Shown in pieces: positions 1 to 64,000 of a stretch of 64,000 nt of DNA. The position numbers and the translations under genes were made by a program. The DNA lies in the NCBI RefSeq assembly GCF_900182835.1, contig NZ_FXUB01000006.1, positions 1-64,000 on the forward strand, given 5' to 3'. Origin of the DNA: Desulfurobacterium pacificum. Its GTDB lineage: Bacteria > Aquificota > Aquificia > Desulfurobacteriales > Desulfurobacteriaceae. Each line of letters starts with the position of its first letter. The first letter of the stretch is position 1. The notes beneath the pieces were generated by a model that saw nothing but the letters and a program-made list of their open reading frames with translations, was not told the DNA's origin and ran no database searches.

Positions 1-88
<88 letters not shown>

Positions 89-151
89 CTTTTTTTATTT
101 TTCCCTCCATGTTATATTTCAAAAAGCAATTCCCTTCCTTTGAGGTATCTC

Positions 152-823
152 TTGAAAGAAATAGTCAAAGTTTCTAATCTTTGGAAGATTTATCAAACTG
201 AAACTGAAAAAGTTGAAGCTCTAAAAGGAATAAGTTTTTCTCTTGAGAAGGGGGAATTTTCAGTTTTGATGGGAGCTTCTGGTTCTGGAAAATCCACCCT
301 CCTCCACATCTTAGGCACCCTTGACTCTCCAACAAAAGGAGAAATTATCATAGACGGCGTTAATCCTTTTTCCCTTCCCGAAAAGGAAATAGCTTCTTTT
401 CGCAACAAAAAAATAGGATTTATTTTCCAGTTTCACTACCTTATTAACGAACTTACAGTTTTAGAAAACGTTATGGTTCCTCTTTTGATTGCTGGAGTAG
501 AGAAGGAAAAAGCCGAAGAAAAAGCAAAAACGCTATTGAAATCTGTAAATCTTGAGCATAGATTATCTCACAGACCATTTGAGATTTCTGGCGGTGAAAA
601 GCAGCGAGTTGCTGTAGCGAGAGCGTTGGTTAACGACCCTGAAATAGTTTTAGCTGATGAACCTACCGGGAACCTTGACTCAGAAACTGCCAAATCTGTT
701 ATTTCTCTTATGAGGGAGCTTAATAGAGAGTTTCAGATAACTTTCTTTATAGCTACACATAATCCTGAACTGGAAAAGTTTGCAGATAAAACATACCTTA
801 TAAAAGACGGAGTTTTAATTTAA
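152..823 (+). CDS. lolD: ABC transporter ATP-binding protein, LolD type
   Basis: A 223-residue ATPase of the LolD/MacB-type family, which powers release of lipoproteins or macrolide-type export from the inner membrane. Walker A GASGSGKST is at residues 41-49, the Q-loop Gln near 93, the ABC signature SGGEKQ at 146-151, Walker B IVLADEP at 165-171 and the switch His at about 203. The TTG at 152 is chosen because TGAGGT sits 5 bases upstream; a longer frame from a GTG at 80 would overlap the 5S rRNA. No LolC/E permease is adjacent, so the partner must be elsewhere. clpC follows after 21 bp. Family is certain; the LolD assignment rather than another MacB-like exporter is inferred. Confidence 0.85.
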   Translation: MKEIVKVSNLWKIYQTETEKVEALKGISFSLEKGEFSVLMGASGSGKSTLLHILGTLDSPTKGEIIIDGVNPFSLPEKEIASFRNKKIGFIFQFHYLINELTVLENVMVPLLIAGVEKEKAEEKAKTLLKSVNLEHRLSHRPFEISGGEKQRVAVARALVNDPEIVLADEPTGNLDSETAKSVISLMRELNREFQITFFIATHNPELEKFADKTYLIKDGVLI

Positions 824-844
824 AACCTTATAGAAGGAGATTGT

Positions 845-3304
845 ATGTTTGAAAGATTTTCAGCAAGAGCCAGACAAATTATCATCAAAGCAAAAGAGCA
901 GGCTGTTGCTTTAAGGTCTGAAAAGTTAGGAACCGAGCATATTCTATTGACCCTTCTCAAAGAGGATGAGATAACAAACCAGATTTTAGCCAAATACAGC
1001 ATTTCAAAGGCAAGAATTCAGGAGATAATTATCTCTCAAGTTCAACCTGCCGCTTTTGAAGTTGACGTTAATACCATAACGTTTTCTACAGAAGCGAGGA
1101 GAGTTTTGGAACATGCACTTGAAGAGTCAAAAATCTTAGGTCACGCTTACGTAGGACCAGAACACCTATTTATAGCCCTTGCTAAAGAAAGACTTGGACT
1201 TGCGGGAAGAATATTGAGAAGTTACGGTTTAGACCATTATACGTTGAGAAGGGAAGTTTCCAACTTACTGAGAGGTATAGTAAGAGAGAAAAAATCCCCC
1301 CGCCGTACAGCAACTCCCAACCTTGATAAATACGGTAGGGACCTTACAAAGCTTGCAGAAGAGGGCAAACTTGACCCTGTAATCGGTAGGGAAAAAGAGA
1401 TAGAGAGAGTTACCCACATTTTAGCCCGCCGCCGTAAAAACAACCCTGTTCTCATAGGAGAGCCGGGAGTAGGTAAAACGGCAATCGTTGAAGGGCTTGC
1501 CATAAAAATAGCGAAGGGTGAAGTACCTGAAAAACTCCGCGGGAAGAGAATCGTTTCTCTTGATATGGCTTCTCTTATAGCTGGCACCAAGTATAGGGGT
1601 CAGTTTGAAGAACGTCTCAAAGCTATAGTTAAAGAGCTTGAAAACAACAAGGATGTTATTCTGTTCATTGATGAAATTCACACGCTTGTTGGGGCAGGTG
1701 CAGCTGAAGGTTCTATGGACGCTTCTAACATTTTAAAACCTTCACTTTCCCGAGGAGAGATACAGGTAATAGGTGCTACAACAATTGATGAGTACAGAAA
1801 GTATATAGAAAAAGACGGTGCCCTTGAAAGGAGATTCCAGCCTGTTATCGTTGAAGAACCAACCGTTGAAGACACTATAGAAATTCTGAAAGGTTTGAAG
1901 CCGAAATTTGAAGAGTTTCACGGCGTAGAAATTACCGATGGAGCGATAGAGAGAGCCGTTAAGTTGGCGGTTCGCTACATAAATGACAGGAAGTTGCCGG
2001 ATAAAGCGATAGACATAATAGATGAAGCGGGTGCTAAAGCTCAGCTTCAGATGACAGCCAAAGACGATAGAGTTAAAAAACTTGAAGAAGAGATAGAGAA
2101 GGTTAAATCTTTGAAAGAAGAAGCCCTTGCTATGGCAGAGTACGAGAAGGCTCACTTCTACAAACAGCAGGAGATTTCCTTAGTTGCAGAGCTTGAGGAG
2201 CTTAAGCGTAGGATAAAAGAGGAAGAGAGCGATAAGAAGGTAGTGATAGATGAGTCAAAAGTTGAAGAGATTGTGGCTTTGTGGACAGGAATACCTGTTC
2301 AGCAGTTACGGGAGAAAGAGGCAGAGAAGCTATTAAAGCTTGAGTCTGAACTTCATAAGAGAGTAGTCGGTCAGGAAGAAGCCGTTACAGCGGTTGCAAA
2401 GGCTATTAAACGTTCCCGTTTAGGTATAAGGAGTAATGCAAATAGACCGATAGGATGTTTCCTTTTCCTTGGTCCTACAGGTGTAGGTAAAACGGAGCTT
2501 GCAAAGGCTTTGGCTGAGTCGCTGTTCGGTGATGAAAAGGCTATGGTAAGAATAGATATGTCCGAATACATGGAGAAGCACACAGTTTCAAGACTTATCG
2601 GTGCACCTCCAGGATATGTAGGGTACGAGGAAGGCGGGCAATTAACTGAGGCTGTTAGAAGAAAGCCTTACACGGTGATTCTCCTTGACGAGATAGAAAA
2701 GGCGCATCCTGACGTTCTCAACGTTCTGCTTCAAATAATGGAAGACGGTCGCCTTACAGACGGTTTGGGAAGGACTGTTTCCTTTACGAATACTATACTT
2801 ATTATGACTTCTAACCTTGGAGCTAAACACCTTATCTCTTCCCAGAAAGGTTTAGGCTTTGAAGTGGCAGATGGAAAGGAAGAGGAGCGTTCGTTTGAAA
2901 GAATGAAATCTTTCGTCCTTGAAGAGGTTAAAAAGTTCTTTAAACCTGAGTTTATAAACAGGCTTGATGGGATTATCGTGTTCCATCCGCTTACCCGTGA
3001 GGATGTTAAGGAGATTGTAAGAAAGCAGATAGACAGATTGAACGAAGAGTTGAAGGAGAGAAACCTGAAGGTTCACGTTACAAACAGGTTTGTGGAATAC
3101 GTTGTTGACAAAGAGTTTAGGAAAGAATACGGCGCGAGAACGATAAGAAGGGCTATTCAGAACTTGGTTGAAGATAGGTTGACCGATGAGATTCTGATGG
3201 GAAGGTTTACTGAGGGTGGTGAGGTGGTGTTTGACATAACGCCAAAAGGTAGAATAAGCGTTAGAGCCAAGAAGAAAAAGAGAGAGATGGCAGAGTCTAA
3301 GTAG
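845..3304 (+). CDS. clpC: ATP-dependent Clp protease ATP-binding subunit ClpC
   Basis: An 819-residue class I Clp/Hsp100 unfoldase. A Clp N-terminal double repeat (about residues 2-140) is followed by AAA+ module 1 with Walker A GEPGVGKT at 205-212 and Walker B VILFIDE at 271-277. A coiled middle domain with a UVR-like segment lies at about 410-460, and AAA+ module 2 has Walker A GPTGVGKT at 543-550. An LGF tripeptide near residue 680 matches the ClpP-docking loop, so it should feed substrates to ClpP, which is not in this window. The short middle domain separates it from ClpB. ATG 845 has AGAAGGAGA just upstream. No mcsA/mcsB or ctsR neighbours, unlike Firmicutes. Co-oriented with lolD and rsmE. 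Confidence 0.96.
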
Positions 3305-3313
3305 AGGTAGGTT

Positions 3314-4033
3314 GTGAGAAGGTTTAAGGCAGATAGTATTAAAGGTGATGTGGCTTACTTGAGGGGGCAGGAAGCCCGCCACGCCTTAAAAGTTTTGAGG
3401 TTAAAGAAAGGCGATGAAGTAATAATCTTTGATGGTGAAGGGAAGGAATACTTAGCTGTAATTTCTGCTGCCTCGCCGACGTCTGTTAAGTTAAAGGTTG
3501 TTGAGGAGATAAACGTTAACAGGGATAGTCCTTTACGTTCCGTTCTCTTTATGGGTATAACCAACAAGATGCAGAAGTTTGAGATTGCAATTCAAAAAGC
3601 TACCGAGTTGGGCGTTACTGAAATAGTTCCCGTTGTTTGCGAACGTTCCTCTACTGCCCATAACGTAAAGAATTGGGAAGGCAAACTAAGAAGGTGGAAC
3701 GATATAGTTGTGAACGCTGCTAAGCAGTGTGGAAGGAACGTTCTGCCTGTTTTAAAGGAACCTGTGAAGTTGTCAGAGGTTGAGAGCGATACGGATATCT
3801 CTTTTGTTTTATGGGAGAAAGGAGGTAATTCTTTTAAGGATTTTGAATCGTTTTCCGCTTCCTCCGTTTCGTTTTTGGTTGGACCTGAAGGTGGTTTGAG
3901 CAAGGAGGAGATTGAGGTTTTGAGAAAGAAGGGTTTTAAACCTATATATCTGGGTAAGAGAATTTTGAGAGCTGAGACGGCAGCTATTGCGGGAATGACG
4001 CTGATTCAATATATATGGGGAGATTTGGGGTAG
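3314..4033 (+). CDS. rsmE: 16S rRNA (uracil-1498-N3)-methyltransferase RsmE
   Basis: A 239-residue SPOUT-class methyltransferase that makes m3U1498 in 16S rRNA using S-adenosylmethionine. An N-terminal PUA-like part (residues 1-70, with the ARHALKVLRLKKGDE pattern) is followed by the knotted SPOUT domain. Its hallmark motifs are FLVGPEGGLSKEE (near 190) and LGKRILRAETAA (near 215). The start is GTG 3314, preceded by GAGGTAGG, 9 bp after the clpC stop. The next gene starts on the base after its stop codon, so the two are translationally coupled. Confidence 0.95.
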   Translation: MRRFKADSIKGDVAYLRGQEARHALKVLRLKKGDEVIIFDGEGKEYLAVISAASPTSVKLKVVEEINVNRDSPLRSVLFMGITNKMQKFEIAIQKATELGVTEIVPVVCERSSTAHNVKNWEGKLRRWNDIVVNAAKQCGRNVLPVLKEPVKLSEVESDTDISFVLWEKGGNSFKDFESFSASSVSFLVGPEGGLSKEEIEVLRKKGFKPIYLGKRILRAETAAIAGMTLIQYIWGDLG

Positions 4034-4576
4034 ATGGGAGAGGTTTTAAAAGAAGTTAGTTTAGGTGATAGGGTAGTAAAGGTTGTTAAGGGAGATATTA
4101 CTGAAGAGGATGTTGATGCGATAGTGAACGCTGCCAACAGTTTTTTAAAGCACGGAGGCGGTGTTGCTGGTGCTATAGTGAGGAAGGGAGGAAAGGTAAT
4201 TCAGGAAGAGAGTAACAGGATTGTTGAGGAAAGGGGGAGAATCCCTGTCGGTAAAGCGGTATATACTTCAGGTGGTAAGCTCAAGGCTAAGTACGTTATT
4301 CATACTGTCGGTCCTGTTTGGGGTGAAGGGAAGGAGGAAGAAAAGCTCAGAAGTGCTGTAAGGTCGGCTCTTGAGGTTGCTGAGAATTTGGGTGTTTCCT
4401 CTGTTGCCCTTCCGGCGATTAGTACGGGAATTTTTGGTTATCCTAAGAGAGAAGGCGTGAAAGTTATCGTTGATGAAGTCCTTAAGTTTTTGAAAAACGA
4501 TGCTTACCATTTGAAAGAGGTGAGACTTGTCAGTATAGATGCTGAAACGGCTTTTCTATTCAGGGAGTTTGTTTAA
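4034..4576 (+). CDS. Macrodomain protein (ADP-ribose / O-acetyl-ADP-ribose hydrolase type)
   Basis: A 180-residue single macrodomain. The ADP-ribose-binding signatures are VDAIVNAAN (about residues 28-36), the glycine-rich GGGVAGAI loop (42-49), and [13 protein letters not shown] near 130-142. This matches the MacroD/YmdB class, which removes ADP-ribose from proteins or deacetylates O-acetyl-ADP-ribose. ATG 4034 directly abuts the rsmE stop (TAGATG), so it is co-expressed with that gene. Its 3' end overlaps the convergent sigma-54 activator gene by 21 bp. Enzymatic class is inferred from family. Confidence 0.93.
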
Positions 4577-5884
4577 TTTTGAAAGCCTGTATCTGAATTC
4601 TCTAAATGTAAGTCCTAACAGTTCTGCTGCTTTTGTTTTCTTTCCACCTGCAAGTTCAAGGGCTTTTAGTAAGTACTCTTTCTCTACGTTTTTTAGTATT
4701 TCTTTGAGATTTACTCCCCCTTCTGTCAAAGGTGGAAGCAAAGAAGAAGTCGTTTCGGTAGAGAGAACTCCTTTGCCTAAAATTCCATCGTCACACATGA
4801 TTACTTCTCTTTCCACTATGTTTTTGAGTTCCCTTACGTTTCCTTCCAAAGGTTGGTTCATGAGGTAGTTTATAAAGTTTTGGGAAATTCTTTTTATCTC
4901 TTTGTTGTACTTCTTTGAAAGTTGTTTGACGAAGTAATCTACTAAGAGAGGAATGTCTTCTTTACGTTCTCTTAATGGTGGGATATGAATCTGTATTGTG
5001 GATAGGCGATAGAATAGGTCTTCACGGAAGTTTCCTTTTTTAACTTCTTCTTTTAGGTTTTTGTTTGTGGCTGCAATTATCCGAACATTTACTTCTCTTT
5101 CTTCTGTGCTTCCCAATGGAATAAACTTTTTGGTTTCCAGGAATCTTAAAAGTTTTGCTTGAAGAGGAATGGGCATGTCCCCTATTTCGTCTAAGAAGAG
5201 CGTTCCGCCGTTTGCAGTTTCTATAAGTCCTTTTTTATCTTTCGTTGCGCCGGTGAAGGCTCCTTTTTTGTATCCGAAGAGTTCACTTTCAAGGAGTTCA
5301 GAAGGTAAGGCTGCACAGTTTATTGCAATGAACGGTTTTCTGTTTCTGTTGCTGAGGTTATGGATTGCCCTTGCCACTACTTCTTTTCCTGTTCCGCTTT
5401 CACCTGTTATGAGGACGTTTACGTCGTATGGTGCTATTTTTCTGATTGTTTCTTTGAGTTTTTCGGTGGCGGGAGATTTTCCTATAAGCTGGGGAATTTC
5501 AGAAGTTCCTACCTGCTTTTTAAGTTCTACCTTGTCTTTGAGGTTTCTTATGATTAATCGTAGGTCTTCTAACTTGAAAGGTTTCTCTATGTAGTCATAA
5601 ACGCCTAATTCAAAGGCTTCCTTTATCGTTTCTGCTGATGCAAAGGCTGTTATGATGACAATTTCTGTTTCTGGTGAGTGTTTCTTTATCTCCCTTGCTA
5701 TTTCCATTCCGTTGCCATCGGGGAGTCTCAGGTCTATCAGTGCTATGTCAAAAAAGTTGCTCTTTAGGTAGTTTTGAGCTTCTTCAACGGTGTAGGCGCT
5801 TGTTACGTTGAAGGAGAATTCTTCTAATAGGATTTTCAATATTTCCTGAAGGCTTCTTTCATCTTCAAGAATCAGCGCTTCCAT
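4556..5884 (-). CDS. Sigma-54-dependent response regulator, NtrC/PilR type
   Basis: A 442-residue transcription activator with the classic three domains. The receiver has an acidic pair E7/D8, phospho-acceptor D51 in [10 protein letters not shown] and a conserved Lys in YIEKPFK. The AAA+ domain has Walker A GESGTGKE near 165 and the sigma-54-contacting GAFTGA loop near 230. A C-terminal Fis-type helix-turn-helix ([18 protein letters not shown]) closes the protein. The kinase stop TGA overlaps this ATG (TGATG at 5886-5882), with GAGGAA upstream, so ATG 5884 is preferred over the TTG three bases earlier. It pairs with the kinase gene directly upstream. Targets unknown; a sigma-54 regulon is implied. 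Confidence 0.95.
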
Positions 5885-7059
5885 CAAACTTCCTCTGAAA
5901 GTGGTAGTCTGACTACGAATCTTGCTCCACCTAATTTGCTCTTTTCTACTTTTACTGTCCCTTTGTTTTCTAATATAAATTTATTAACTATGGAGAGTCC
6001 CAAGCCTGAGCCGTTTGGATTTTTTGAATAGAAAGGTTCAAATATTTTTTCCCTTTCCTCTTCTGGTATGCCAGGTCCGTCATCCTCTACGATGATTTCT
6101 AATGTGTGGTTGTTTTTGTGGCAGTGAATTTCTACTTTAGAGTCAGCCCATTGAAAAGCGTTTCTAACGATGTTCTCAATTGTTGAGTAAAATCCGCGGG
6201 CATCCGTTTTAAATTTTATCGGCTCTACATCTAATTTATAGTTTTTGCCAAAATGTTGGAGCGATTGTAGTATCTCTTGGAATGCCTCAGGTAGAAAAAT
6301 TTCAGTTTTTATGGGTGAAGATGGGCGAGATAGATGAAGGAAATCTTTTACTATTCTGTCAAGTCTGTCTGTTTCTTTAAAGATTATCTCTAACAAGCGT
6401 TCGTTTTGCTTCCCCTCTTTTATCAGTTCCAAAGCGCCTTTAATGGAAGCTAAGGGGTTTTTGATTTCATGAGCCATATTGGCGCTTATTTCGTATAGTC
6501 TTTTGTAAAACTCAGTTCTTTCCTTTTCTTTTTCTAACTCTTTTATGTAGAAGGCTTGAGATTTGAGCTTTCTTTCTAACTTTAATCCTGCAACAAACAT
6601 TGCTATTAAAGCTGTACTGTTAAGTACTGTTTGTACTCCAGTTGCTATTCCTTCGTTATGTTTCTGAAGGAAAAAAATTATGTGAAGGAAGAGACCAAAT
6701 ATCAGAGATGTTGTTCCGCTGATACTACCCAATATTATCGTTGAGAAAAAAACAGGAAATATGAGAAATATGGAAAAGAAGTTGTAATTAAGGACGTTTG
6801 ATGCTACTAAGGTAAATATGACAGCTTCGTCCAACAGGAATTCAAATGTGTACGGTTTTTTGGAAAAAAGGAGAAGCGCTACACTGACTATAACGTAAAT
6901 TCCTAAAATAAATAGAGAACTTGGAGCTACAGGAAGTTTGCTTATAGATGATAGAGAAAGGAAGAGGAAAAAGATGCCGGATGAGAAGGCAAGCCTTCCC
7001 ACCCTGTATATGAGATATAACCTGTCTGGGAATAGGTTGCTACTTTCAATTTCCTTCAC
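5884..7059 (-). CDS. Membrane histidine kinase, PilS/NtrB-like
   Basis: A 391-residue sensor kinase. About six hydrophobic segments fill residues 12-160 with little periplasmic sequence, as in PilS-type sensors. A short coiled linker leads to the HisKA domain with H197 in the box [17 protein letters not shown]. The catalytic domain has an N-box ([11 protein letters not shown] near 292), G1 EDDGPGIP and G2 [10 protein letters not shown]. It overlaps the purL 3' end by 14 bp and its stop overlaps the regulator start, so purL, kinase and regulator form one transcription unit. The signal is unknown; no PAS domain is visible. Confidence 0.92.
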
Positions 7060-9277
7060 CTGATAACTCTTTTTCCAAAGCTGTTTCGTAAAGTTGTTTG
7101 GCTTCAGGAATGCTTAAATTAACTACTTCTTTGCCTTTATGTTTTATTATACCTGTTTTCTGTGCTGTTACCGTTCCTATTACCTTTGCTGGGACAGTTT
7201 TCTTTTTGAAGAACTCTAACGCTTCTTCAACCTTTTCTGGTGATACCGTTATAATAACTCTACTCTGCTCTTCTCCAAAAAACAGGAAGTCTGTTCTTAT
7301 ATCTTCGGAAAGTTCTACTTCAAAGCCCAACTCTCTTTCAAAAGCAGATTCAAACAGTGCAACGGTTAAACCGCCTTCAGATACATCGTGGGCGCTCTTT
7401 ATCATGCCTTTCTCTATGCTTTCAATTAAAGCGTTCTGTAGGGTTTTTTCAAACTGGAGGTCTATTGTCTGTCCCTGTCCTTTTATCGTTCCTGTGACTA
7501 ACTTTTGGTATTCTGAGCCTGAAACGTTACCTGTGTTTTCTCCTAACAGGATTATTACATCTTCGGGTGATTTGAAGAACGATGTCATCCTCTTCTCAAT
7601 ATCGTCAATTACTCCGACGCATACAACAGTTGGGGTAGGATAAACTGCCCTTTTGCCTTTTTCAGTTGTCGTTTCGTTGTAGAAACTGACATTTCCACTT
7701 ACCACCGGCGTTTCAAGAATTCTGCATGCATCTGCCATTCCATCTGTTGCTTTAACGAACTGCCACATAATTTCCGGGTCTTCCGGGCTTCCAAAGTTGA
7801 GACAATCGGTTATAGCTTTTGGTCTGGCGCCGGTGCAGGCAACGTTTCTTGCTGCTTCAGCAACTGCTATTTTTCCGCCTTCATATGGGTTTAGATAACA
7901 ATACCTTGCGTTGCAGTCGGAACTTATAGCTATTCCTTTTTTGCTTTCCTTTACTCTTATGAGAGAAGCATCTCCGCCTGGATAGATGACGGTGTTTATT
8001 TGAACCATGTGGTCGTACTGTCTGTAAATCCATCTCTTGCTTGCTATTGTTGGCGATGAGAGGAGTTTTTTCGTTATTTCATTGTAGTTTTCCGGTTCCG
8101 GAATTTCGTTCTGGTTGTAGTTTCTGTTTTCTATTATGTATTTGGGAGTTTTGAAAGGTCTGTAGTAAACAGGGGCTTCGTCTGTTAAAGCTTTTATGGG
8201 GAGTTCTGCAACTTTATCACCATGCCAGAAGAGCCTTATTACAGGTTCTTCTATTATCTCTCCTATTACGCAGGCGTCTAATTCCCACTTGCGGAATACT
8301 TCCATTATCTCTTCTTCTTTTCCTTTTTCACATACGACAAGCATTCTTTCTTGAGATTCTGAAAGCATTATTTCGTAAGGCGTCATGTTCTCTTCACGCA
8401 GAGGGACTTTATCAAGGTCAAGTTTTATTCCAACGCCGCCACGGGAAGCCATTTCAACGGAAGATGAGGTTAATCCAGCTGCGCCCATATCCTGAATGGC
8501 TACTATGCCATCCTTTTCCATCGCTTCAAGGCAAGCTTCTATAAGGAGCTTTTCTATGAATGGGTCTCCGACCTGGACGTTAACTTTCTTTTCAACTTCC
8601 TCTTCAGAAGAAAACTCTTCAGAAGCCATTGTTGCGCCGTGAATACCGTCTCTGCCTGTTTTTGAGCCAACGTAGATAACGGGGTTTCCAACGCCAGCAG
8701 CTTTAGCGTAGAAGATTTTGTCTTTTCTTACTATTCCTAAAGCGAACGCGTTGACTAAGGGATTTGTCTGATAGCAGGAGTCAAAGTAAACTTCACCGCC
8801 TACAGTTGGAACGCCTACGCAGTTTCCGTAATGGCTGATTCCAGATACTACTCCTTTTGCAACGTAGCGCATCTTTGGGTCGTGAAGTTCACCAAAGCGC
8901 AGGGAATCCATGCAGGCAACGGGTCTTGCACCCATTGTAAAAACGTCTCTCAGGATTCCGCCTACGCCTGTTGCTGCTCCGTGAAACGGTTCTATGAATG
9001 ATGGGTGGTTGTGGGATTCTACTTTAAAAGCTGCGCATATCTGTTTTTCCTCATCAACCATTATTATTCCTGCGTTTTCGCCTGGTCCTTGAACAACCCA
9101 TGGTGCTTCTGTGGGGAACTTTTTGAGGTGAGGACGTGAGGATTTGTAGGAACAGTGTTCTGACCACATTGCAGAGAAAATTCCTAACTCTACCAAATTG
9201 GGTTCTCTTCCTAAAATCTCTTTTATTTTTTCGTATTCCTCATAAGTTACGTGTTGTTCTATTATTTTTCTGTCCAT
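7046..9277 (-). CDS. purL: Phosphoribosylformylglycinamidine synthase II (PurL)
   Basis: A 743-residue synthetase subunit that converts FGAR to FGAM with ATP and ammonia in purine synthesis; length fits the small PurL form that works with PurS and PurQ. Visible motifs are [13 protein letters not shown] (about residues 37-49), the nucleotide and Mg-binding [19 protein letters not shown], and GDASLIRV and [10 protein letters not shown] in the second half. ATG 9277 follows GGAGCAGG. purS and purQ are not nearby, and the downstream genes are a two-component system, an unusual partner for purL. Confidence 0.97.
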
Positions 9278-9405
9278 TCCTGCTCCTCTGCTATAGTTGT
9301 CTGCATAGGAAAGTATATCAGGAATGGGATAGCTACTTGAAAAGTTGGAGTTTTAGATTAAATTCAGTTTTAGAAAATTTAAAATAAAGTTTGAGGAGGA
9401 GAGAG

Positions 9406-9855
9406 ATGGCAGTTGTTGGATTTGCAAAGTTAGAAGCTCTTTTCAGAAAAGCTGCGAGCCTTGATATTGACAAGAACAAGGCTAAAGAAATCACGGACAT
9501 TGTAGAAAAGAAATTGTACGATTTGCTTCTCATTGGTGAAAGAAATGCGAGCTTTAACAACAGAGACGTTATTTGGGAATGTGACGTTCCTTTGACAAAG
9601 GGTTTCTTAGAGTCTATGCAAAAATTCAGGGATTTGGAAGAAGCTCTTGAGTTAAAAGATGTTCTTGACTTTTTAGCTACACAGCCACCTTTAAAGTATC
9701 CACTTGAAGCTGAACTTGAGAAGAGACTTCCAGAAATTGTTGGAACGCTACTTTATATCCTTGCAAGGATAATTAAGGAAACCTCACCTGAGTGCAGACA
9801 GCCTTCTTCTGAGGATATAGAGAGGGCAGGAAAGATACTTGACCTGACGATGTAA
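9406..9855 (+). CDS. DUF1931 histone-fold protein (bacterial histone-like pseudodimer)
   Basis: A 149-residue protein beginning MAVVGFAKLEALFRKAASLD. The sequence pattern matches DUF1931, the family of Aquifex aeolicus Aq_328, whose known structure is two histone-fold units in one chain. Two halves are visible: residues about 5-70 (KLYDLLLIGERNASFNNRDVI then VPLTKGF, the loop-2-like segment) and about 80-145 (LPEIVGTLLYILARIIKE). ATG 9406 with GAGGAGGA at 9393-9400 is preferred over the in-frame TTG 9391. Monocistronic, with a strong terminator right after. DNA binding is not shown by sequence; net charge is not strongly basic, unlike archaeal HMf histones, so its role may differ. Confidence 0.85.
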   Translation: MAVVGFAKLEALFRKAASLDIDKNKAKEITDIVEKKLYDLLLIGERNASFNNRDVIWECDVPLTKGFLESMQKFRDLEEALELKDVLDFLATQPPLKYPLEAELEKRLPEIVGTLLYILARIIKETSPECRQPSSEDIERAGKILDLTM

Positions 9856-9876
9856 TCGTTTCGTTTAGAGTTTTGG

Positions 9877-9907
9877 AATCCCCCCGTTGTTTTTGGGGGG
9901 ATTTTTT
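9877..9907 (+). terminator. Rho-independent terminator of the histone-fold gene
   Basis: AATCCCCCC (9877-9885) pairs with GGGGGGATT (9895-9903) across a 9-base loop, and the T-run continues to 9907. It lies 22 bp after the stop codon and insulates the gene from the next cluster. Confidence 0.92.
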
Positions 9908-9979
9908 ATTTATACGCTTACTTTTTATAAAATTTCTAATTGGAAAGCTTCCTGCGTAAAAAAGCCGGGTAGAAAGATT

Positions 9980-10066
9980 ATGCTGATTTTATACGTTCTT
10001 ATGGCAATGTTGGTATTAGCTTTAGCTTATATGGCTTTTGTTTTATCTAAACCGATAGAGCAGTAA
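9980..10066 (+). CDS. Putative 28-residue single-pass membrane peptide
   Basis: A short frame from ATG 9980 to TAA 10066 encodes 28 residues. About 20 consecutive hydrophobic residues (LILYVLMAMLVLALAYMAF) are followed by a small polar tail ending LSKPIEQ. The AAGGAGGT of the next gene starts inside its stop codon, so it would be the first gene of the following cluster. Its own ribosome site is weak (GTAGAAAG). It resembles the small membrane subunits of respiratory or transport complexes in form only. No homology is claimed; it could be chance sequence. Confidence 0.4.
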   Translation: MLILYVLMAMLVLALAYMAFVLSKPIEQ

Positions 10067-10075
10067 GGAGGTATT

Positions 10076-10291
10076 TTGTTCGTTAACTTGAGTATGACTT
10101 TGAGAGAGTGCCTTGAAAAGTACCCGGAAGTTGAAGATATTCTTTACCGCTATATAGAAGAGTGTCTTTACTGCGAAGGGTTTAAAGATGAACCTCTTGA
10201 GGTTGTTCTGAAAGCACATAAGCTTCAGCCGGAAAAAGTTGTGAAAGAGATTAACGAGTTTTTAAAGGAGAAGAGGAGAGATGGAGTTTAA
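10076..10291 (+). CDS. DUF1858 domain protein
   Basis: A 71-residue protein whose pattern (TLRECLEKYPEVEDILYRY, then a CxxC as CLYC near residue 30, then a helical tail) fits the DUF1858 hybrid-cluster-associated family. Those small domains often occur with redox proteins, and their biochemical role is unknown. TTG 10076 is chosen because of the perfect AAGGAGGT at 10065-10072; the first ATG (10094) would be 22 bases from it. It overlaps the next gene by 11 bp. Confidence 0.75.
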   Translation: MFVNLSMTLRECLEKYPEVEDILYRYIEECLYCEGFKDEPLEVVLKAHKLQPEKVVKEINEFLKEKRRDGV

Positions 10292-10802
10292 CGTACTTTC
10301 TGCCGTCAGGACGGTTGCGGAGTTGATGTGTTGTGCAGCGATAACAGCACCTAAGGGGAAGGGACAGAATCTTTTATATGTAAAGGTTTTTGAAGGTGAA
10401 GGGAAAGATAGGGTTGCAGACTTGATGGAAAAGTTGGGGGAGGAAAATAACGTTAAGTTCTTCATAAGAGATGCGAAAAACGTTAGAGATTCTTTGGTTG
10501 TTGTTTTTATAGGAACGGAAGTTAAACCGAGGGGTGTTCCCTTCTGCGGCTTTTGCGGTTTTGAGAATTGTGAAAAGTCAGCAGCTGTTGGTGCTTACTG
10601 TTCTTACGCTGTTGGGGATTTGGGAATAGCGGTGGGGTCTGCCGTTAAAGTAGCTGCAGAACACTGCATTGATAACAGGGTTATGTTCTCTTTCGGTAAG
10701 GCAGCTATTGTTGGAGGTTTTGTTCCTGAGAAGGTGAAATTGGGTTACGGTATTCCGCTTTCTGTGAGCGGGAAGAACATATTTTTTGACAGGAAAATGT
10801 AA
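10281..10802 (+). CDS. DUF2148 ferredoxin-like domain protein
   Basis: A 173-residue cysteine-rich protein of the DUF2148/COG4739 type. Cys pairs are seen at MCCAA (about residues 16-18), in PFCGFCGFENCEK (C-x2-C-x5-C, about 89-98), in AYCSY and in EHC. This spacing suggests an iron-sulfur or other metal centre; family members are annotated as ferredoxin-domain proteins of unknown function. ATG 10281 lies after GAGAAGAGGAGAG. Its TAA overlaps the corA ATG (TAATG), so the genes are coupled. Confidence 0.82.
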   Translation: MEFNVLSAVRTVAELMCCAAITAPKGKGQNLLYVKVFEGEGKDRVADLMEKLGEENNVKFFIRDAKNVRDSLVVVFIGTEVKPRGVPFCGFCGFENCEKSAAVGAYCSYAVGDLGIAVGSAVKVAAEHCIDNRVMFSFGKAAIVGGFVPEKVKLGYGIPLSVSGKNIFFDRKM

Positions 10803-11758
10803 TGAAAAACGTTGTCTGGATAGTTGTTCCTAAAGGGAATTCGGTAGAGACTTTGAGGGTTGACCCTTCTGCGCTTCTTGATGGTTCTCTTTCTCTTGAG
10901 AAGCCGTGCTGGATACATATAAGGCGGATTGACGATGAAATAGAAGAATTTTTAACTGAAAAGCTGTCTATAAATGAGCTTTCTGTGGAGGACTGTAGGT
11001 CGGAAGCCCGTTCTAAAGTGGAAGTTTTTGATGATTACATATTTCTTTTGATGAACTACTTTGACGGCGGAATCAGCAGACAGAAGAAACTGTGCGTTTT
11101 CTGGGGAAAGGACTACATCGTTACGGTTGGCAGTAGAAGGCTTTTTGAGGAAGCCAAGAAGAATCTGCAGCTTGAAGAGAACCCGTTTGAGGAGGGGGTG
11201 GGGAGAATTTTGTGGTTAATTTCCAGTATTGTAGCGGATAAGTTTAAAGCTGTTACGGATATTTTGGAAGAACAGGCTGACGAAGTTGAGGCTTTGGTGT
11301 TTAAAGAGCAGAACCCTGAGCTGCTGGAAGACATATCTGACCTCTCATACGAGATATTAACTCTGCGAAGAGCCTTGAAGCAGTTAAGAGATACATACAG
11401 GTCTCTGATTTCCTACGCTCCAGGATTTATGAGAGGTGAGAACGTTCACTACTTTAGGGACTTACTTGATGAGGTATCCATACTTTACGATAGGGCAGAG
11501 ACGCTTCACGAGTTTATTCAGAACGTCTTAAACGTTTTTTCTTCTCTCGTTTCTTTTAAACTGAACGATATTATGAAAACGCTCACCATTTTCGTTACAG
11601 TTCTTGAACCTTTGATGTTTATAAGCAGCTTTTACGGTATGAATGTTGAAAACCTGCCGTTTGCTGCTAAAGCTTACGGTATATGGGTTATTTCTATTTT
11701 TATGTTGGGAGTGACGCTATTCCTTCTCTACTATTTCAGGAGAAAGGGCTGGATTTAG
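10802..11758 (+). CDS. corA: CorA-family Mg2+/Co2+ transporter
   Basis: A 318-residue divalent-cation channel. A soluble N-terminal funnel (residues 1-250), including a long charged helix, precedes two C-terminal membrane helices (about 260-280 and 292-312). The selectivity signature YGMN is at the end of the first helix (SSFYGMNVENLP), and the basic tail RRKGW is typical. It starts inside the stop of the DUF2148 gene. It converges with the next minus-strand gene with a 4-bp overlap. Ion preference (Mg, Co or Ni) cannot be read from sequence. Confidence 0.93.
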   Translation: MKNVVWIVVPKGNSVETLRVDPSALLDGSLSLEKPCWIHIRRIDDEIEEFLTEKLSINELSVEDCRSEARSKVEVFDDYIFLLMNYFDGGISRQKKLCVFWGKDYIVTVGSRRLFEEAKKNLQLEENPFEEGVGRILWLISSIVADKFKAVTDILEEQADEVEALVFKEQNPELLEDISDLSYEILTLRRALKQLRDTYRSLISYAPGFMRGENVHYFRDLLDEVSILYDRAETLHEFIQNVLNVFSSLVSFKLNDIMKTLTIFVTVLEPLMFISSFYGMNVENLPFAAKAYGIWVISIFMLGVTLFLLYYFRRKGWI

Positions 11759-12540
11759 ATTTCTTTGAGGAAATCCTTTACCGTTATTATTCTGAATTGG
11801 AGTTTCTCATTACCGCAGTATTCCTTAACCCACTTTTTGCAGGTTGAAATGGAAAAGTTAATATCTATTTCCGGCGCGAAACTTGCAAGGTAGATGTGGA
11901 CGTCTGAAAAGTATCTTTTGAGTTCTTTTGAGAGGAGGTGGAGGTAGAGGATTTTTTCTTTGACCTTTCTTGAGCGTTCAGAATTTCCCATTCCTAACCT
12001 TATAAAGAATTCAACGTTTCCTTTGCATTCAAACCCTTCCACGTAGTTTCTTCCCCAGAACGCTACATCTATATTTTTGCTGCTGAGGTCTTTTTTATTG
12101 CAAAAAATTTTGAGTTTTTTTCTGTTTACCATCGGCTGGCAGTGGAGACACGTGAGGGTTACCGCTTTTCTGTTTATTGGTCCTAAGTTAAAAACCAACT
12201 CTTCAAAGAGTCTTCCTTTTCGTAGAGCTATAAGGTCGTTTTGAGGGATTTCCTTGCCTGATAAGTTTTCGGAGTGTTTAAGGAAAAAGTTTTTAAGTAA
12301 TTTCCAGAGTCTTGTCTTGCTGTGTTCTTTTAAAGGGATGCTGTTAAAGAATTCCTCTCTTTTTGTTCTTTCAAATTCTATAAAGTCTTTTGTCTTATCT
12401 ACGTGCTGGAAAAAGTTGGCTATTAAAACGATAGTGGGAATCCGCAGGTGGTAGGGGAGACATACTAAAAATCTAACTAACTCCTTAACAGGAAGTCCTA
12501 AAAAACGTTCTACATCAACGTAACAACTAAAGACGTTCAT
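11755..12540 (-). CDS. Hypothetical protein, possible PD-(D/E)XK nuclease fold
   Basis: 261 residues, not assigned to a known family. The middle contains RLFEELVFN (about residues 109-117) and, about 45 residues on, IDVAFWGRNYVEGFECKGN. This gives an E...D-x(n)-E-x-K arrangement typical of restriction-endonuclease-like folds. Four Cys lie at TCLHCQ and nearby in the insert between them, possibly binding metal. The start ATG 12540 overlaps the flgL stop (TAATG), so it is the last gene of the flgK-flgL unit. A link to flagella is unproven; a nuclease or a pseudo-nuclease role is inference from the motif pattern only. Confidence 0.6.
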   Translation of the reverse strand: MNVFSCYVDVERFLGLPVKELVRFLVCLPYHLRIPTIVLIANFFQHVDKTKDFIEFERTKREEFFNSIPLKEHSKTRLWKLLKNFFLKHSENLSGKEIPQNDLIALRKGRLFEELVFNLGPINRKAVTLTCLHCQPMVNRKKLKIFCNKKDLSSKNIDVAFWGRNYVEGFECKGNVEFFIRLGMGNSERSRKVKEKILYLHLLSKELKRYFSDVHIYLASFAPEIDINFSISTCKKWVKEYCGNEKLQFRIITVKDFLKEI

Positions 12541-13466
12541 TATCTGTAGTATTTAAGCAGTGATAAGTCTTTGGTCTGCTGTATGGCAGCAAGTAATGCA
12601 TCGTAAGCAGTTTTCGCCTTTTCGTATTCAGAGATGGTCTGGGCATAGTCAGCATTTTCTAATTTTGATACTAAGTCTGAATAGTGAAGTCTTAAGTTTT
12701 CGTTCTGAGTTTTTAGATTTTCTACTGTTGCTATTTGAGTTCCTAATATTGAACGGTACTCCATAATTTGATTGAGCCCTTTGTCAAAAGCGTCAAGTAG
12801 TTTCATTTGAGTGCCGTCTACTATTATTGTTGCTGTGTTTAGTTGGTTAATATTGCCGCTTTCAATGATATTTATTATCTGGTCAATTACTTCTACTGAT
12901 GTGATTTTTCCGCTTGTGGAGTTTACTCCGAACGCTTCAGCTCCGTTGAAGTTTAGGTTTACTTCCACTCCATTTGCTACAGCAACGGTTGTAACGTTTG
13001 TACTCCCATTATAAGTTCCATCAGAATCAAAGGGAGGGTCTTGAACTTTTACCCCTCCAAAGATGTAGTTATCTCCGATTTTGAAGTTAGCCTGATTGAT
13101 TATATATTCCTTGACTGCTTTAAAGTAGTCAACTAACGTTTTGGCGTCTTCCTCATTTATGATGCCTGTGTTCATAACCTGAACTATTTTGGCTCTTGCC
13201 TCTTGGAGAGTATTGACAACGGTATCTAAAACAGATTCTCCATTTTCAAGTGATGTTTTGGCAAAGTCAATGTTTCTGTTGAACCTTTCAAAAGTTGATA
13301 TTAACCTTTTGAATCGGAGAACTCTTGCAGCATCAACAGGGTTGTCGGAAGGGTAAAGGAGTTGTTTTCCAGAAGATAATTCTTCTGTTTTCCTCTGTAA
13401 TGTTGTTTCCCTTTCTCTATCGTATTTTAGAAATAGGTCAAAAAATTTTATATCAGGCACTCTCAT
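12540..13466 (-). CDS. flgL: Flagellar hook-associated protein 3 (FlgL)
   Basis: A 308-residue hook-filament junction protein. The N-terminal flagellin-like helix (QRKTEELSSGKQLLYPSDNPVDAARVLRFK, about residues 24-53) and the C-terminal coil (LENADYAQTISEYEKAKTAYDALLA, ending near 300) are the parts that pack in the axial core; the middle is variable. It lies 3 bp after flgK in the same unit, which is preceded by a sigma-28 promoter. It is exported by the flagellar type III system. Confidence 0.95.
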   Translation of the reverse strand: MRVPDIKFFDLFLKYDRERETTLQRKTEELSSGKQLLYPSDNPVDAARVLRFKRLISTFERFNRNIDFAKTSLENGESVLDTVVNTLQEARAKIVQVMNTGIINEEDAKTLVDYFKAVKEYIINQANFKIGDNYIFGGVKVQDPPFDSDGTYNGSTNVTTVAVANGVEVNLNFNGAEAFGVNSTSGKITSVEVIDQIINIIESGNINQLNTATIIVDGTQMKLLDAFDKGLNQIMEYRSILGTQIATVENLKTQNENLRLHYSDLVSKLENADYAQTISEYEKAKTAYDALLAAIQQTKDLSLLKYYR

Positions 13467-13469
13467 TTT

Positions 13470-14843
13470 TTACCCCACCATTCCTAATACTGTTTGGAGT
13501 AGTTCATCTGTAACGGTTACTACTCTTGCGGCAGCTTCGTAAGCTCTCTGATATTTTGTAAGATTAATTAACTCTTCATCCATGTTAACGGATGATAGTT
13601 CTTTCATCTTATCTTCTATACTGTCTAAAAGAAATTTGCTGTTTTCTGTTCTGTTCTTTACGTACTCTAATTCACTTCCAAGTGCAGATACGATTTCTGT
13701 GTTGTAGTACTCGGAGAAACTCATGTTGTTAAGGTCCGCCCATGTGTTGTCTTTTAAAGATATCATTGCTTTTATGTTTTCATTGTCAGCATTTAAATTG
13801 TCTGAGCTGCTTGCAGCGGCTATTTTTTTGGGGTCTGTGAAGTTTAACGTTATGTTTGAAGCGTCTATGGTTGTGCTTCCGTTGTCCGTAGTAAATAGAG
13901 CTTCTCCATTGGGGGTGGTTGAACCTGGTGTGGCGTATAGGTCGTAACCCTGTTCTTGTTGGTTGTTTATTGCATTGGCAAACGTTGTGGTAAACGTATT
14001 AAGTTTATCTATAGCTTCGTTTATAGCGTTTATTCCTTTTAAAGTTCCGCCTATAGTTCCGTTTTCTATATCTCTTGTTATGTTTGTAGATGATACGTAT
14101 ATCTGGGGATTGTTGTTTTCATCTGTTTTAAATTCTATTGTGTTCGCCCTATCATCTAAGACCAAAGCGAAACCTTTTGCTGTGAATAGATTTACAGTTC
14201 CGTTGTCGTTCATTTGAACTTTCACATCTAACGTATCGCTTATCTCTTTTATGAGCTGGTCTCTTTTGTCCAGGTATTGATTTAATCTGTCAGGTGAGTC
14301 AGCGTAAAGTTTTAAGTTTTTGTTTACCTCTGCTAAGGCTTTTAATTTGTCGTTTAGAGCGTTGATTTCATCTCTTATTTTGTTTACTGCTGTTTGCTTA
14401 ATCTCTGATAACGTTGAGTAACTGTCTCTTATGCGTCCTACCAGTGCTTGTGCCGTAGATATAAACTCAGCCCTTGGAGCTAAATCAGCAGGGTTGAGTG
14501 CGATGTCGTTCATAACGTCAAAGAATTTGTTTAGTTCGTTTGAGAAGCCGCTGCCCTGCATATCATTAAAGACGCTTTCTATCTGTTCTAATATGTCTTG
14601 ATATGAAGAGAGGGAATTGTAATTTTGGTTTTGGGATACGTACCTTGTAAAGTACATTTTGCTGAAGACTCTTTTTATCGTTTCTATTGACGTTCCACCA
14701 CCTGGAACATCGGTAAATACCGGAACTTCTCTTGAATATCCATCAGTATAGGCGTTAGACATGTTTCTGTTGGTAGTGTTTATCGCTGTTTTGTTGGCAA
14801 GTAACGCTTGGCTTGCTATTGAAAGGGCAGCGAATAGTGCCAT
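13470..14843 (-). CDS. flgK: Flagellar hook-associated protein 1 (FlgK)
   Basis: A 457-residue hook-filament junction protein. The N-terminus carries the rod/hook-type motif SQALLANKTAINTTNRNMSNA with YSRE, and the C-terminus ends with LTKYQRAYEAAARVVTVTDELLQTVLGM, the conserved FlgK coil. The central part is rich in Asn and Thr. ATG 14843 is preceded by GGAGGC, which lies just after the stop of the small YjfB-like gene, so the two are coupled. The FlgN-like export chaperone is encoded just upstream. Confidence 0.96.
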   Translation of the reverse strand: MALFAALSIASQALLANKTAINTTNRNMSNAYTDGYSREVPVFTDVPGGGTSIETIKRVFSKMYFTRYVSQNQNYNSLSSYQDILEQIESVFNDMQGSGFSNELNKFFDVMNDIALNPADLAPRAEFISTAQALVGRIRDSYSTLSEIKQTAVNKIRDEINALNDKLKALAEVNKNLKLYADSPDRLNQYLDKRDQLIKEISDTLDVKVQMNDNGTVNLFTAKGFALVLDDRANTIEFKTDENNNPQIYVSSTNITRDIENGTIGGTLKGINAINEAIDKLNTFTTTFANAINNQQEQGYDLYATPGSTTPNGEALFTTDNGSTTIDASNITLNFTDPKKIAAASSSDNLNADNENIKAMISLKDNTWADLNNMSFSEYYNTEIVSALGSELEYVKNRTENSKFLLDSIEDKMKELSSVNMDEELINLTKYQRAYEAAARVVTVTDELLQTVLGMVG

Positions 14844-14851
14844 TGTGCCTC

Positions 14852-15025
14852 CTAAACTAACAGATTGATTATCTGTCCGCTGTGGACGGAGTTATCTATG
14901 TTAGATGAAACGTTTGAGAGAGAACCTTCTATTAGTTGTTGCATTAATTCCTTTTGAAACTCAAGCATCTTTTTCATCAACTCAACGTTTACTTGAACAC
15001 TTACGTTGTCTATACCGTTAATCAT
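14852..15025 (-). CDS. Small YjfB-like putative motility protein
   Basis: A 57-residue protein, MINGIDNVSVQVNVELMKKM at the N-terminus and SGQIINLLV at the C-terminus. A central amphipathic helix (ELMKKMLEFQKELMQQLIEG) is followed by NIDxxV-x-SGQIINLLV, the layout of the YjfB putative motility family. ATG 15025 has AAAGGGG at 9 bases upstream. It is the first gene after the sigma-28 promoter at 15061-15086 and is coupled to flgK. Function in motility is inferred from family and position. Confidence 0.75.
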   Translation of the reverse strand: MINGIDNVSVQVNVELMKKMLEFQKELMQQLIEGSLSNVSSNIDNSVHSGQIINLLV

Positions 15026-15060
15026 GATTTTTCCCCTTTAATAGAGTTTATCATAATTGA

Positions 15061-15086
15061 TTATCGGAAGGAGGAGAAAATCTTTA
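15061..15086 (-). promoter_or_regulatory. Sigma-28 (FliA) type promoter for the small motility gene-flgK-flgL
   Basis: On the minus strand TAAAGATT (15086-15079) is followed by 10 bases and TCCGATAA (15068-15061). The enteric FliA consensus is TAAAGTTT-N11-GCCGATAA, so 14 of 16 positions match with one base less spacing. The start site would be near 15054, about 28 bases before the small gene. The -35 element overlaps the flgN stop codon, so late flagellar genes get their own promoter inside a housekeeping operon. Confidence 0.8.
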
Positions 15087-15428
15087 AATTTTTTTATTGA
15101 AAAGGGACTGCTTGCTATTTTTGTTGCCGTAAGTGATATTTTCTTCGGGGAAGAGTTCTTTCATGATGGATTCAAGGAAGTTCATGTTGTTTATGAGTAA
15201 ATTTTTGATTTCTGCGTTTAATGAGCTGAGAACTTTGACCTTTTCTTTGAAAGGTTTTAGTTCTTCTTCGTTTAGTTGCGCAATTTTTGAAAGAACTTCC
15301 AACTTTTGTCCTTCAATTTTCTCTATTTCCTGAGCTTCTTTTGCCGATTTGATTCCCTTTAGTAGAAGTTCCCTTTCTTTTAACAGTAGTTTCTCAAGAG
15401 AAGTTAGAAGTGCCTCTGTTTCGCTCAT
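15084..15428 (-). CDS. flgN: FlgN-like flagellar export chaperone
   Basis: A 114-residue, almost wholly helical protein (EALLTSLEKLLLKERELLLKG and a second coil around KPFKEKVKVLSSLNAEIKNLL). Size, helical content and location next to flgK and flgL match FlgN, the cytoplasmic chaperone that escorts FlgK and FlgL to the export gate. The family is poorly conserved, so the call rests partly on position. Its ATG overlaps the PilZ gene by 4 bp. Confidence 0.75.
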   Translation of the reverse strand: MSETEALLTSLEKLLLKERELLLKGIKSAKEAQEIEKIEGQKLEVLSKIAQLNEEELKPFKEKVKVLSSLNAEIKNLLINNMNFLESIMKELFPEENITYGNKNSKQSLFNKKI

Positions 15429-16102
15429 TCTGCCAACATCCTGATTTGATTCATGATTTCCCTCTGTCTCGCCATTATATATCTGTTAACTTCGTTTTGG
15501 AATGCTTTAGAGGGGTTAATGAATTTTATTCCTGTTCTTCTCCCTTTAGATGTGTTCTCTACTCTTACTACTTCTCCTTCTGTTTCTGCAGTTCTGCATG
15601 ATGGAAATTCCACTATGAGATGGACTTTTTCTCCGCTTTCAAGGTCCTTCTCGGGTATGAGTAGTCCTATTCCTCCTTCCGAAATATCTATAGGGGTTGC
15701 TTCTACTGTTTTGTTGTTGACTATTAGTTTTGCTTTAAGTGGTAGAGTGTCGGAAACGGAGATTCGCAGGTATTCTCTGTTAAACCTTCCATCTGCTGTT
15801 GGTTTGGGCAGTGTCGTTTCCATAAAATCTTTGCTGTAGTAGATAACGGGGGATTCAAGCATCCTTGAAGTTTTGTAGAGCTTGTCAAAGAAAGGGGTAA
15901 ATATTTTTCCTGTTTCCTCTACTGCTAACTGGAGTTTAGGAGTGAAGTTCCAGTGGACGAATTTGCCGGAATCGTCAACATCTAAAACGTTTACTCTCGT
16001 TCTTATGGGAAGACCGTTGTAAAAGCTTATTACTTCGGTTGGTTTTTCCTTCTCTTTGAGTTCTCTAAGCCAGTTGATTATTCTCTCCTGGTATTCGGTC
16101 AA
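15425..16102 (-). CDS. PilZ-domain c-di-GMP receptor protein
   Basis: 225 residues. An N-terminal YcgR-like beta domain (residues 1-105) is followed by a PilZ domain. Its c-di-GMP signature is visible as RFNREYLR (about 105-112, the RxxxR motif) and DISEGGIG (about 139-146, the DxSxxG motif). It sits between holB and flgN, so it probably adjusts flagellar motor speed or export in response to c-di-GMP, as YcgR does. An EAL protein elsewhere in the window (35277-37636) is a possible source of c-di-GMP turnover. Overlaps flgN by 4 bp. Confidence 0.9.
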   Translation of the reverse strand: MTEYQERIINWLRELKEKEKPTEVISFYNGLPIRTRVNVLDVDDSGKFVHWNFTPKLQLAVEETGKIFTPFFDKLYKTSRMLESPVIYYSKDFMETTLPKPTADGRFNREYLRISVSDTLPLKAKLIVNNKTVEATPIDISEGGIGLLIPEKDLESGEKVHLIVEFPSCRTAETEGEVVRVENTSKGRRTGIKFINPSKAFQNEVNRYIMARQREIMNQIRMLAE

Positions 16103-16104
16103 TT

Positions 16105-16929
16105 TTACCTCCTCTCTTTTTTAAAGAGCGTGCTTAGAACCATCCATTCTATTACCGATTGGGGTTTAGCAAAGAATTTTAAGTAGCTTTTTGCTTTCTG
16201 AATTAGCGGCATCCATTGGAAAAAGGCGTCCTTTTCAAGTAGTAAGTTTTCTAAGGCTGTTAAAAACAGTTCCATTTCTTCACGGGAAATGTTAGCAAAA
16301 CTTGAGCTGAATTTTAAAAGGTTTTGAGCTTTGTTTTTCGTTTTGAGGAAAGAAGAAAACTCTTCCATCAGTTCTGGAACTTGGCTCTCAAGGAGTCTTA
16401 TGGCTATTCCGGGGCTGCCACCGCAGAGTTTGAGGATTTTTTCGTTATACTCCAAGCCTTGTTTTTCTAATATGTAAGCTACGTTAGAGTTGTTTAGTCG
16501 GGAAAAACGAAATATCTTACAGCGGGATTTAATGGTTGGCAGAAGGGCATTTTCGTTTTTGGTTATCAGTATTATGTATCCGTAAGAGGGTGGTTCTTCA
16601 AGGGTTTTAAGGAGGGCATTTGCTGCTTCTCTTCTCATCTCATCGGCATTATCTATTATGAGCCCTTTACCTGTTCCTGATTGCGGTTTTGTGAAGAGCC
16701 AGGAAGAAGATTCTCTTATCTCTTCTATCGTTGCGCCTTTTTCTGTTCCTATCACTTTTACGTTCATTTCGCTTTTTGTTAGCGTTTTTAGAATTTCAAA
16801 GGCGATGAGTTTTTTACCTATGCCTTCTACACCGGAGAATATGGAGCTCTGTGGAAATGCATCTTTTTGAAGTAACTCTTTGATTTTATTTATCTGAAAA
16901 GAGTGTCCGATGATTGTATTTAGGGACAT
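16105..16929 (-). CDS. holB: DNA polymerase III delta' subunit
   Basis: A 274-residue clamp-loader subunit. The degenerate P-loop GVEGIGKK (residues 33-40), the Walker B-like LIIDNADEM (about 91-99) and the SRC sensor motif (KSRCKIFRF near 135) are visible. The zinc-binding cysteines of enteric delta' are absent, as in many deep-branching bacteria. It overlaps tmk by 10 bp, and tmk-holB-ricT is a widespread gene association. Confidence 0.9.
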   Translation of the reverse strand: MSLNTIIGHSFQINKIKELLQKDAFPQSSIFSGVEGIGKKLIAFEILKTLTKSEMNVKVIGTEKGATIEEIRESSSWLFTKPQSGTGKGLIIDNADEMRREAANALLKTLEEPPSYGYIILITKNENALLPTIKSRCKIFRFSRLNNSNVAYILEKQGLEYNEKILKLCGGSPGIAIRLLESQVPELMEEFSSFLKTKNKAQNLLKFSSSFANISREEMELFLTALENLLLEKDAFFQWMPLIQKAKSYLKFFAKPQSVIEWMVLSTLFKKERR

Positions 16930-17534
16930 TGTAACTTCTCCATTACTACGGTAAGTATCTCTTTGAATATCTCTTCAATCGGTTTTATGCCGTCAATCAC
17001 TTTTACTCTTTCAGGTTCTTCTTTTGCTATCGCTAAAAAACCGTTTCTTACTTTTTCGTGGAATTCTACACTTTCGCTTTCTATCCTATCTTTTTCCTTT
17101 TCTTTTAACCTTTTAAAACTTTCTTCTACGGGGATATCAATGAGAAATGTAATGTCGGGTTTGATTCCTTCTCTTGCTTGCTCGTCCATTCTTTTTATTA
17201 AATCTATCGGTAACCCTCTGCCGTAGCCCTGGTAAGCGATTGTGGAATCGGAGAAGCGGTCGCATATTACTACGTTTCCTTTTGAAAGTTCAGGTTTTAT
17301 AAGGTTTTTTACGTGGAATCCTCTTGCTGCTATGTATAGACACACTTCAGAAAAAGGTGGGAAGTGTTCTTCTCGGTTTTTCAGGAGAAAATCTCTTATC
17401 TCTTCTGCTGACGGCGTTCCACCGGGTTCTCTGGTTAGTATTACTGAGTAGCCGTTGTCTAAGAGCCACTCGTAGAGGAGCTTGGATTGGGTGGATTTTC
17501 CGCAGTTTTCTATACCTTCAAAGGTTATAAACAT
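16920..17534 (-). CDS. tmk: Thymidylate kinase
   Basis: A 204-residue dTMP kinase that makes dTDP from dTMP. The P-loop is EGIENCGKSTQ (residues 6-16), with the substrate motif TREPGGTP (35-42) and the DRF motif in ICDRFSDSTIAYQGYGRG (near 90-107). A lid region rich in Lys, Glu and Arg follows. The P-loop carries N-C where most have G-S, a conservative deviation. Starts one base after the antiporter gene stop. Confidence 0.96.
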   Translation of the reverse strand: MFITFEGIENCGKSTQSKLLYEWLLDNGYSVILTREPGGTPSAEEIRDFLLKNREEHFPPFSEVCLYIAARGFHVKNLIKPELSKGNVVICDRFSDSTIAYQGYGRGLPIDLIKRMDEQAREGIKPDITFLIDIPVEESFKRLKEKEKDRIESESVEFHEKVRNGFLAIAKEEPERVKVIDGIKPIEEIFKEILTVVMEKLQCP

Positions 17535-18710
17535 TTACTCCCCCAGTAGCTGACTTCTTGTAAGTTTACTTTTTCGCTTTTTCTTTTTGCGGAAGATTAC
17601 GGAAAGTAGTTTATCAGACTCTTTTAGGGTTATTGAGCCGATGATTGAGGATGTAAGAACGTAAAGGGCTGTTAGAGGAAGCAGTTTGGGAGTTGAAGCT
17701 GCTACTAATATGGAAAACTCTCCTCTTGGTAGGAGCATTATTCCTGCAGATACTCCCCTTTTAAGTTTTAAACCGTAGAGCTTGGCGGCTGCGATGCCGG
17801 TGAGGATTTTCGTTGCAAAAGAGAGAATTAAAAGGAGGGTAAGAAGTGGAATTATCTCTACTGAAAATATTTTCGGGTCTATTGATAGTCCGAAGCTGAG
17901 GAAGAACAGACTTCCTAAAAGGTCTCTGTATGGAATTACTACGGATTCTACCTGATGCTTGAAGGAACTTTCTGCGAATAGCGTTCCGGCTAAAAATGCG
18001 CCTATAGATTCAGAAAGACCGAAACCTAAGGTTGCTTCTATTATCAAAAACATAAGGCTTCCGGTAAGTAGAACTACAAATTCTGAAGACGTTCCTAACC
18101 TGTGAAAGGCTATGTCTATAAGTTTGTTTGTGTTTTTCACGATTATGAAAGCTATGAAAATGAAGAGGAATATTTTAAACGTTATGGCTAAGGAAGCAGT
18201 TGGGGAAGAGTTGGTAGATGATAGGTTTGAAATGAGGGCTAAGAATATGGCAGCGGCAATGTCTTCAAAGACCAAAATGGAGAGAACGGGGTCAACTTCC
18301 GGGTTTGCTAATTTTCTGTAGTCTATAAGTAGTTTTGAGATTATTGCGGAAGAACTTGGATAGAGAATTATGGAAAGAACGAAAGAAGTGAAGTTGTCAA
18401 AACCTAACAGCTTTGCTACGACAAAAAGAGGGGTGACGTTTAAAACGAGGTCTGTAACTCCTACAGAGAGTATGTTTTTAAGGTTTTTTTCTAATTCAGC
18501 AACTGAAAATTCAAGTCCTATGTAGAAAAGCAGGAGAATGACTCCTAAGGTTTCAAAAATATGCGCTTCGTGAATATGGGCTATTGTGGAAATAAGTATT
18601 CCGGCAACGATGTAAATGGGGATTACTGGAATACCGGTTTTTTTTGACAGGATGTAAGAAAATAGTAGTGCTGTTAGAAATATTGTCAGGTGGGTAAGAA
18701 TTGCTTCCAT
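17535..18710 (-). CDS. khtU: CPA2-type K+/H+ antiporter membrane subunit, KhtU-like
   Basis: 391 residues with about 12 hydrophobic segments and a basic tail rich in Lys (IFRKKKKRKSK). The CPA2 family signs are the GLEFSVAELEKNL segment, the paired small residues in SIGAFLAGTLFAES (near 235), and the final LPRGEFSILVA helix. The upstream gene, whose stop overlaps this start, is a KhtT-like regulator, the arrangement of the Bacillus KhtTU potassium/proton antiporter. Ion identity is inferred from that pairing. Confidence 0.87.
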   Translation of the reverse strand: MEAILTHLTIFLTALLFSYILSKKTGIPVIPIYIVAGILISTIAHIHEAHIFETLGVILLLFYIGLEFSVAELEKNLKNILSVGVTDLVLNVTPLFVVAKLLGFDNFTSFVLSIILYPSSSAIISKLLIDYRKLANPEVDPVLSILVFEDIAAAIFLALISNLSSTNSSPTASLAITFKIFLFIFIAFIIVKNTNKLIDIAFHRLGTSSEFVVLLTGSLMFLIIEATLGFGLSESIGAFLAGTLFAESSFKHQVESVVIPYRDLLGSLFFLSFGLSIDPKIFSVEIIPLLTLLLILSFATKILTGIAAAKLYGLKLKRGVSAGIMLLPRGEFSILVAASTPKLLPLTALYVLTSSIIGSITLKESDKLLSVIFRKKKKRKSKLTRSQLLGE

Positions 18711-19201
18711 TACGATTTTTTCTCCTCTACAGCTTTGAGGAAATTTTTGATGTTTTCAAGGCTTCCAACAACTACGATTGTATCGCCCGGCTGAAGCTGG
18801 AAAAGGGGAGATGGAGAGACTATCACGTTTCCATCTCTTATTATTGCAACGATGATTACGCCAAATTTCTTTCTAATTTCTAATTCTTTTATGCTTTTGC
18901 CGCAGAGGAAGGAGTTTTCGGGGATTTTTATCCATTCAAAAGCGAGGTGCTTCATAAGAAAGCCAATCTTTTCTTCATCGGAGGTTGGCTGGAAGAGAGC
19001 TCCTACTAAGATTGTTCCTAACGTTCTTGCTTCTTCGTCTGTCAGTTCTATAACGGCTTCTGGCTCTTCGCTGTCATCTTCAAAGTAGTAGATTTCTCTT
19101 TTACCTGTGTGGTGGATTACTACAACTATGGTGTCGCCGTTTTCTGTCACTAAGGAGTATTTCTTTCCTATTCCGGGAAGTTCTCCTTCTTTAACTATCA
19201 T
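18710..19201 (-). CDS. khtT: KhtT-like TrkA-C domain regulator of the antiporter
   Basis: 163 residues. The N-terminal domain (ELPGIGKKYSLVTENGDTIVVVIHHTGKREIYYF) strongly resembles Bacillus KhtT. The C-terminal TrkA-C domain (about residues 80-160, GKSIKELEIRKKFGVIIVAIIRDG then LQPGDTIVVVG) binds regulatory ligands, c-di-AMP in Bacillus. It is peripheral on the cytoplasmic face of KhtU. It overlaps the radical SAM gene upstream by 11 bp. Confidence 0.88.
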   Translation of the reverse strand: MIVKEGELPGIGKKYSLVTENGDTIVVVIHHTGKREIYYFEDDSEEPEAVIELTDEEARTLGTILVGALFQPTSDEEKIGFLMKHLAFEWIKIPENSFLCGKSIKELEIRKKFGVIIVAIIRDGNVIVSPSPLFQLQPGDTIVVVGSLENIKNFLKAVEEKKS

Positions 19202-20012
19202 CCCTTCCTCCTGCCATTCTTGCTATTGTTAGGGTTCCGCATCCTCCTAATTTATCTGTTCTGAACCGATTGCTAAGGGTTATTCTTACTCCGTGTTTTC
19301 TTAGAAACAGGAAAGCTTTTTCGTATTCTTCTTTTGATACAGCTTTATAAGGAATTCCTTTAACTTCATTGAACATCATAAGCATTACGGTAAAGCGGTG
19401 CTTTTTCGCCAGTTCTGCTAATTTTCTGAGTTCTTCCTCGCTGTCGTTTAGACCTTTTATGAGGAGGTAGCCTAACTGGAATTTTTTTCTCCGTGAGGAA
19501 GAGGATTGGGAAAGGTGTTCCTCTACTACGTTTAATATTTCATTTAGGTTTTCTTTTAATTTAAATATCTTTTCTCTTTTTTCTGAAGAGACAGCGTGAA
19601 CAGAGATGGTTAGTCCGTTATGATTTGATTCAATTAGAGTTTTAAAGTTTTTGAGGGGATATCCTGTTGAGCTTATTGTTACTTTTAGTCCGATTTTCCT
19701 GAAGTAGTTAATGGCTTCTACGACGTTTTCTACGTTAAAAGCTGGTTCTCCTATTCCTGCTATGGCTATTCCTTTTATTGGAAGCTGATTTTTTAGAAGT
19801 TCATACTGCTTTATTATTTCTTCTGCTGTTAAGTTTCTGAAAAAACCTTTCATTCCGGAAGCACAAAAACAGCAACCTATGGGACATCCTACTTGAGTTG
19901 ATATACAGAGGCGTTCTCCTTTATAAAAGACCGATTCAACGTTGAATCCATCTTCTGTTTCGTATATAAAGAGTTTATTCAGCGGACTCGTTAACGTCTG
20001 AATCACTTTCAT
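19191..20012 (-). CDS. Short RlmN/Cfr-family radical SAM methyltransferase
   Basis: 273 residues. The cluster motif CPIGCCFC (about residues 42-49) follows a further Cys seven residues earlier (LCISTQVGC), and GGCGTL near residue 260 supplies the second catalytic Cys. These match the pair used by RlmN and Cfr for C2/C8 methylation of A2503 in 23S rRNA and, for RlmN, A37 of some tRNAs. GIGEPAFN and STGY also fit. It lacks the roughly 80-residue N-terminal accessory domain of full RlmN (usually about 340-390 residues). It overlaps ricT by 38 bp. RlmN versus Cfr activity is unresolved. Confidence 0.85.
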   Translation of the reverse strand: MKVIQTLTSPLNKLFIYETEDGFNVESVFYKGERLCISTQVGCPIGCCFCASGMKGFFRNLTAEEIIKQYELLKNQLPIKGIAIAGIGEPAFNVENVVEAINYFRKIGLKVTISSTGYPLKNFKTLIESNHNGLTISVHAVSSEKREKIFKLKENLNEILNVVEEHLSQSSSSRRKKFQLGYLLIKGLNDSEEELRKLAELAKKHRFTVMLMMFNEVKGIPYKAVSKEEYEKAFLFLRKHGVRITLSNRFRTDKLGGCGTLTIARMAGGRDDS

Positions 20013-20898
20013 TGCCTATAACTCCAGCTCTTGTAAAGCATTTGAATCTATCATCGGTTCTTTCTTTTAGCTTTTCTATGTATTTGTTCCATATTTCTTC
20101 GGTTATAAATTGTCTTATGGAAAACTGTTTTCTTCCCAGTCCCTCTATTTCCACCGTGATGGTTTCCAGTATGACGTTAACATCAACGACTGTTCCTTTC
20201 CCTTCGGGGGTTTCTATCTCTTCTCCGACATCGGGGAGGAAGTTTTTGATGTAGTAGTTGGCTTCTTCGTATTTGAGGCAGCACATTAGCCTTCCGCACG
20301 TTCCTGAAAGTTTTGCAGGGTTGGGAGGGAGTCCTTGAAGCCTTGCAAGGTTCAGGGATACAGAATCAAAACATTCAAGGAACTCTTTGCAGCAACAGAT
20401 TCTACCGCACATTCCTACGGCGCCTATCATTTTAACTTCGTCGCGAACGCCTATTTGTCTTAGTTCTATTCTTGTTTTAAAGTGTGAAGCCAAATCTCTT
20501 ACTAACTGGCGGAAGTCAACGCGGGATTCTGCTGTAAAGTAAAAAACTATTCTTTCTCTATTTAAGGTTGTGTAGGCTTTAACTAACTTCATCGGTAGTT
20601 GATGTTTTTCAACTTTTTCCTTGCATATTTCAAGCGCTTCAGTTGAGAATAACTCGTTTTCTGTAAATTTATTCAGGTCTTCTTCTGTTGCTTTTCTGAG
20701 GAGTTTGTAGAGAGAAGAGGGAGAAAGATTGAATTTTAAGAGCGCCTGTTCGTCAAAGTCGTAAGTATTGAGGATTTTGACTATTTCCTCCCCTCTGTCT
20801 GTTTTTACTACCGCTTTTTCGTTGTAGTTGAGTTTGATTTCTGAAGTAGCAAGTCCGGTTTTTTCTGTATCCATGTATTTGAATTTAGCTATGAACAT
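19975..20898 (-). CDS. ricT: PSP1-domain protein, RicT (YaaT)-like
   Basis: 307 residues with the PSP1 domain in the middle. Its conserved Cys set is visible in GMCGRICCCKEFLECF (about residues 169-184) and GTCGRLMCCLKYE (205-217). In Bacillus, RicT is part of the [4Fe-4S]-containing RicAFT complex that affects RNA processing and sporulation; homologues elsewhere sit, as here, beside holB and tmk. ATG 20898 heads the operon. The C-terminal tail is acidic (NESDSDVNESAE) and overlaps the radical SAM gene. Confidence 0.9.
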   Translation of the reverse strand: MFIAKFKYMDTEKTGLATSEIKLNYNEKAVVKTDRGEEIVKILNTYDFDEQALLKFNLSPSSLYKLLRKATEEDLNKFTENELFSTEALEICKEKVEKHQLPMKLVKAYTTLNRERIVFYFTAESRVDFRQLVRDLASHFKTRIELRQIGVRDEVKMIGAVGMCGRICCCKEFLECFDSVSLNLARLQGLPPNPAKLSGTCGRLMCCLKYEEANYYIKNFLPDVGEEIETPEGKGTVVDVNVILETITVEIEGLGRKQFSIRQFITEEIWNKYIEKLKERTDDRFKCFTRAGVIGNESDSDVNESAE

Positions 20899-20938
20899 TG
20901 TTGCCCTCGTCTAATTTTATTTGAAATAAATGTATGGT

Positions 20939-22195
20939 TTATTGGGTGGAAGGCAAATTGTCTTTTAGTTTTTTGATGACTGCAAAGTTGAATCCTAATA
21001 GGAAAAAGAGGGTGAATTGGATTTCTGCGTCGGTGAAGTTATTTTCAAAGAAGCCTGCTAACATGAAGCCTAAATAGCCGAAAGAGATGATGGAGAGAGG
21101 AGGGAGGATTTTGGAAAACTTAAAGTTGAAGTATAGTATGTATAGCCAGAATAAGAGGTAGCCTAAAAGTCCTAATATTCCGTATTTTGCCAAAAATTTA
21201 AGGTAGATGTTGTGGGTTTCGCCTCTATGGAAATGGGCTAATTCTTTCTCTTTGGATTCAGTTCTTTTATAGATTTCTTTGAAGCTTTCTTCAAGGTGTT
21301 TAGCAGCTAACTGCTTTCCTTTTTCTCCAGCGCCTATTAAAAGTTGTAGAGGAGAGTATTCATATTTGAAGGCTTTGAGATAGGAGTTCCAGATGGTTAG
21401 TCTATCTATGTTACTCGCATTTGTTTTGACGTTATCTATACTTTCTAATCGGTGTTTGAGTGAGGGAATTGTTGTAACTAAGCCTATAGAAAGTAGTGAG
21501 AGTAAAGCTATAACAATAGAAATTTTTTTGTGTTTCTTTAAGCTGTAAAAGAATAGCAGGAAGAAAAACAGTCCACATCCAAGCCAGTAAGACCTGCTTT
21601 GAGTCAGGATAATACCTATCAGCGAGAAAATTGCGGTTAATGGGTAGAGTTTTCTGTTTTCTTTGAAACTGAGGAAAGTAAATAGCAAAAAGAGTAAATA
21701 TAAAACGCCTGCTTCGGTTAGAGGGTTGTTTAAAAATCCTCTTGGTCTTGTAGGTGAGGAGAATAGGTGTAAGGCGTGAATGTTGAAATGTCTGATGCTT
21801 TGGTGAGTGAAGGCTTCAAAAGCTAAGATAAGCGAAGAGACAATTGTGGATATTGAGAGGAGGGTCAATAGCAAGTTGCTGTTTTCTTTCAAAAACACTT
21901 TGAATGATATGAAATAAGAAACTAAATGGTGATTGATATCCGTATATTTTGTAAGTTTTTTAAGCATTTCAACGTTGAAAAGGGAGCTTATGAATTCAGG
22001 GATAGTAAAGAATAGAAGCGGTTTAATAGGAGGAAGGGGAAATTGAACTTTGCTGAGCAGGTATATAAGTAGTCCTAAAATTCCGATTCCTGCAGCAACG
22101 TTGTCCAGCGCTATTGATGTTGGAAGGGAAATTGAGAAGATAATGGCGGAGAGGAATATTAACTTTTCTCCGATGGATTTAAATCTTTCCTTCAA
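20939..22195 (-). CDS. O-antigen ligase / polymerase family membrane protein
   Basis: 418 residues with about 10-11 hydrophobic segments and one large periplasmic loop (about residues 255-330). The loop ends with the family signature ETHNIYLKFLAKYGILG; the His is the candidate catalytic residue, and TQSRSYWLG lies near residue 200. This matches the PF04932 O-antigen ligase/Wzy group, which attaches or polymerises O-antigen on lipid A-core in the periplasm. ligase versus polymerase cannot be decided. It overlaps thiE by 17 bp. Confidence 0.85.
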   Translation of the reverse strand: MKERFKSIGEKLIFLSAIIFSISLPTSIALDNVAAGIGILGLLIYLLSKVQFPLPPIKPLLFFTIPEFISSLFNVEMLKKLTKYTDINHHLVSYFISFKVFLKENSNLLLTLLSISTIVSSLILAFEAFTHQSIRHFNIHALHLFSSPTRPRGFLNNPLTEAGVLYLLFLLFTFLSFKENRKLYPLTAIFSLIGIILTQSRSYWLGCGLFFFLLFFYSLKKHKKISIVIALLSLLSIGLVTTIPSLKHRLESIDNVKTNASNIDRLTIWNSYLKAFKYEYSPLQLLIGAGEKGKQLAAKHLEESFKEIYKRTESKEKELAHFHRGETHNIYLKFLAKYGILGLLGYLLFWLYILYFNFKFSKILPPLSIISFGYLGFMLAGFFENNFTDAEIQFTLFFLLGFNFAVIKKLKDNLPSTQ

Positions 22196-22808
22196 TCTTT
22201 TCCCTCAGCTTTTTTACGTTTTCGTAAGGGTCACCGCTTTCAAAGGCAGCTCTTACCACTGCTATGCCAGCAGGCTTACATTTAAGGACTTCGTCTACGT
22301 TTGATTCGTTGATGCCGCCGATTGCCACTACAGGGAGGGAGGAAATTTTTACAGCTTCACAGAGAAGTTTTGTTCCGGTAGTGGGGGCTGGATTTTCTTT
22401 TGTGGTTGTGGGGAATATAGGTCCGAAACCTATGTAGTCTACAAACTTTTCTTTTGAGGCTTCCTCTACTTCATTTAAGTTATGGGTTGAAAGACCTATT
22501 ATAAAATGATTGCCTGCTATTCTTCTTGCAGCGTCAATAGGTAAATCTTCCTGCCCTAAATGGACTCCGTCTGCTTCAACCGCTAAAGCTAAATCCAACC
22601 TATCGTTGACTATAAATGGAATGTCGTGATGCTTAGTTGCCTCTCTTACTAAAGAGGCTTCTTCAAACATCTCTTTTGCTGTTTTTCTTTTCGCTCTGTA
22701 CTGAATTACTGTAGCACCGCCGAAAATAGCTCTTTCTACTGCTTCGTAGATATTAAAGACGTTGAGATAGCGTTCGTCTGTAATTACGTATAGAGAAAAG
22801 TCTATCAT
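22179..22808 (-). CDS. thiE: Thiamine-phosphate synthase
   Basis: A 209-residue TIM-barrel enzyme that joins HMP-PP and HET-P to thiamine phosphate. The motifs YVITDERYL, VIQYRAKRK, PFIVNDRLDLALAVEADGVH, HLGQEDLP, IIGLSTHN, YIGFGPIFPT-TTKENPAPT and VAIGGI are all present in order. No TPP riboswitch is seen; the upstream base stretch is taken by tRNA-Val. Confidence 0.97.
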   Translation of the reverse strand: MIDFSLYVITDERYLNVFNIYEAVERAIFGGATVIQYRAKRKTAKEMFEEASLVREATKHHDIPFIVNDRLDLALAVEADGVHLGQEDLPIDAARRIAGNHFIIGLSTHNLNEVEEASKEKFVDYIGFGPIFPTTTKENPAPTTGTKLLCEAVKISSLPVVAIGGINESNVDEVLKCKPAGIAVVRAAFESGDPYENVKKLREKIEGKI

Positions 22809-22829
22809 TAGGTTACCTCAAAAGAAAAA

Positions 22830-22904
22830 TGGTAGGACCGAGGGGTTTCGAACCCCTGACCTCCACCGCGTCAAGGTGGCGCTCTCCCACTGAGCTACGG
22901 TCCT
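22830..22904 (-). tRNA. tRNA-Val (anticodon GAC)
   Basis: On the minus strand a full cloverleaf can be drawn. The acceptor AGGACCG pairs with CGGTCCT, the D stem is GCTC/GAGC, and the anticodon stem CCACC/GGTGG encloses loop TTGACGC (anticodon GAC). The T stem is AGGGG/CCCCT with loop TTCGAAA. Discriminator A is followed by a genome-encoded CCA (22832-22830). It lies between thiE and rpsT, 21 bp upstream of thiE. Confidence 0.97.
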
Positions 22905-22938
22905 ACTCTTTTATTGTTGCTCTAAAAATATAGTTTAG

Positions 22939-23223
22939 TTATTGGGCAGCTGCAAATTTCTTTTCAAGCTCGGCAACGGCTTTTGCCACTTTTGATTGTC
23001 TTCTTGCAGCTTCGTTTTTGTGGATTGCTCCCCTTGCTGCAGCTCTTTCTATCCACTTCATAGCTACTTTAAGTTGCTCTTTTGCTGCTTCAAGGTTTCC
23101 TTCTTCAACAGCCTTGAGAACTTTCTTTGCTTCTGTTTTCATTCTTCTTACGTAGTACCTGTTTCTCTCTCTTCTCTTTATGTTTTGGCGAAGTCTCTTT
23201 TTAGCGGATTTTGTATTGGGCAT
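22939..23223 (-). CDS. rpsT: 30S ribosomal protein S20
   Basis: A 94-residue, very basic helical protein starting MPNTKSAKKRLRQN, with the KMxWIERAAARGAIHKNEAARRQSKVAK core. This is S20, which binds 16S rRNA in the body of the 30S subunit. ATG 23223 follows GGAGGAAAT. A candidate -10 (TATAAA, 23270-23265) with TTGCTT upstream lies in the divergent gap with bcp. Confidence 0.97.
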   Translation of the reverse strand: MPNTKSAKKRLRQNIKRRERNRYYVRRMKTEAKKVLKAVEEGNLEAAKEQLKVAMKWIERAAARGAIHKNEAARRQSKVAKAVAELEKKFAAAQ

Positions 23224-23301
23224 TCTATTTCCTCCACCCTTGGATTGGATTTGACGGGGGAAAGTTTATAGCACTAATTCGGTAAAAGCAAGTGTTTTGG
23301 A

Positions 23302-23307
23302 TATAAT
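23302..23307 (+). promoter_or_regulatory. Candidate -10 element for the bcp-OMP-dapC-exbD-tsaE-eno unit
   Basis: TATAAT at 23302-23307 lies 28 bp before the bcp start. A poor -35 (TTCGGT, 23278-23283) is 18 bases upstream. The element is supported by an exact -10 and by its position only. Confidence 0.4.
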
Positions 23308-23334
23308 TCTGGAAACCAATTTCGGGAGGCTATT

Positions 23335-23808
23335 TTGCTTGAAGTTGGACAGAAGGCGCCAGAGTTTTGTTTGCCTGACGATACAGGTAGAGAACTATGT
23401 TTAAAAGACTTAAAGGGCAAATGGGTGGTTCTATATTTCTATCCGAAGGATAATACACCTGGATGCACTAAAGAGGCTCAACAGTTTAGTGAACTTTTAG
23501 GTGAATTTGAGAAGTTAGGAGCTGTTGTTTTAGGAGTTAGTCCTGATTCGGTTGAGAGTCATAAAAAGTTTAAGGATAAAAAAGAGTTGAGGGTTACACT
23601 TCTTAGCGATGTAAATAAGGAAGTTGTAAAAACTTATGGTGCGTGGCAGCTTAAAAAATCTTACGGTCGTGAGTATTACGGGGTTGTCAGAAGTACCTAC
23701 CTCATAGACCCTGATGGGAAGGTAGCTTACGTATGGAAGAAGGTCAGGGCTAACGGGCATGCTGAGAAAGTGTTGGAAAAATTGAAAGAGTTAATTAATC
23801 AAAACTAA
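23335..23808 (+). CDS. bcp: Peroxiredoxin, BCP/PrxQ type (thiol peroxidase)
   Basis: A 157-residue thioredoxin-fold peroxidase that reduces hydroperoxides. The peroxidatic Cys is in YPKDNTPGCTKEA (Cys about 48). The Cys usually found five residues later in two-Cys BCPs is Gln here. Extra Cys occur at about 12 and 22 near the N-terminus, so the resolving thiol must be one of those or external. TTG 23335 follows GGGAGGC. First gene of a six-gene plus-strand run. Confidence 0.94.
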   Translation: MLEVGQKAPEFCLPDDTGRELCLKDLKGKWVVLYFYPKDNTPGCTKEAQQFSELLGEFEKLGAVVLGVSPDSVESHKKFKDKKELRVTLLSDVNKEVVKTYGAWQLKKSYGREYYGVVRSTYLIDPDGKVAYVWKKVRANGHAEKVLEKLKELINQN

Positions 23809-23829
23809 AATAAAGGGAGGGAAGTGGTT

Positions 23830-24627
23830 ATGAAGAGGTTTTTATCAGCTGTTGCAGTGCTTTTAGTTTCTACTTCAGCTTCCTATGCTATTACTATTGA
23901 GGGAGGAGCAGGAGGCTGGAAAGAAAACCCTACAGGGTGGATAGAGTATAAGAAGGATAACGTTTCTGGGACAGGAGTTTCTGCTACTACGCACGTTGAT
24001 TTAAAGAGTGATTTGCACTTTTCCAGTAAAACAAGACCTGAAGGTTGGTTTGCGATTAAAGGAATTCCTATTTTGCCGGATGTAAAAGTTCAATATACAA
24101 AGATGAAATTTACAGGTAGCGGAACACCAACAGTAAACTTTACGTTTGGTGATATTACGGTTAATGCAACAGACAAAGTGGACGCTGAATTTAGAGCTAA
24201 TCAGGTAGATATTACTCTTACCTATGGCGTTCCGTTTGTTAAAGCACTTACGGCAGGAAAGATTGATTTAAACTGGGGCGTTAACGTTAAAGTGATAGAT
24301 GGCTACGCTAAAGTTGTAGCTGTTTCTCCTATTACCAACGACAAAAAGAGTGAATCAAAATCTGCTACTATTCCTGTGCCTATGGTTCACCTTGATGGAG
24401 TTATTAAACCTGTTGAAAAACTTGGTTTGGAGTTTTCAGGAAACTGGATAGGTTACTCTGGAAGTCAGTTTTACGACTTGACAGGAGAGTTTAAGGTTTA
24501 TCCTGTGAAAAGACTTTTTGTTGGTGTAGGATACAGGTATCAGAGACTTAAGATTGACGATATAAGCGATATCTCTTCCGACATTAAAATAAAAGGTGCT
24601 TTTGCTGAAGCAGGATTTACCTTTTAG
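23830..24627 (+). CDS. Outer-membrane beta-barrel protein (TIGR04219-like)
   Basis: 265 residues from ATG 23830 (GGGAGGG at 23815-23821; a GTG six bases earlier is less well spaced). A clear signal peptide, MKRFLSAVAVLLVSTSASYA, is followed by alternating hydrophobic strands and a C-terminal aromatic residue (EAGFTF) typical of outer-membrane barrels. The GGAGGWKENPTGWIEY start of the mature protein resembles the TIGR04219 family. Function unknown; it could be an outer-membrane sensor or minor porin. Confidence 0.75.
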   Translation: MKRFLSAVAVLLVSTSASYAITIEGGAGGWKENPTGWIEYKKDNVSGTGVSATTHVDLKSDLHFSSKTRPEGWFAIKGIPILPDVKVQYTKMKFTGSGTPTVNFTFGDITVNATDKVDAEFRANQVDITLTYGVPFVKALTAGKIDLNWGVNVKVIDGYAKVVAVSPITNDKKSESKSATIPVPMVHLDGVIKPVEKLGLEFSGNWIGYSGSQFYDLTGEFKVYPVKRLFVGVGYRYQRLKIDDISDISSDIKIKGAFAEAGFTF

Positions 24628-24636
24628 GGAGTTTGT

Positions 24637-25800
24637 ATGAACAGCAAGGTTCGTTCTCTTAAAGCTTACCCGCAGGATAGGCTTAATAGAGCTAAAGAGG
24701 AAGCGAAAGCTAAGGGATTGAAGATATACGATTTTGGGACTGGTGACCCTAAAGAGCCAACGCCTCCCTTTATCAGGGAGGCGCTTATAAAGGCTGTTCC
24801 TGAAGTTAGCCAGTATCCTACTGTTAAGGGAAGAAAGGATTTGAGAGAAACAATTGCAAGGTGGTTTGAGAAAAGGTTTGGCGTTTCTCTGAATCCAGAA
24901 CGTGAAGTTATTCCGACTTCCGGTTCTAAAGAGGCGATTTTTCACTTTCCTTTGGTTTTTATAGATATCGACTCTGAAAGGAGGAAAGTAATTTACGGGA
25001 TGCCGGCGTATCCTGTTTACGAAAGGGGAACGCTTTTTGCTGGCGGTGAAACTGTTCCTGTTAGATTGAAATATGAAGAGCAGTTTCTATTAAGGCTTGA
25101 TAAACTGCCTTCTTCTTTACTTGAAGAGACGGCTATTGTGTGGATTAACTACCCTCATAACCCTACGGGAGCTGTAGCTTCTCTTTCTTATTTGGAAGAG
25201 GTTTACGGTATTTGTAGGGAATACGGAATTATTCTGTGTTCGGATGAGTGTTATACGGAGATTTACTTTGAGAGTAAGCCGCCGTCTTTACTCCAGGTTG
25301 GTAAAGAAGGAGCAGTGGTTTTCCATTCCCTCTCTAAGAGAAGCGGAATGACGGGTTACCGTTCCGGTTTTGTTGCAGGTGATGAGAAAATAGTTTCTAC
25401 CTATTTAAAGTGGCGTTCTTCTTTTGGCGTTGCATCTCAAGATTTCGTTCAGCAGGCTGCAAAAGCTGCGTGGGAGGATGAGAAGCACGTTGAAGAGAGA
25501 AGGGGGATTTTCCGTCGTAAGAGGGACGTTTTTGCTGAGTTGTTTAAAGAGTTGGGACTGGAGTTTGAAGTTCCTGAAGCGACTTTCTATTTCTGGGTGA
25601 AGCTTCCTGAAGGTGTTTCTGGTGAGGAGTATGCAGTTCATCTGCTTAACTACGGAATAGTTGTTTCGCCGGGTGAATTCTTCGGTGAGGGTGGAGAGGG
25701 TTTTTTCAGAATTGCGCTCGTTCCGACTGTTGAGGAGTGTAAGGAAGCTGCTGTGCTGTGGAAAAAAGCCCATGAAGATTTTATGAGGAAGAGAAATTGA
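24637..25800 (+). CDS. dapC: PLP aminotransferase class I/II, probable succinyl-diaminopimelate aminotransferase
   Basis: 387 residues of fold-type I. Visible are GDPKEPTP (about 37-44), the substrate loop SQYPTVKGRKDLR, PTSGSKEAIF (cofactor phosphate region), YPHNPTGA (near 178), SDECYTEIYF, and the PLP lysine in SLSKRSGMTGYRSGF (near 240), then RIALV near the C-terminus. Closest in pattern to DapC of lysine and peptidoglycan diaminopimelate synthesis. Substrate is inferred; other N-acyl-amino acid transaminases are possible. Overlaps exbD by 4 bp. Confidence 0.85.
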   Translation: MNSKVRSLKAYPQDRLNRAKEEAKAKGLKIYDFGTGDPKEPTPPFIREALIKAVPEVSQYPTVKGRKDLRETIARWFEKRFGVSLNPEREVIPTSGSKEAIFHFPLVFIDIDSERRKVIYGMPAYPVYERGTLFAGGETVPVRLKYEEQFLLRLDKLPSSLLEETAIVWINYPHNPTGAVASLSYLEEVYGICREYGIILCSDECYTEIYFESKPPSLLQVGKEGAVVFHSLSKRSGMTGYRSGFVAGDEKIVSTYLKWRSSFGVASQDFVQQAAKAAWEDEKHVEERRGIFRRKRDVFAELFKELGLEFEVPEATFYFWVKLPEGVSGEEYAVHLLNYGIVVSPGEFFGEGGEGFFRIALVPTVEECKEAAVLWKKAHEDFMRKRN

Positions 25801-26178
25801 AGTTAAGGGAAAATAAGAAGTCACTTATTGCTGATATTAACCTTTCTCCTATTCTGGACTTATCCCTTATGCTTGTTATCTTTCTTGCCGTTACAACCGA
25901 GTTTATTTCTGGTGGAGAGATAAAGGTTCAGGTTCCAAAGGGCGGTGCAGCTGTTGAGAGCACTGCAGGAATAGTGAAGGTTGTTATGGATAAGTGGGGA
26001 AAAATCTATTTTAAAGGGAAGGTTTATACCGACCCTGTAAAACTTGCTTCTGTTCTTCCAAAGGATAAAAAGATTTTTATTAAGGCTGATAAGGATACGC
26101 CTTACAGGTACGTTTTTACTCTTTTGGACGTTTTGAGAAAGAGCGGTATTAAGAAAGTTGCTCTTGTGGGTCAGAGAG

Positions 26179-26186
<8 letters not shown>
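25797..26186 (+). CDS. exbD: ExbD/TolR-family energy-transduction protein
   Basis: 129 residues. A single N-terminal membrane helix (about 16-36) contains the family Asp in SPILDLSLMLVIFLAVTTEF; a periplasmic ExbD/TolR domain follows (KDKKIFIKADKDTPYRYVFTLLDVLRKSGIKKVALV). It would use the proton gradient with an ExbB/TolQ partner to energise outer-membrane transport or envelope constriction. No exbB/tolQ lies nearby. TTG 25797 overlaps the dapC stop, with GAGGAAGAG in front. Confidence 0.87.
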
Positions 26187-27925
<1,739 letters not shown>

Positions 27926-27930
27926 TTTTT

Positions 27931-27954
27931 CTCCCCCTTTAGGGGGGAGTTTTT
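27931..27954 (+). terminator. Rho-independent terminator of eno
   Basis: CTCCCCC (27931-27937), loop TTTA (27938-27941), GGGGGAG (27943-27949), then a T-run to 27954. The loop also contains the stop codon (TAA, read on the minus strand) of the convergent lpxL gene, whose last codons are in the hairpin. Confidence 0.9.
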
Positions 27955-28802
27955 AAAAACTCTTTGAATTCGGGGGAATTTTTCCACCTGTTGTGGAACC
28001 AGAACCACTGTTCTGGATGTTTCTTTACGGCTTTTTCTATCTCTTTCGTGTATAGAACAGTTAGTTCTTCTACCGATTTGTTTTCTGGATAGATGGGGCT
28101 TCCGATTTCTATTCTGTATCTGTTTTTATCCGTTACAAAACAAAAGGCAGGTATTACAGGTTTTCCTGTCTTTATACTGAGTATGGCTGCACCTTTGTTG
28201 GTATAGGTTTTTCTCCCCAAAAATTCTGTGAGGACGCCTTCTTTGACTTTTGGTCTCTGGTCAAGGAGTATTCCTACGTATCTTCCTCTTTTCAGGTCTT
28301 TTACCATCTCTATGACGTTACCGGTTGGTATGACTTTTGTTCCCCATTTCTGACGGATACTGTTGATGAGGGCGTCAACTTTTTTGTTTTTCATTGGCTT
28401 TGCTATAACTGATAGTTTTCCGCCCGATTTTACGGAAAAGTAAGCACCCATCAGTTCCCAGTTGCCTATGTGGGCTGTAAGGAGGATGCCGCCGCCGGGG
28501 GGGATTTTTTCAAGGGGGCATTCTTCTACAAGAGATGAGAGTTCTTCAAAGGAATATTTTTGTGAACGGAAAAAGTCTATGGAACACCTGACGAAGTTCT
28601 GCAGGCTTTTTATGCCTATTGACGCCGGGTATCCTGTAAATTTCAGGTTAGTTTCTGTTACCTTTTTTATTCTTGGCACGTTGTAGGCTAAATTTGATAG
28701 AACATCTCCTACTTTAAATGCCGTTTCTCTGCTAACGTTTTGTAGAAAGGAGAGACTTGCTTTCAAAAGCAGATACTCCAGCAGGTGCGATACCTTCTTC
28801 AA
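27939..28802 (-). CDS. lpxL: Lipid A acyltransferase, LpxL/HtrB family
   Basis: A 287-residue membrane-associated acyltransferase adding a secondary acyl chain to Kdo-lipid IVA. It has an N-terminal hydrophobic helix, the catalytic HxxxxE box as TAHIGNWELMG (near residue 110), and later LLDQRPK and QWFWFHNRWK, all standard for LpxL/LpxM. It is the last gene of the LPS operon. Its start overlaps lpxK by 71 bp, and its stop codon lies in the eno terminator loop. Acyl specificity is unknown. Confidence 0.92.
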   Translation of the reverse strand: MKKVSHLLEYLLLKASLSFLQNVSRETAFKVGDVLSNLAYNVPRIKKVTETNLKFTGYPASIGIKSLQNFVRCSIDFFRSQKYSFEELSSLVEECPLEKIPPGGGILLTAHIGNWELMGAYFSVKSGGKLSVIAKPMKNKKVDALINSIRQKWGTKVIPTGNVIEMVKDLKRGRYVGILLDQRPKVKEGVLTEFLGRKTYTNKGAAILSIKTGKPVIPAFCFVTDKNRYRIEIGSPIYPENKSVEELTVLYTKEIEKAVKKHPEQWFWFHNRWKNSPEFKEFLKTPP

Positions 28803-29838
28803 GGTTCTCCTCTTCAGCTTTTTCTACGTTTTTTATGTTGTTTAGAAGAAACTCTTTCAGTCCGGAAACTTCCATTCTGAGAACGGGTACTTTAACGTCA
28901 AAGTTTATTTTATCGTGGATTTTTATCAGGTCTTTCTCTGTTGTTACGGGGTTTTGAAGTTTTGATAGCTCTTCTAATTCTTTTTCTGTGTAGTTGTGGT
29001 GGTCTTCAAAGATGAAAAGGTTTCTTATTTTAAATCCCATTTTTATGAGCATTTCAACGAACTGTCCGGGATTTCCGATTCCGCAGAAGACGTCTATCTC
29101 TTTTTCGGGTGGTAGGGTTTTCTGGAAGTTTTTGTTTATCCAGTATTTGAATTCCTGACTGCCGAAAAAGATGGGTTTGCGGTAGGTTTTGAGGTATAGT
29201 TCAACGCTTTCAAGACGCTTTTTGCTTACTACGTTTGCTCTTGTTATTACGAAGGCATCTGCTCTTTCAAGCCCTGATAGGGGTTCTCTCAGTAATCCTA
29301 ATGGTAGGCATCTGTTGTCTCCGAAGGGCTTGAATGGGTCTATTGCAACTATGTTGATTGTGGGAATTACCTTTCTGTGCTGGAAGCCGTCATCTAATAT
29401 TACTGCGTTTGCGCCGTTTTCTGCAGCGAATTGAACGCCTTTTGCCCTGTCTTTGCTGACTACAGTAAAGTAGTTTTTGAGCGCGTAGACGGAAGCTTCA
29501 TCTCCAAACTTTTTCGCATCAGGTGTGGCTATGGCGGTTCCTTTAAAGTTTCCTTTATAGCCTCTTGTAACGATTGCCGGGCGGAATCCGGATTCTTCTA
29601 AGATGGTGTAGATTGATTCAACTAAGGGGGTTTTTCCGCTGCCGCCTGCAATTACGTTGCCTACGGATATGACGGGAATTGGGAAGGAGGTTGAGGGGAG
29701 GATTTTCCAGTCGTAGAATTTGTTTCTTATTCTTGCAATTGCACAGTAGAGAATTGATAGTGCGAAAAATAGGGGGTATAGAAGGGCGTAAGCACCTTCT
29801 TTTTTAGCTACTTTCTTTCTTAACGTTTCTGCGTTCAA
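28732..29838 (-). CDS. lpxK: Tetraacyldisaccharide 4'-kinase
   Basis: A 368-residue lipid A kinase phosphorylating the 4' position of the disaccharide. An N-terminal membrane helix is followed by the P-loop GGSGKTPLVE (about residues 65-74), the LDDGFQHRK motif (near 150), the DPFKPFGDNRCLPLGLLREP motif, and TTEKDLIKI in the C-terminal half. The C-terminal tail beyond residue 340 is polar and lies in the 71-bp overlap with lpxL, so it may be dispensable. Confidence 0.95.
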   Translation of the reverse strand: MNAETLRKKVAKKEGAYALLYPLFFALSILYCAIARIRNKFYDWKILPSTSFPIPVISVGNVIAGGSGKTPLVESIYTILEESGFRPAIVTRGYKGNFKGTAIATPDAKKFGDEASVYALKNYFTVVSKDRAKGVQFAAENGANAVILDDGFQHRKVIPTINIVAIDPFKPFGDNRCLPLGLLREPLSGLERADAFVITRANVVSKKRLESVELYLKTYRKPIFFGSQEFKYWINKNFQKTLPPEKEIDVFCGIGNPGQFVEMLIKMGFKIRNLFIFEDHHNYTEKELEELSKLQNPVTTEKDLIKIHDKINFDVKVPVLRMEVSGLKEFLLNNIKNVEKAEEENLEEGIAPAGVSAFESKSLLSTKR

Positions 29839-31007
29839 TCGCTTTCTCCTATAGCCTTGAGAATCTTTTCCAACACGTTTTTCTGTTTAAGGTAGTTTTT
29901 GTGGATTTTTTCTGCAAGGTTTTCTCTTTCCGCTTCGTTTGATAGTAGTTTTTTTAGCGTTTCCGATATTTGAGATGCTTCTATTTTAGGTATTTGTAGC
30001 GTTTCCACGACGTCTTCAAAAGATTCAACGTGCTTTCCTACTATCACAGGTTTTTTCCAGGCTGCTGCTTCCACAGGGTTGTGCCCTCCAATTCCTTTTA
30101 CGAAACTTCCTCCTATGACTGCTACGTCGCAGTAAGCGTAAAGGGAAGATAGTTCTCCTATAGTGTTTATTACGTAGAATTCTACATTTTCTTCAACCAC
30201 TTTTGTCTGGCTGCGGAAAGTGGTTTGGGAAGGTGGGGTGGGGATTTTTCTATTGATGTGCCTTGGGGCTATTATGGTTAGCGGATTTAGACCTTTGGAT
30301 TTGAGGTAATAATGGGTTTTGACGGCTAATTCTTCTTCGCCTTCGTGCGTGCTTCCCCAGAGGATAATTTTTCTGTTTCCTTTCACTGTTAGGGGCACTT
30401 TTTCAGGTTGCGTGAAGGCGAATTTTAGATTCCCTACTACTCTGGTTTCTTTAAAGCCTAGCTGTCTGGCTTTTATTGCGTCTGTTTCGCTTTTTGCTAA
30501 AAAAACAGCGTTTGAGAGGAGTGGGAATATGAAGGGTTTGAATTTTTGCAGGCGTTTGAAAGTTTTTTCAGATATTTTGCCGCTTATGAAGTATACCGGG
30601 ATATTAAGTTCTTTTGCCGACCTTAGAAGGGAAAGCCAGATTTCTGTTTCAAATATGAGGATTTTTCTAAATCTGCCTCTTTTCAGAAAAGACTTTGTGA
30701 GGGGATAGAAGTCAAGTGGAATTACTCTTGATGGGACTTCAGGGAAGAGTTTTCTTGCTCTTGAGAGTCCGTAATCTGTAAAGGTGGTTATGGCTATTCT
30801 GTCTTTCAAAGTTTCTATGAGTGGTTTACATGTGTTGATTTCACCAATGCTGGCGGCGTGAAGGAGAATTCTGCCTCTGGCTTTTGGGGGAACAAAAGAT
30901 GAAAGGCGATTTTTTAAAGATACGTTTCCTCTTTTTTTACTTTTAAGCTTTATCAATGGAAAAACTGGTATGGATAGTAGTATCAGTAAGTTGTAGAGCC
31001 AGAACAC
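29835..31007 (-). CDS. waaA: 3-deoxy-D-manno-octulosonic acid transferase (Kdo transferase)
   Basis: A 390-residue GT30 enzyme transferring Kdo to lipid IVA on the inner membrane. It has an N-terminal anchor helix, LLHAASIGEINTCKPLIE (near residue 48), LIFETEIWLSLLRSA (near 132), and the acceptor/donor motif VIGGSFVKGIGGHNPVEAA (near 310). Overlaps queE at its start by one base and lpxK at its end by 4 bp. Mono- versus bifunctionality cannot be read from sequence. Confidence 0.96.
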   Translation of the reverse strand: MFWLYNLLILLSIPVFPLIKLKSKKRGNVSLKNRLSSFVPPKARGRILLHAASIGEINTCKPLIETLKDRIAITTFTDYGLSRARKLFPEVPSRVIPLDFYPLTKSFLKRGRFRKILIFETEIWLSLLRSAKELNIPVYFISGKISEKTFKRLQKFKPFIFPLLSNAVFLAKSETDAIKARQLGFKETRVVGNLKFAFTQPEKVPLTVKGNRKIILWGSTHEGEEELAVKTHYYLKSKGLNPLTIIAPRHINRKIPTPPSQTTFRSQTKVVEENVEFYVINTIGELSSLYAYCDVAVIGGSFVKGIGGHNPVEAAAWKKPVIVGKHVESFEDVVETLQIPKIEASQISETLKKLLSNEAERENLAEKIHKNYLKQKNVLEKILKAIGESD

Positions 31008-31672
31008 TACTTTATCCCTATGAGTTTATGAATTTGTGGAATTATACGAACGTTTGTTTCATTTATGAATTCTTTGTCAGATAGAACTATTTGAATGACT
31101 TTTTTAACGGTTTCTGAATAGCTTTCTTCCGGCGTTTCTATGGGCTGAATAACCGGAGGAAGAGAAAGGAACGGTTTTGCTTTCAGTATTAAATTTTTTG
31201 CGAAGTAAAAGTCTTCACCTGTCAGGACGCCGATTTTTAGTTCTGAATTTTCGTAAAACTTTAGAAGTTTGAGCGCGTTTTCTACAGGGAAATTTTCCTT
31301 CATGGATGGTGGTTTTGGCGATACTACCAACTTTAGCTTTTGCTGTAGTAAATCGTTTCTAAATATTGCGCCGCAGGTCTCCACTATTATCTCTTTTACG
31401 TTTTTCAGCTTGCTAAGTTCTTCTATCAAAATGTTGATATCTTTTTCTTCCAAAGGTTCACCGCCGGTTATTATGATTGTTGGAATGTTCTGTTCCTTTA
31501 CTATTTGTGTTAAATGGGATATGGAAACTTTTTTTGCACTGTTCCAGGAATATGACGTGTCGCATAGTTTACATTGGATAGAGCACGTTCCCGTTCTGAT
31601 AAAAAAGGCGGGCTTTCCTACGCTTAAACCTTCTCCCTGTATTGATACGAACGTTTCTGTTAGAGAAATCAT
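31007..31672 (-). CDS. queE: 7-carboxy-7-deazaguanine synthase
   Basis: A 221-residue radical SAM enzyme of the queuosine/7-deazaguanine pathway that converts CPH4 to CDG. Seen are the QGEGLSVGKPAFFIRTGTC N-terminus, the cluster motif CSIQCKLCDT (CxxxCxxC, about residues 30-39), TGGEPLEE (near 67) and SPKPP (near 117). queC/queD are not in the window. It shares one base with waaA and one with cobO. Confidence 0.93.
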   Translation of the reverse strand: MISLTETFVSIQGEGLSVGKPAFFIRTGTCSIQCKLCDTSYSWNSAKKVSISHLTQIVKEQNIPTIIITGGEPLEEKDINILIEELSKLKNVKEIIVETCGAIFRNDLLQQKLKLVVSPKPPSMKENFPVENALKLLKFYENSELKIGVLTGEDFYFAKNLILKAKPFLSLPPVIQPIETPEESYSETVKKVIQIVLSDKEFINETNVRIIPQIHKLIGIK

Positions 31673-32178
31673 CAGTAATCTATGCCCTTCCTTGCTTTTA
31701 TATTCTTGTAGTAGGGGTGTTTTATCAGTTCAAAATGGGTTACGTAGTCTGCCAATTTTATGAATTCAGCAGGTGCGTGTCTGCCTGTGAGAACCAATTC
31801 TAAGTTTTCTGGTTTGTTTTTTATAAAGCTGACGACATCCTGAGTTTTTAGAAATTTAAGGTGAACGGCAACGTTTATTTCATCCAAAACCATCAGATCA
31901 AACCGGGGAGCTAAATCTACTGCTAATTTCAGTCCTTTTTCTGCTAACGTTTTGTCTTCTTCTGTGGGATTGAAGTCGTAGTTTTTCCTTCCTGTTTGAA
32001 TAAACGTTATTTGCGGGAAATTTTTGAGGACAAACATTTCACCGGATGGTTTCCCTTTTATAAACTGAATGAAGCAACACTTTAGCCCATTTCCGGCTGC
32101 CCGTATGGTTAGACCCAGAGCAGCAGTTGTTTTTCCTTTACCGTTACCGGTGTAAACGTGGATGAGACCTTTAAACAA
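31672..32178 (-). CDS. cobO: Cob(I)alamin adenosyltransferase, CobO/BtuR type
   Basis: A 168-residue enzyme making adenosylcobalamin from ATP and corrinoid. The P-loop TGNGKGKTTAALGL is at residues 10-23, followed by IQFIKG, the LMVLDEINVA motif (near 93) and VLTGRHAP (near 128), all diagnostic. It lies between dxr and queE with single- to few-base overlaps, so it is cotranscribed with unrelated cofactor and LPS genes. Confidence 0.96.
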   Translation of the reverse strand: MFKGLIHVYTGNGKGKTTAALGLTIRAAGNGLKCCFIQFIKGKPSGEMFVLKNFPQITFIQTGRKNYDFNPTEEDKTLAEKGLKLAVDLAPRFDLMVLDEINVAVHLKFLKTQDVVSFIKNKPENLELVLTGRHAPAEFIKLADYVTHFELIKHPYYKNIKARKGIDY

Positions 32179-33295
32179 TGTATTTCCCCGCTACTTTTTT
32201 TGCTAACTCTTTTGCTCTTCTGTCTATTTCTGTAACTTCTTCAATTGAAAAGGGGGGCGGGGCATTAAATCGGTTCAGGGTTTCTTCTATTATGGCAGGT
32301 ATGTGGATGAACTTGATTTTTTTGTTCAGGAAGAGTTCTACGGCTACTTCATCTGCTGCGTTTAGGACTATTGGATAAGGGTATCCTGCCTTCAGGGATT
32401 CGTAAGCTAACCTGAGGCATGGGAATTTTTCTGTGTTTGGTTCTTCAAATTCCAAATTGAGTCCGTAGAGGTTGAGGTTGAGTTCTGGAAATGGAAGTGG
32501 AAGCCTGTCGGGGTAGGAAAGGGCGTAGGCAATGGGGATTTTCATATCAGCAGTTCCCATCTGTGCAATAACTGAATTGTCTATAAACTTAACTAACGAA
32601 TGGACGATGCTCTGGGGGTGAATTACCGTTTTAATTTTTTCAGATGGTAGTTCAAATAACCAGAAGGCTTCTATGACTTCAAGTCCTTTGTTCATCAGCG
32701 TTGCCGAATCTATCGTTACTTTTTTACCCATACTCCAGTTGGGATGGTTCAGAGCTTCTTCTACCGTTACTGACTCTAAATTTTCTCTGTTTCTAAAAGG
32801 TCCTCCGGATGCTGTGAGGATTATTTCTTTTACATTTTCCTTCTTTTCACCCTGAAGACACTGAAAAATGGCAGAATGTTCGCTGTCAACGGGGATTATC
32901 TCCTTTGCTTTTTCTTTTATAAATTTACCAGCGCAGACTAAAGATTCTTTGTTGGCAAGAGCTATTCTTGCGCCTTTGCAGGCGCACCAGTAGGTTGGCA
33001 TTATGCCTGCTGAACCGGTTATCGCAGAAACTGCAATGTCAAAATCTATCTCTTCTATGAGTTTTTTTATTCCTTCAAGTCCTTCGTATGTTTTAACGTT
33101 TTTTGGTTTTGAAGAGAAGTTGTTGAAGAGGGCTATTGCTTTGGGTGAGAATTTTTCTGCCTGTCTTAATAGTTTATTTTCGTTGCTGCCCGCTACGAGT
33201 CCTACGACCTGAAATTTTTCAGGAAATTGTTCTATAACTTTTAGCGTGTTTTCTCCTATAGAGCCTGTAGAGCCTAATATGAGAACCTTTTTCAT
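32171..33295 (-). CDS. dxr: 1-deoxy-D-xylulose 5-phosphate reductoisomerase
   Basis: A 374-residue NADPH-dependent enzyme of the MEP isoprenoid pathway. The dinucleotide motif GSTGSIGENT is at residues 8-17. ANKESLVCAG, IPVDSEHSAIFQCLQG (metal/substrate) and NWSMGKKVTIDSATLMNKGLE follow in order. It overlaps cobO by 8 bp and follows hisS directly. Confidence 0.97.
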   Translation of the reverse strand: MKKVLILGSTGSIGENTLKVIEQFPEKFQVVGLVAGSNENKLLRQAEKFSPKAIALFNNFSSKPKNVKTYEGLEGIKKLIEEIDFDIAVSAITGSAGIMPTYWCACKGARIALANKESLVCAGKFIKEKAKEIIPVDSEHSAIFQCLQGEKKENVKEIILTASGGPFRNRENLESVTVEEALNHPNWSMGKKVTIDSATLMNKGLEVIEAFWLFELPSEKIKTVIHPQSIVHSLVKFIDNSVIAQMGTADMKIPIAYALSYPDRLPLPFPELNLNLYGLNLEFEEPNTEKFPCLRLAYESLKAGYPYPIVLNAADEVAVELFLNKKIKFIHIPAIIEETLNRFNAPPPFSIEEVTEIDRRAKELAKKVAGKYIV

Positions 33296-33296
33296 C

Positions 33297-34529
33297 TTAA
33301 ATCCGTGCTATCAGTTCTTCTACGGAAGTTATCTTTTCCTGTTTTCCAGTTTCTAATTCTTTTAGAGAATAGAATCCTTCTTCTAATTCTCTGTCGCCGA
33401 TTATTACTACGTATTTTGCCTTTTCTCTGTCTGCTGCTTTGAGCTGGGATTTAAAGCTTCCCTGTCTGTGGTCTATCTGAGTTTTTATGCCTTTCTGGCG
33501 CAAGAGAATTAGGAGTTTTAAGCCTTCTTCGTAAGCTTTTTCACCGCCTGTCACTATGAATATACCTTCTCTTTCTGGTTCTTCGTCTGGAATGAGAAGC
33601 ATTACTCTGTCTATTCCCATTGCGAAGCCTAAAGCCGGTGTGGAAGGACCCTTTAGTTCTTCTACTAATTTATCGTAGCGTCCGCCTGCTAAAACAGTGC
33701 TTTGTGCGCCTAATTGGGTTGATTTGAATTCAAAGACAGTTTTTGTGTAGTAGTCAAGGCCGCGGACCAGGTGGAGATTTTCGTTAAACGTGACGTTTAG
33801 CAGAGTCAGGTAATTCTTAACTTTTTCAAAATGTTCTTTACACTCTTCACATAGGAAATCGGTAATTATGGGTGCGTTTTTAACTATTTCCTGACAGCTT
33901 TCTGTTTTGCAATCTAAAACTCTCAGGGGATTTCTTTTAAATCTTTCTTTGCAGTCCTGACAGAGTTTTTCTTCATGTTTTTGTAGGTATTCTATTAAAG
34001 CTTTCCTGTAGAGCGGGCGACAGTTTTCACAGCCGATAGAGTTTATTTCCAGGGTTGTATCTATCTTTAGTTTGTTGAGAATCTCTTGAGCTGTTTGTAT
34101 AAGTTCTGCATCAGCACCTGGATTGGATAGTCCGAATACTTCACAGCCTGCCTGGAAAAACTGCCTTTTCCTTCCGGCTTGAGGTCTCTCAAATCGGAAC
34201 ATTGGTCCTACATAGAACCATTTTGTAAAAGGTTCTTTTGCGTATATTCCGTGTTGAATGTATGCTCTTGCTGCCGATGCTGTTCCTTCTGGACGAAGCG
34301 CTATTGTTCTTCCGCCTTTGTCTTCAAATATGTACATTTCTTTTTGAACTATATCAGTGGTTTCTCCGACACTGCGAGAGAAGAGCTTTGCTTCTTCAAA
34401 TATGGGAAGTATAACTTCTTTAAAACCTGCAGTTTTGACTGTTTCCTTGAAAGTTTCTACTACTTTTTCAAACTTTTCACTTTCAGGAGGTATTAAATCT
34501 TCAACACCTCTTATTGTCTTAAATTCCAT
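33297..34529 (-). CDS. hisS: Histidyl-tRNA synthetase
   Basis: A 410-residue class II synthetase. Motif 1 region PIFEEAKLFSRSVGE, motif 2 MFRFERPQAGRKRQFFQAG, the histidine-specific RGLDYYTKTVFE and AGGRYDKL, motif 3 GFAMGIDRVML and a C-terminal anticodon-binding domain (from about residue 320) are all visible. A cysteine-rich insert (CENC, CQDC, CEEC between residues 165 and 225) suggests a zinc-binding insertion, as in some thermophiles. Confidence 0.97.
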   Translation of the reverse strand: MEFKTIRGVEDLIPPESEKFEKVVETFKETVKTAGFKEVILPIFEEAKLFSRSVGETTDIVQKEMYIFEDKGGRTIALRPEGTASAARAYIQHGIYAKEPFTKWFYVGPMFRFERPQAGRKRQFFQAGCEVFGLSNPGADAELIQTAQEILNKLKIDTTLEINSIGCENCRPLYRKALIEYLQKHEEKLCQDCKERFKRNPLRVLDCKTESCQEIVKNAPIITDFLCEECKEHFEKVKNYLTLLNVTFNENLHLVRGLDYYTKTVFEFKSTQLGAQSTVLAGGRYDKLVEELKGPSTPALGFAMGIDRVMLLIPDEEPEREGIFIVTGGEKAYEEGLKLLILLRQKGIKTQIDHRQGSFKSQLKAADREKAKYVVIIGDRELEEGFYSLKELETGKQEKITSVEELIARI

Positions 34530-34537
34530 TGTTCCTC

Positions 34538-35212
34538 CTATTTAGAAAGGAGCTGCTGTGCGAGTTGTGTTATGGGGAGATTCTGGTAATCTCCTTTTAG
34601 TGCATCTAAAGCGTCTTTAGCTTCCTGTATGTTACCTTTCATTAATCCGGCTATTTCCCTGTATTCTAAGGCTTCTGGATAGGTCCAGTCTTTATCCCGT
34701 TTGATTGTATCCAATAGAGATTCTGCCTTGTTTATCTGGTTTTTATCTAACGCTTTTGCTGTTAAAGTTGTTGTTGCAGGAGGAGAGACCAGAAAATTTT
34801 TATAGTTTCTACACTTTTCTAAAAGAGAAGTTTGATTTCCCAACTTTCCTGCTAAGAACGCTGCGATTTTTGATGAGGGGGCATTCGGAAATTTGGAAAC
34901 AGCTATGTTGAAGTATTTTATCGCTTCTTTCTCTTTTCCGTTTCTTAAGTAGAATAGTCCTTTATCTACTATTAACGCAGCTTGCTTTTCTATGCTGATT
35001 TTGTGCCATTTGTATATTCCCCAGCTGCCTGCCATTAGCACTACGATGGCTGTTATGAGAGCTAATTTCTTCCAATGTTTTGTTAATAAGTCATAGAGTT
35101 TGTAAATGTCAGAAACTAATTGTTCAGCCTGTGGAGTGTCTATTTTTTCAGGTATGTGAATGGGAGGTTCCTCTTTCTTCTTTTGGTATGCTTTATAAGG
35201 TGGCTTTTTCAA
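34538..35212 (-). CDS. YfgM-like TPR membrane protein (ancillary SecYEG subunit type)
   Basis: 224 residues. A charged Pro-rich N-terminus and one membrane helix (about 45-66, LALITAIVVLMAGSWGIYKW) precede TPR-like repeats (GLFYLRNGKEKEAIKYFNIAV and later helices). This topology, with hisS next to it, matches yfgM in enterics (hisS-yfgM-bamB), a periplasmic chaperone attached to SecYEG. TTG 35212 follows GGAGGT. First gene of the eight-gene minus-strand operon down to lpxL. Confidence 0.75.
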   Translation of the reverse strand: MKKPPYKAYQKKKEEPPIHIPEKIDTPQAEQLVSDIYKLYDLLTKHWKKLALITAIVVLMAGSWGIYKWHKISIEKQAALIVDKGLFYLRNGKEKEAIKYFNIAVSKFPNAPSSKIAAFLAGKLGNQTSLLEKCRNYKNFLVSPPATTTLTAKALDKNQINKAESLLDTIKRDKDWTYPEALEYREIAGLMKGNIQEAKDALDALKGDYQNLPITQLAQQLLSK

Positions 35213-35276
35213 CGAATACCTCCTATAATATTTTCTGGATAGTGAATTTTAGCAGTTTGTTTTTGAGGGGAGGAGT

Positions 35277-37636
35277 TTGGAGACGCAGCAGTTTGAAGAA
35301 GAAATAAAGGAAACAGAAGAAGTAAGTAAAGTAAAAAAGACGCAGTTAGTTGTTCTTATCCTTCTTGTTTTGACGGCGCTTACAGTTACGTCAGTATTCG
35401 CGATAAATGTATTTTTCAGGAAAGAGTTAGAAAATGCTATCTATTTTACTGTCGTTGAGCAGAATAAGAAGCGTCTGAAGGATTTAGTTGATACGACCAT
35501 AATTTCTTTTGTTAGTAAAGAGAGTTCTTTAAAGCAAGATTTAAAGAAGCGATTGAGAAGGGAGGTTCTAAACGCTTATAAGATTGCTTGGGATATTTAC
35601 AGGGAGTGTAAAAAGTATAAATGTGATGATAGAAAGACGAAAAAATTAATAGTTCAGGCATTAAGGGATTATAGATTTTTAACGATAGAGGGTATATCTT
35701 TATTGATACGGTAAAAGGTCCTGTTGTTTTGAATCCGCTTTTCCCTCAGTTGGAAGGTAAAAATCTGTGGAATTGGAAAGATTTACACGGTAAGTTTGTC
35801 CATAGAGAGTTTGAAAACGTAGTTCTGTATTCTCCCAACCATGAAGGTTTTGTAACTTATTATTGGTATTTACCGGGGACTAAGAAAGTAGATGAAAAGA
35901 TAGCTTTTGTAAAGTTATTTAAACCTTACAATTGGATTATAGGGGGGGGATTTTACCTGTCAGATTATAGGGATTACGTTAAAAGGATATTACTTGGAGA
36001 GGGTCGTTTAAGTAGTGTTTTTGTAATTGATTGTTCTTCTCCTGCAAAGGCTATGTCTTCTAAATTTTGGAAAGTCATTGATTGTACTAATTCTGATGTT
36101 TATAGAGAAGGAGTTTTTGTTACGGATGATAAGAATATCTATTACATTAAGTACTTTCCCAGATGGAATTGGTTTGTTGGGAGTTATGTGAGTAAAGATG
36201 CTTTAGTTCAAGAAGTTGCTGCATTAAAAGAAGATATTTTTCCAAAAATTAATTCGCTGTTAGTGTTTAGTTCCCTTGTTGTATTGGTAGTGTTTGGGGG
36301 CGCTTTATTAGGGTTGGGTTATCTTTTTGGAGAACTTTATAAGACCTTGAAAAAGGTTACAGAAACTAATGAGAAACTTAAAAAGCTTTCAAGAGAAATG
36401 TATTTGCGAGCTTATACAGATGATTTGACAGGTTTGCCAAATAGAAAGAAGCTATTAGAAGATATCTTATCTAAGGAATGTTCCGAAAAAGTATTTTTTG
36501 CTCTGATTAATATCAGGAATTTTAGAGAGGTTAATGACCTCTTTGGTTTAGAGGAAGGGGATGGAATACTCAAAAAGTTTGCTTTGACTTTGAATTCTAT
36601 GGTGAAAGAGATAGACCCCTCGATGAAGGTTTATAGGGTTAGAGGTGATAAGTTTGGAGTTTTGAAGTGCGGTTCTGATGCAAATGAAGAGGAGTTTATT
36701 TCCATAATTAAAGAACTTATAAGAAATCTTGAAGAAAGTGAATTTGAAGTTGGAGAAGTTAAGTTCAAGTTGGATGTTGTTGCTGGTGTATCTAAGAATA
36801 GAGATAACTTGATAATAGAATCTGAAATAGCTGAACAGGAAGCAAAGAAAAGAAATATGGATATATACGTTTTTGATAGTGAGCTTGAAGAGATATTTAA
36901 AGAAATGCATAAAAATATAATTATTGCTACAGAATTAAAAGAAGCTATAGTTGAAGATAGGATAATTCCTGTTTTTCAACCCATAATAGATTTGCGTTCT
37001 GATAACGTTGATAAGTATGAAGTATTGATGAGAATAAAGGATAAAGAAGGTAATTTTATTTCTCCGGGTGATTTCCTTCCTGTTGCGAAAAAAATTTCTC
37101 TTTACAGTAAGCTTTCAAGAAGATTAATAGAAAAAGCTATAGATGTGGTTAAGAGAAAGGGGATAAAAGTTTCAATCAATATTTCTTCAGAAGATTTAGC
37201 TTCTTCTGAAAATAGGAGATGGTTGTTAGAAATTATTGAAGATGAAGATATTGCTAAAAACGTGTGTTTTGAGATAGTAGAGACAGAGGCTTTTAGTGAT
37301 TTGAATATCCTTAAGAACTTTTATTCGGAGATAAAAGAAAGGGGTTCTGAGCTTGCGATTGATGATTTCGGAAGTGGTTATTCTAATTACGAATACATTT
37401 CTATAATCAAGCCTGACTATTTGAAAGTTGACGGTAGTTTGATTTCCAAGATTTTAGAATCGGAAGATGTGGAAACGCTTGTTAAGTATATCGTTAAGTT
37501 TGCTCAAGACCTGAAAATTAAGACAGTTGCAGAGTTTGTTTCTTCTGAAGAGATTTATAAGAAAGTTATTGAGTTAGGATTTGATTACGGACAGGGATTC
37601 TATCTGGGTAAACCGGTGACTGAAGATGAGCTTTAA
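35277..37636 (+). pseudogene. Cache-GGDEF-EAL membrane sensor, split by a frameshift near 35676-35680
   Basis: As sequenced the reading frame is broken into 35277-35714 (145 residues) and an open frame whose first start codon is at 35729 (to 37636). Adding one T to the T5 run at 35676-35680 joins them into one protein of about 786 residues: N-terminal helix (24-46), periplasmic Cache-type domain (RGYIFIDT, LEGKNLWNWKD), second membrane helix, degenerate GGDEF (RGDKF) and an EAL domain. The EAL domain keeps EVLMR, NISS, ETEAF, IDDFGSGYSN, KVDGS and the QGF motif, so c-di-GMP phosphodiesterase activity would be expected if full length. Start TTG 35277 follows GAGGGGAGGAG. Pseudogene, sequencing error and strain-specific mutation are all possible. 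Confidence 0.8.
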
Positions 37637-38535
37637 GAGGAAAGTGCGGCAAAAGTGATTCTACCGCACCTTTCTAAAGCGTGAAGGTTGTATCCGCCTT
37701 CAAGAGAGAAGATTACTGGAATATTCAGGTTATTGGTGATTTTAATTATTGAATTAACTATTATTTCAACGCCTTTGTCGGTTACTTCAAGGTCCGTTAA
37801 AGGGTCGTCTCTGTGGATGTCGTAACCTGCTGAAACTAAGATTAGTTCTGGCTGAAATGGTTCTATCTTTTGTGGCAGTAGTTCTGTGTAGATTTGAGCG
37901 TATTCATAGTCACCGCTACCTGCGTTTAGGGGAACGTTCAGGATATTTTCTCTATTTTCTTCTGGGCTTCCCGTTCCGGGATAAAAGGGATACTGGTGAG
38001 TAGAGAAATAGAAAATAGAGGGGATATTCTGAAGTATTTCTTGAGTTCCGTTGCCGTGGTGGGCGTCAAAGTCAACTATGAATACTTTTTGAAATCCAAG
38101 AGATAGAGCTTTTACCGCTCCAACGGCAACGTTGTTAAAGATGCAAAATCCCATTGCTCTATCTTTAGTTGCGTGGTGGCCGGGAGGGCGGACGGCACAG
38201 AAAATCTTTTTGTATTTTTCCTCTTTTACAAGTTCTACTGCCTTTTCTACCGCTCCTGCTGCCATAATTGCAGCGTCAAAGGTGAAAATGTTGTAGTAAG
38301 TGTCTGCATCAAAGAAGCCGGGAGCGTTCTCACTGCAGGAAATTCTTACATCTTCTATGTAGTTTTCTGAATGAACGGCAGTTAAAATTTCGTAGCTGAC
38401 CGGCTTTGGCTTTAAAAGGTCAATGTCAAATTCTGGAAGGGACTTGAGAAAGTACTTTAGCCTTAATGCGTTTTCTGGATGGGTGGGCAGGTCGTGTTTT
38501 AGATATATTTCGTCGAAAATCACTGCCGGCTTCAC
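37633..38535 (-). CDS. Histone deacetylase-family (class II type) zinc hydrolase
   Basis: A 300-residue arginase/deacetylase-fold enzyme. The active-site motifs are RPPGHHA (His pair, about residues 115-121), GFCIFNNVA, the zinc ligands in VDFDAHHGNGTQ (Asp, His; about 147-158), LVSAGYDIH (Asp) and SLEGGYNL near the C-terminus. Bacterial members deacetylate acetoin-related proteins, polyamines or other acetyl-amines. Its start overlaps the rnr 3' end by 4 bp. A histone-fold gene lies at 9406-9855, but no functional link is shown. Confidence 0.93.
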   Translation of the reverse strand: MKPAVIFDEIYLKHDLPTHPENALRLKYFLKSLPEFDIDLLKPKPVSYEILTAVHSENYIEDVRISCSENAPGFFDADTYYNIFTFDAAIMAAGAVEKAVELVKEEKYKKIFCAVRPPGHHATKDRAMGFCIFNNVAVGAVKALSLGFQKVFIVDFDAHHGNGTQEILQNIPSIFYFSTHQYPFYPGTGSPEENRENILNVPLNAGSGDYEYAQIYTELLPQKIEPFQPELILVSAGYDIHRDDPLTDLEVTDKGVEIIVNSIIKITNNLNIPVIFSLEGGYNLHALERCGRITFAALSS

Positions 38536-40656
38536 TTTAACTTCCTCACCATTTCAAACTCAGCTTTTCTGTTTTCGAGGTCAACGTTTAGAAGTTTTAC
38601 TAAAACTCTGTCGCCTATTCTAAAGACCGTTCCGCTTTTTTCTCCAACGAGGCAGTACTGTTTGGGAATGCACATGTAGTAATCGTTTTTAAGATTTGTA
38701 ACGTGAACAAATCCGGGAATGACCTGTTCTATTGTTTCAACGTAGAGTCCCTGTTCTGTTACTCCTGTAATGATTGCTTCAAATACTTCGCCTATGTGGT
38801 TGGCTGCGAATTGGAGTTTTTTCAGTTCTATTACATCTCTTTCAGCTTCATCTGCGTTGATGGAGCGTTCGGTAACGTGTTTACAGACTATTTCTAACTT
38901 TTCTTCCCATGCAGGAATGCTTTCTGGCGTGAATTCGCCTTTCAGTGCCATCTTTACGAGCCTGTGGAGTTGGAGGTCTGCGTATCTTCTTATAGGGGAG
39001 GTGAAGTGGGTGTAGTGGGTTGAGGCAAGTCCGAAGTGTCCGATGTTATCTGGTGAGTATTTTGCCCTTGCCATAGTTCTGAGCATTAAGTAATTAACTA
39101 ACTTTTCTTCAGGTTTTCCTTCTACCTGTTCAAGGATTTTTTGAAGGAGTTTTGGCTGAATGTCGTTTTTGACTGCCGGCACTCTTATGCCCAAACTTCT
39201 TACAAAGTTAAGGAACTCCTGAAGTTTTTCTCTGTCGGGGGATTCGTGAACCCTGTATATGCTGGGGTAGTCTGTCCAGAACATATACTCTGCAACTGTT
39301 TCGTTTGCCACTATCATAAATTCTTCTATTATCCTGTGGCTCCAGAGCCTTTCTGCCTTGTAAATGTCAACGGGTTCGCCTTCTGCGTTGAGAACTACGA
39401 CAGGTTCGGGCAAGTCAAAGTCTAAGGAACCTCTTTTGTATCTTTTTCTGTGAAGTATCTGTGCCAGTTCGTACATGTGCTTTAAAGGTTCTACTACGTG
39501 GGGAAACTGCTTTTGTGCTTCTTCGTCGCCGTCTATTATTTTCTGGGCTATCGTGTAGGTAAGGCGCGCCTTGCTGTGAATGACGCTTTCGTAGATTTTG
39601 TAATCTATTACGATGCCTTTTTTATTTATTTCCATTTCGCAGGTGAATGTTAGCCTGTCAACGCCCGGGTTGAGTGAGCAGATGCCGTTTGAGAGTTTTT
39701 CTGGAAGCATGGGAATACATCTGTCTGGGAAGTAAACGCTTGTGCCTCTTTTGTAGGCTTCTAAGTCTAAAGCGCTGCCTGGCTTGACGTAGTGAGATAC
39801 ATCTGCGATATGAACAAACAGTTTGTAGTTGCCGTTTGGCAGTTTTTCTATGGCTACTGCGTCGTCAAAGTCTTTAGCGGTTTCACCGTCTATCGTGAAG
39901 CAGAGCTGGTCTCTTAGGTCAACTCTGTCTTTAATCTCTTTTTCAGTGACTTTTTCGGGGATTTTTTCCGCTTCTTCTAAAACTTCCGGCGGAAACTCTA
40001 CAGGGAGGTCAAACTTTCTTATTATGAGTTCTATGTCTAACTTTGCACCTTTTTTGCCTAAGTTTTCTATTACTTTGCCGACGGGACCTCTCGTTTCGGA
40101 AGGGTATGAGACGATTTCTACTACTACGTAGTCGCCGTCTTCTACTTTTTTGCAGTCTTCGTGGGTTAGAAGAACGTCGTAGCGAATTCGTTTGTCTTCA
40201 GGAATTACGAAGCAGTGTTTTTTTGCTTTTTTCTACCTTTCCAACAACTTTTTTGACGGCTCTTTCTATGATTGAGACGATTTTTCCTTCTTTTTTGCCG
40301 TCCCTTCCCTCTTTGACTATTTCAACGGCAACGATGTCGCCGTTCATTGCTCCTGCCATGTTCCTTCCGGGAACGAAGACGCCTTTGCCGCCGCTTATCG
40401 GGTCAACAAAGCCGAAGCCTTCTCTATAAACGCAGAGTTTTCCGACTACCAAGTTGAGTTTTTCTGGCAGGGCGTACTTTGCGCCTTTTAGTTTTACCAA
40501 CTTTCCTTCTCTTGCAAGCGCCTTTAGTTTTTCTCTGAGCTGCTCTCTTTCTTCGGCAGGTATTTTTAAAAACTTGGCGATTTCTCTTGCTTTTAAGGGT
40601 TTATTAAGAACCTGCAGGGCTTCAAAAATCCCCGCCTCCAACTCTCTCTCTTCCAT
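38532..40656 (-). pseudogene. rnr: Ribonuclease R, frameshifted in an A7 run (40224-40218)
   Basis: The 3'-5' exoribonuclease is split. ATG 40656 opens 152 residues (winged-helix domain, first cold-shock domain) and stops at 40198 after shifting frame in seven A's. If one A is removed, the frame runs without a stop to 38532, giving about 707 residues. The RNB catalytic Asp set is in IDGETAKDFDDAVAIE (plus-strand 39846-39893), upstream of the first ATG of the second frame (39710), so a protein made from there would be inactive. A C-terminal S1 domain (GYVxxF-like, GLYVETIEQVIPGFVH) follows. Sequencing error, phase variation or transcriptional slippage could restore the product. Confidence 0.85.
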
Positions 40657-40690
40657 TGCTCCTCCAGTTATTTGACTTATCGGTTTAAAA

Positions 40691-40719
40691 TTGTAACAGA
40701 TAAAGAAAATACCTATAAT
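40691..40719 (+). promoter_or_regulatory. Sigma-70-type promoter for the Uma2 gene
   Basis: TTGTAA (40691-40696) and TATAAT (40714-40719) are 17 bases apart, matching the vegetative consensus at 10 of 12 positions. The predicted start near 40726 leaves a 26-nt leader before ATG 40752. The rnr gene is divergent. Confidence 0.65.
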
Positions 40720-40751
40720 GTAGATAGGTTATAGTTCTTTTGGAGAAAAGA

Positions 40752-41297
40752 ATGGGAATAGTTAGCTTTAATGAATATCCGAGATACACTTATGAGGATT
40801 ATAAGAACTGGGAAGGTAAGTGGGAACTTATAGAAGGAATTCCTTATGCGATGTCTCCTTCTCCCGGCTGGAAACATCAACTCGTAAGTAACAAAATAGC
40901 CTGGCAACTTGAGGAATTGCTGAAAAACTGCGAGGAGTGTAAAGCGCTTCTGCCTGTTGATTGGAAGATAAGCGAAGATACGGTGGTTCAGCCTGATAAC
41001 CTTGTTGTGTGTTATGAGTTGGAAGATAAACCGTATATAACGAAGACTCCTTCTCTCATTTTTGAAGTTCTTTCTGAATCTACGGCTCTTAAGGACAGGG
41101 AAGTTAAGTTCAGGCTTTACGAAAGGGAAGGAGTGAAATACTACGTTATCGTTGACCCAAAGGAAAGAATTGCAAAGGTTTATAAGCTGGAAAGTGGAAG
41201 GTACGTTAAGGTTTGTGACGCTACGAATGAAAAGGTTAAGTTTGACTTAGGCAAGTGCAGTTTTGAGTTTGATTTTTCTCTTGTTTTTAAATTTTAG
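40752..41297 (+). CDS. Uma2-family PD-(D/E)XK protein
   Basis: 181 residues of the Uma2 (DUF820) restriction-like family. Motifs: WELIEGIPYAMSPSP, HQLVSNKIAWQL, VVQPDNLVVC (catalytic Asp), PSLIFEVLSEST (E-x-V), KFRLYEREGVKYYVIVDP. Such proteins are abundant in cyanobacteria and predicted nucleases, but their biological targets are unknown. ATG 40752 follows GGAG by six bases; an in-frame TTG at 40740 is less likely. It has its own promoter and converges on the Toprim gene with a 4-bp overlap. Confidence 0.92.
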   Translation: MGIVSFNEYPRYTYEDYKNWEGKWELIEGIPYAMSPSPGWKHQLVSNKIAWQLEELLKNCEECKALLPVDWKISEDTVVQPDNLVVCYELEDKPYITKTPSLIFEVLSESTALKDREVKFRLYEREGVKYYVIVDPKERIAKVYKLESGRYVKVCDATNEKVKFDLGKCSFEFDFSLVFKF

Positions 41298-41650
41298 GTT
41301 TGCAGTATCCAGCGGTCTAACTCTTCTATGTATTTTATTCCAGTTTCCTTCAGCCTTTCTCTAAAATAGGTATCGGTTTTGAGACCGTAGGTGGGGAGGA
41401 TTTTTTGTAGTTTCTGGAAAATCCTCTCTCCATGCTCATCAAAATCCATCAGTAGCACCACGCCCTTTTTGCTTTCCGAGAGTTTTTCTGCAATTGTATG
41501 ATAATTCTGTCCTTTCATCTCAACAACGTTTTCTATGCCCAATTTTTTGAGGGCTTTAACGTCCCTTTTGCCTTCTACTAAAATAACCCAGTCTTCTCTT
41601 AAGTCAGAGAATTTCTTGAGTTCGTAAATTATGGCTTTTACCCTGTCCAT
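41294..41650 (-). CDS. Small Toprim-domain protein
   Basis: 118 residues made almost only of a Toprim fold. The glutamate motif WVILVEGKRDVKALKKLG (about 21-38) and the DxD motif LLMDFDEHG (about 65-73) are intact. Toprim domains cut or join nucleic acid with Mg (RNase M5, DnaG, OLD nucleases); this solitary form resembles RNase M5-like archaeal/bacterial small Toprim proteins. Substrate unknown. Last gene of the unit starting at 46636. Confidence 0.88.
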   Translation of the reverse strand: MDRVKAIIYELKKFSDLREDWVILVEGKRDVKALKKLGIENVVEMKGQNYHTIAEKLSESKKGVVLLMDFDEHGERIFQKLQKILPTYGLKTDTYFRERLKETGIKYIEELDRWILQT

Positions 41651-41662
41651 CTACGCTCCCTC

Positions 41663-42580
41663 TTACCACCTGATTAAAACTATTCCAGCGGTGAAGTTAT
41701 AGATAATTGGCAGTCCGGCCTGAAGCAGTAGTAGAGCCGCTGTTATTCTTAAAGGATAAAGCCCCAAATAGTATGGTAGCAGGTAGTTCCACCAGCTGCG
41801 CAGGAGAGAGAACATTGCATTTCCTACTGCCATAGTTCCCAGTATGCGATTTATCGTTTCTCCTTTCTCTACCATTACTCTTATCAAACCGTAGGCTACC
41901 GGCGGGCTTATAGCAGCCGTTGTTATGTAGGTTATCTCTATCGGTGTAAAGCCTATCCATCCTAAGAACGGCTTTAATTTCGTCGTTAACCAGTCCATAG
42001 CGCCGTTGTTAATCAAAAAGATTATGAACACAAAAAGGGGCGTAAACTTGAGAATAAAAAGGCCACTTTCTTTTAATCCTCTTATTGTTCCCTTCAAAAT
42101 TTTGTTGAAAGAAAGGGTTATTTTTACGTTTTCTGGCTGATGGAACTGAATGTTAAGGTTTCTATATCTTATCCTTCCTATGATTGATACACATATTAAA
42201 ACTACAAGGTCGAAGAAAAGCCTTAAAAGTGCATAATAAACGGCTATTGAGCCTATTAAAGGTAGTAGAACTGGTAGGTAGTATCTGTAAAGGAACATCA
42301 GCCTCATTGGAAAATTTGAGGCTAAAATTGCCAGGTAAAGGTCAATTGGTTCTATTTCGCCTTTTTTGAGCAGTTCTGAAGCCGTCATGTGGGCAGCTCT
42401 TGGTGATACAAGGTAAATTACCGGAATGTTTGTGAGCTTTGGATGTATGCCAAAGCGTGAAAGCTTTAGCGTTTTAAGTCCTATCCAGTTTACAACGTTG
42501 CTTTCAACTAAGACTGCTGCAGTAACGTATCCGAACGTAATTGCACTTATTATGATTAGGTAAAGTTCTTTAAAGTCCAT
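41663..42580 (-). CDS. Membrane protein, nucleoside-recognition (Gate) domain type
   Basis: 305 residues with about eight hydrophobic segments. The pattern of two repeated halves (GYVTAAVLVESNVVNWIG near the start, then RGLKESGLFILKFTPLFVFIIFLINNG around residue 180) is that of the nucleoside-recognition/Gate family (COG3366, SpmA-like). SPRAAHMTASELLKKGEI and the GNAMFSLLRSWW segment are also typical. Transported substrate unknown. It overlaps the hypothetical gene upstream by 25 bp. Confidence 0.82.
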   Translation of the reverse strand: MDFKELYLIIISAITFGYVTAAVLVESNVVNWIGLKTLKLSRFGIHPKLTNIPVIYLVSPRAAHMTASELLKKGEIEPIDLYLAILASNFPMRLMFLYRYYLPVLLPLIGSIAVYYALLRLFFDLVVLICVSIIGRIRYRNLNIQFHQPENVKITLSFNKILKGTIRGLKESGLFILKFTPLFVFIIFLINNGAMDWLTTKLKPFLGWIGFTPIEITYITTAAISPPVAYGLIRVMVEKGETINRILGTMAVGNAMFSLLRSWWNYLLPYYLGLYPLRITAALLLLQAGLPIIYNFTAGIVLIRW

Positions 42581-43050
42581 CCTTCTAAACCTTCAAAAAT
42601 CCACTCCACTCTTTCTTTCCACCTTTCTTCTGCCAAAATCGTTCTGCTTTTCCTTTCTGCAACTACCGTTAAGAATTCAACGCTTCCTCTTATTCCAAGC
42701 CATAAGTGCTTTACCTTTGACGGAAGTTTACTGCCTGTAAACTTTTCTGTTTCTACTACCAGAACCACGGTTGAACGGTAGTGGTCTGGCGGAATAGATA
42801 AAAAGGCACTACGATTTTCTATTAGAAAGTTCAGCTCATCTTTAAGCTCTTCGCTTGTTGTCTTTTCAAAGTTTTCAAAAAACAGGTGGAAGAAAGAGTT
42901 TATCTCGTAGTCTTTCAAAAAGAAAGTGGTGTGAAATATAGACGACTCAAGTTTTATGTAAAGAGGATAGGTTTTTCCGCCTAAAGAGTAGCTTTCCGTT
43001 ATCTCTGCCAAACCTTTTAGCTTTTCTGCTACTTTTCCTATTAAGTTCAC
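42556..43050 (-). CDS. Hypothetical protein
   Basis: 164 residues, soluble, with no family recognised. It looks like an alpha/beta protein: strands YPLYIKLES, STVVLVVETEKF, HLWLGIRGSVEFLTVVAE alternate with acidic helices (ENFEKTTSEELKDELNFLIEN). It overlaps ftsB-like by 4 bp and the membrane gene by 25 bp, so it belongs to the same operon. No function proposed. Confidence 0.8.
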   Translation of the reverse strand: MNLIGKVAEKLKGLAEITESYSLGGKTYPLYIKLESSIFHTTFFLKDYEINSFFHLFFENFEKTTSEELKDELNFLIENRSAFLSIPPDHYRSTVVLVVETEKFTGSKLPSKVKHLWLGIRGSVEFLTVVAERKSRTILAEERWKERVEWIFEGLEGWTLKNFT

Positions 43051-43316
43051 TTTACAAATAAAATTGTCTCCTCGCCTTTTTTGCCTTTTAAGAACATCTC
43101 TCTTGCCAGTTTGTGGTAGTAGTAATTTTTGTTCTTTTCAAGGCTTTCAATCTTTTCTCTTAATATCTCGTTTCTCTCTTCCCAGTAGTCTTTTTCTTTA
43201 AGCAGTTTGGCATAGGTCGCCTTTAGCGAAGCGTAGGTTATGAGAGAGTTTTCGCCAAAAAAGTAGCTAAAGATAAACCAGGGTATAAACACCAGCCAGA
43301 AAAGTATGAGCCACAA
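43047..43316 (-). CDS. ftsB: FtsB/DivIC-like septum protein
   Basis: About 89 residues. A short cytoplasmic start, one membrane helix (WLILFWLVFIPWFIFSYFFG), then GENSLITYASLKATYAKLLKEKD and a coiled coil ending LAREMFLKGKKGEETILFV. The last segment fits the FtsB/DivIC 'A-R-x-x-L-x-x-x-x-x-G-E' terminus. TTG 43316 is preferred because the longer frame from TTG 43394 would overlap DUF507 by 74 bp; it is 4 bp after the DUF507 stop. Ribosome site is weak. FtsB links FtsL and FtsQ in division. Confidence 0.65.
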   Translation of the reverse strand: MWLILFWLVFIPWFIFSYFFGENSLITYASLKATYAKLLKEKDYWEERNEILREKIESLEKNKNYYYHKLAREMFLKGKKGEETILFVK

Positions 43317-43320
43317 AAAC

Positions 43321-43899
43321 CTACACTTCGGTTTCTGGTTCAACCAAGCCTCTCTCAATGAGTTCTTCGTTGTAGTATCTTCTGTAAAGAGCAAACCATT
43401 CCGGCGTTCCTTCGTATATCGGGCGGGAGTGGGAGGCGATTTTTTCTCTTACTTTCTGGTCTATTTCTTTTCTGAGTTTTGCTACCTCTTCAAAGGAGTG
43501 GACGATTGCGTTTCTAATTACGCCTCTTTCTTCTGTGTAGTCAAGTTCGTCGTCGGTGAGGATGAGGCGGAGGATTTTTCCTGCTAAGTAGTTTGATTTA
43601 TCCCTTGAAAAGATGCTTCCTGTAACGGATATTCCTCTTTCCTTTGCTAACTTTTCCTTTATGAGCTTTCTTGCTTTGTGAAGTGAAACGCCCCTGTATG
43701 TTACCTCTTCTGCGTTTTCCTGTATTATTCTCTCTGCTTCTTCTTCAAGTTCCTTTTCGGCAATGTAGTCTTCGTATAGTAACTGATAGATTTTTTCTTT
43801 AAATCCTTCAGGGTCGTCTGCAATTACGTATTCTTTACTTAAAAGGTCGTCTGCAATTTTGTCTGCTAACAGCTTTAGGAATCTATTCTTCTTCGCCAT
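43321..43899 (-). CDS. DUF507 family protein
   Basis: 192 residues, two related halves each with a helix pattern FLKLLADKIADDLLSKEYV-IADDPEGFKEKIYQLLYEDYIAEKELEEEAERII and SNYLAGKILRLILTDDELDYTEERGVIRNAIVHSFEEVAKLRKEIDQKVREKI. This is the DUF507 family, found mostly in Aquificota and Deltaproteobacteria. Function unknown; a cytoplasmic helical protein is expected. Start overlaps the TPR gene by 17 bp. Confidence 0.88.
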   Translation of the reverse strand: MAKKNRFLKLLADKIADDLLSKEYVIADDPEGFKEKIYQLLYEDYIAEKELEEEAERIIQENAEEVTYRGVSLHKARKLIKEKLAKERGISVTGSIFSRDKSNYLAGKILRLILTDDELDYTEERGVIRNAIVHSFEEVAKLRKEIDQKVREKIASHSRPIYEGTPEWFALYRRYYNEELIERGLVEPETEV

Positions 43900-46636
43900 T
43901 GTTCCTCCCTTTCAATCTTTGCAGGAGAGATTTTACCTTTTCTCTGGCTATTTCGCCCTCTTCCGTTCCTTTTTTCATCTTGGCAGCTTTTTCGTATAGT
44001 TTTAAAGCCTGACTTAACTTGCCCTGCTGCTCAAGGATTTGAGCTGCCCTGTAAGTGGCTGTTGAGCTCCAGGGTTCAACGTTCGGGTAGTCGTAGCTTA
44101 TCTTCAGGTAGTTTATCAGCGCATCTTCAAGGTCGCCTTTTTGAGCTAAAATTGATGCCTGCCAGAAAAGGCTTTCTACTTTCTCTTCTTTCGTTTTTGC
44201 CTTTTTAACTGCTTCGTTAATCAGCTTTTCTGCCAAATCCAGCCTGTTCTGGTTTTCTGTAAATATCGCAAGGCGGACCAGGTCGTTGTAGTCAACGTTT
44301 TTCAGTTTATTTTCAGTTATTAGCTTTTCAATCAGGTTGAGGGCTTTATCTTTGTCTCCGGCTAACTTGTAGTAGTTGGCTAACTTTGCTATGAACGAAT
44401 CTCTTTCTTTTGCCGGGACGTTGTTGACGTTTTCTATCTGTTTTGCAGCGTTAAAGGCGTCCAGTAGCCTGTTCTCTTTTGAGTATATCTTGAATCGGTA
44501 GAAGTTTTTCAGGTCTCTGTCTTTCTGGGTGTTTTCAGGCAGCAGTGATAGGTCTTTTAGAGCTTTTTTGTAATTCTTTTCTTTAAGGTCTATCTCTACC
44601 ATTCTTTTAACTATACTTCTTCTAACTGGCGGTAGAGTTGTTCTTTCAAGGGCTAACTTTAAAAGCCCGTAGGCTTTCCCGTATTCTCCGGCTTCAATCA
44701 GGTCGTCTGCCTTTGATATCAGGGTATCAACCGATGTTATGCCGTTTTCCGGGTTGTAAACGATGAACTTCGGGTCGTTTAAGAGGACTGTGGCGTAGTT
44801 GTTTGAAGTGAATGCCAGGTAGTTAAGAAGTTTTTTGGCATAGGTGGAAGTTTCTTCATCTGTTGCCCTTGAGTAAACGTCGCTGGCAAAGGATAGGGCT
44901 TTCTGTGGGTTTTTGTTCTCGTAGTAAAGAGTTAAAAAGGTTTCTGCTGCTATTCTTTCTCTTTCTGGTAGCTCTGCGTAGAGCTGCTCAACTTTTGAGG
45001 CATTTTTAGAAGTTATTGCAGCCATTAGTTTTGTTAGCGGCGTGTGGAAGGGTAGGTTTCCAAGCTCTCCAGTTCTGTGAAGTTTTTTAAGTGTGAAGAT
45101 GAGCCTTCCTTCGTTTACTTCAGGGTAAACGCTGTTTGTTTTTACGAGGTATTTTAAGACGCGGGCTGTGCCTTTGAGGTTGTTTGCGTGGAACAGGCAG
45201 AAGGCTTCAAAAGTTCTGTCTTCGCCGGTTTTGTTTCTGGAAGTAAGGAACGCTTTAGCTGCTTCTTTGAACTTGCCCATGTTCATCAGGGCGATGCCTT
45301 CAAGGTTTTTGAGAGTGGAAGGGGGATTTTGTAGTTGATTTTCAGCGTATTTGAGCAGTTTTAGAGCTAAAAGGTCGTTTCCGGAATAGAGGTATATTTT
45401 GGCTGCTGGAATGAGAGATTCTTTGTAGTAAGGCGTGTTCTGATAGCTGTTCATAAGCTGGTTGTAAACTACCGTTCCTACGTTTGTGTTGAGGCTTCCC
45501 AACTTGCCCAGTATGAATAGGGTGCGGGGGGTGAGGATTTTGCTTGAAGGATTCTGTATCGCCTTTTCTAAAACTTTTAGCGCTTTGCCGTAAAATCCCC
45601 TCTCGTAATATATGTATCCTAAATTGTTCAGGTCACCCGTCTGGTTGTCTGGAATTTGAGTGGAAAAGGAAAAAATTAGACTTTTCAGGTAGAGGTCTGG
45701 GTAGAATTTTTTGAGGTTTTGAAAATCAAACTTTGAAGAGTAAAAGTCCAGTAGTGTTTTTAATTTTTCCGGCATTTGAGGTTTAGAAACGCTTATGCCT
45801 AAAACGGACGGTATTTCTTTCCCTTTCCCTAACTTGAATAGACACCAGGCTTTCAGGTATTTTTCCGGTTCTGTCTGGGGATTTTTGAGCAGTTTCAGCG
45901 CTTCGTTGCATTTCCCGTTCAGGTAAAGCACCCTTGCCAGTTCTAATCTTGATTGAGGGTTGGGATTTTTCTTATAGAGTTTCTGGGCTTCTATCAAAGC
46001 GTCTGCGAACTGCTTTTTCCTTTCAAGGTATTTGACGTATTGAAGCTCTTCTTCTGGTGAAGAGAACCACCTTCCAAAGTTATCAAAGATAAAGTCTATG
46101 AGCTGGTAATCGTTTTTTTCCGTTGCTATTTTAAGAGCTTTTGACAGGAATCCGCTTTCTTTTGCAGCGCCTTTAAGGTCTAAATCTTTTGCTGCTACCG
46201 ATAATATGTAGATTAACTGCTGAGGCGTGAAGTTAAAGTTTTTTAGCGTCTGGAAAAACCTTATCTTTTCAGATATGGGAAGCGTCGTTATTTCTTGAGG
46301 GAAGGCGTTCTCTATCGTTTCGCCGTTTTTTAGCGCATCTATCAGTTCTAACGCTAAGAGTTCGCCTCTGTTATAGTCCGGCAGGTTTTCTTCCCAGTAG
46401 TTGATTAGCTTTTCAAGGTCTTTAAGGTCGTTGCTTTTCAGAAACGATAGATACATAAACTTGTAGATTTTTTTAAACTCGTCTGGAGTTAAAGAGTTAA
46501 AGTTTTCGCTAAACGTTTTTGCGGCTAACCTGTATAAACCGTCCTGGTAGAGCTTGACGCCTAAGTTTATATCGCCTGCTAATGCTGTTGTGGTTAGCAT
46601 AAGGCTGCCGGTAATTATTGCCATTGTTCTTTTCAT
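43883..46636 (-). CDS. Large exported TPR-repeat protein
   Basis: 917 residues. A signal peptide (MKRTMAIITGSLMLTTTALA) is followed by many tetratricopeptide-like repeats to the C-terminus (for example RGFYGKALKVLEKAIQNP, GEYGKAYGLLKLALERT, GKLSQALKLYEKAAKMKKG). It should be a periplasmic or outer-membrane scaffold, perhaps for cell-envelope or polysaccharide machinery. No catalytic domain is visible. First gene of the operon ending at the Toprim gene. Confidence 0.88.
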   Translation of the reverse strand: MKRTMAIITGSLMLTTTALAGDINLGVKLYQDGLYRLAAKTFSENFNSLTPDEFKKIYKFMYLSFLKSNDLKDLEKLINYWEENLPDYNRGELLALELIDALKNGETIENAFPQEITTLPISEKIRFFQTLKNFNFTPQQLIYILSVAAKDLDLKGAAKESGFLSKALKIATEKNDYQLIDFIFDNFGRWFSSPEEELQYVKYLERKKQFADALIEAQKLYKKNPNPQSRLELARVLYLNGKCNEALKLLKNPQTEPEKYLKAWCLFKLGKGKEIPSVLGISVSKPQMPEKLKTLLDFYSSKFDFQNLKKFYPDLYLKSLIFSFSTQIPDNQTGDLNNLGYIYYERGFYGKALKVLEKAIQNPSSKILTPRTLFILGKLGSLNTNVGTVVYNQLMNSYQNTPYYKESLIPAAKIYLYSGNDLLALKLLKYAENQLQNPPSTLKNLEGIALMNMGKFKEAAKAFLTSRNKTGEDRTFEAFCLFHANNLKGTARVLKYLVKTNSVYPEVNEGRLIFTLKKLHRTGELGNLPFHTPLTKLMAAITSKNASKVEQLYAELPERERIAAETFLTLYYENKNPQKALSFASDVYSRATDEETSTYAKKLLNYLAFTSNNYATVLLNDPKFIVYNPENGITSVDTLISKADDLIEAGEYGKAYGLLKLALERTTLPPVRRSIVKRMVEIDLKEKNYKKALKDLSLLPENTQKDRDLKNFYRFKIYSKENRLLDAFNAAKQIENVNNVPAKERDSFIAKLANYYKLAGDKDKALNLIEKLITENKLKNVDYNDLVRLAIFTENQNRLDLAEKLINEAVKKAKTKEEKVESLFWQASILAQKGDLEDALINYLKISYDYPNVEPWSSTATYRAAQILEQQGKLSQALKLYEKAAKMKKGTEEGEIAREKVKSLLQRLKGRNNGEEE

Positions 46637-46731
46637 TTTATTCCTCTGCTGCAGTTAATAGGGCAATGAGTATTGTAAACAAAAATTCTTCGGCGTGCAG
46701 AATCGCGGTTCAAGAATAAATTTTAGTTACT

Positions 46732-48723
46732 ATGAGAAAGTTTAAAGTTGTTTCACCGTTTCAGCCTAAAGGCGACCAGCCTAAAGCTATAAGGGAGCTA
46801 TCGGAAGGTATAAGGAAAGGTCTTAAGTATCAGACTCTTTTAGGCATAACGGGAAGTGGAAAGACCTTTACGATAGCAAAAGTTATAGAAGAAGTTCAAA
46901 AGCCTACGCTTGTTATTTCTCACAACAAGGTTTTAGCTGCCCAACTTTACCACGAGTTAAAAACTTTCTTTCCGAATAATGCCGTTGAATACTTTATCAG
47001 CTATTACGATTACTACCAGCCGGAAGCCTACATTCCCAGCAGAGACCTTTACATAGAGAAGGATTGTTCCATTAACCCGGTAATTGACCGTATGCGCCAC
47101 TCAGCTACCGTTTCACTGCTTACGAGGAGGGACGTTATAGTCGTTTCTTCCGTTTCCTGCATTTATGGTTTGGGTTCACCTGACTTTTACAAAAATCTCT
47201 CTTTAAGGTTTGAAGTTGGTGAAGAAATAGAGAGAGATGAAGTTATACGGAAGCTTGTCACTTTGGGGTATGAAAGGAGCGAATACGACTTGAGGCCGGG
47301 GATTTTTAAGGTAAGGGGAGACGTGATAGATATCTTTCCTGCCGACGTTGAAGACCACTTTATAAGGGTGGAGCTTTTCGGAGATGAGGTTGATTCTATC
47401 GTTATGCTTGATTACTTCAACAGGAGCGTTTTGAGGGAGTTTGATTCTTATACCGTTTACCCGGCTTCTCACTACGCTACGCCTTATTCAAGGATTGTTG
47501 AAGCGGTAAAGTCTATTGAGAGGGAGCTTGAGGAGAGGGTGGATTTTTTCCTGAAGGAAGGAAAAGAATTGGAGGCAAAAAGGATAGAGCAGAGAACCCG
47601 CTACGATATGGAGCTTTTGTTAGAAATAGGGCACTGCAAAGGGATAGAAAACTATTCGCGCCATTTAGATGGAAGGAAACCGGGAGAGCCGCCTTTTACT
47701 CTGCTTGATTACTTTCCCGATGACTTTTTGGTGATTATTGATGAATCTCACGTTACCATTCCGCAGATAAAGGCAATGTGGAGGGGGGATAGAGCAAGGA
47801 AGTTTAACTTGGTAGAGCATGGATTTAGGCTTCCTTCCGCCTACGATAACAGACCTTTAAACTTTGAAGAGTTTTTAAAAAGAGTTCCTCAGGCTATTTT
47901 CGTTTCTGCCACACCCGGAGATTTTGAACTTTCCATTTCAGAGAAAGTGGTAGAGCAGATTATCAGACCTACCGGACTTCTTGACCCAGTTGTTGAAGTA
48001 AAACCAACAGAAGGGCAGATTGACCATCTGCTTTCTGAAATCAGAGAAAGGGTTAGAAGGAATGAGCGAGTTTTGGTAACGACGTTAACGAAGAGAAGTG
48101 CTGAAGAACTTACAGAATACCTTCTTGAGAAAGGTGTTAAGGCTAAGTACATGCATTCTGAGATAGATTCTGTTGAGAGAGTTGAAATCATCAGAGGACT
48201 CAGAAGCGGTGAGTTTGACGTTTTAGTTGGCGTTAACCTCTTGAGAGAAGGGCTTGACCTTCCGGAAGTTTCTCTCGTAGCAATATTAGATGCTGATAAG
48301 GAAGGGTTTTTAAGGTCAACGACCTCTCTTATTCAAACGATAGGTAGGGCTGCGAGGAACGTTAACGGTAAAGTGATTCTATATGCAGATAGAATAACAC
48401 CTTCCATGAAGAAGGCGATAGAGGAAACGGAAAGGAGAAGGAAAATTCAGGAGGAATACAACAAAAAGCACGGCATTGTTCCTCAAACGGTGAAAAGAAG
48501 TATAGAGGCTTCCATTTTGGAAGATGCGGGTGTTATGCCTTTTTATAAGATAAAAGTTAGTAAAGAAGAACCTTTGCCTAAAACAGAGGAGGAAGTTTTA
48601 GAAAGAATAGCTCGGCTTGAAAAAGAGATGAAAGAAGCTGCAAAGAACTGGGAATTTGAAAAGGCAGCAGAACTAAGAGATAAGATAAAAGAGTTAAGAA
48701 AACTTTTAGTCCCTGCTGATTAA
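46732..48723 (+). CDS. uvrB: Excinuclease ABC subunit B
   Basis: A 663-residue DNA repair helicase. Walker [10 protein letters not shown] is at 39-47, the damage-probing beta-hairpin lies in [16 protein letters not shown] (near 93), the Walker B DESHVT is near residue 340, helicase motifs V and VI are in [11 protein letters not shown] and QTIGRAARN, and the C-terminal UVR coil ([21 protein letters not shown]) recruits UvrC. It overlaps the convergent regulator by 4 bp. Confidence 0.98.
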
Positions 48724-49370
48724 ACGTTTCTCGTTAAAATGTATCCAACGTTAGTTAGCGTTTTAATATGTTTTCCTTTTGACCCCAATTTTTTTCTTAA
48801 CCTGTGAATGTAAACGTCTAAAGTTCTTGCACTTTTTCTTGTTCCCCAGATACGGTTAAGCAGGAAATCTTTGGGTAATACCTCTTCCTGATATTTTATT
48901 AGAAGTTCAAGGATTTCAAGTTCTATTTTTGTTAAATCAATACTCTTTCCGTCTATTATAATTCTGCCTTCTTTCTTTTTGAGCGTTATTCCTTCAAACT
49001 CTAAGATATTGTTTATTTTATCTTTGTATCTTCGCAGTATTGCCATTGTCCTTGCTAAGAGTTCTTTTGTACTGAAAGGTTTAATGATTACATCGTCAGC
49101 ACCTATTTCAAACCAGCGAATTTTGAAATCTGTTTCGGGGATGGAGCAGAGGACTATTACTGGAAGCCCTTTTTTCTCTTTGACTTCCTTGCAAATATCG
49201 TATCCTTTAGCCCCTAATAGAGCTACATCTAAAATGAGAATAGAGTAATTGTTCCTGTTGATTATTTCTTCCCTGCTGGAAATTACCTCTACGCCTAAGC
49301 CGTAATCTGTGAATACGTTTTTTATCTCTTTGGCTAACGATTTGTCGTCTTCTACTACTAACGCCCTCAT
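48720..49370 (-). CDS. OmpR/PhoB-family response regulator (orphan)
   Basis: 216 residues. The receiver has EDD at 7-9, phospho-acceptor D48 in ILILDVALL and Lys in IIKPFS (near 98). The C-terminal winged helix (from about 125, [46 protein letters not shown]) is the PhoB/OmpR type. No kinase gene lies nearby. The ATG is 11 bp from a set of 11-bp direct repeats that look like its own operator. It is divergent from the porin operon. Confidence 0.94.
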
Positions 49371-49381
49371 TTTTACATCCG

Positions 49382-49409
49382 TTTAACGTGATTTTAACAT
49401 CTATTTAAT
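49382..49409 (+). promoter_or_regulatory. Tandem 11-bp direct repeats, candidate OmpR/PhoB-family operator
   Basis: TTTAAC (49382), TTTAAC (49393) and TTTAAT (49404) are repeated with an exact 11-bp period between the divergent regulator and porin genes. Winged-helix regulators of the OmpR family bind tandem repeats with this spacing. The repeats lie about 80 bp upstream of the porin ATG and 12 bp upstream of the regulator ATG, fitting porin activation and self-regulation. This is inference from spacing only. Confidence 0.55.
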
Positions 49410-49489
49410 AGATATTTCAAATTAGCTTGTATAAGGAAATTTTAAAATTTTGTTAAAATATTGACAACAAAATGTAACAGGAGGTGTGT

Positions 49490-50698
49490 ATGAGAAGGTT
49501 ACTCCTTGTTTCATCAGTTTTGATTTTAGCCTCATCAACCGCTTTTGCACAGGATGAGGTGGAAGTTCTAAAGCAACAGATTAGACAGCTTCAGGAACAG
49601 ATGACAAAACTGCAGAAGAAGCTTGCGGAGTTAGAATCGCGCGGTCAGGTTACATCAAAACCTGTTACCGGTTTAAAGAGTCCCATCAAAATCTACGGTA
49701 AAGTGAAATTGGACGTTATTTACGACACGCACGATATGGGTACAGACCAGTTTATTACCTATTTACCTAAAGGTGAAAGGGACGACAGAACGACTTTCAA
49801 CATGAAGGATACCCGCCTTGGCTTTATAGTAAATGGTCCTGAAGTTGACGGCTGGAAGGTGACAGGTAGGGTTGAATCTGACTTTTACGGAAAAGGCGGT
49901 GACGATAATGGAGCGTTTAGAATCAGGCTTTCTTACATTAACTTAAACAATGGAAAGGGAACGAACATAAGAATTGGTCAGGATTATATTCCTGTTGCTT
50001 CACAGATGGCTTCTACGCTTGACTTTTTGAGTATGGGTGCTTCCGGTAACCTGTGGGATAGAGTTCCTCAAATTACTGTAACTCAAAAGTTTGATGGTGG
50101 CGTTGGTGTTCTTGGAACTGTCTGGAAGAGTTCTGCTTCAACTGATGGCGTTGATATGAGAATGCCCTGGGTAGGCGCAAAAGTTTTTTATAAAGGGCAG
50201 CCTTTCTACGTTGCTTTAGGCGGTGCTTTCAGACACGGAAGCGATACTGTTAATAATGTAAAGGGAAGCGTTGATGACTACGTGGTGGCAGTTGAATGGA
50301 AAGTTCCGTTTAACCTTTTCTTCCCCATGAGCGTAAAGGGTGAAGCTTACGTTGGACAGGGTTTAACGACGAGAGACTTTTTGGTATTCACGCCGTCTCA
50401 CTACTTGGACGGGACAGATGTGAAGGAGCTTCAAACGAAGGGAGGCTTCATTCAGCTTAGCATGAAGCCTTTTGAAAAGGTTGGATTTAACTTCGGCGCC
50501 GGTATGAACGACCCTGATAATAGCGATGCTCAGAAAGCGGATACTTATAAGAAGAACTGGAGAGCTTTTGGTAACGTGCTATACAAATTTGCACCTAACG
50601 TTACTTTCGGTTTGGAGCTTGACCATCAAGAAACGCTTTACTTTGGCGATGTGGAGCACGGAAATCGCTTGATGGCTTCTGCCATTTATGTCTGGTAA
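49490..50698 (+). CDS. Porin with N-terminal coiled coil
   Basis: 402 residues from ATG 49490 (GGAGGTG at 49480-49486; GTG 49484 is less likely). Signal peptide MRRLLLVSSVLILASSTAFA is followed by a 36-residue heptad segment (VEVLKQQIRQLQEQMTKLQKKLAE). The barrel has strand repeats beginning IKIYGKVKLDVIYD and a C-terminal motif ending IYVW. It should form an outer-membrane channel, possibly for small acids. It heads the porin-satP-acs run, next to a regulator with direct repeats. Confidence 0.9.
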   Translation: MRRLLLVSSVLILASSTAFAQDEVEVLKQQIRQLQEQMTKLQKKLAELESRGQVTSKPVTGLKSPIKIYGKVKLDVIYDTHDMGTDQFITYLPKGERDDRTTFNMKDTRLGFIVNGPEVDGWKVTGRVESDFYGKGGDDNGAFRIRLSYINLNNGKGTNIRIGQDYIPVASQMASTLDFLSMGASGNLWDRVPQITVTQKFDGGVGVLGTVWKSSASTDGVDMRMPWVGAKVFYKGQPFYVALGGAFRHGSDTVNNVKGSVDDYVVAVEWKVPFNLFFPMSVKGEAYVGQGLTTRDFLVFTPSHYLDGTDVKELQTKGGFIQLSMKPFEKVGFNFGAGMNDPDNSDAQKADTYKKNWRAFGNVLYKFAPNVTFGLELDHQETLYFGDVEHGNRLMASAIYVW

Positions 50699-50721
50699 AA
50701 CTTTTTGATAGGGGGTGAGTG

Positions 50722-51267
50722 ATGGAAGTGAAAATTGCGAATCCTGCACCTTTGGGACTTTTCGGATTTGGTATGACTACGGTTCTACTGAACCTTCATA
50801 ACGCCGGATTGATGCACTTAGGGACTATGATTTTGGCTATGGGGATTTTTTACGGAGGGATTGCGCAAATTATTGCCGGTATTATGGAATTTAAAAAGAA
50901 CAATACTTTTGGAGCGCTTGCTTTCACTTCTTACGGATTGTTTTGGGAAACGCTTGTTTTTCTCCTTTTAATGTCAAAGTGGGGATGGTGGCCCGGTCCT
51001 GATAAAATGGGAATTGTGTTTTACCTGTTAATGTGGGGAATCTTTACCTTTCTATTGTGGATTGTTCTTTATAAAACTAAGCATGGAGCAGATATTCAGT
51101 TTGTGTTTGTTACGTTGTGGATTCTATTCTTTCTTTTGGCGTTGGGAGATTTTACGGGAAGTTCGTTTATTAAAATATTAGCTGGATATGAAGGAATAGT
51201 TTGCGGTGCTTCCGCTATGTACGTTGGCTTTAAGACTTTGCTTCAAGAATTAATTGCAGGTAATTAA
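50722..51267 (+). CDS. satP: Acetate uptake transporter, GPR1/FUN34/YaaH (SatP) family
   Basis: 181 residues with six membrane helices. The signature NPAPLGLFGFGMTT is at residues 7-20, followed by GGIAQIIAGIMEF (near 55) and TSYGLFW, both conserved in SatP. It moves acetate or succinate with protons across the inner membrane. GTG 50719 precedes ATG 50722; the ATG is preferred. Acs follows after 24 bp, linking uptake to activation. Confidence 0.95.
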   Translation: MEVKIANPAPLGLFGFGMTTVLLNLHNAGLMHLGTMILAMGIFYGGIAQIIAGIMEFKKNNTFGALAFTSYGLFWETLVFLLLMSKWGWWPGPDKMGIVFYLLMWGIFTFLLWIVLYKTKHGADIQFVFVTLWILFFLLALGDFTGSSFIKILAGYEGIVCGASAMYVGFKTLLQELIAGN

Positions 51268-51291
51268 TTATCAATATACAGGGAGGTAGTC

Positions 51292-53187
51292 ATGGCAGAA
51301 GAGAAACTTGACCACTTACTAAAGCAGGAGACAGTTATTTATCCTCCTGAAGATTTTGTAAAGAACGCCAATGTTAAGAGTTACGAAGAAGAGTATGCCC
51401 GTTTTAAGGAAGACCCTGAAAAGTTTTGGGCAAGCGTTGCAGAAGAGCTATTCTGGTATGAAAAGTGGGAGAAAGTTTTAGAGTGGAACTACCCTTACGC
51501 CAAATGGTTTGTAGGCGGGAAGACCAACATAACTGTTAACGCTCTTGATAGACACGTTAAGAACGGCAAGAGAAACAAAGTTGCTTTCTTCTGGGAAGAT
51601 GAGTTAGGAAATGAAAAGGTCGTTACTTACGGTGAACTTTACAAGTTGGTCAACAAACTTGCTAACGCTTTGAAAGCTGCGGGTATAAAGAAGGGTGATA
51701 GAGTTGTTATTTACATGCCTTTAGTTGTTGAGCAGGTAGCGGCAATGCTTGCCTGTGCCAGAATAGGTGCTATCCATTCCGTTGTTTATGCTGGTTTCAG
51801 CGTTCCCGCTTTAAGACACAGGATAGAAGATGCAGAAGCCAAACTTGTGATTACTGCTGACGTTACTATAAGAAGGGGAAGGGCGATTCCTCTTAAGAGG
51901 ATTGTTGATGAAGCTATTATGGACCTGCCTTTCGTTGAACAGGTTGTTGTTCTGAGGAGACTTGAGCCAAAGGTTGACTTGATAGGTGAAAAGGAAATTG
52001 ATTTCTATGAGTTTTTAAACGGTCATCCTGACTACTGCGAACCAGAAGTTATGGATGCAGAAGATCCACTGTTTATTCTCTACACTTCCGGTTCTACAGG
52101 AAAGCCTAAGGGTGTTCTTCACACAACTGGTGGATACATGGTAGGAACTTACTATTCCATGAAGACTGTTTTTGATTTGAAAGATGACGATATATTCTGG
52201 TGTACTGCTGACCCGGGATGGATTACGGGACATAGTTATATAGTTTACGGTCCTCTTGTTGCTGGAGCTACTCAGGTTATTGTAGAAGGTGCGCCTAACT
52301 ATCCTGACTTTGGAAGATGGTGGAGAATTGTTGAAAAGTACGGCGTGAACATTTTCTACACGGCACCGACTGCTATCAGGATGTTTATGAGGGCTGGAGA
52401 GGAATGGCCCAACAAGTATGACCTTTCTTCCTTGAGACTTTTAGGTTCTGTTGGTGAACCGATAAACCCTGAGGCGTGGTTGTGGTATTACAGAGTTATT
52501 GGTAAGGAAAGGTGTCCGATTGTGGATACGTGGTGGCAGACTGAAACGGGTGCTGTGATGATTACTACGATAGATGGTCTTCCTATGAAACCTGGTAAGG
52601 CTGGTAAGCCTGTTCCTGGCGTAATAGCTGATGTTGTTGATAAGGAAGGAAACCCGGTTGAGGATGATAAGGGTGGATTTTTGGTTGTTAAATACCCGTG
52701 GCCTTCTATGATGAGGACTATTTGGAAGAACCCAGAAAGGTATGAACAGTATTGGAATACTATTCCTAACTGCTATACAGCTGGTGACGTTGCTGTTAGA
52801 GATAAGGATGGTTATATAATGATCTTAGGAAGGGCAGATGACGTTATTAACGTTTCCGGTCATAGAATTGGAACTATGGAGGTTGAATCTGCTCTTGTTT
52901 CTCATCCTGCTGTTGCTGAAGCGGCAGTTATCGGTAAACCTGATCCTGTGAAGGGAGAAACTATAAAGGCATTTATTATTCTTAAGCAAGGGTATGAGCC
53001 TTCAGAAAAACTTGTTAACGACCTGAAGTATCACGTTAGAATGGAGCTTGGTGCGCTTGCTGTTCCTTCGGAAATTGAGTTTGTGGATAAGCTGCCCAAG
53101 ACGAGAAGTGGAAAGATTATGAGAAGGGTTCTGAAAGCTAAGGAACTTGGTATGGATCCTGGTGATTTGTCTACGTTGGAAGATTAG
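51292..53187 (+). CDS. acs: Acetyl-CoA synthetase
   Basis: A 631-residue AMP-forming ligase that activates acetate to acetyl-CoA. The P-loop [11 protein letters not shown] (near 265), [27 protein letters not shown] and [31 protein letters not shown] are present. The acetylation/regulatory Lys region at the end is [13 protein letters not shown]. Cotranscribed with satP and the porin, and terminated at 53210-53239. In an autotroph it would allow acetate assimilation. Confidence 0.98.
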
Positions 53188-53209
53188 TTTCGTTTTGTAG
53201 GATGTAGAG

Positions 53210-53239
53210 AAAGGGGGCGGATTTTCCGCCCCCTTTTTT
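53210..53239 (+). terminator. Rho-independent terminator of acs
   Basis: AAAGGGGGCGG (53210-53220) pairs with CCGCCCCCTTT (53226-53236) across an ATTTT loop, then T's to 53239. It lies 22 bp after the acs stop. Confidence 0.95.
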
Positions 53240-53264
53240 ATTTTGGCTTGAAAATTTATGGAAT

Positions 53265-53290
53265 AAAAAAAGGGGGCAAACGCCCCCTTT
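53265..53290 (-). terminator. Rho-independent terminator of the octaheme cytochrome gene
   Basis: On the minus strand AAAGGGGGC (53290-53282) pairs with GCCCCCTTT (53277-53269) around a four-base loop, then a T-run (53271-53265). It lies 20 bp past the stop codon of the minus-strand gene. Confidence 0.93.
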
Positions 53291-53309
53291 AAATGTATGT
53301 TTGAATCTA

Positions 53310-54956
53310 TTACTCGTGAGTAACGATAGAGTTTGGTGGTTCTGTAGCAAGAACTTTTTTCGGGTCGCCAAGCTTCTTGAGCATTTTGATTCTGTAGTTG
53401 TAGATATCCTGCATTTCTCTGATTTCTTGCTGGAGCTGGAATACACCGTGCCAGTGAGAGTAGTCTGGTCCACCCATTGCTGCACCTTGTCTGAATCTTC
53501 TTCCTTCGTGGTGCCAGAGGTAGTAGTAGAGCTTGAAGAATGGGTCGCTCCATACGTCAGATTTGATGAGACCTTTGGACTTGAGGTCTTTGAACATCTT
53601 CTGAGCGTATGCAACGTACTTGTTGTAAGTTTCAACGGCAGCATCAACTCTTTCAAAGTAGTTATTAGCAAATGTTTGAGAGTGACATGTTACGCATACT
53701 TGTTTCATTTCGTCTCTTCCAGCTTCGGCTCCACCTGGGTTACCTGCTACTGGGTTGCCTCTAATAGCTTTCTTCTCTTTCCACCATGTCCAACCAGCAG
53801 TTTCAGCTTTTCCATTTCTCTGTTTGCTAACAGGTGCCCAGAGGTTCCACTTAAGTCTTGCACTTACGTTATGAGTTGCTTTGAGACCGTTAATTCCACT
53901 TAAGTGGCATGTGAAACATGTTGGAGCTCTAAGCGTTTTACCTGGAATCTGCTTACCTGTGGAGAAGTCGTAAGCTTCTTCGTTTGTGTCAAAGATGTGT
54001 CCGTGAACGCTTGCTTCAAATACTTCTTTGTCTGGGTGGTCTGGACCGAGGTGACAGTTTGTACAAGCTGCTGGTTGTCTTGCTTCAGCAGCGGAGAACT
54101 TATGTCTGGAGTGACATGCACAACAGTTAGATACACCACCGTCTGGATAGAGTGTACCTATACCATCGTTAGGCCATGTTGTTGGGTCAGGTTGTCCGTT
54201 TCTGTCAAGTTTTACGTATCCGCCGTGACACTGGATACAGTTGTTTGCTACAACTAAATCTGCAATTTTAGGAGTCTTTTCGTTTGCTCTTGCTACAGGA
54301 AGGTCTTTTCTAATTCCCTTCATTAAAAACTTAGGGTCAAGTCCTAAAGAAGGATTGTATCCTTTGCAGGATTCGTATTCGTAAGCAAGTTTAATCATTA
54401 ACTTACCGTGCTTGGATACGGTGTTAACCCACTGAGCAGCACCTCTGGAGTGTCCGGAGTTTAAGAACTCTGCTACTTCAAGTGGGTGACACTTAGCACA
54501 AGTTACGGAAGAAACAGCTGCTGCAACTGTCCAATTAGCTCCTTGGAGCTTATGCTTTTTGAAAGCAGTTGGATAGTCTTTTGGAACAACGTGACAGTCT
54601 ACACAACCTACACCTGCTTTGGCGTGCATAGAGTGCTGCCAGTCAGCAACGATACCTGGAGTTTCTGTTTCGTGGCAGGAAAGACATTTTTTGCTTGAAA
54701 CAGCAGGAGAAGGTTTGAAGCTTACTAACTTTTTGTAGTAGGGGTTGCTTTCAAGTAAGGCTTTTACAGCTGGAGGGACGTTTTCTTTCTTTGGTCTGTA
54801 AGTAGTTGTTTCTGCCTTTGGTTTTTCCTGAGTTGTTTTCTCAGGTGTTGGGGCTGGTTGCTTTTGTGGTGCTGGTGCTGGTTGCTCACCACAGGAAGCA
54901 ACAAACCCAAGCGCTGCAAATGTAGCGGCTAATTTTAAGACGTTAGATGTGCGCAT
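53310..54956 (-). CDS. Octaheme c-type cytochrome of the HAO family (lipoprotein)
   Basis: 548 residues with eight CxxCH motifs (first Cys at about 91, 118, 153, 230, 268, 288, 337 and 411) and the C-terminal segment YYYLWHHEGRRFRQGAA and GPDYSHWHGVF typical of hydroxylamine oxidoreductase-like octaheme proteins. The N-terminus has a lipobox (FVASC, Cys 22) and a Pro/Lys-rich linker, so it is predicted to be membrane anchored in the periplasm. The start ATG 54956 has AAGGAGG in front; the longer frame from 54992 is less likely. Known bacterial homologues (Hao) reduce nitrite or hydroxylamine to ammonium, or oxidise hydroxylamine. The direction here is unknown; its place next to nap favours reduction. 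Confidence 0.93.
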   Translation of the reverse strand: MRTSNVLKLAATFAALGFVASCGEQPAPAPQKQPAPTPEKTTQEKPKAETTTYRPKKENVPPAVKALLESNPYYKKLVSFKPSPAVSSKKCLSCHETETPGIVADWQHSMHAKAGVGCVDCHVVPKDYPTAFKKHKLQGANWTVAAAVSSVTCAKCHPLEVAEFLNSGHSRGAAQWVNTVSKHGKLMIKLAYEYESCKGYNPSLGLDPKFLMKGIRKDLPVARANEKTPKIADLVVANNCIQCHGGYVKLDRNGQPDPTTWPNDGIGTLYPDGGVSNCCACHSRHKFSAAEARQPAACTNCHLGPDHPDKEVFEASVHGHIFDTNEEAYDFSTGKQIPGKTLRAPTCFTCHLSGINGLKATHNVSARLKWNLWAPVSKQRNGKAETAGWTWWKEKKAIRGNPVAGNPGGAEAGRDEMKQVCVTCHSQTFANNYFERVDAAVETYNKYVAYAQKMFKDLKSKGLIKSDVWSDPFFKLYYYLWHHEGRRFRQGAAMGGPDYSHWHGVFQLQQEIREMQDIYNYRIKMLKKLGDPKKVLATEPPNSIVTHE

Positions 54957-54994
54957 GGTTCTGCCTCCTTCCAGTAGTGTTTTTGTGTTCACCT

Positions 54995-55000
54995 ATTATA
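54995..55000 (-). promoter_or_regulatory. Candidate -10 element for the octaheme cytochrome gene
   Basis: TATAAT on the minus strand (55000-54995) lies 38 bp upstream of ATG 54956. A weak -35 (TTTAAA, 55023-55018) is at 17 bases. It is supported by the exact -10 only. Confidence 0.4.
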
Positions 55001-55039
55001 TTACACATTGACCGATATTTAAACAAGGGGTTTTCTTAA

Positions 55040-55055
55040 AAACTATAAATAGTTT
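55040..55055. promoter_or_regulatory. Perfect inverted repeat in the hao-nap intergenic region
   Basis: AAACTAT-AA-ATAGTTT is a 7-2-7 perfect dyad between the divergent hao and nap transcripts. It lies about 16 bp upstream of a TATAAT at 55071-55076, so it would cover the -35 region of nap. The length and symmetry suit a dimeric regulator of the CRP/FNR or other helix-turn-helix type, although it does not match the standard FNR consensus. Function is inference. Confidence 0.45.
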
Positions 55056-55070
55056 AAACACCATTTTTTG

Positions 55071-55076
55071 TATAAT
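55071..55076 (+). promoter_or_regulatory. Candidate -10 element of the nap operon
   Basis: TATAAT at 55071-55076 lies 87 bp before the napC start, downstream of the dyad at 55040-55055. A second TATAAT (55123-55128) lies closer to the gene. Neither has a good -35, which is compatible with activator dependence. Confidence 0.4.
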
Positions 55077-55163
55077 CCCATATGAAACATTTGGATATAT
55101 AGACATTTGCAGAGTGGTTTACTATAATTAATCCAAAACCGGGTGTTATGGAGGTTTATAGAA

Positions 55164-55688
55164 GTGGCTAAAAGAACGATTATTCTAAGCGGACTGGCAG
55201 GTTTCGTTATCGCAGGTGCTGCAGCTCTTATATCTGCTCAAATAATAGAGGATACCAGTACTCCTCAGTTCTGTTCTTCTTGTCATGAAATGAAGCCTAT
55301 GTATGAAACGTGGTTGAAAGGTCCTCATGGTCCTTTGGGTAATAAGGGAGGGGCTGTTAGAGCTACATGCGTTGATTGTCATTTGCCTCATGACAATGTT
55401 GTTTCTTACCTTATAGCTAAAGCATCTTCAGGAACAAAAGACTTTTTAGGACATATTTTAAATGGTGGGTATGCTGATAATCCTAAATATTGGCTTGAAA
55501 AGTTAGATGAAAGTAAGAATTATGTGTACGTTGAGAATTGTAAACATTGTCATCAAGTGTTACCTAATAATGAGTCTCATAAAAAGATTAAAATGGGAAA
55601 AGTTAGCGATAACTGCTTGAGGTGCCACTGGTATGTGGGGCATGGAGAAGAGCTTGAAGTTAAAATTAAGGAGCTTTCCGAAAAATAA
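55164..55688 (+). CDS. napC: NapC/NirT-family tetraheme quinol dehydrogenase
   Basis: 174 residues from GTG 55164 (GGAGG at 55150-55154; a GTG at 55143 gives a longer frame). One N-terminal membrane helix (IILSGLAGFVIAGAAALISA) precedes a periplasmic domain with four CxxCH motifs (CSSCH, CVDCH, CKHCH, CLRCH). It passes electrons from menaquinol to periplasmic acceptors, here NapM and NapA. First gene of napCMADGH. Confidence 0.93.
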   Translation: MAKRTIILSGLAGFVIAGAAALISAQIIEDTSTPQFCSSCHEMKPMYETWLKGPHGPLGNKGGAVRATCVDCHLPHDNVVSYLIAKASSGTKDFLGHILNGGYADNPKYWLEKLDESKNYVYVENCKHCHQVLPNNESHKKIKMGKVSDNCLRCHWYVGHGEELEVKIKELSEK

Positions 55689-55711
55689 AACAGGTTTAAG
55701 GGAGGTGTAAA

Positions 55712-56110
55712 GTGAAAGCCAAACTCTTTCTCTTGGCAGCTTTTATGATGGCTGCAGGGACGACCGGTGTAATGGCTGATGAGCACCCTATTCCGGCAAG
55801 TGTTATTAAGAAGCTGAAGCCTCAGTATCAGACGTGCCAGGGGTGCCACAAAGAGGTAGCAAGGGAATGGAGTAACTCTGTTCACGGTCTTGCCAATGTT
55901 ATGTGTTATCAGTGTCATGGAACGTTAGATAACTTTTATGTAAAACCCCCGGTTTCAAAGTGTGAGGCATGCCATTATCAAGAGGTTGTTAGCGCGCGTA
56001 TGAGGATGCCTAACATGAAGTGTTGGACGTGCCATCCGGCTCACTACTTTACGTTCCATAGAAAAGGTGTTATTAAAACTAAAACTGCGCAGGACTTTGG
56101 TATTCACTAA
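55712..56110 (+). CDS. napM: NapM-type periplasmic tetraheme cytochrome
   Basis: 132 residues. A signal peptide (MKAKLFLLAAFMMAAGTTGVMA) is followed by four CxxCH motifs (CQGCH, CYQCH, CEACH, CWTCH). Its place between napC and napA, its size and its heme number match NapM, the electron carrier to NapA in organisms without NapB. GTG 55712 follows GGAGGTG. Confidence 0.9.
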   Translation: MKAKLFLLAAFMMAAGTTGVMADEHPIPASVIKKLKPQYQTCQGCHKEVAREWSNSVHGLANVMCYQCHGTLDNFYVKPPVSKCEACHYQEVVSARMRMPNMKCWTCHPAHYFTFHRKGVIKTKTAQDFGIH

Positions 56111-56135
56111 AAATTCTTGAGAAATGGAGGGTACG

Positions 56136-58805
56136 ATGGGAGTTGGAAGAAGGGACTTTCTAAAGAAGACTGCAGCATTGACAGCAGCTTCTTTTGTAGG
56201 AATAGACCTCGGAATAAAGATTGACGGTAAGTTTGATGAAGCTTTAGCTTATGGTGGAGAGAATATTGTTCAGATTCCAGAAGAAGTTAAGAATTCTCCC
56301 GCTTATATGGTAGATGACCAGGGTGTTGAGTGGGTAAGAGGTGTTTGCCGTTTCTGCGGAACAGGTTGTAAAGTATGGCTTGGTCTTAAAGATGGTAAAC
56401 CAGTAAGGATACGTGGAGAGAAAAATTCTGCTATTAACCATGGTTTCCTCTGTATGAAGGGTATGCTTTTCTACAAGCTATTCAGGCATCCTGATAGATT
56501 AACGCAGCCTCTTTACAGGAAGAGTAAGAAAGAACCTTTCAAGCCTATTTCCTGGGAGAAGGCTTTTGACATTCTTGCCGATGAAATGATTAAAGCTATG
56601 AAGAAAGGTGGCTATCACAAAAATGCAATGGGATGGTCCGGTATTGCATATTACGGTTCTGGTCAGTGTTTAACAGAAGAAACGTATCTTTTCCAGAAAC
56701 TCTGGAGATGTGTTGGTTCTAACCACGTTGAGGGTAACCCAAGACTCTGTATGGCTTCTGCAGTTGGTGGATACTTAACTTCATACGGAGCTGATGAGCC
56801 TGCTGGTGGTTATAGGGATATAGATAATGCAGAAACTATTTTCATCATTGGTTCCAACACTGCGGAGGCTCACCCTATTTTGTATCAGCGTGTTGCTATG
56901 CGTAAAATGGCAAATCCTGATGTTATGGTAATTAATGCTGACCCAAGGGTAACGAGAACATCACGTATTGCTGATATTCATATGCAGTTTAAACCAGGAA
57001 CAGACCTTGCTTTACTTAACGCTATTGCAAACGTGATTGTTAATGAGGGACTTTACGATAAAGAATTTGTTGAAAAATACTGTGCTTTCCATGCGTTTAC
57101 TCCAGGTAAAGATAAAGTTCCTCTAAAAGGACATAAAGTTTCCTTTGAAGAGTATAAGAAGTTTATTGCCAAATATACTCCAGAATATGCAGCAAGAATT
57201 TGCGGCGGTAACATTACACCTGAGATGATTAGAAAAGTTGCAAGGAGAATTGCAACTACAAAGACTGTTTCAATGTGGACAATGGGTATTAACCAGAGAA
57301 TTAGAGGCGTTTGGGCTAACAACCTTATTACTAATATTCACCTTTTAACAGGTAACGTATGTAAGGATGGAGCTGATTCCCTTTCTTTAACAGGTCAGCC
57401 AAACGCTTGTGGTGGTGTTAGAGAAGGTGGTGGATTGTGCCATATCCTACCGGGTCACAGGGTTGTTAAAAATCCTAAACTAAGACATCAACTTGAAAAG
57501 ATTTGGGGTGTTCCTAAAGGAACGATACCTCCTAAGCCTGGTTATCACACAGTTAAGATGTTCTCTGCTGTTTCTTACACTCCAGAGGATAGAAAGAGGT
57601 TTAAAGGACTTAAGCCTATTTACTTCATGTGGGTGAATGAAACATCTCCAATGCAATCCTTACCTAACTTGAAAAGATTCCGTGAAGGTTTTGCAAGAGA
57701 AGATGTGTTTGTTGTAGTTTCTGATATATTCCCAACAAGAACTTCTGAGCTTGCCAACATGATTCTGCCGTGTGCGTTCCACTTTGAGAAAACGGGTGTT
57801 TACGGTTGTACTGAAAGACGTTCTCAATTGACACCTAAGGCTGTAAAAGCTCCTGGTCAGGCGATGCCTGAAAACTGGATGGTTGTTAAGTTTGCTGAAG
57901 TTCTTTCTAAGAAGCTTGCTAAGCAAAGTGACCCTGAAATGAGAAGAAGGGCTAAGATTGTTTACGACGCTCTTGTTAAACCTTACAAGGCTGTTGTAGA
58001 TAAAGACCCATGGTGGGAGCTTCCAAAAGTTATCTGGACTGAGTACTCTCAAAAAGTTACTAAAGGTAGAGATAACGACCTTTCCGGTGCTACTTATGAA
58101 GTTCTCCTTGAAAGACCGGATGGTGTTCAGTGGCCAGCGCCAACCGTTGAGATTGCTAAGAAAGGTGGAACGTTGAGAAGATTCGTTGTTGGAAAAGACC
58201 CACTTGCTACTGCTCTTGCTAAGAAATATCCATCTAAATTTGCAGGTTGGGAAATTATTGATTATGGACCACTTCATAAAGATTACAAGTTCTGGGTATG
58301 GTGTAGACCTTATAAGGGGGCAGCTGAGGAGCCAGATGCAGAATATCCATTCTACCTTTCTACAGGTAGGATTATTGACCACTGGCACACAATGTCTATG
58401 ACGGGTCGTATTAAAGAGATTTTTGAAGCTAACCCATACGCATGGGTAGAAGTTAACCCGAAAGACGCTCAGAGAATGGGTATCTCTACAGGTGACCTTG
58501 TTCTTATAGAAACACGTCGCGGCAAAAACATCATTCCAGCCAAAGTTGCTACAGACCAAGGTCCTATGGAAGGAATGGTATTTGTTTACTGGTATGACCA
58601 GGATAAGAAGAGAATGATTAACTTCTGTACAAAGGATGCTTTTGATAAAGGTTCTAAAGAACCTGAGTTTAAGATTTGTGCATGCCGTATAAGCAAGTAT
58701 GCTCCAGCTCAGCCAATACAATCCTTCTTGGTTAAGCTTGAAAAGGTTAGAGGAGGTTACCTCCACAACTCTGAGCTTATAAAGTCTGAAAAAGACCCTG
58801 TTTAA
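56136..58805 (+). CDS. napA: Periplasmic nitrate reductase catalytic subunit
   Basis: 889 residues from ATG 56136 (GGAGGGTAC in front; an ATG at 56124 would overlap that site). A Tat signal (RRDFLKK at residues 5-11) leads to the [4Fe-4S] motif CRFCGTGC-x27-C (first Cys near 73). The Mo-ligand Cys is in NPRLCMASAVGGY, and the C-terminal molybdopterin-dinucleotide-binding domain (about 730 on) follows. It reduces nitrate to nitrite in the periplasm. The gene ends at a hairpin terminator before napD. Confidence 0.98.
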   Translation: MGVGRRDFLKKTAALTAASFVGIDLGIKIDGKFDEALAYGGENIVQIPEEVKNSPAYMVDDQGVEWVRGVCRFCGTGCKVWLGLKDGKPVRIRGEKNSAINHGFLCMKGMLFYKLFRHPDRLTQPLYRKSKKEPFKPISWEKAFDILADEMIKAMKKGGYHKNAMGWSGIAYYGSGQCLTEETYLFQKLWRCVGSNHVEGNPRLCMASAVGGYLTSYGADEPAGGYRDIDNAETIFIIGSNTAEAHPILYQRVAMRKMANPDVMVINADPRVTRTSRIADIHMQFKPGTDLALLNAIANVIVNEGLYDKEFVEKYCAFHAFTPGKDKVPLKGHKVSFEEYKKFIAKYTPEYAARICGGNITPEMIRKVARRIATTKTVSMWTMGINQRIRGVWANNLITNIHLLTGNVCKDGADSLSLTGQPNACGGVREGGGLCHILPGHRVVKNPKLRHQLEKIWGVPKGTIPPKPGYHTVKMFSAVSYTPEDRKRFKGLKPIYFMWVNETSPMQSLPNLKRFREGFAREDVFVVVSDIFPTRTSELANMILPCAFHFEKTGVYGCTERRSQLTPKAVKAPGQAMPENWMVVKFAEVLSKKLAKQSDPEMRRRAKIVYDALVKPYKAVVDKDPWWELPKVIWTEYSQKVTKGRDNDLSGATYEVLLERPDGVQWPAPTVEIAKKGGTLRRFVVGKDPLATALAKKYPSKFAGWEIIDYGPLHKDYKFWVWCRPYKGAAEEPDAEYPFYLSTGRIIDHWHTMSMTGRIKEIFEANPYAWVEVNPKDAQRMGISTGDLVLIETRRGKNIIPAKVATDQGPMEGMVFVYWYDQDKKRMINFCTKDAFDKGSKEPEFKICACRISKYAPAQPIQSFLVKLEKVRGGYLHNSELIKSEKDPV

Positions 58806-58812
58806 TGAAATT

Positions 58813-58845
58813 AGGGGCGGGATATCCCGCCCCTTTTCTTTTTAA
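58813..58845 (+). terminator. Hairpin terminator between napA and napD
   Basis: The perfect palindrome AGGGGCGGGAT/ATCCCGCCCCT (58813-58834) is followed by TTTCTTTTT. It lies 7 bp after the napA stop and 45 bp before napD, so it would lower expression of napDGH relative to napCMA or mark a transcript end. Confidence 0.85.
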
Positions 58846-58889
58846 ACCAATTTAATCGTATTATTAGCATTAAATTAAGGAGATGAAGG

Positions 58890-59264
58890 ATGCCGATAGT
58901 TAGCTGTGTTGTGGCTTGTGAACCTGAAAAAGGGTTTTCTGTTGAGAAAGAGTTGTTAGAAATTCCGGGAGTGGAAGTATATGGAAGTGGTTTGAAGGAA
59001 AAGGAAAACGTCCATTACGTTATTGTGGTTTTAGAAGGAGAAACTTATGAGGACGTTGAAGCTATAGAAAAGCGAATTAAGGAGATTGATGGAGTTTTAT
59101 ACGTTGGAGTTGTTGAAGCATATTTCTTGGATGAATATGAAAAAATAGAAAAAGGAGAAATTGTTCCGTCTAATCCTTTTCACGGTCTGAAAAGGTCAGA
59201 GAAATTGGCGGAAAGGTTCTATTTTGGTGAGGATGAAGATAATGGAAAAGAAAGCGACGCGTAG
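58890..59264 (+). CDS. napD: NapD-like chaperone for the NapA Tat signal
   Basis: 124 residues, with the NapD ferredoxin-like fold in the first 80 (MPIVSCVVACEPEKGFSVEKEL, GVEVYGSG, HYVIVVLEG, DGVLYVGVVEAYF). NapD binds the NapA twin-arginine signal and delays export until the Mo cofactor is inserted. The acidic tail (GEDEDNGKESDA) overlaps napG by 23 bp. ATG 58890 has AAGGAG upstream. Confidence 0.88.
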   Translation: MPIVSCVVACEPEKGFSVEKELLEIPGVEVYGSGLKEKENVHYVIVVLEGETYEDVEAIEKRIKEIDGVLYVGVVEAYFLDEYEKIEKGEIVPSNPFHGLKRSEKLAERFYFGEDEDNGKESDA

Positions 59265-59913
59265 GGATTTTATTAAAGTAACGCTTTCAGCTTTTATGAC
59301 GGCTACTGTTTTTGAATCCTGCAAGCTTTCTGAATTTAAAAATCCAAAAACTATGATTAAATCACCGATAAAAACTAATATTTTACGTCCACCTGGAGCT
59401 GTTCCTGAAGATGAATTTGCAAAAAGGTGTATAAGATGTGGAAGGTGTGGAGAGGTTTGTCCTTACCATTGTATTAAATATTTTGATGTGAAAAATGGAG
59501 GAGTATTTTCAGGTACTCCTTATATAAACGTTTTAGAGAAGCCCTGTTATTTATGTATGAAGTGCGTTTATGTGTGTCCTACAGGTTCTCTCCAGCCGTG
59601 TGCAAAGGATGAAGTGAGGATGGGAGTTGCTGTAATAAATAGAGAAATATGTGTTTCGTGGCAACAGGATAAAACGGGACTTATCTGTAGAACGTGCTAT
59701 AACGTGTGTCCTTTTGCTGGAACTGCTATAAAGATTGACCCGATGTTTAGACCTTACATCATAGAGGAAAACTGTACGGGTTGTGGAATATGTGCTTACT
59801 CATGCATTGCCGATACTTATGAGGGTAATAAGGGTAAAAAAGCAATCTCTATACAGCCTATTAGATGGAAAAAGATAAAAGAGGTGAAGTTAAAAGATAT
59901 TAAAAAGTCTTGA
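59242..59913 (+). CDS. napG: NapG-type periplasmic ferredoxin (quinol oxidation module)
   Basis: 223 residues from ATG 59242 (GGTGAGG at 59226-59232; ATG 59233 is too close to that site). A Tat signal (TRRDFIK) is followed by four [4Fe-4S] sites: CIRCGRCGEVCP, CYLCMKCVYVCP, CRTCYNVCP with a nearby extra Cys, and CTGCGICAYSC. It works with NapH to pass electrons from quinol to the nitrate-reduction chain. Confidence 0.93.
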   Translation: MEKKATRRDFIKVTLSAFMTATVFESCKLSEFKNPKTMIKSPIKTNILRPPGAVPEDEFAKRCIRCGRCGEVCPYHCIKYFDVKNGGVFSGTPYINVLEKPCYLCMKCVYVCPTGSLQPCAKDEVRMGVAVINREICVSWQQDKTGLICRTCYNVCPFAGTAIKIDPMFRPYIIEENCTGCGICAYSCIADTYEGNKGKKAISIQPIRWKKIKEVKLKDIKKS

Positions 59914-59921
59914 GGTGTTAA

Positions 59922-60788
59922 ATGGCTAAGGTAAAGCAGGGAAAAATCAGGTTTTTTAGATATGCTTTTCTGTTTGCCTGCTTTTTGGTGATAACGGTTA
60001 ATCCTATTTTGAATTATAAGTGGGATATAAACTTTGTTCAGGGATGGTTTCAGTCTCTTGGTATTGGGAATATGTGGATAGTTTCACCGCTTGAGGGGCT
60101 TGAAACGATTTTAACTGGGAAGTTTTTCTACCTTCCTTCAATTATTGGGATGTTGATTCCTTTAACTCTTGCTTTTCTGATGGGGAGAGTTTTCTGCAGT
60201 TGGATGTGTCCGATTACCTTCCTCTCAATGTTAACGGATAAACTGTTAGGTTTATTTCCTGTTGTAGGAAAGAAGTTAAAATATAGAGAGGGCTTGATAA
60301 TTCTGAATAGAAGAGTCATCTGGTTTGCGCTTTTAGCAGAGCTAATTTTGACAATGGTTGTAGGCTATCCACTATTTGTGTGGTGGTCTCCGCCGGGGCT
60401 TGTTGGTAGAGAAACAATGTTTTACGTGTTTTACCACGTTATAACGATTGAGATTTATATTGTAGTTGCTGTTCTTCTTCTCAATTTGATTACGAGAAGA
60501 TTTTTCTGTAGATATTTATGTCCTTTAGGAGCCTTGCTTGCTTTGGTTGCTTCAAAAAGACAGTTGGTTATTGAATATAATGCTGACAAGTGTCTTTCCT
60601 GTAAAGTTTGTGATAAGAAATGTCCTTTGGGTATAAAGCCGAGTGTTGGTGAAAGTCAAAGTATATATTGCTGGAATTGTGCAGAGTGTGTAGATGCCTG
60701 CCCTACAGGGGCGTTAAAGTTTACTTGGAGAAATGACGGAATTGTTAGGATTGAGAAGAAAAGTTTGCTATTACCTCAAGCCCGTTAA
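59922..60788 (+). CDS. napH: NapH-type membrane ferredoxin-quinol dehydrogenase
   Basis: 288 residues with four to five membrane helices. It has the two conserved CxxxCP motifs of NapH (FCSWMCP, FCRYLCP) and C-terminal double [4Fe-4S] motifs (CLSCKVCDKKCP, CWNCAECVDACP) facing the cytoplasm. It completes the quinol-oxidising NapGH module. The last 44 bp overlap the convergent coaX gene. ATG 59922 follows GAGGTGT. Confidence 0.95.
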   Translation: MAKVKQGKIRFFRYAFLFACFLVITVNPILNYKWDINFVQGWFQSLGIGNMWIVSPLEGLETILTGKFFYLPSIIGMLIPLTLAFLMGRVFCSWMCPITFLSMLTDKLLGLFPVVGKKLKYREGLIILNRRVIWFALLAELILTMVVGYPLFVWWSPPGLVGRETMFYVFYHVITIEIYIVVAVLLLNLITRRFFCRYLCPLGALLALVASKRQLVIEYNADKCLSCKVCDKKCPLGIKPSVGESQSIYCWNCAECVDACPTGALKFTWRNDGIVRIEKKSLLLPQAR

Positions 60789-61452
60789 GGGTTAAGTTTT
60801 CTACGTATTTTGCTTTTATGAAGTTTGTGAGAAGTTTGCCGTTCCCTCCTGTCAGTATTATTGGTAGGTTGAAGGTTTTTTTAACTTTTTGGATTGAGGA
60901 AACTGTAAAAAGTAGTATTCCTTTTTCTATGCATTCTGTTGTGGAGTTCCCAGGTTCGTAAAAATTGTTAAGGGTAAAGTTTTCAACTAAGGGTAGTTTA
61001 GAGGTGAATTTGTAGAGACACTGGGAGGATAACTTTATGCCGGGCAGTATCCATCCTCCCAAAAACTTTCGTTCTTTTACAATGTCTATTACTGTTGTGG
61101 TACCAGCATTAACTATTATGAAAGAGTTTCCATAGAGTAGCCCTCCGCATGCGTGAGCTATTCTGTCTGTTCCTAAGGTTTGCGGCGTTAAGTAATTGAT
61201 TTTGATAGGAAGGTTGGTTTGTGCAGTGATAAACTTAATGTTTTTGAAGTGTGTTTTTAAGATTTCTGTTGCTTTATTGACAACGGAAACTGCTATAACG
61301 GAAGAATTTGGGTTGAACTTTTCTATGTTTTTTTTAATTTCAGAAGTAGGGAAAGAAACATCTTTCTTAAAAGAATCTTTAATTATTCTCACTTTTGTTC
61401 TTGTGTTTCCTACATCTATGAGTAGTAGGTTATAGTCTCCATAGTATTGCAT
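60745..61452 (-). CDS. coaX: Type III pantothenate kinase
   Basis: 235 residues from ATG 61452. Motifs: LLIDVGNTRTKV (phosphate-binding), TLGTDRIAHACGG, NAGTTTVIDIV, GGWILPGIKLSSQ. It starts coenzyme A synthesis from pantothenate without ATP-feedback control. Upstream in-frame ATG 61473 and TTG/ATG 61488 would overlap the preceding gene more; 61452 is preferred (23 bp overlap). Its 3' end overlaps napH by 44 bp. Confidence 0.93.
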   Translation of the reverse strand: MQYYGDYNLLLIDVGNTRTKVRIIKDSFKKDVSFPTSEIKKNIEKFNPNSSVIAVSVVNKATEILKTHFKNIKFITAQTNLPIKINYLTPQTLGTDRIAHACGGLLYGNSFIIVNAGTTTVIDIVKERKFLGGWILPGIKLSSQCLYKFTSKLPLVENFTLNNFYEPGNSTTECIEKGILLFTVSSIQKVKKTFNLPIILTGGNGKLLTNFIKAKYVENLTLNGLEVIANFSSQS

Positions 61453-62740
61453 CTTTGAACTCGTTTCGGTCATAGATTCCTTTAACATCAGCTATGATAG
61501 GTTTTCCGTTTGCCATTTCTTTAAAATCTGCAAATTTCAAATTTCTATAAGGTTCGTGCTTCACTGCAACGATGATGGCATCGTAAGGTGCTTGTTCCTT
61601 AATGTCCTGTAGTAATTTTATTCCGTATTCTTTTTCTACTTCATCTGGAATTGCGTAAGGGTCGTGAACAAACGTTTTGACGCCATAGGAGTTGAGTTCG
61701 TTATAAATATCAATAACTTTTGTGTTCCTTATATCTTTTATGTTTTCTTTGAAAGTAAGTCCCATTATTAAAACTTTTGAATTGAGGATTTGTTTTCCTT
61801 CTTTTATCATCAGTTTTACAACGTTTTCTGCTACGAATTTACCCATATAGTCATTAATACGCCTTCCTGATAGTATCACTTCTGGATGGTGTCCGATTTC
61901 CTGAGCTTTAAACGTTAGGTAGTAAGGGTCAACACCTATACAGTGTCCACCGACAAGTCCAGGTTCAAACTTTAGGAAGTTCCATTTCGTTCCGGCGGCT
62001 TCTAAAACGTCTCTTGTGTCTATGCCTAACTTGTGGAATATTAGTGCTAACTCGTTCATGAGAGCTATGTTTAAATCTCTTTGTGTGTTTTCTATGACTT
62101 TCGCTGCTTCTGCAGTTTTTATGTTTGGTGCTTTGTGAATTCCAGCTTTTATTACGCTTCCGTAAATTTCTGCTAATAGTTCCGTTGTATACTTATCGCA
62201 TCCAGAAACTACTTTAACTATGTTTTCTATAGTGTGGACTTTATCTCCCGGGTTTACCCTTTCTGGAGAGTATCCTACTTTAAAGTCGTGCATGTATCTC
62301 ATATTTGAAAACTTTTCTAACAGGGGAACACAAATTTCTTCCGTTACGCCTGGATAAACCGTTGATTCGTAGACGACTATTGAATGTTTAGGCATGTGTG
62401 AGGCAACTGTTTGGGTAGCTGATTTGATAGGGGAAAGGTCGGGGATTTTGTGTTCGTCTATGGGAGTAGGTACTGTTATTATGAAGAGTTTACATGTTTT
62501 CAAGGTTTCTGGGGAGGAGGTGAAAGTGATGGAGGAGGATTTAAGAGTTTCATACGGGATTTCTCCAGTTCTATCAAAACCTCTTTTGAGTTCTTCTATC
62601 CTTATCTTATTTATATCAAAGCCTATAACGGAGAATTTTTTAGATAGTGCGATTGCTAAAGGTAATCCTACGTATCCGAGACCGATAATAGCTATTTTCT
62701 CTTTACCTGATTTAAAGTCTTGAAAGTTAGGAAACGCCAT
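61430..62740 (-). CDS. UDP-sugar 6-dehydrogenase, TviB/WbpO-like
   Basis: 436 residues. The N-terminal dinucleotide motif IGLGYVGLPLA is near residues 19-29, STVYPGVTEE lies near 125, and the catalytic Cys is in GGHCIGVDPYYL (near 265). The C-terminal domain carries GLTFKENIKDIRNTKV. It should oxidise a UDP-N-acetylhexosamine to the uronate for surface polysaccharide. Its start overlaps the GT4 gene by 14 bp. Exact sugar unknown. Confidence 0.93.
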   Translation of the reverse strand: MAFPNFQDFKSGKEKIAIIGLGYVGLPLAIALSKKFSVIGFDINKIRIEELKRGFDRTGEIPYETLKSSSITFTSSPETLKTCKLFIITVPTPIDEHKIPDLSPIKSATQTVASHMPKHSIVVYESTVYPGVTEEICVPLLEKFSNMRYMHDFKVGYSPERVNPGDKVHTIENIVKVVSGCDKYTTELLAEIYGSVIKAGIHKAPNIKTAEAAKVIENTQRDLNIALMNELALIFHKLGIDTRDVLEAAGTKWNFLKFEPGLVGGHCIGVDPYYLTFKAQEIGHHPEVILSGRRINDYMGKFVAENVVKLMIKEGKQILNSKVLIMGLTFKENIKDIRNTKVIDIYNELNSYGVKTFVHDPYAIPDEVEKEYGIKLLQDIKEQAPYDAIIVAVKHEPYRNLKFADFKEMANGKPIIADVKGIYDRNEFKDAILWRL

Positions 62741-63821
62741 TGAGAACCTCCCTATAGACCTTTAACGTTCTGTCAACTACTTTTTCTATGTCAAAATCAA
62801 GTGCAGTTTTTCTTGCGTTCTCTTTTAGTTTTTCGTTATTAATGTTTTCAATAGCGGTGAGTAATCCTTTATATAGAGATTCAATACTTCCGGGTTCTAC
62901 AGCTATTCCGTTTTCCATGTGTTTTAGATAAGTTTTTATTCCTCCAACGTAGGAGGCTACCACTATTTTTTTCATTGCCATTGCTTGGAGAAGGGAACTT
63001 CCTAACCCTTCGCTTAATGAAGGAAATACAAAAATATCTGTATCTTTGAGTATTTGAGGGACGTCTCTTCTGAAACCTAAAGGGATGACTTTTTTTGTGA
63101 GGTTTAGCTTTTTTATTAGCTGATAAGCCTTTTCACTTTGGGTATCTCTTCCTGCTAATAGCAGAACTAAATTTCTGTCTGGGTGCATGGTGGTAAACTT
63201 TTGGAAAGCTTTTAGCAAAATGTGTTGCCCCTTAACTTCCGAAAAGTTTGCTATATGAGTGATTACTATTGCATTTGAGGGAATATTTAAATCTTCTTTT
63301 ATTGAAATTTTGGTTTTTATATAAGGGTTGAATCTATCTAATTCTATGCCTGAGGGGATGTAGTGGATTTTTTTCTTTATTAATGGATAATTTCTTAGCT
63401 TCTCGTATATTTCATGAGATATTCCTATTATTGCGTCAACGTTTATGTTGTATTTTGTAATGGCTGAAATCATTGATATATCAAAGAAAACCCTTCTTGT
63501 GTAGATTAGTTTTGGTCTTTTCCTTGTGAATAAAGAAGCCAACCAGATAAACCAGTGTGCTTTTGATATGTGAGTGTTGACAATGTCGTAGTTTTGTATG
63601 ATTTGAGATAATTTTCTTGCTTCTTTTAAGCTAAACTTTTTTGTGTTTGGAAAATGAACTCTTTTTATTCCTAAGTTTTCAGCTCTTTTATCTAATTCAC
63701 AGTTTTTAAAGGTTAAAATATGAGTTTCATAACCTAACTTATTCATATATTTAGCTAATAGAAGACACTGTTCTGTTCCGCCGCTCCAGCCTCTTGCTGT
63801 TGTAGCTTGAAGGATTTTCAT
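62727..63821 (-). CDS. Glycosyltransferase, GT4 (GT-B) family
   Basis: 364 residues with two Rossmann-like halves. The glycine-rich N-terminus is GWSGGTEQCLLLA, THISKAHWF lies near residue 86, and the donor site is FPSLSEGLGSSLLQAMAMKK (near 265). The second Glu of the usual ExxxxxxxE motif is Gln here. Predicted to add a sugar to LPS or a polysaccharide precursor. No promoter seen; a GT9 gene is divergent 66 bp away. Confidence 0.9.
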   Translation of the reverse strand: MKILQATTARGWSGGTEQCLLLAKYMNKLGYETHILTFKNCELDKRAENLGIKRVHFPNTKKFSLKEARKLSQIIQNYDIVNTHISKAHWFIWLASLFTRKRPKLIYTRRVFFDISMISAITKYNINVDAIIGISHEIYEKLRNYPLIKKKIHYIPSGIELDRFNPYIKTKISIKEDLNIPSNAIVITHIANFSEVKGQHILLKAFQKFTTMHPDRNLVLLLAGRDTQSEKAYQLIKKLNLTKKVIPLGFRRDVPQILKDTDIFVFPSLSEGLGSSLLQAMAMKKIVVASYVGGIKTYLKHMENGIAVEPGSIESLYKGLLTAIENINNEKLKENARKTALDFDIEKVVDRTLKVYREVLNGVS

Positions 63822-63887
63822 TTATAGTAAGCTCCATATGGATTTAGTTTGTAAATTAAGCTGAATTTTAACTGATAGGTGGTTTAA

Positions 63888-64000
63888 ATGAAAATACTGT
63901 TGATACAAATTAGGCAGTTAGGAGATGTTCTTCTTTCTTCACCGCTTGGAAGGGTGATAAAAGAAGAAATACCGAATGTTGAGGTTCATTTTCTTACTTC
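63888..64000 (+). CDS. Glycosyltransferase family 9 (heptosyltransferase-like), 5' part
   Basis: Only the first 37 codons are in the window, from ATG 63888 after ATAGGTGG. MKILLIQIRQLGDVLLSSPL is the signature start of heptosyltransferases (GT9), including RxLGDV. The rest is beyond position 64000. Confidence 0.85.
   Translation, partial: MKILLIQIRQLGDVLLSSPLGRVIKEEIPNVEVHFLT

Follow-up and report, generated by a model that had tools for sequence, protein, structure and literature searches.

Introduction

DUF1931 proteins have been classed as pseudodimeric histones without the conventional DNA-binding residues (PMC11390915, PMC12701072), and the absence of these residues is also reported in PMC13088155. 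A preliminary description of the locus presented here considered the role of such proteins to be open, and I agree; the family has solved structures without an assigned function. The same description regarded their DNA binding in thermophilic bacteria as poorly explored. This was overstated, since the family is covered by PMC11390915, PMC12701072, PMC10627809 with PMC11521991, and PMC13140390. The DUF1931 copies of Thermus and Aquifex are highly expressed (PMC10627809 Fig. 6a; correction PMC11521991). Thermus TT_C1115 belongs to a low-insertion class in Tn-seq (PMC13140390), which is in line with a useful role. The histone doublet of Methanopyrus kandleri binds DNA (PMC13088155), and models of archaeal acidic doublets, whose median pI is 4.7, show a basic ridge for DNA (PMC13260811). 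The Sos pseudodimer works through protein contacts (PMC13088155). The question of whether DUF1931 proteins contact DNA or proteins alone is relevant to the move of the histone fold into and out of chromatin.

In this study, a DUF1931 gene was analysed in a window of 64,000 nucleotides from Desulfurobacterium pacificum, a heat-loving vent bacterium of the Desulfurobacteriaceae (Aquificota) with a genome of 1.59 Mb in 11 contigs. To the described family, the window gene contributes conserved regulatory signals as well as a neighbourhood pointing to testable partners.

A double histone fold of the TTHA1479 type

The features of the locus are collected in Table 1. The ORF runs from an ATG at 9406 to a TAA stop codon (9853-9855) and has 149 codons. 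In a Pfam profile search, its product matched PF09123 (DUF1931) with an E-value of 5.6e-55 and a score of 185.8 bits, against a curated cut-off of 21.8, over the full domain (profile positions 1-138 of 138). Thus, the DUF1931 membership proposed earlier is borne out over the full length. By sequence, the closest solved protein is TTHA1479 (1WWI; 5.7e-39), and Aq_328 (1R4V) is farther (3.4e-13). The sequence makes the window protein a TTHA1479-type DUF1931 member, and this family assignment is firm. The gene is a further member of a described family and belongs to the TTHA1479-like branch, not to the divergent Aq_328 branch. Histones of archaea and Bdellovibrio gave weak matches to a profile of 26 Aquificota relatives, and these matches end on the L2 loop.

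Table 1. Features of the DUF1931 locus in the window
Feature	Position	Strand	Basis or remark
purL	7046-9277	-	divergent upstream neighbour; 128-nt gap to the DUF1931 gene
Sigma-70-type promoter TTGAAA-N16-TAAATT	9337..9364	+	scan; pattern kept in 12/13 Desulfurobacteriaceae loci
Shine-Dalgarno site AGGAGG, spaced 6 nt from the ATG	9394..9399	+	AGGAGG in 12/12 Desulfurobacteriaceae upstream regions inspected
DUF1931 double histone-fold protein, 149 aa, pI 4.9	9406..9855	+	ORF, profile search, model
First histone fold, residues 1-76	9406..9633	+	DSSP on model; alignment with histones of archaea and Bdellovibrio
First L2 loop, residues 53-60 (RDVIWECD)	9562..9585	+	R53 and D60 invariant; K-T replaced by D/E-V
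Second histone fold, residues 83-148	9652..9849	+	DSSP on model
Intrinsic terminator hairpin, then T-rich tail	9875..9905	+	folding; hairpin at equivalent spot in most relatives

An AlphaFold2 model of the protein was obtained with a pLDDT of 92.5 and a pTM of 0.86. DSSP assigned the helices of the first fold to residues 6-17 (alpha1), 23-50 (alpha2), and 65-76 (alpha3), and those of the second fold to residues 83-91 (alpha1'), 102-126 (alpha2'), and 135-148 (alpha3'). In the model, two tandem alpha1-L1-alpha2-L2-alpha3 units are packed in a handshake, as in a double histone fold or pseudodimeric histone. Foldseek matched the model to 1WWI (TM 0.95), 1R4V (TM 0.82), and the M. kandleri histone 1F1E (TM 0.65). 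The preliminary description had proposed two tandem histone halves like those of Aq_328 and a structural comparison with 1R4V. The two halves and the handshake were found, but the nearest fold is that of 1WWI rather than Aq_328. The fold claim is secure, as it rests on the family profile, the solved relatives, and the confident model with its Foldseek placement. Homology and the confident model show the single chain with its two histone folds as an intramolecular handshake dimer.

A single-gene transcription unit

The DUF1931 gene is its own single-gene unit with a constitutive-looking character. The next plus-strand operon downstream starts at 10076. A generic scan of the window alone for promoters and terminators performed no better than on shuffled sequences, and the single-unit claim is therefore carried by conservation. 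A pattern TTGnnn-N16/17-TAAATT, starting 59-70 nt upstream of the ATG, is present in 12 of the 13 Desulfurobacteriaceae loci, several of which are close kin and not fully independent, compared with 0.6% per shuffled upstream region.

The hairpin downstream of the gene has 12 pairs (-19.1 kcal/mol, z -3.7), and none of 200 shuffles was as good. A strict Watson-Crick hairpin follows the stop codon in 15 of 22 loci versus 1.0% of random windows. The hairpins of the relatives differ in sequence and lie at an equivalent position 3' of the stop codon. The hairpin of the window itself is missed by this strict test because it can form only with G-U pairs or with a loop of 9 nt.

The codon adaptation index of the DUF1931 gene is 0.674, which lies in the range of ribosomal protein genes (0.62-0.75) and ranks 11th among 146 genes, all sampled from only a few genome stretches. 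The conserved promoter, the AGGAGG site, the hairpin, this ribosomal-protein-like codon use, and the published expression of relatives make high expression of the window gene likely. Thus, of what had been proposed from the letters alone, the separate transcription unit (with the divergent purL and the operon at 10076 on its two sides) and the strong terminator are confirmed, and a high independent expression is probable.

Distribution and constraint

Of 136 Aquificota genomes, 52 carry DUF1931. Within the Desulfurobacteriaceae, it is absent from the sampled genomes of two genera (g3 and g5) and from some members of two others (g6 and g7). Given these absences, DUF1931 cannot be a universal requirement. 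In a comparison with a Persephonella-type genome, the identity is 85% for DUF1931, 79% for L2, 69% for enolase, and 56% for PurL. Within the family, the identity is 83-89% for DUF1931 versus 98% for ribosomal protein L2. The high identity to the Persephonella-type genome points to a strong constraint on DUF1931.

When the coding region at 9406-9852 was compared with those of the genomes G039 and G009, the cross-order identity (85%) equalled the within-family identity, unlike for L2, enolase, and PurL. This pattern may reflect rate variation or an old transfer. A horizontal transfer between Desulfurobacteriaceae and Hydrogenothermaceae, which the cross-order identity had suggested, is not claimed, since a single Desulfurobacteriales clade was not rejected (p-AU 0.41) in a tree with family f5 as an outgroup. 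The Hydrogenothermaceae sequences group together in this tree. The tree does not force a transfer, and the identities can be explained by a conserved core together with some fast sites. Aquifex aeolicus (G060) has two divergent DUF1931 copies on long branches (C1:214463 and C1:419125), which I take to be Aq_328 and, probably, aq_616.

DNA-contact residues and a possible protein-binding role

In DNA-binding histones, the K and T residues of the RKT motif in L2 contact DNA. In the first L2 loop of the DUF1931 proteins, R53 and D60 are invariant in 26 sequences with a spacing of 7, as in the structural R-D pair (RxTxxxxD). The two contact residues between them are not kept among these Aquificota relatives; 22 of the 26 have E or D at position 54, and 21 have V at position 55. 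In the second-half loop, R131 is followed by K/Q-P. The proteins are acidic in 25 of the 26 relatives (pI 4.9-5.6; 6.9 in the remaining one), with net charges from 0 to -7. Basic residues are conserved at the loop edges, namely R14, K23, K25, K97, K124, and R131. HU was found in the window's genome and is present in 59 of 61 relatives.

The data do not support a DNA-packaging histone role for the window protein; its pI of 4.9, the change of K-T to D/E-V, and the presence of HU in the same genome argue against a conventional histone. With the absence of the gene from some relatives, these features weaken the chromatin role that the preliminary description had implied. The conserved basic loop-edge residues make a weak or one-sided DNA contact possible. 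DNA binding is still compatible with an acidic pI, given the acidic doublets with a modelled basic ridge and the M. kandleri doublet.

I favour, with a confidence only somewhat above even, the explanation that the window protein is an abundant protein-binding histone-fold pseudodimer rather than a DNA packager like archaeal histones or HU. The two histone folds of one chain pack on each other, and the single-gene unit probably provides the protein in large amounts. This abundant soluble scaffold or chaperone-like partner may then bind other proteins via the conserved loop edges and the alpha2 faces, in a manner that could be likened to the histone pseudodimers of the Sos or SPT3 type. The explanation draws on the fold and family, the acidity of the relatives, the altered L2 residues, the presence of HU, the absence of the gene from g3 and g5, the strong constraint, the codon use, the adjacency to the gene cluster described below, the published family surveys, the low insertion tolerance of TT_C1115, and the protein contacts of the Sos pseudodimer. 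The conserved basic edges, the acidic doublets that are associated with DNA, and the missing cluster link in the window's genome count against it.

Could the protein instead be a true nucleoid protein, that is, an abundant acidic doublet with a partial basic edge (K23/K25 of L1 with R131-K/Q132 of L2') that helps HU to organise the hot chromosome? The basic residues conserved at the loop edges and the likely high expression would suit this role, as would the fold near the M. kandleri histone, the basic ridge modelled on acidic archaeal doublets (PMC13260811), and the high expression of the Thermus and Aquifex copies (PMC10627809). I consider this main rival rather unlikely, because the L2 loop carries D/E-V in a protein with a pI of 4.9, conventional DNA-binding residues are lacking according to the published surveys (PMC11390915, PMC12701072), and some close relatives have HU but no DUF1931.

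Gene neighbourhood and candidate partners

In Desulfurobacteriaceae, DUF1931 lies mostly between purL and a DUF1858-DUF2148-CorA operon. In the window (10076-10802), the DUF1858 gene (hybrid-cluster-associated, just below the cut-off) overlaps with the DUF2148 gene (ferredoxin-like) and CorA follows; these genes are kept together across the Desulfurobacteriaceae. A possible 28-aa single-helix membrane peptide is encoded just 5' of the DUF1858 gene (9980-10066). It is probably not conserved, since the matching gap in the locus L027 is shorter.

In Hydrogenothermaceae (f3), DUF1931 commonly comes after the genes for UPF0128, c8, prefoldin subunits, YfdX, c14, and c11, and before UPF0114. Pfam searches found the prefoldin and YfdX domains; c14 and c11 are membrane proteins without Pfam names, and c8 has no Pfam match. 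In one Aquificaceae genome (G080, family f4), c11 is directly upstream of DUF1931, and in family f5, c14-c11 is about 3 kb (3.2 kb) away. Same-strand adjacency to the cluster is thus present in f3 and one f4 genome, approximated in f5, and absent in Desulfurobacteriaceae. In the window's genome, a UPF0128-c8-prefoldin-c14-c11 cluster without DUF1931 is on another contig (c11 at C1 550540-551067). The cluster itself, composed of UPF0128, c8, prefoldin alpha, in some cases prefoldin beta and YfdX, c14, and c11, is conserved in Aquificota (L140:9026-12130 and L092:3852-9061), and its prefoldin is of the archaeal type although the hosts are bacteria.

Among the 136 genomes, DUF1931 occurs in 52 and c11 in 45, and they occur together in 34 (Fisher p 4e-10, the counts being inflated by shared ancestry). 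DUF1931 is found without c11 in 18 genomes and c11 without DUF1931 in 11. The prefoldin/YfdX/membrane-protein cluster of Hydrogenothermaceae would be the best partner lead for DUF1931, although it is a lead and not a result. It is improbable that DUF1931 is specifically the soluble partner of this cluster (with UPF0114) in membrane-protein quality control or the stress response of Aquificota. The location of DUF1931 beside c11 on the same strand in several genera of f3 and in G080, the proximity in f5, the co-occurrence, and the prefoldin and YfdX domains point in this direction. Against them stand the common ancestry behind the co-occurrence, the genomes having only one of the two genes, and the lack of linkage between DUF1931 and the cluster in the window's genome and in A. 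aeolicus. I give slightly less credence still to the broader proposal that the DUF1931 doublets of thermophilic Aquificota left chromatin and serve a prefoldin-linked membrane-protein/stress module (c14-c11, YfdX, UPF0114). If it were true, the histone fold would be part of bacterial protein quality control. A phage or defence origin was rejected, as PADLOC and PHROG gave no match for the window protein and no relative was found on viral contigs.

Comparison with known proteins

The favoured protein-binding pseudodimer can be set beside four described systems. TTHA1479/TT_C1115 of Thermus thermophilus (1WWI, 1WWS) resembles the window protein in family, length, and fold, with 45% identity over the whole chain, and both have a conserved N-x-R-(D/E)...D loop; its host belongs to a different phylum. 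Aq_328 of A. aeolicus (1R4V) shares the family, the fold, and the phylum. However, it has only 28% identity, is on a divergent branch with the second A. aeolicus paralogue, and lacks the conserved PPLKYPLEAEL segment. The M. kandleri doublet (1F1E) is likewise an acidic pseudodimer with two histone folds per chain. Its identity is 15%, and it is a reported DNA binder (PMC13088155), in contrast to DUF1931, in which the residues that usually contact DNA are missing. The bacterial alpha3 histones (HBb/Bd0055) have the histone fold in common with the window protein and match the profile weakly across the L2 R...D motif. In contrast to DUF1931, they consist of a single fold, keep the RKT motif, are positively charged, and bind DNA (PMC11390915, PMC13260811).
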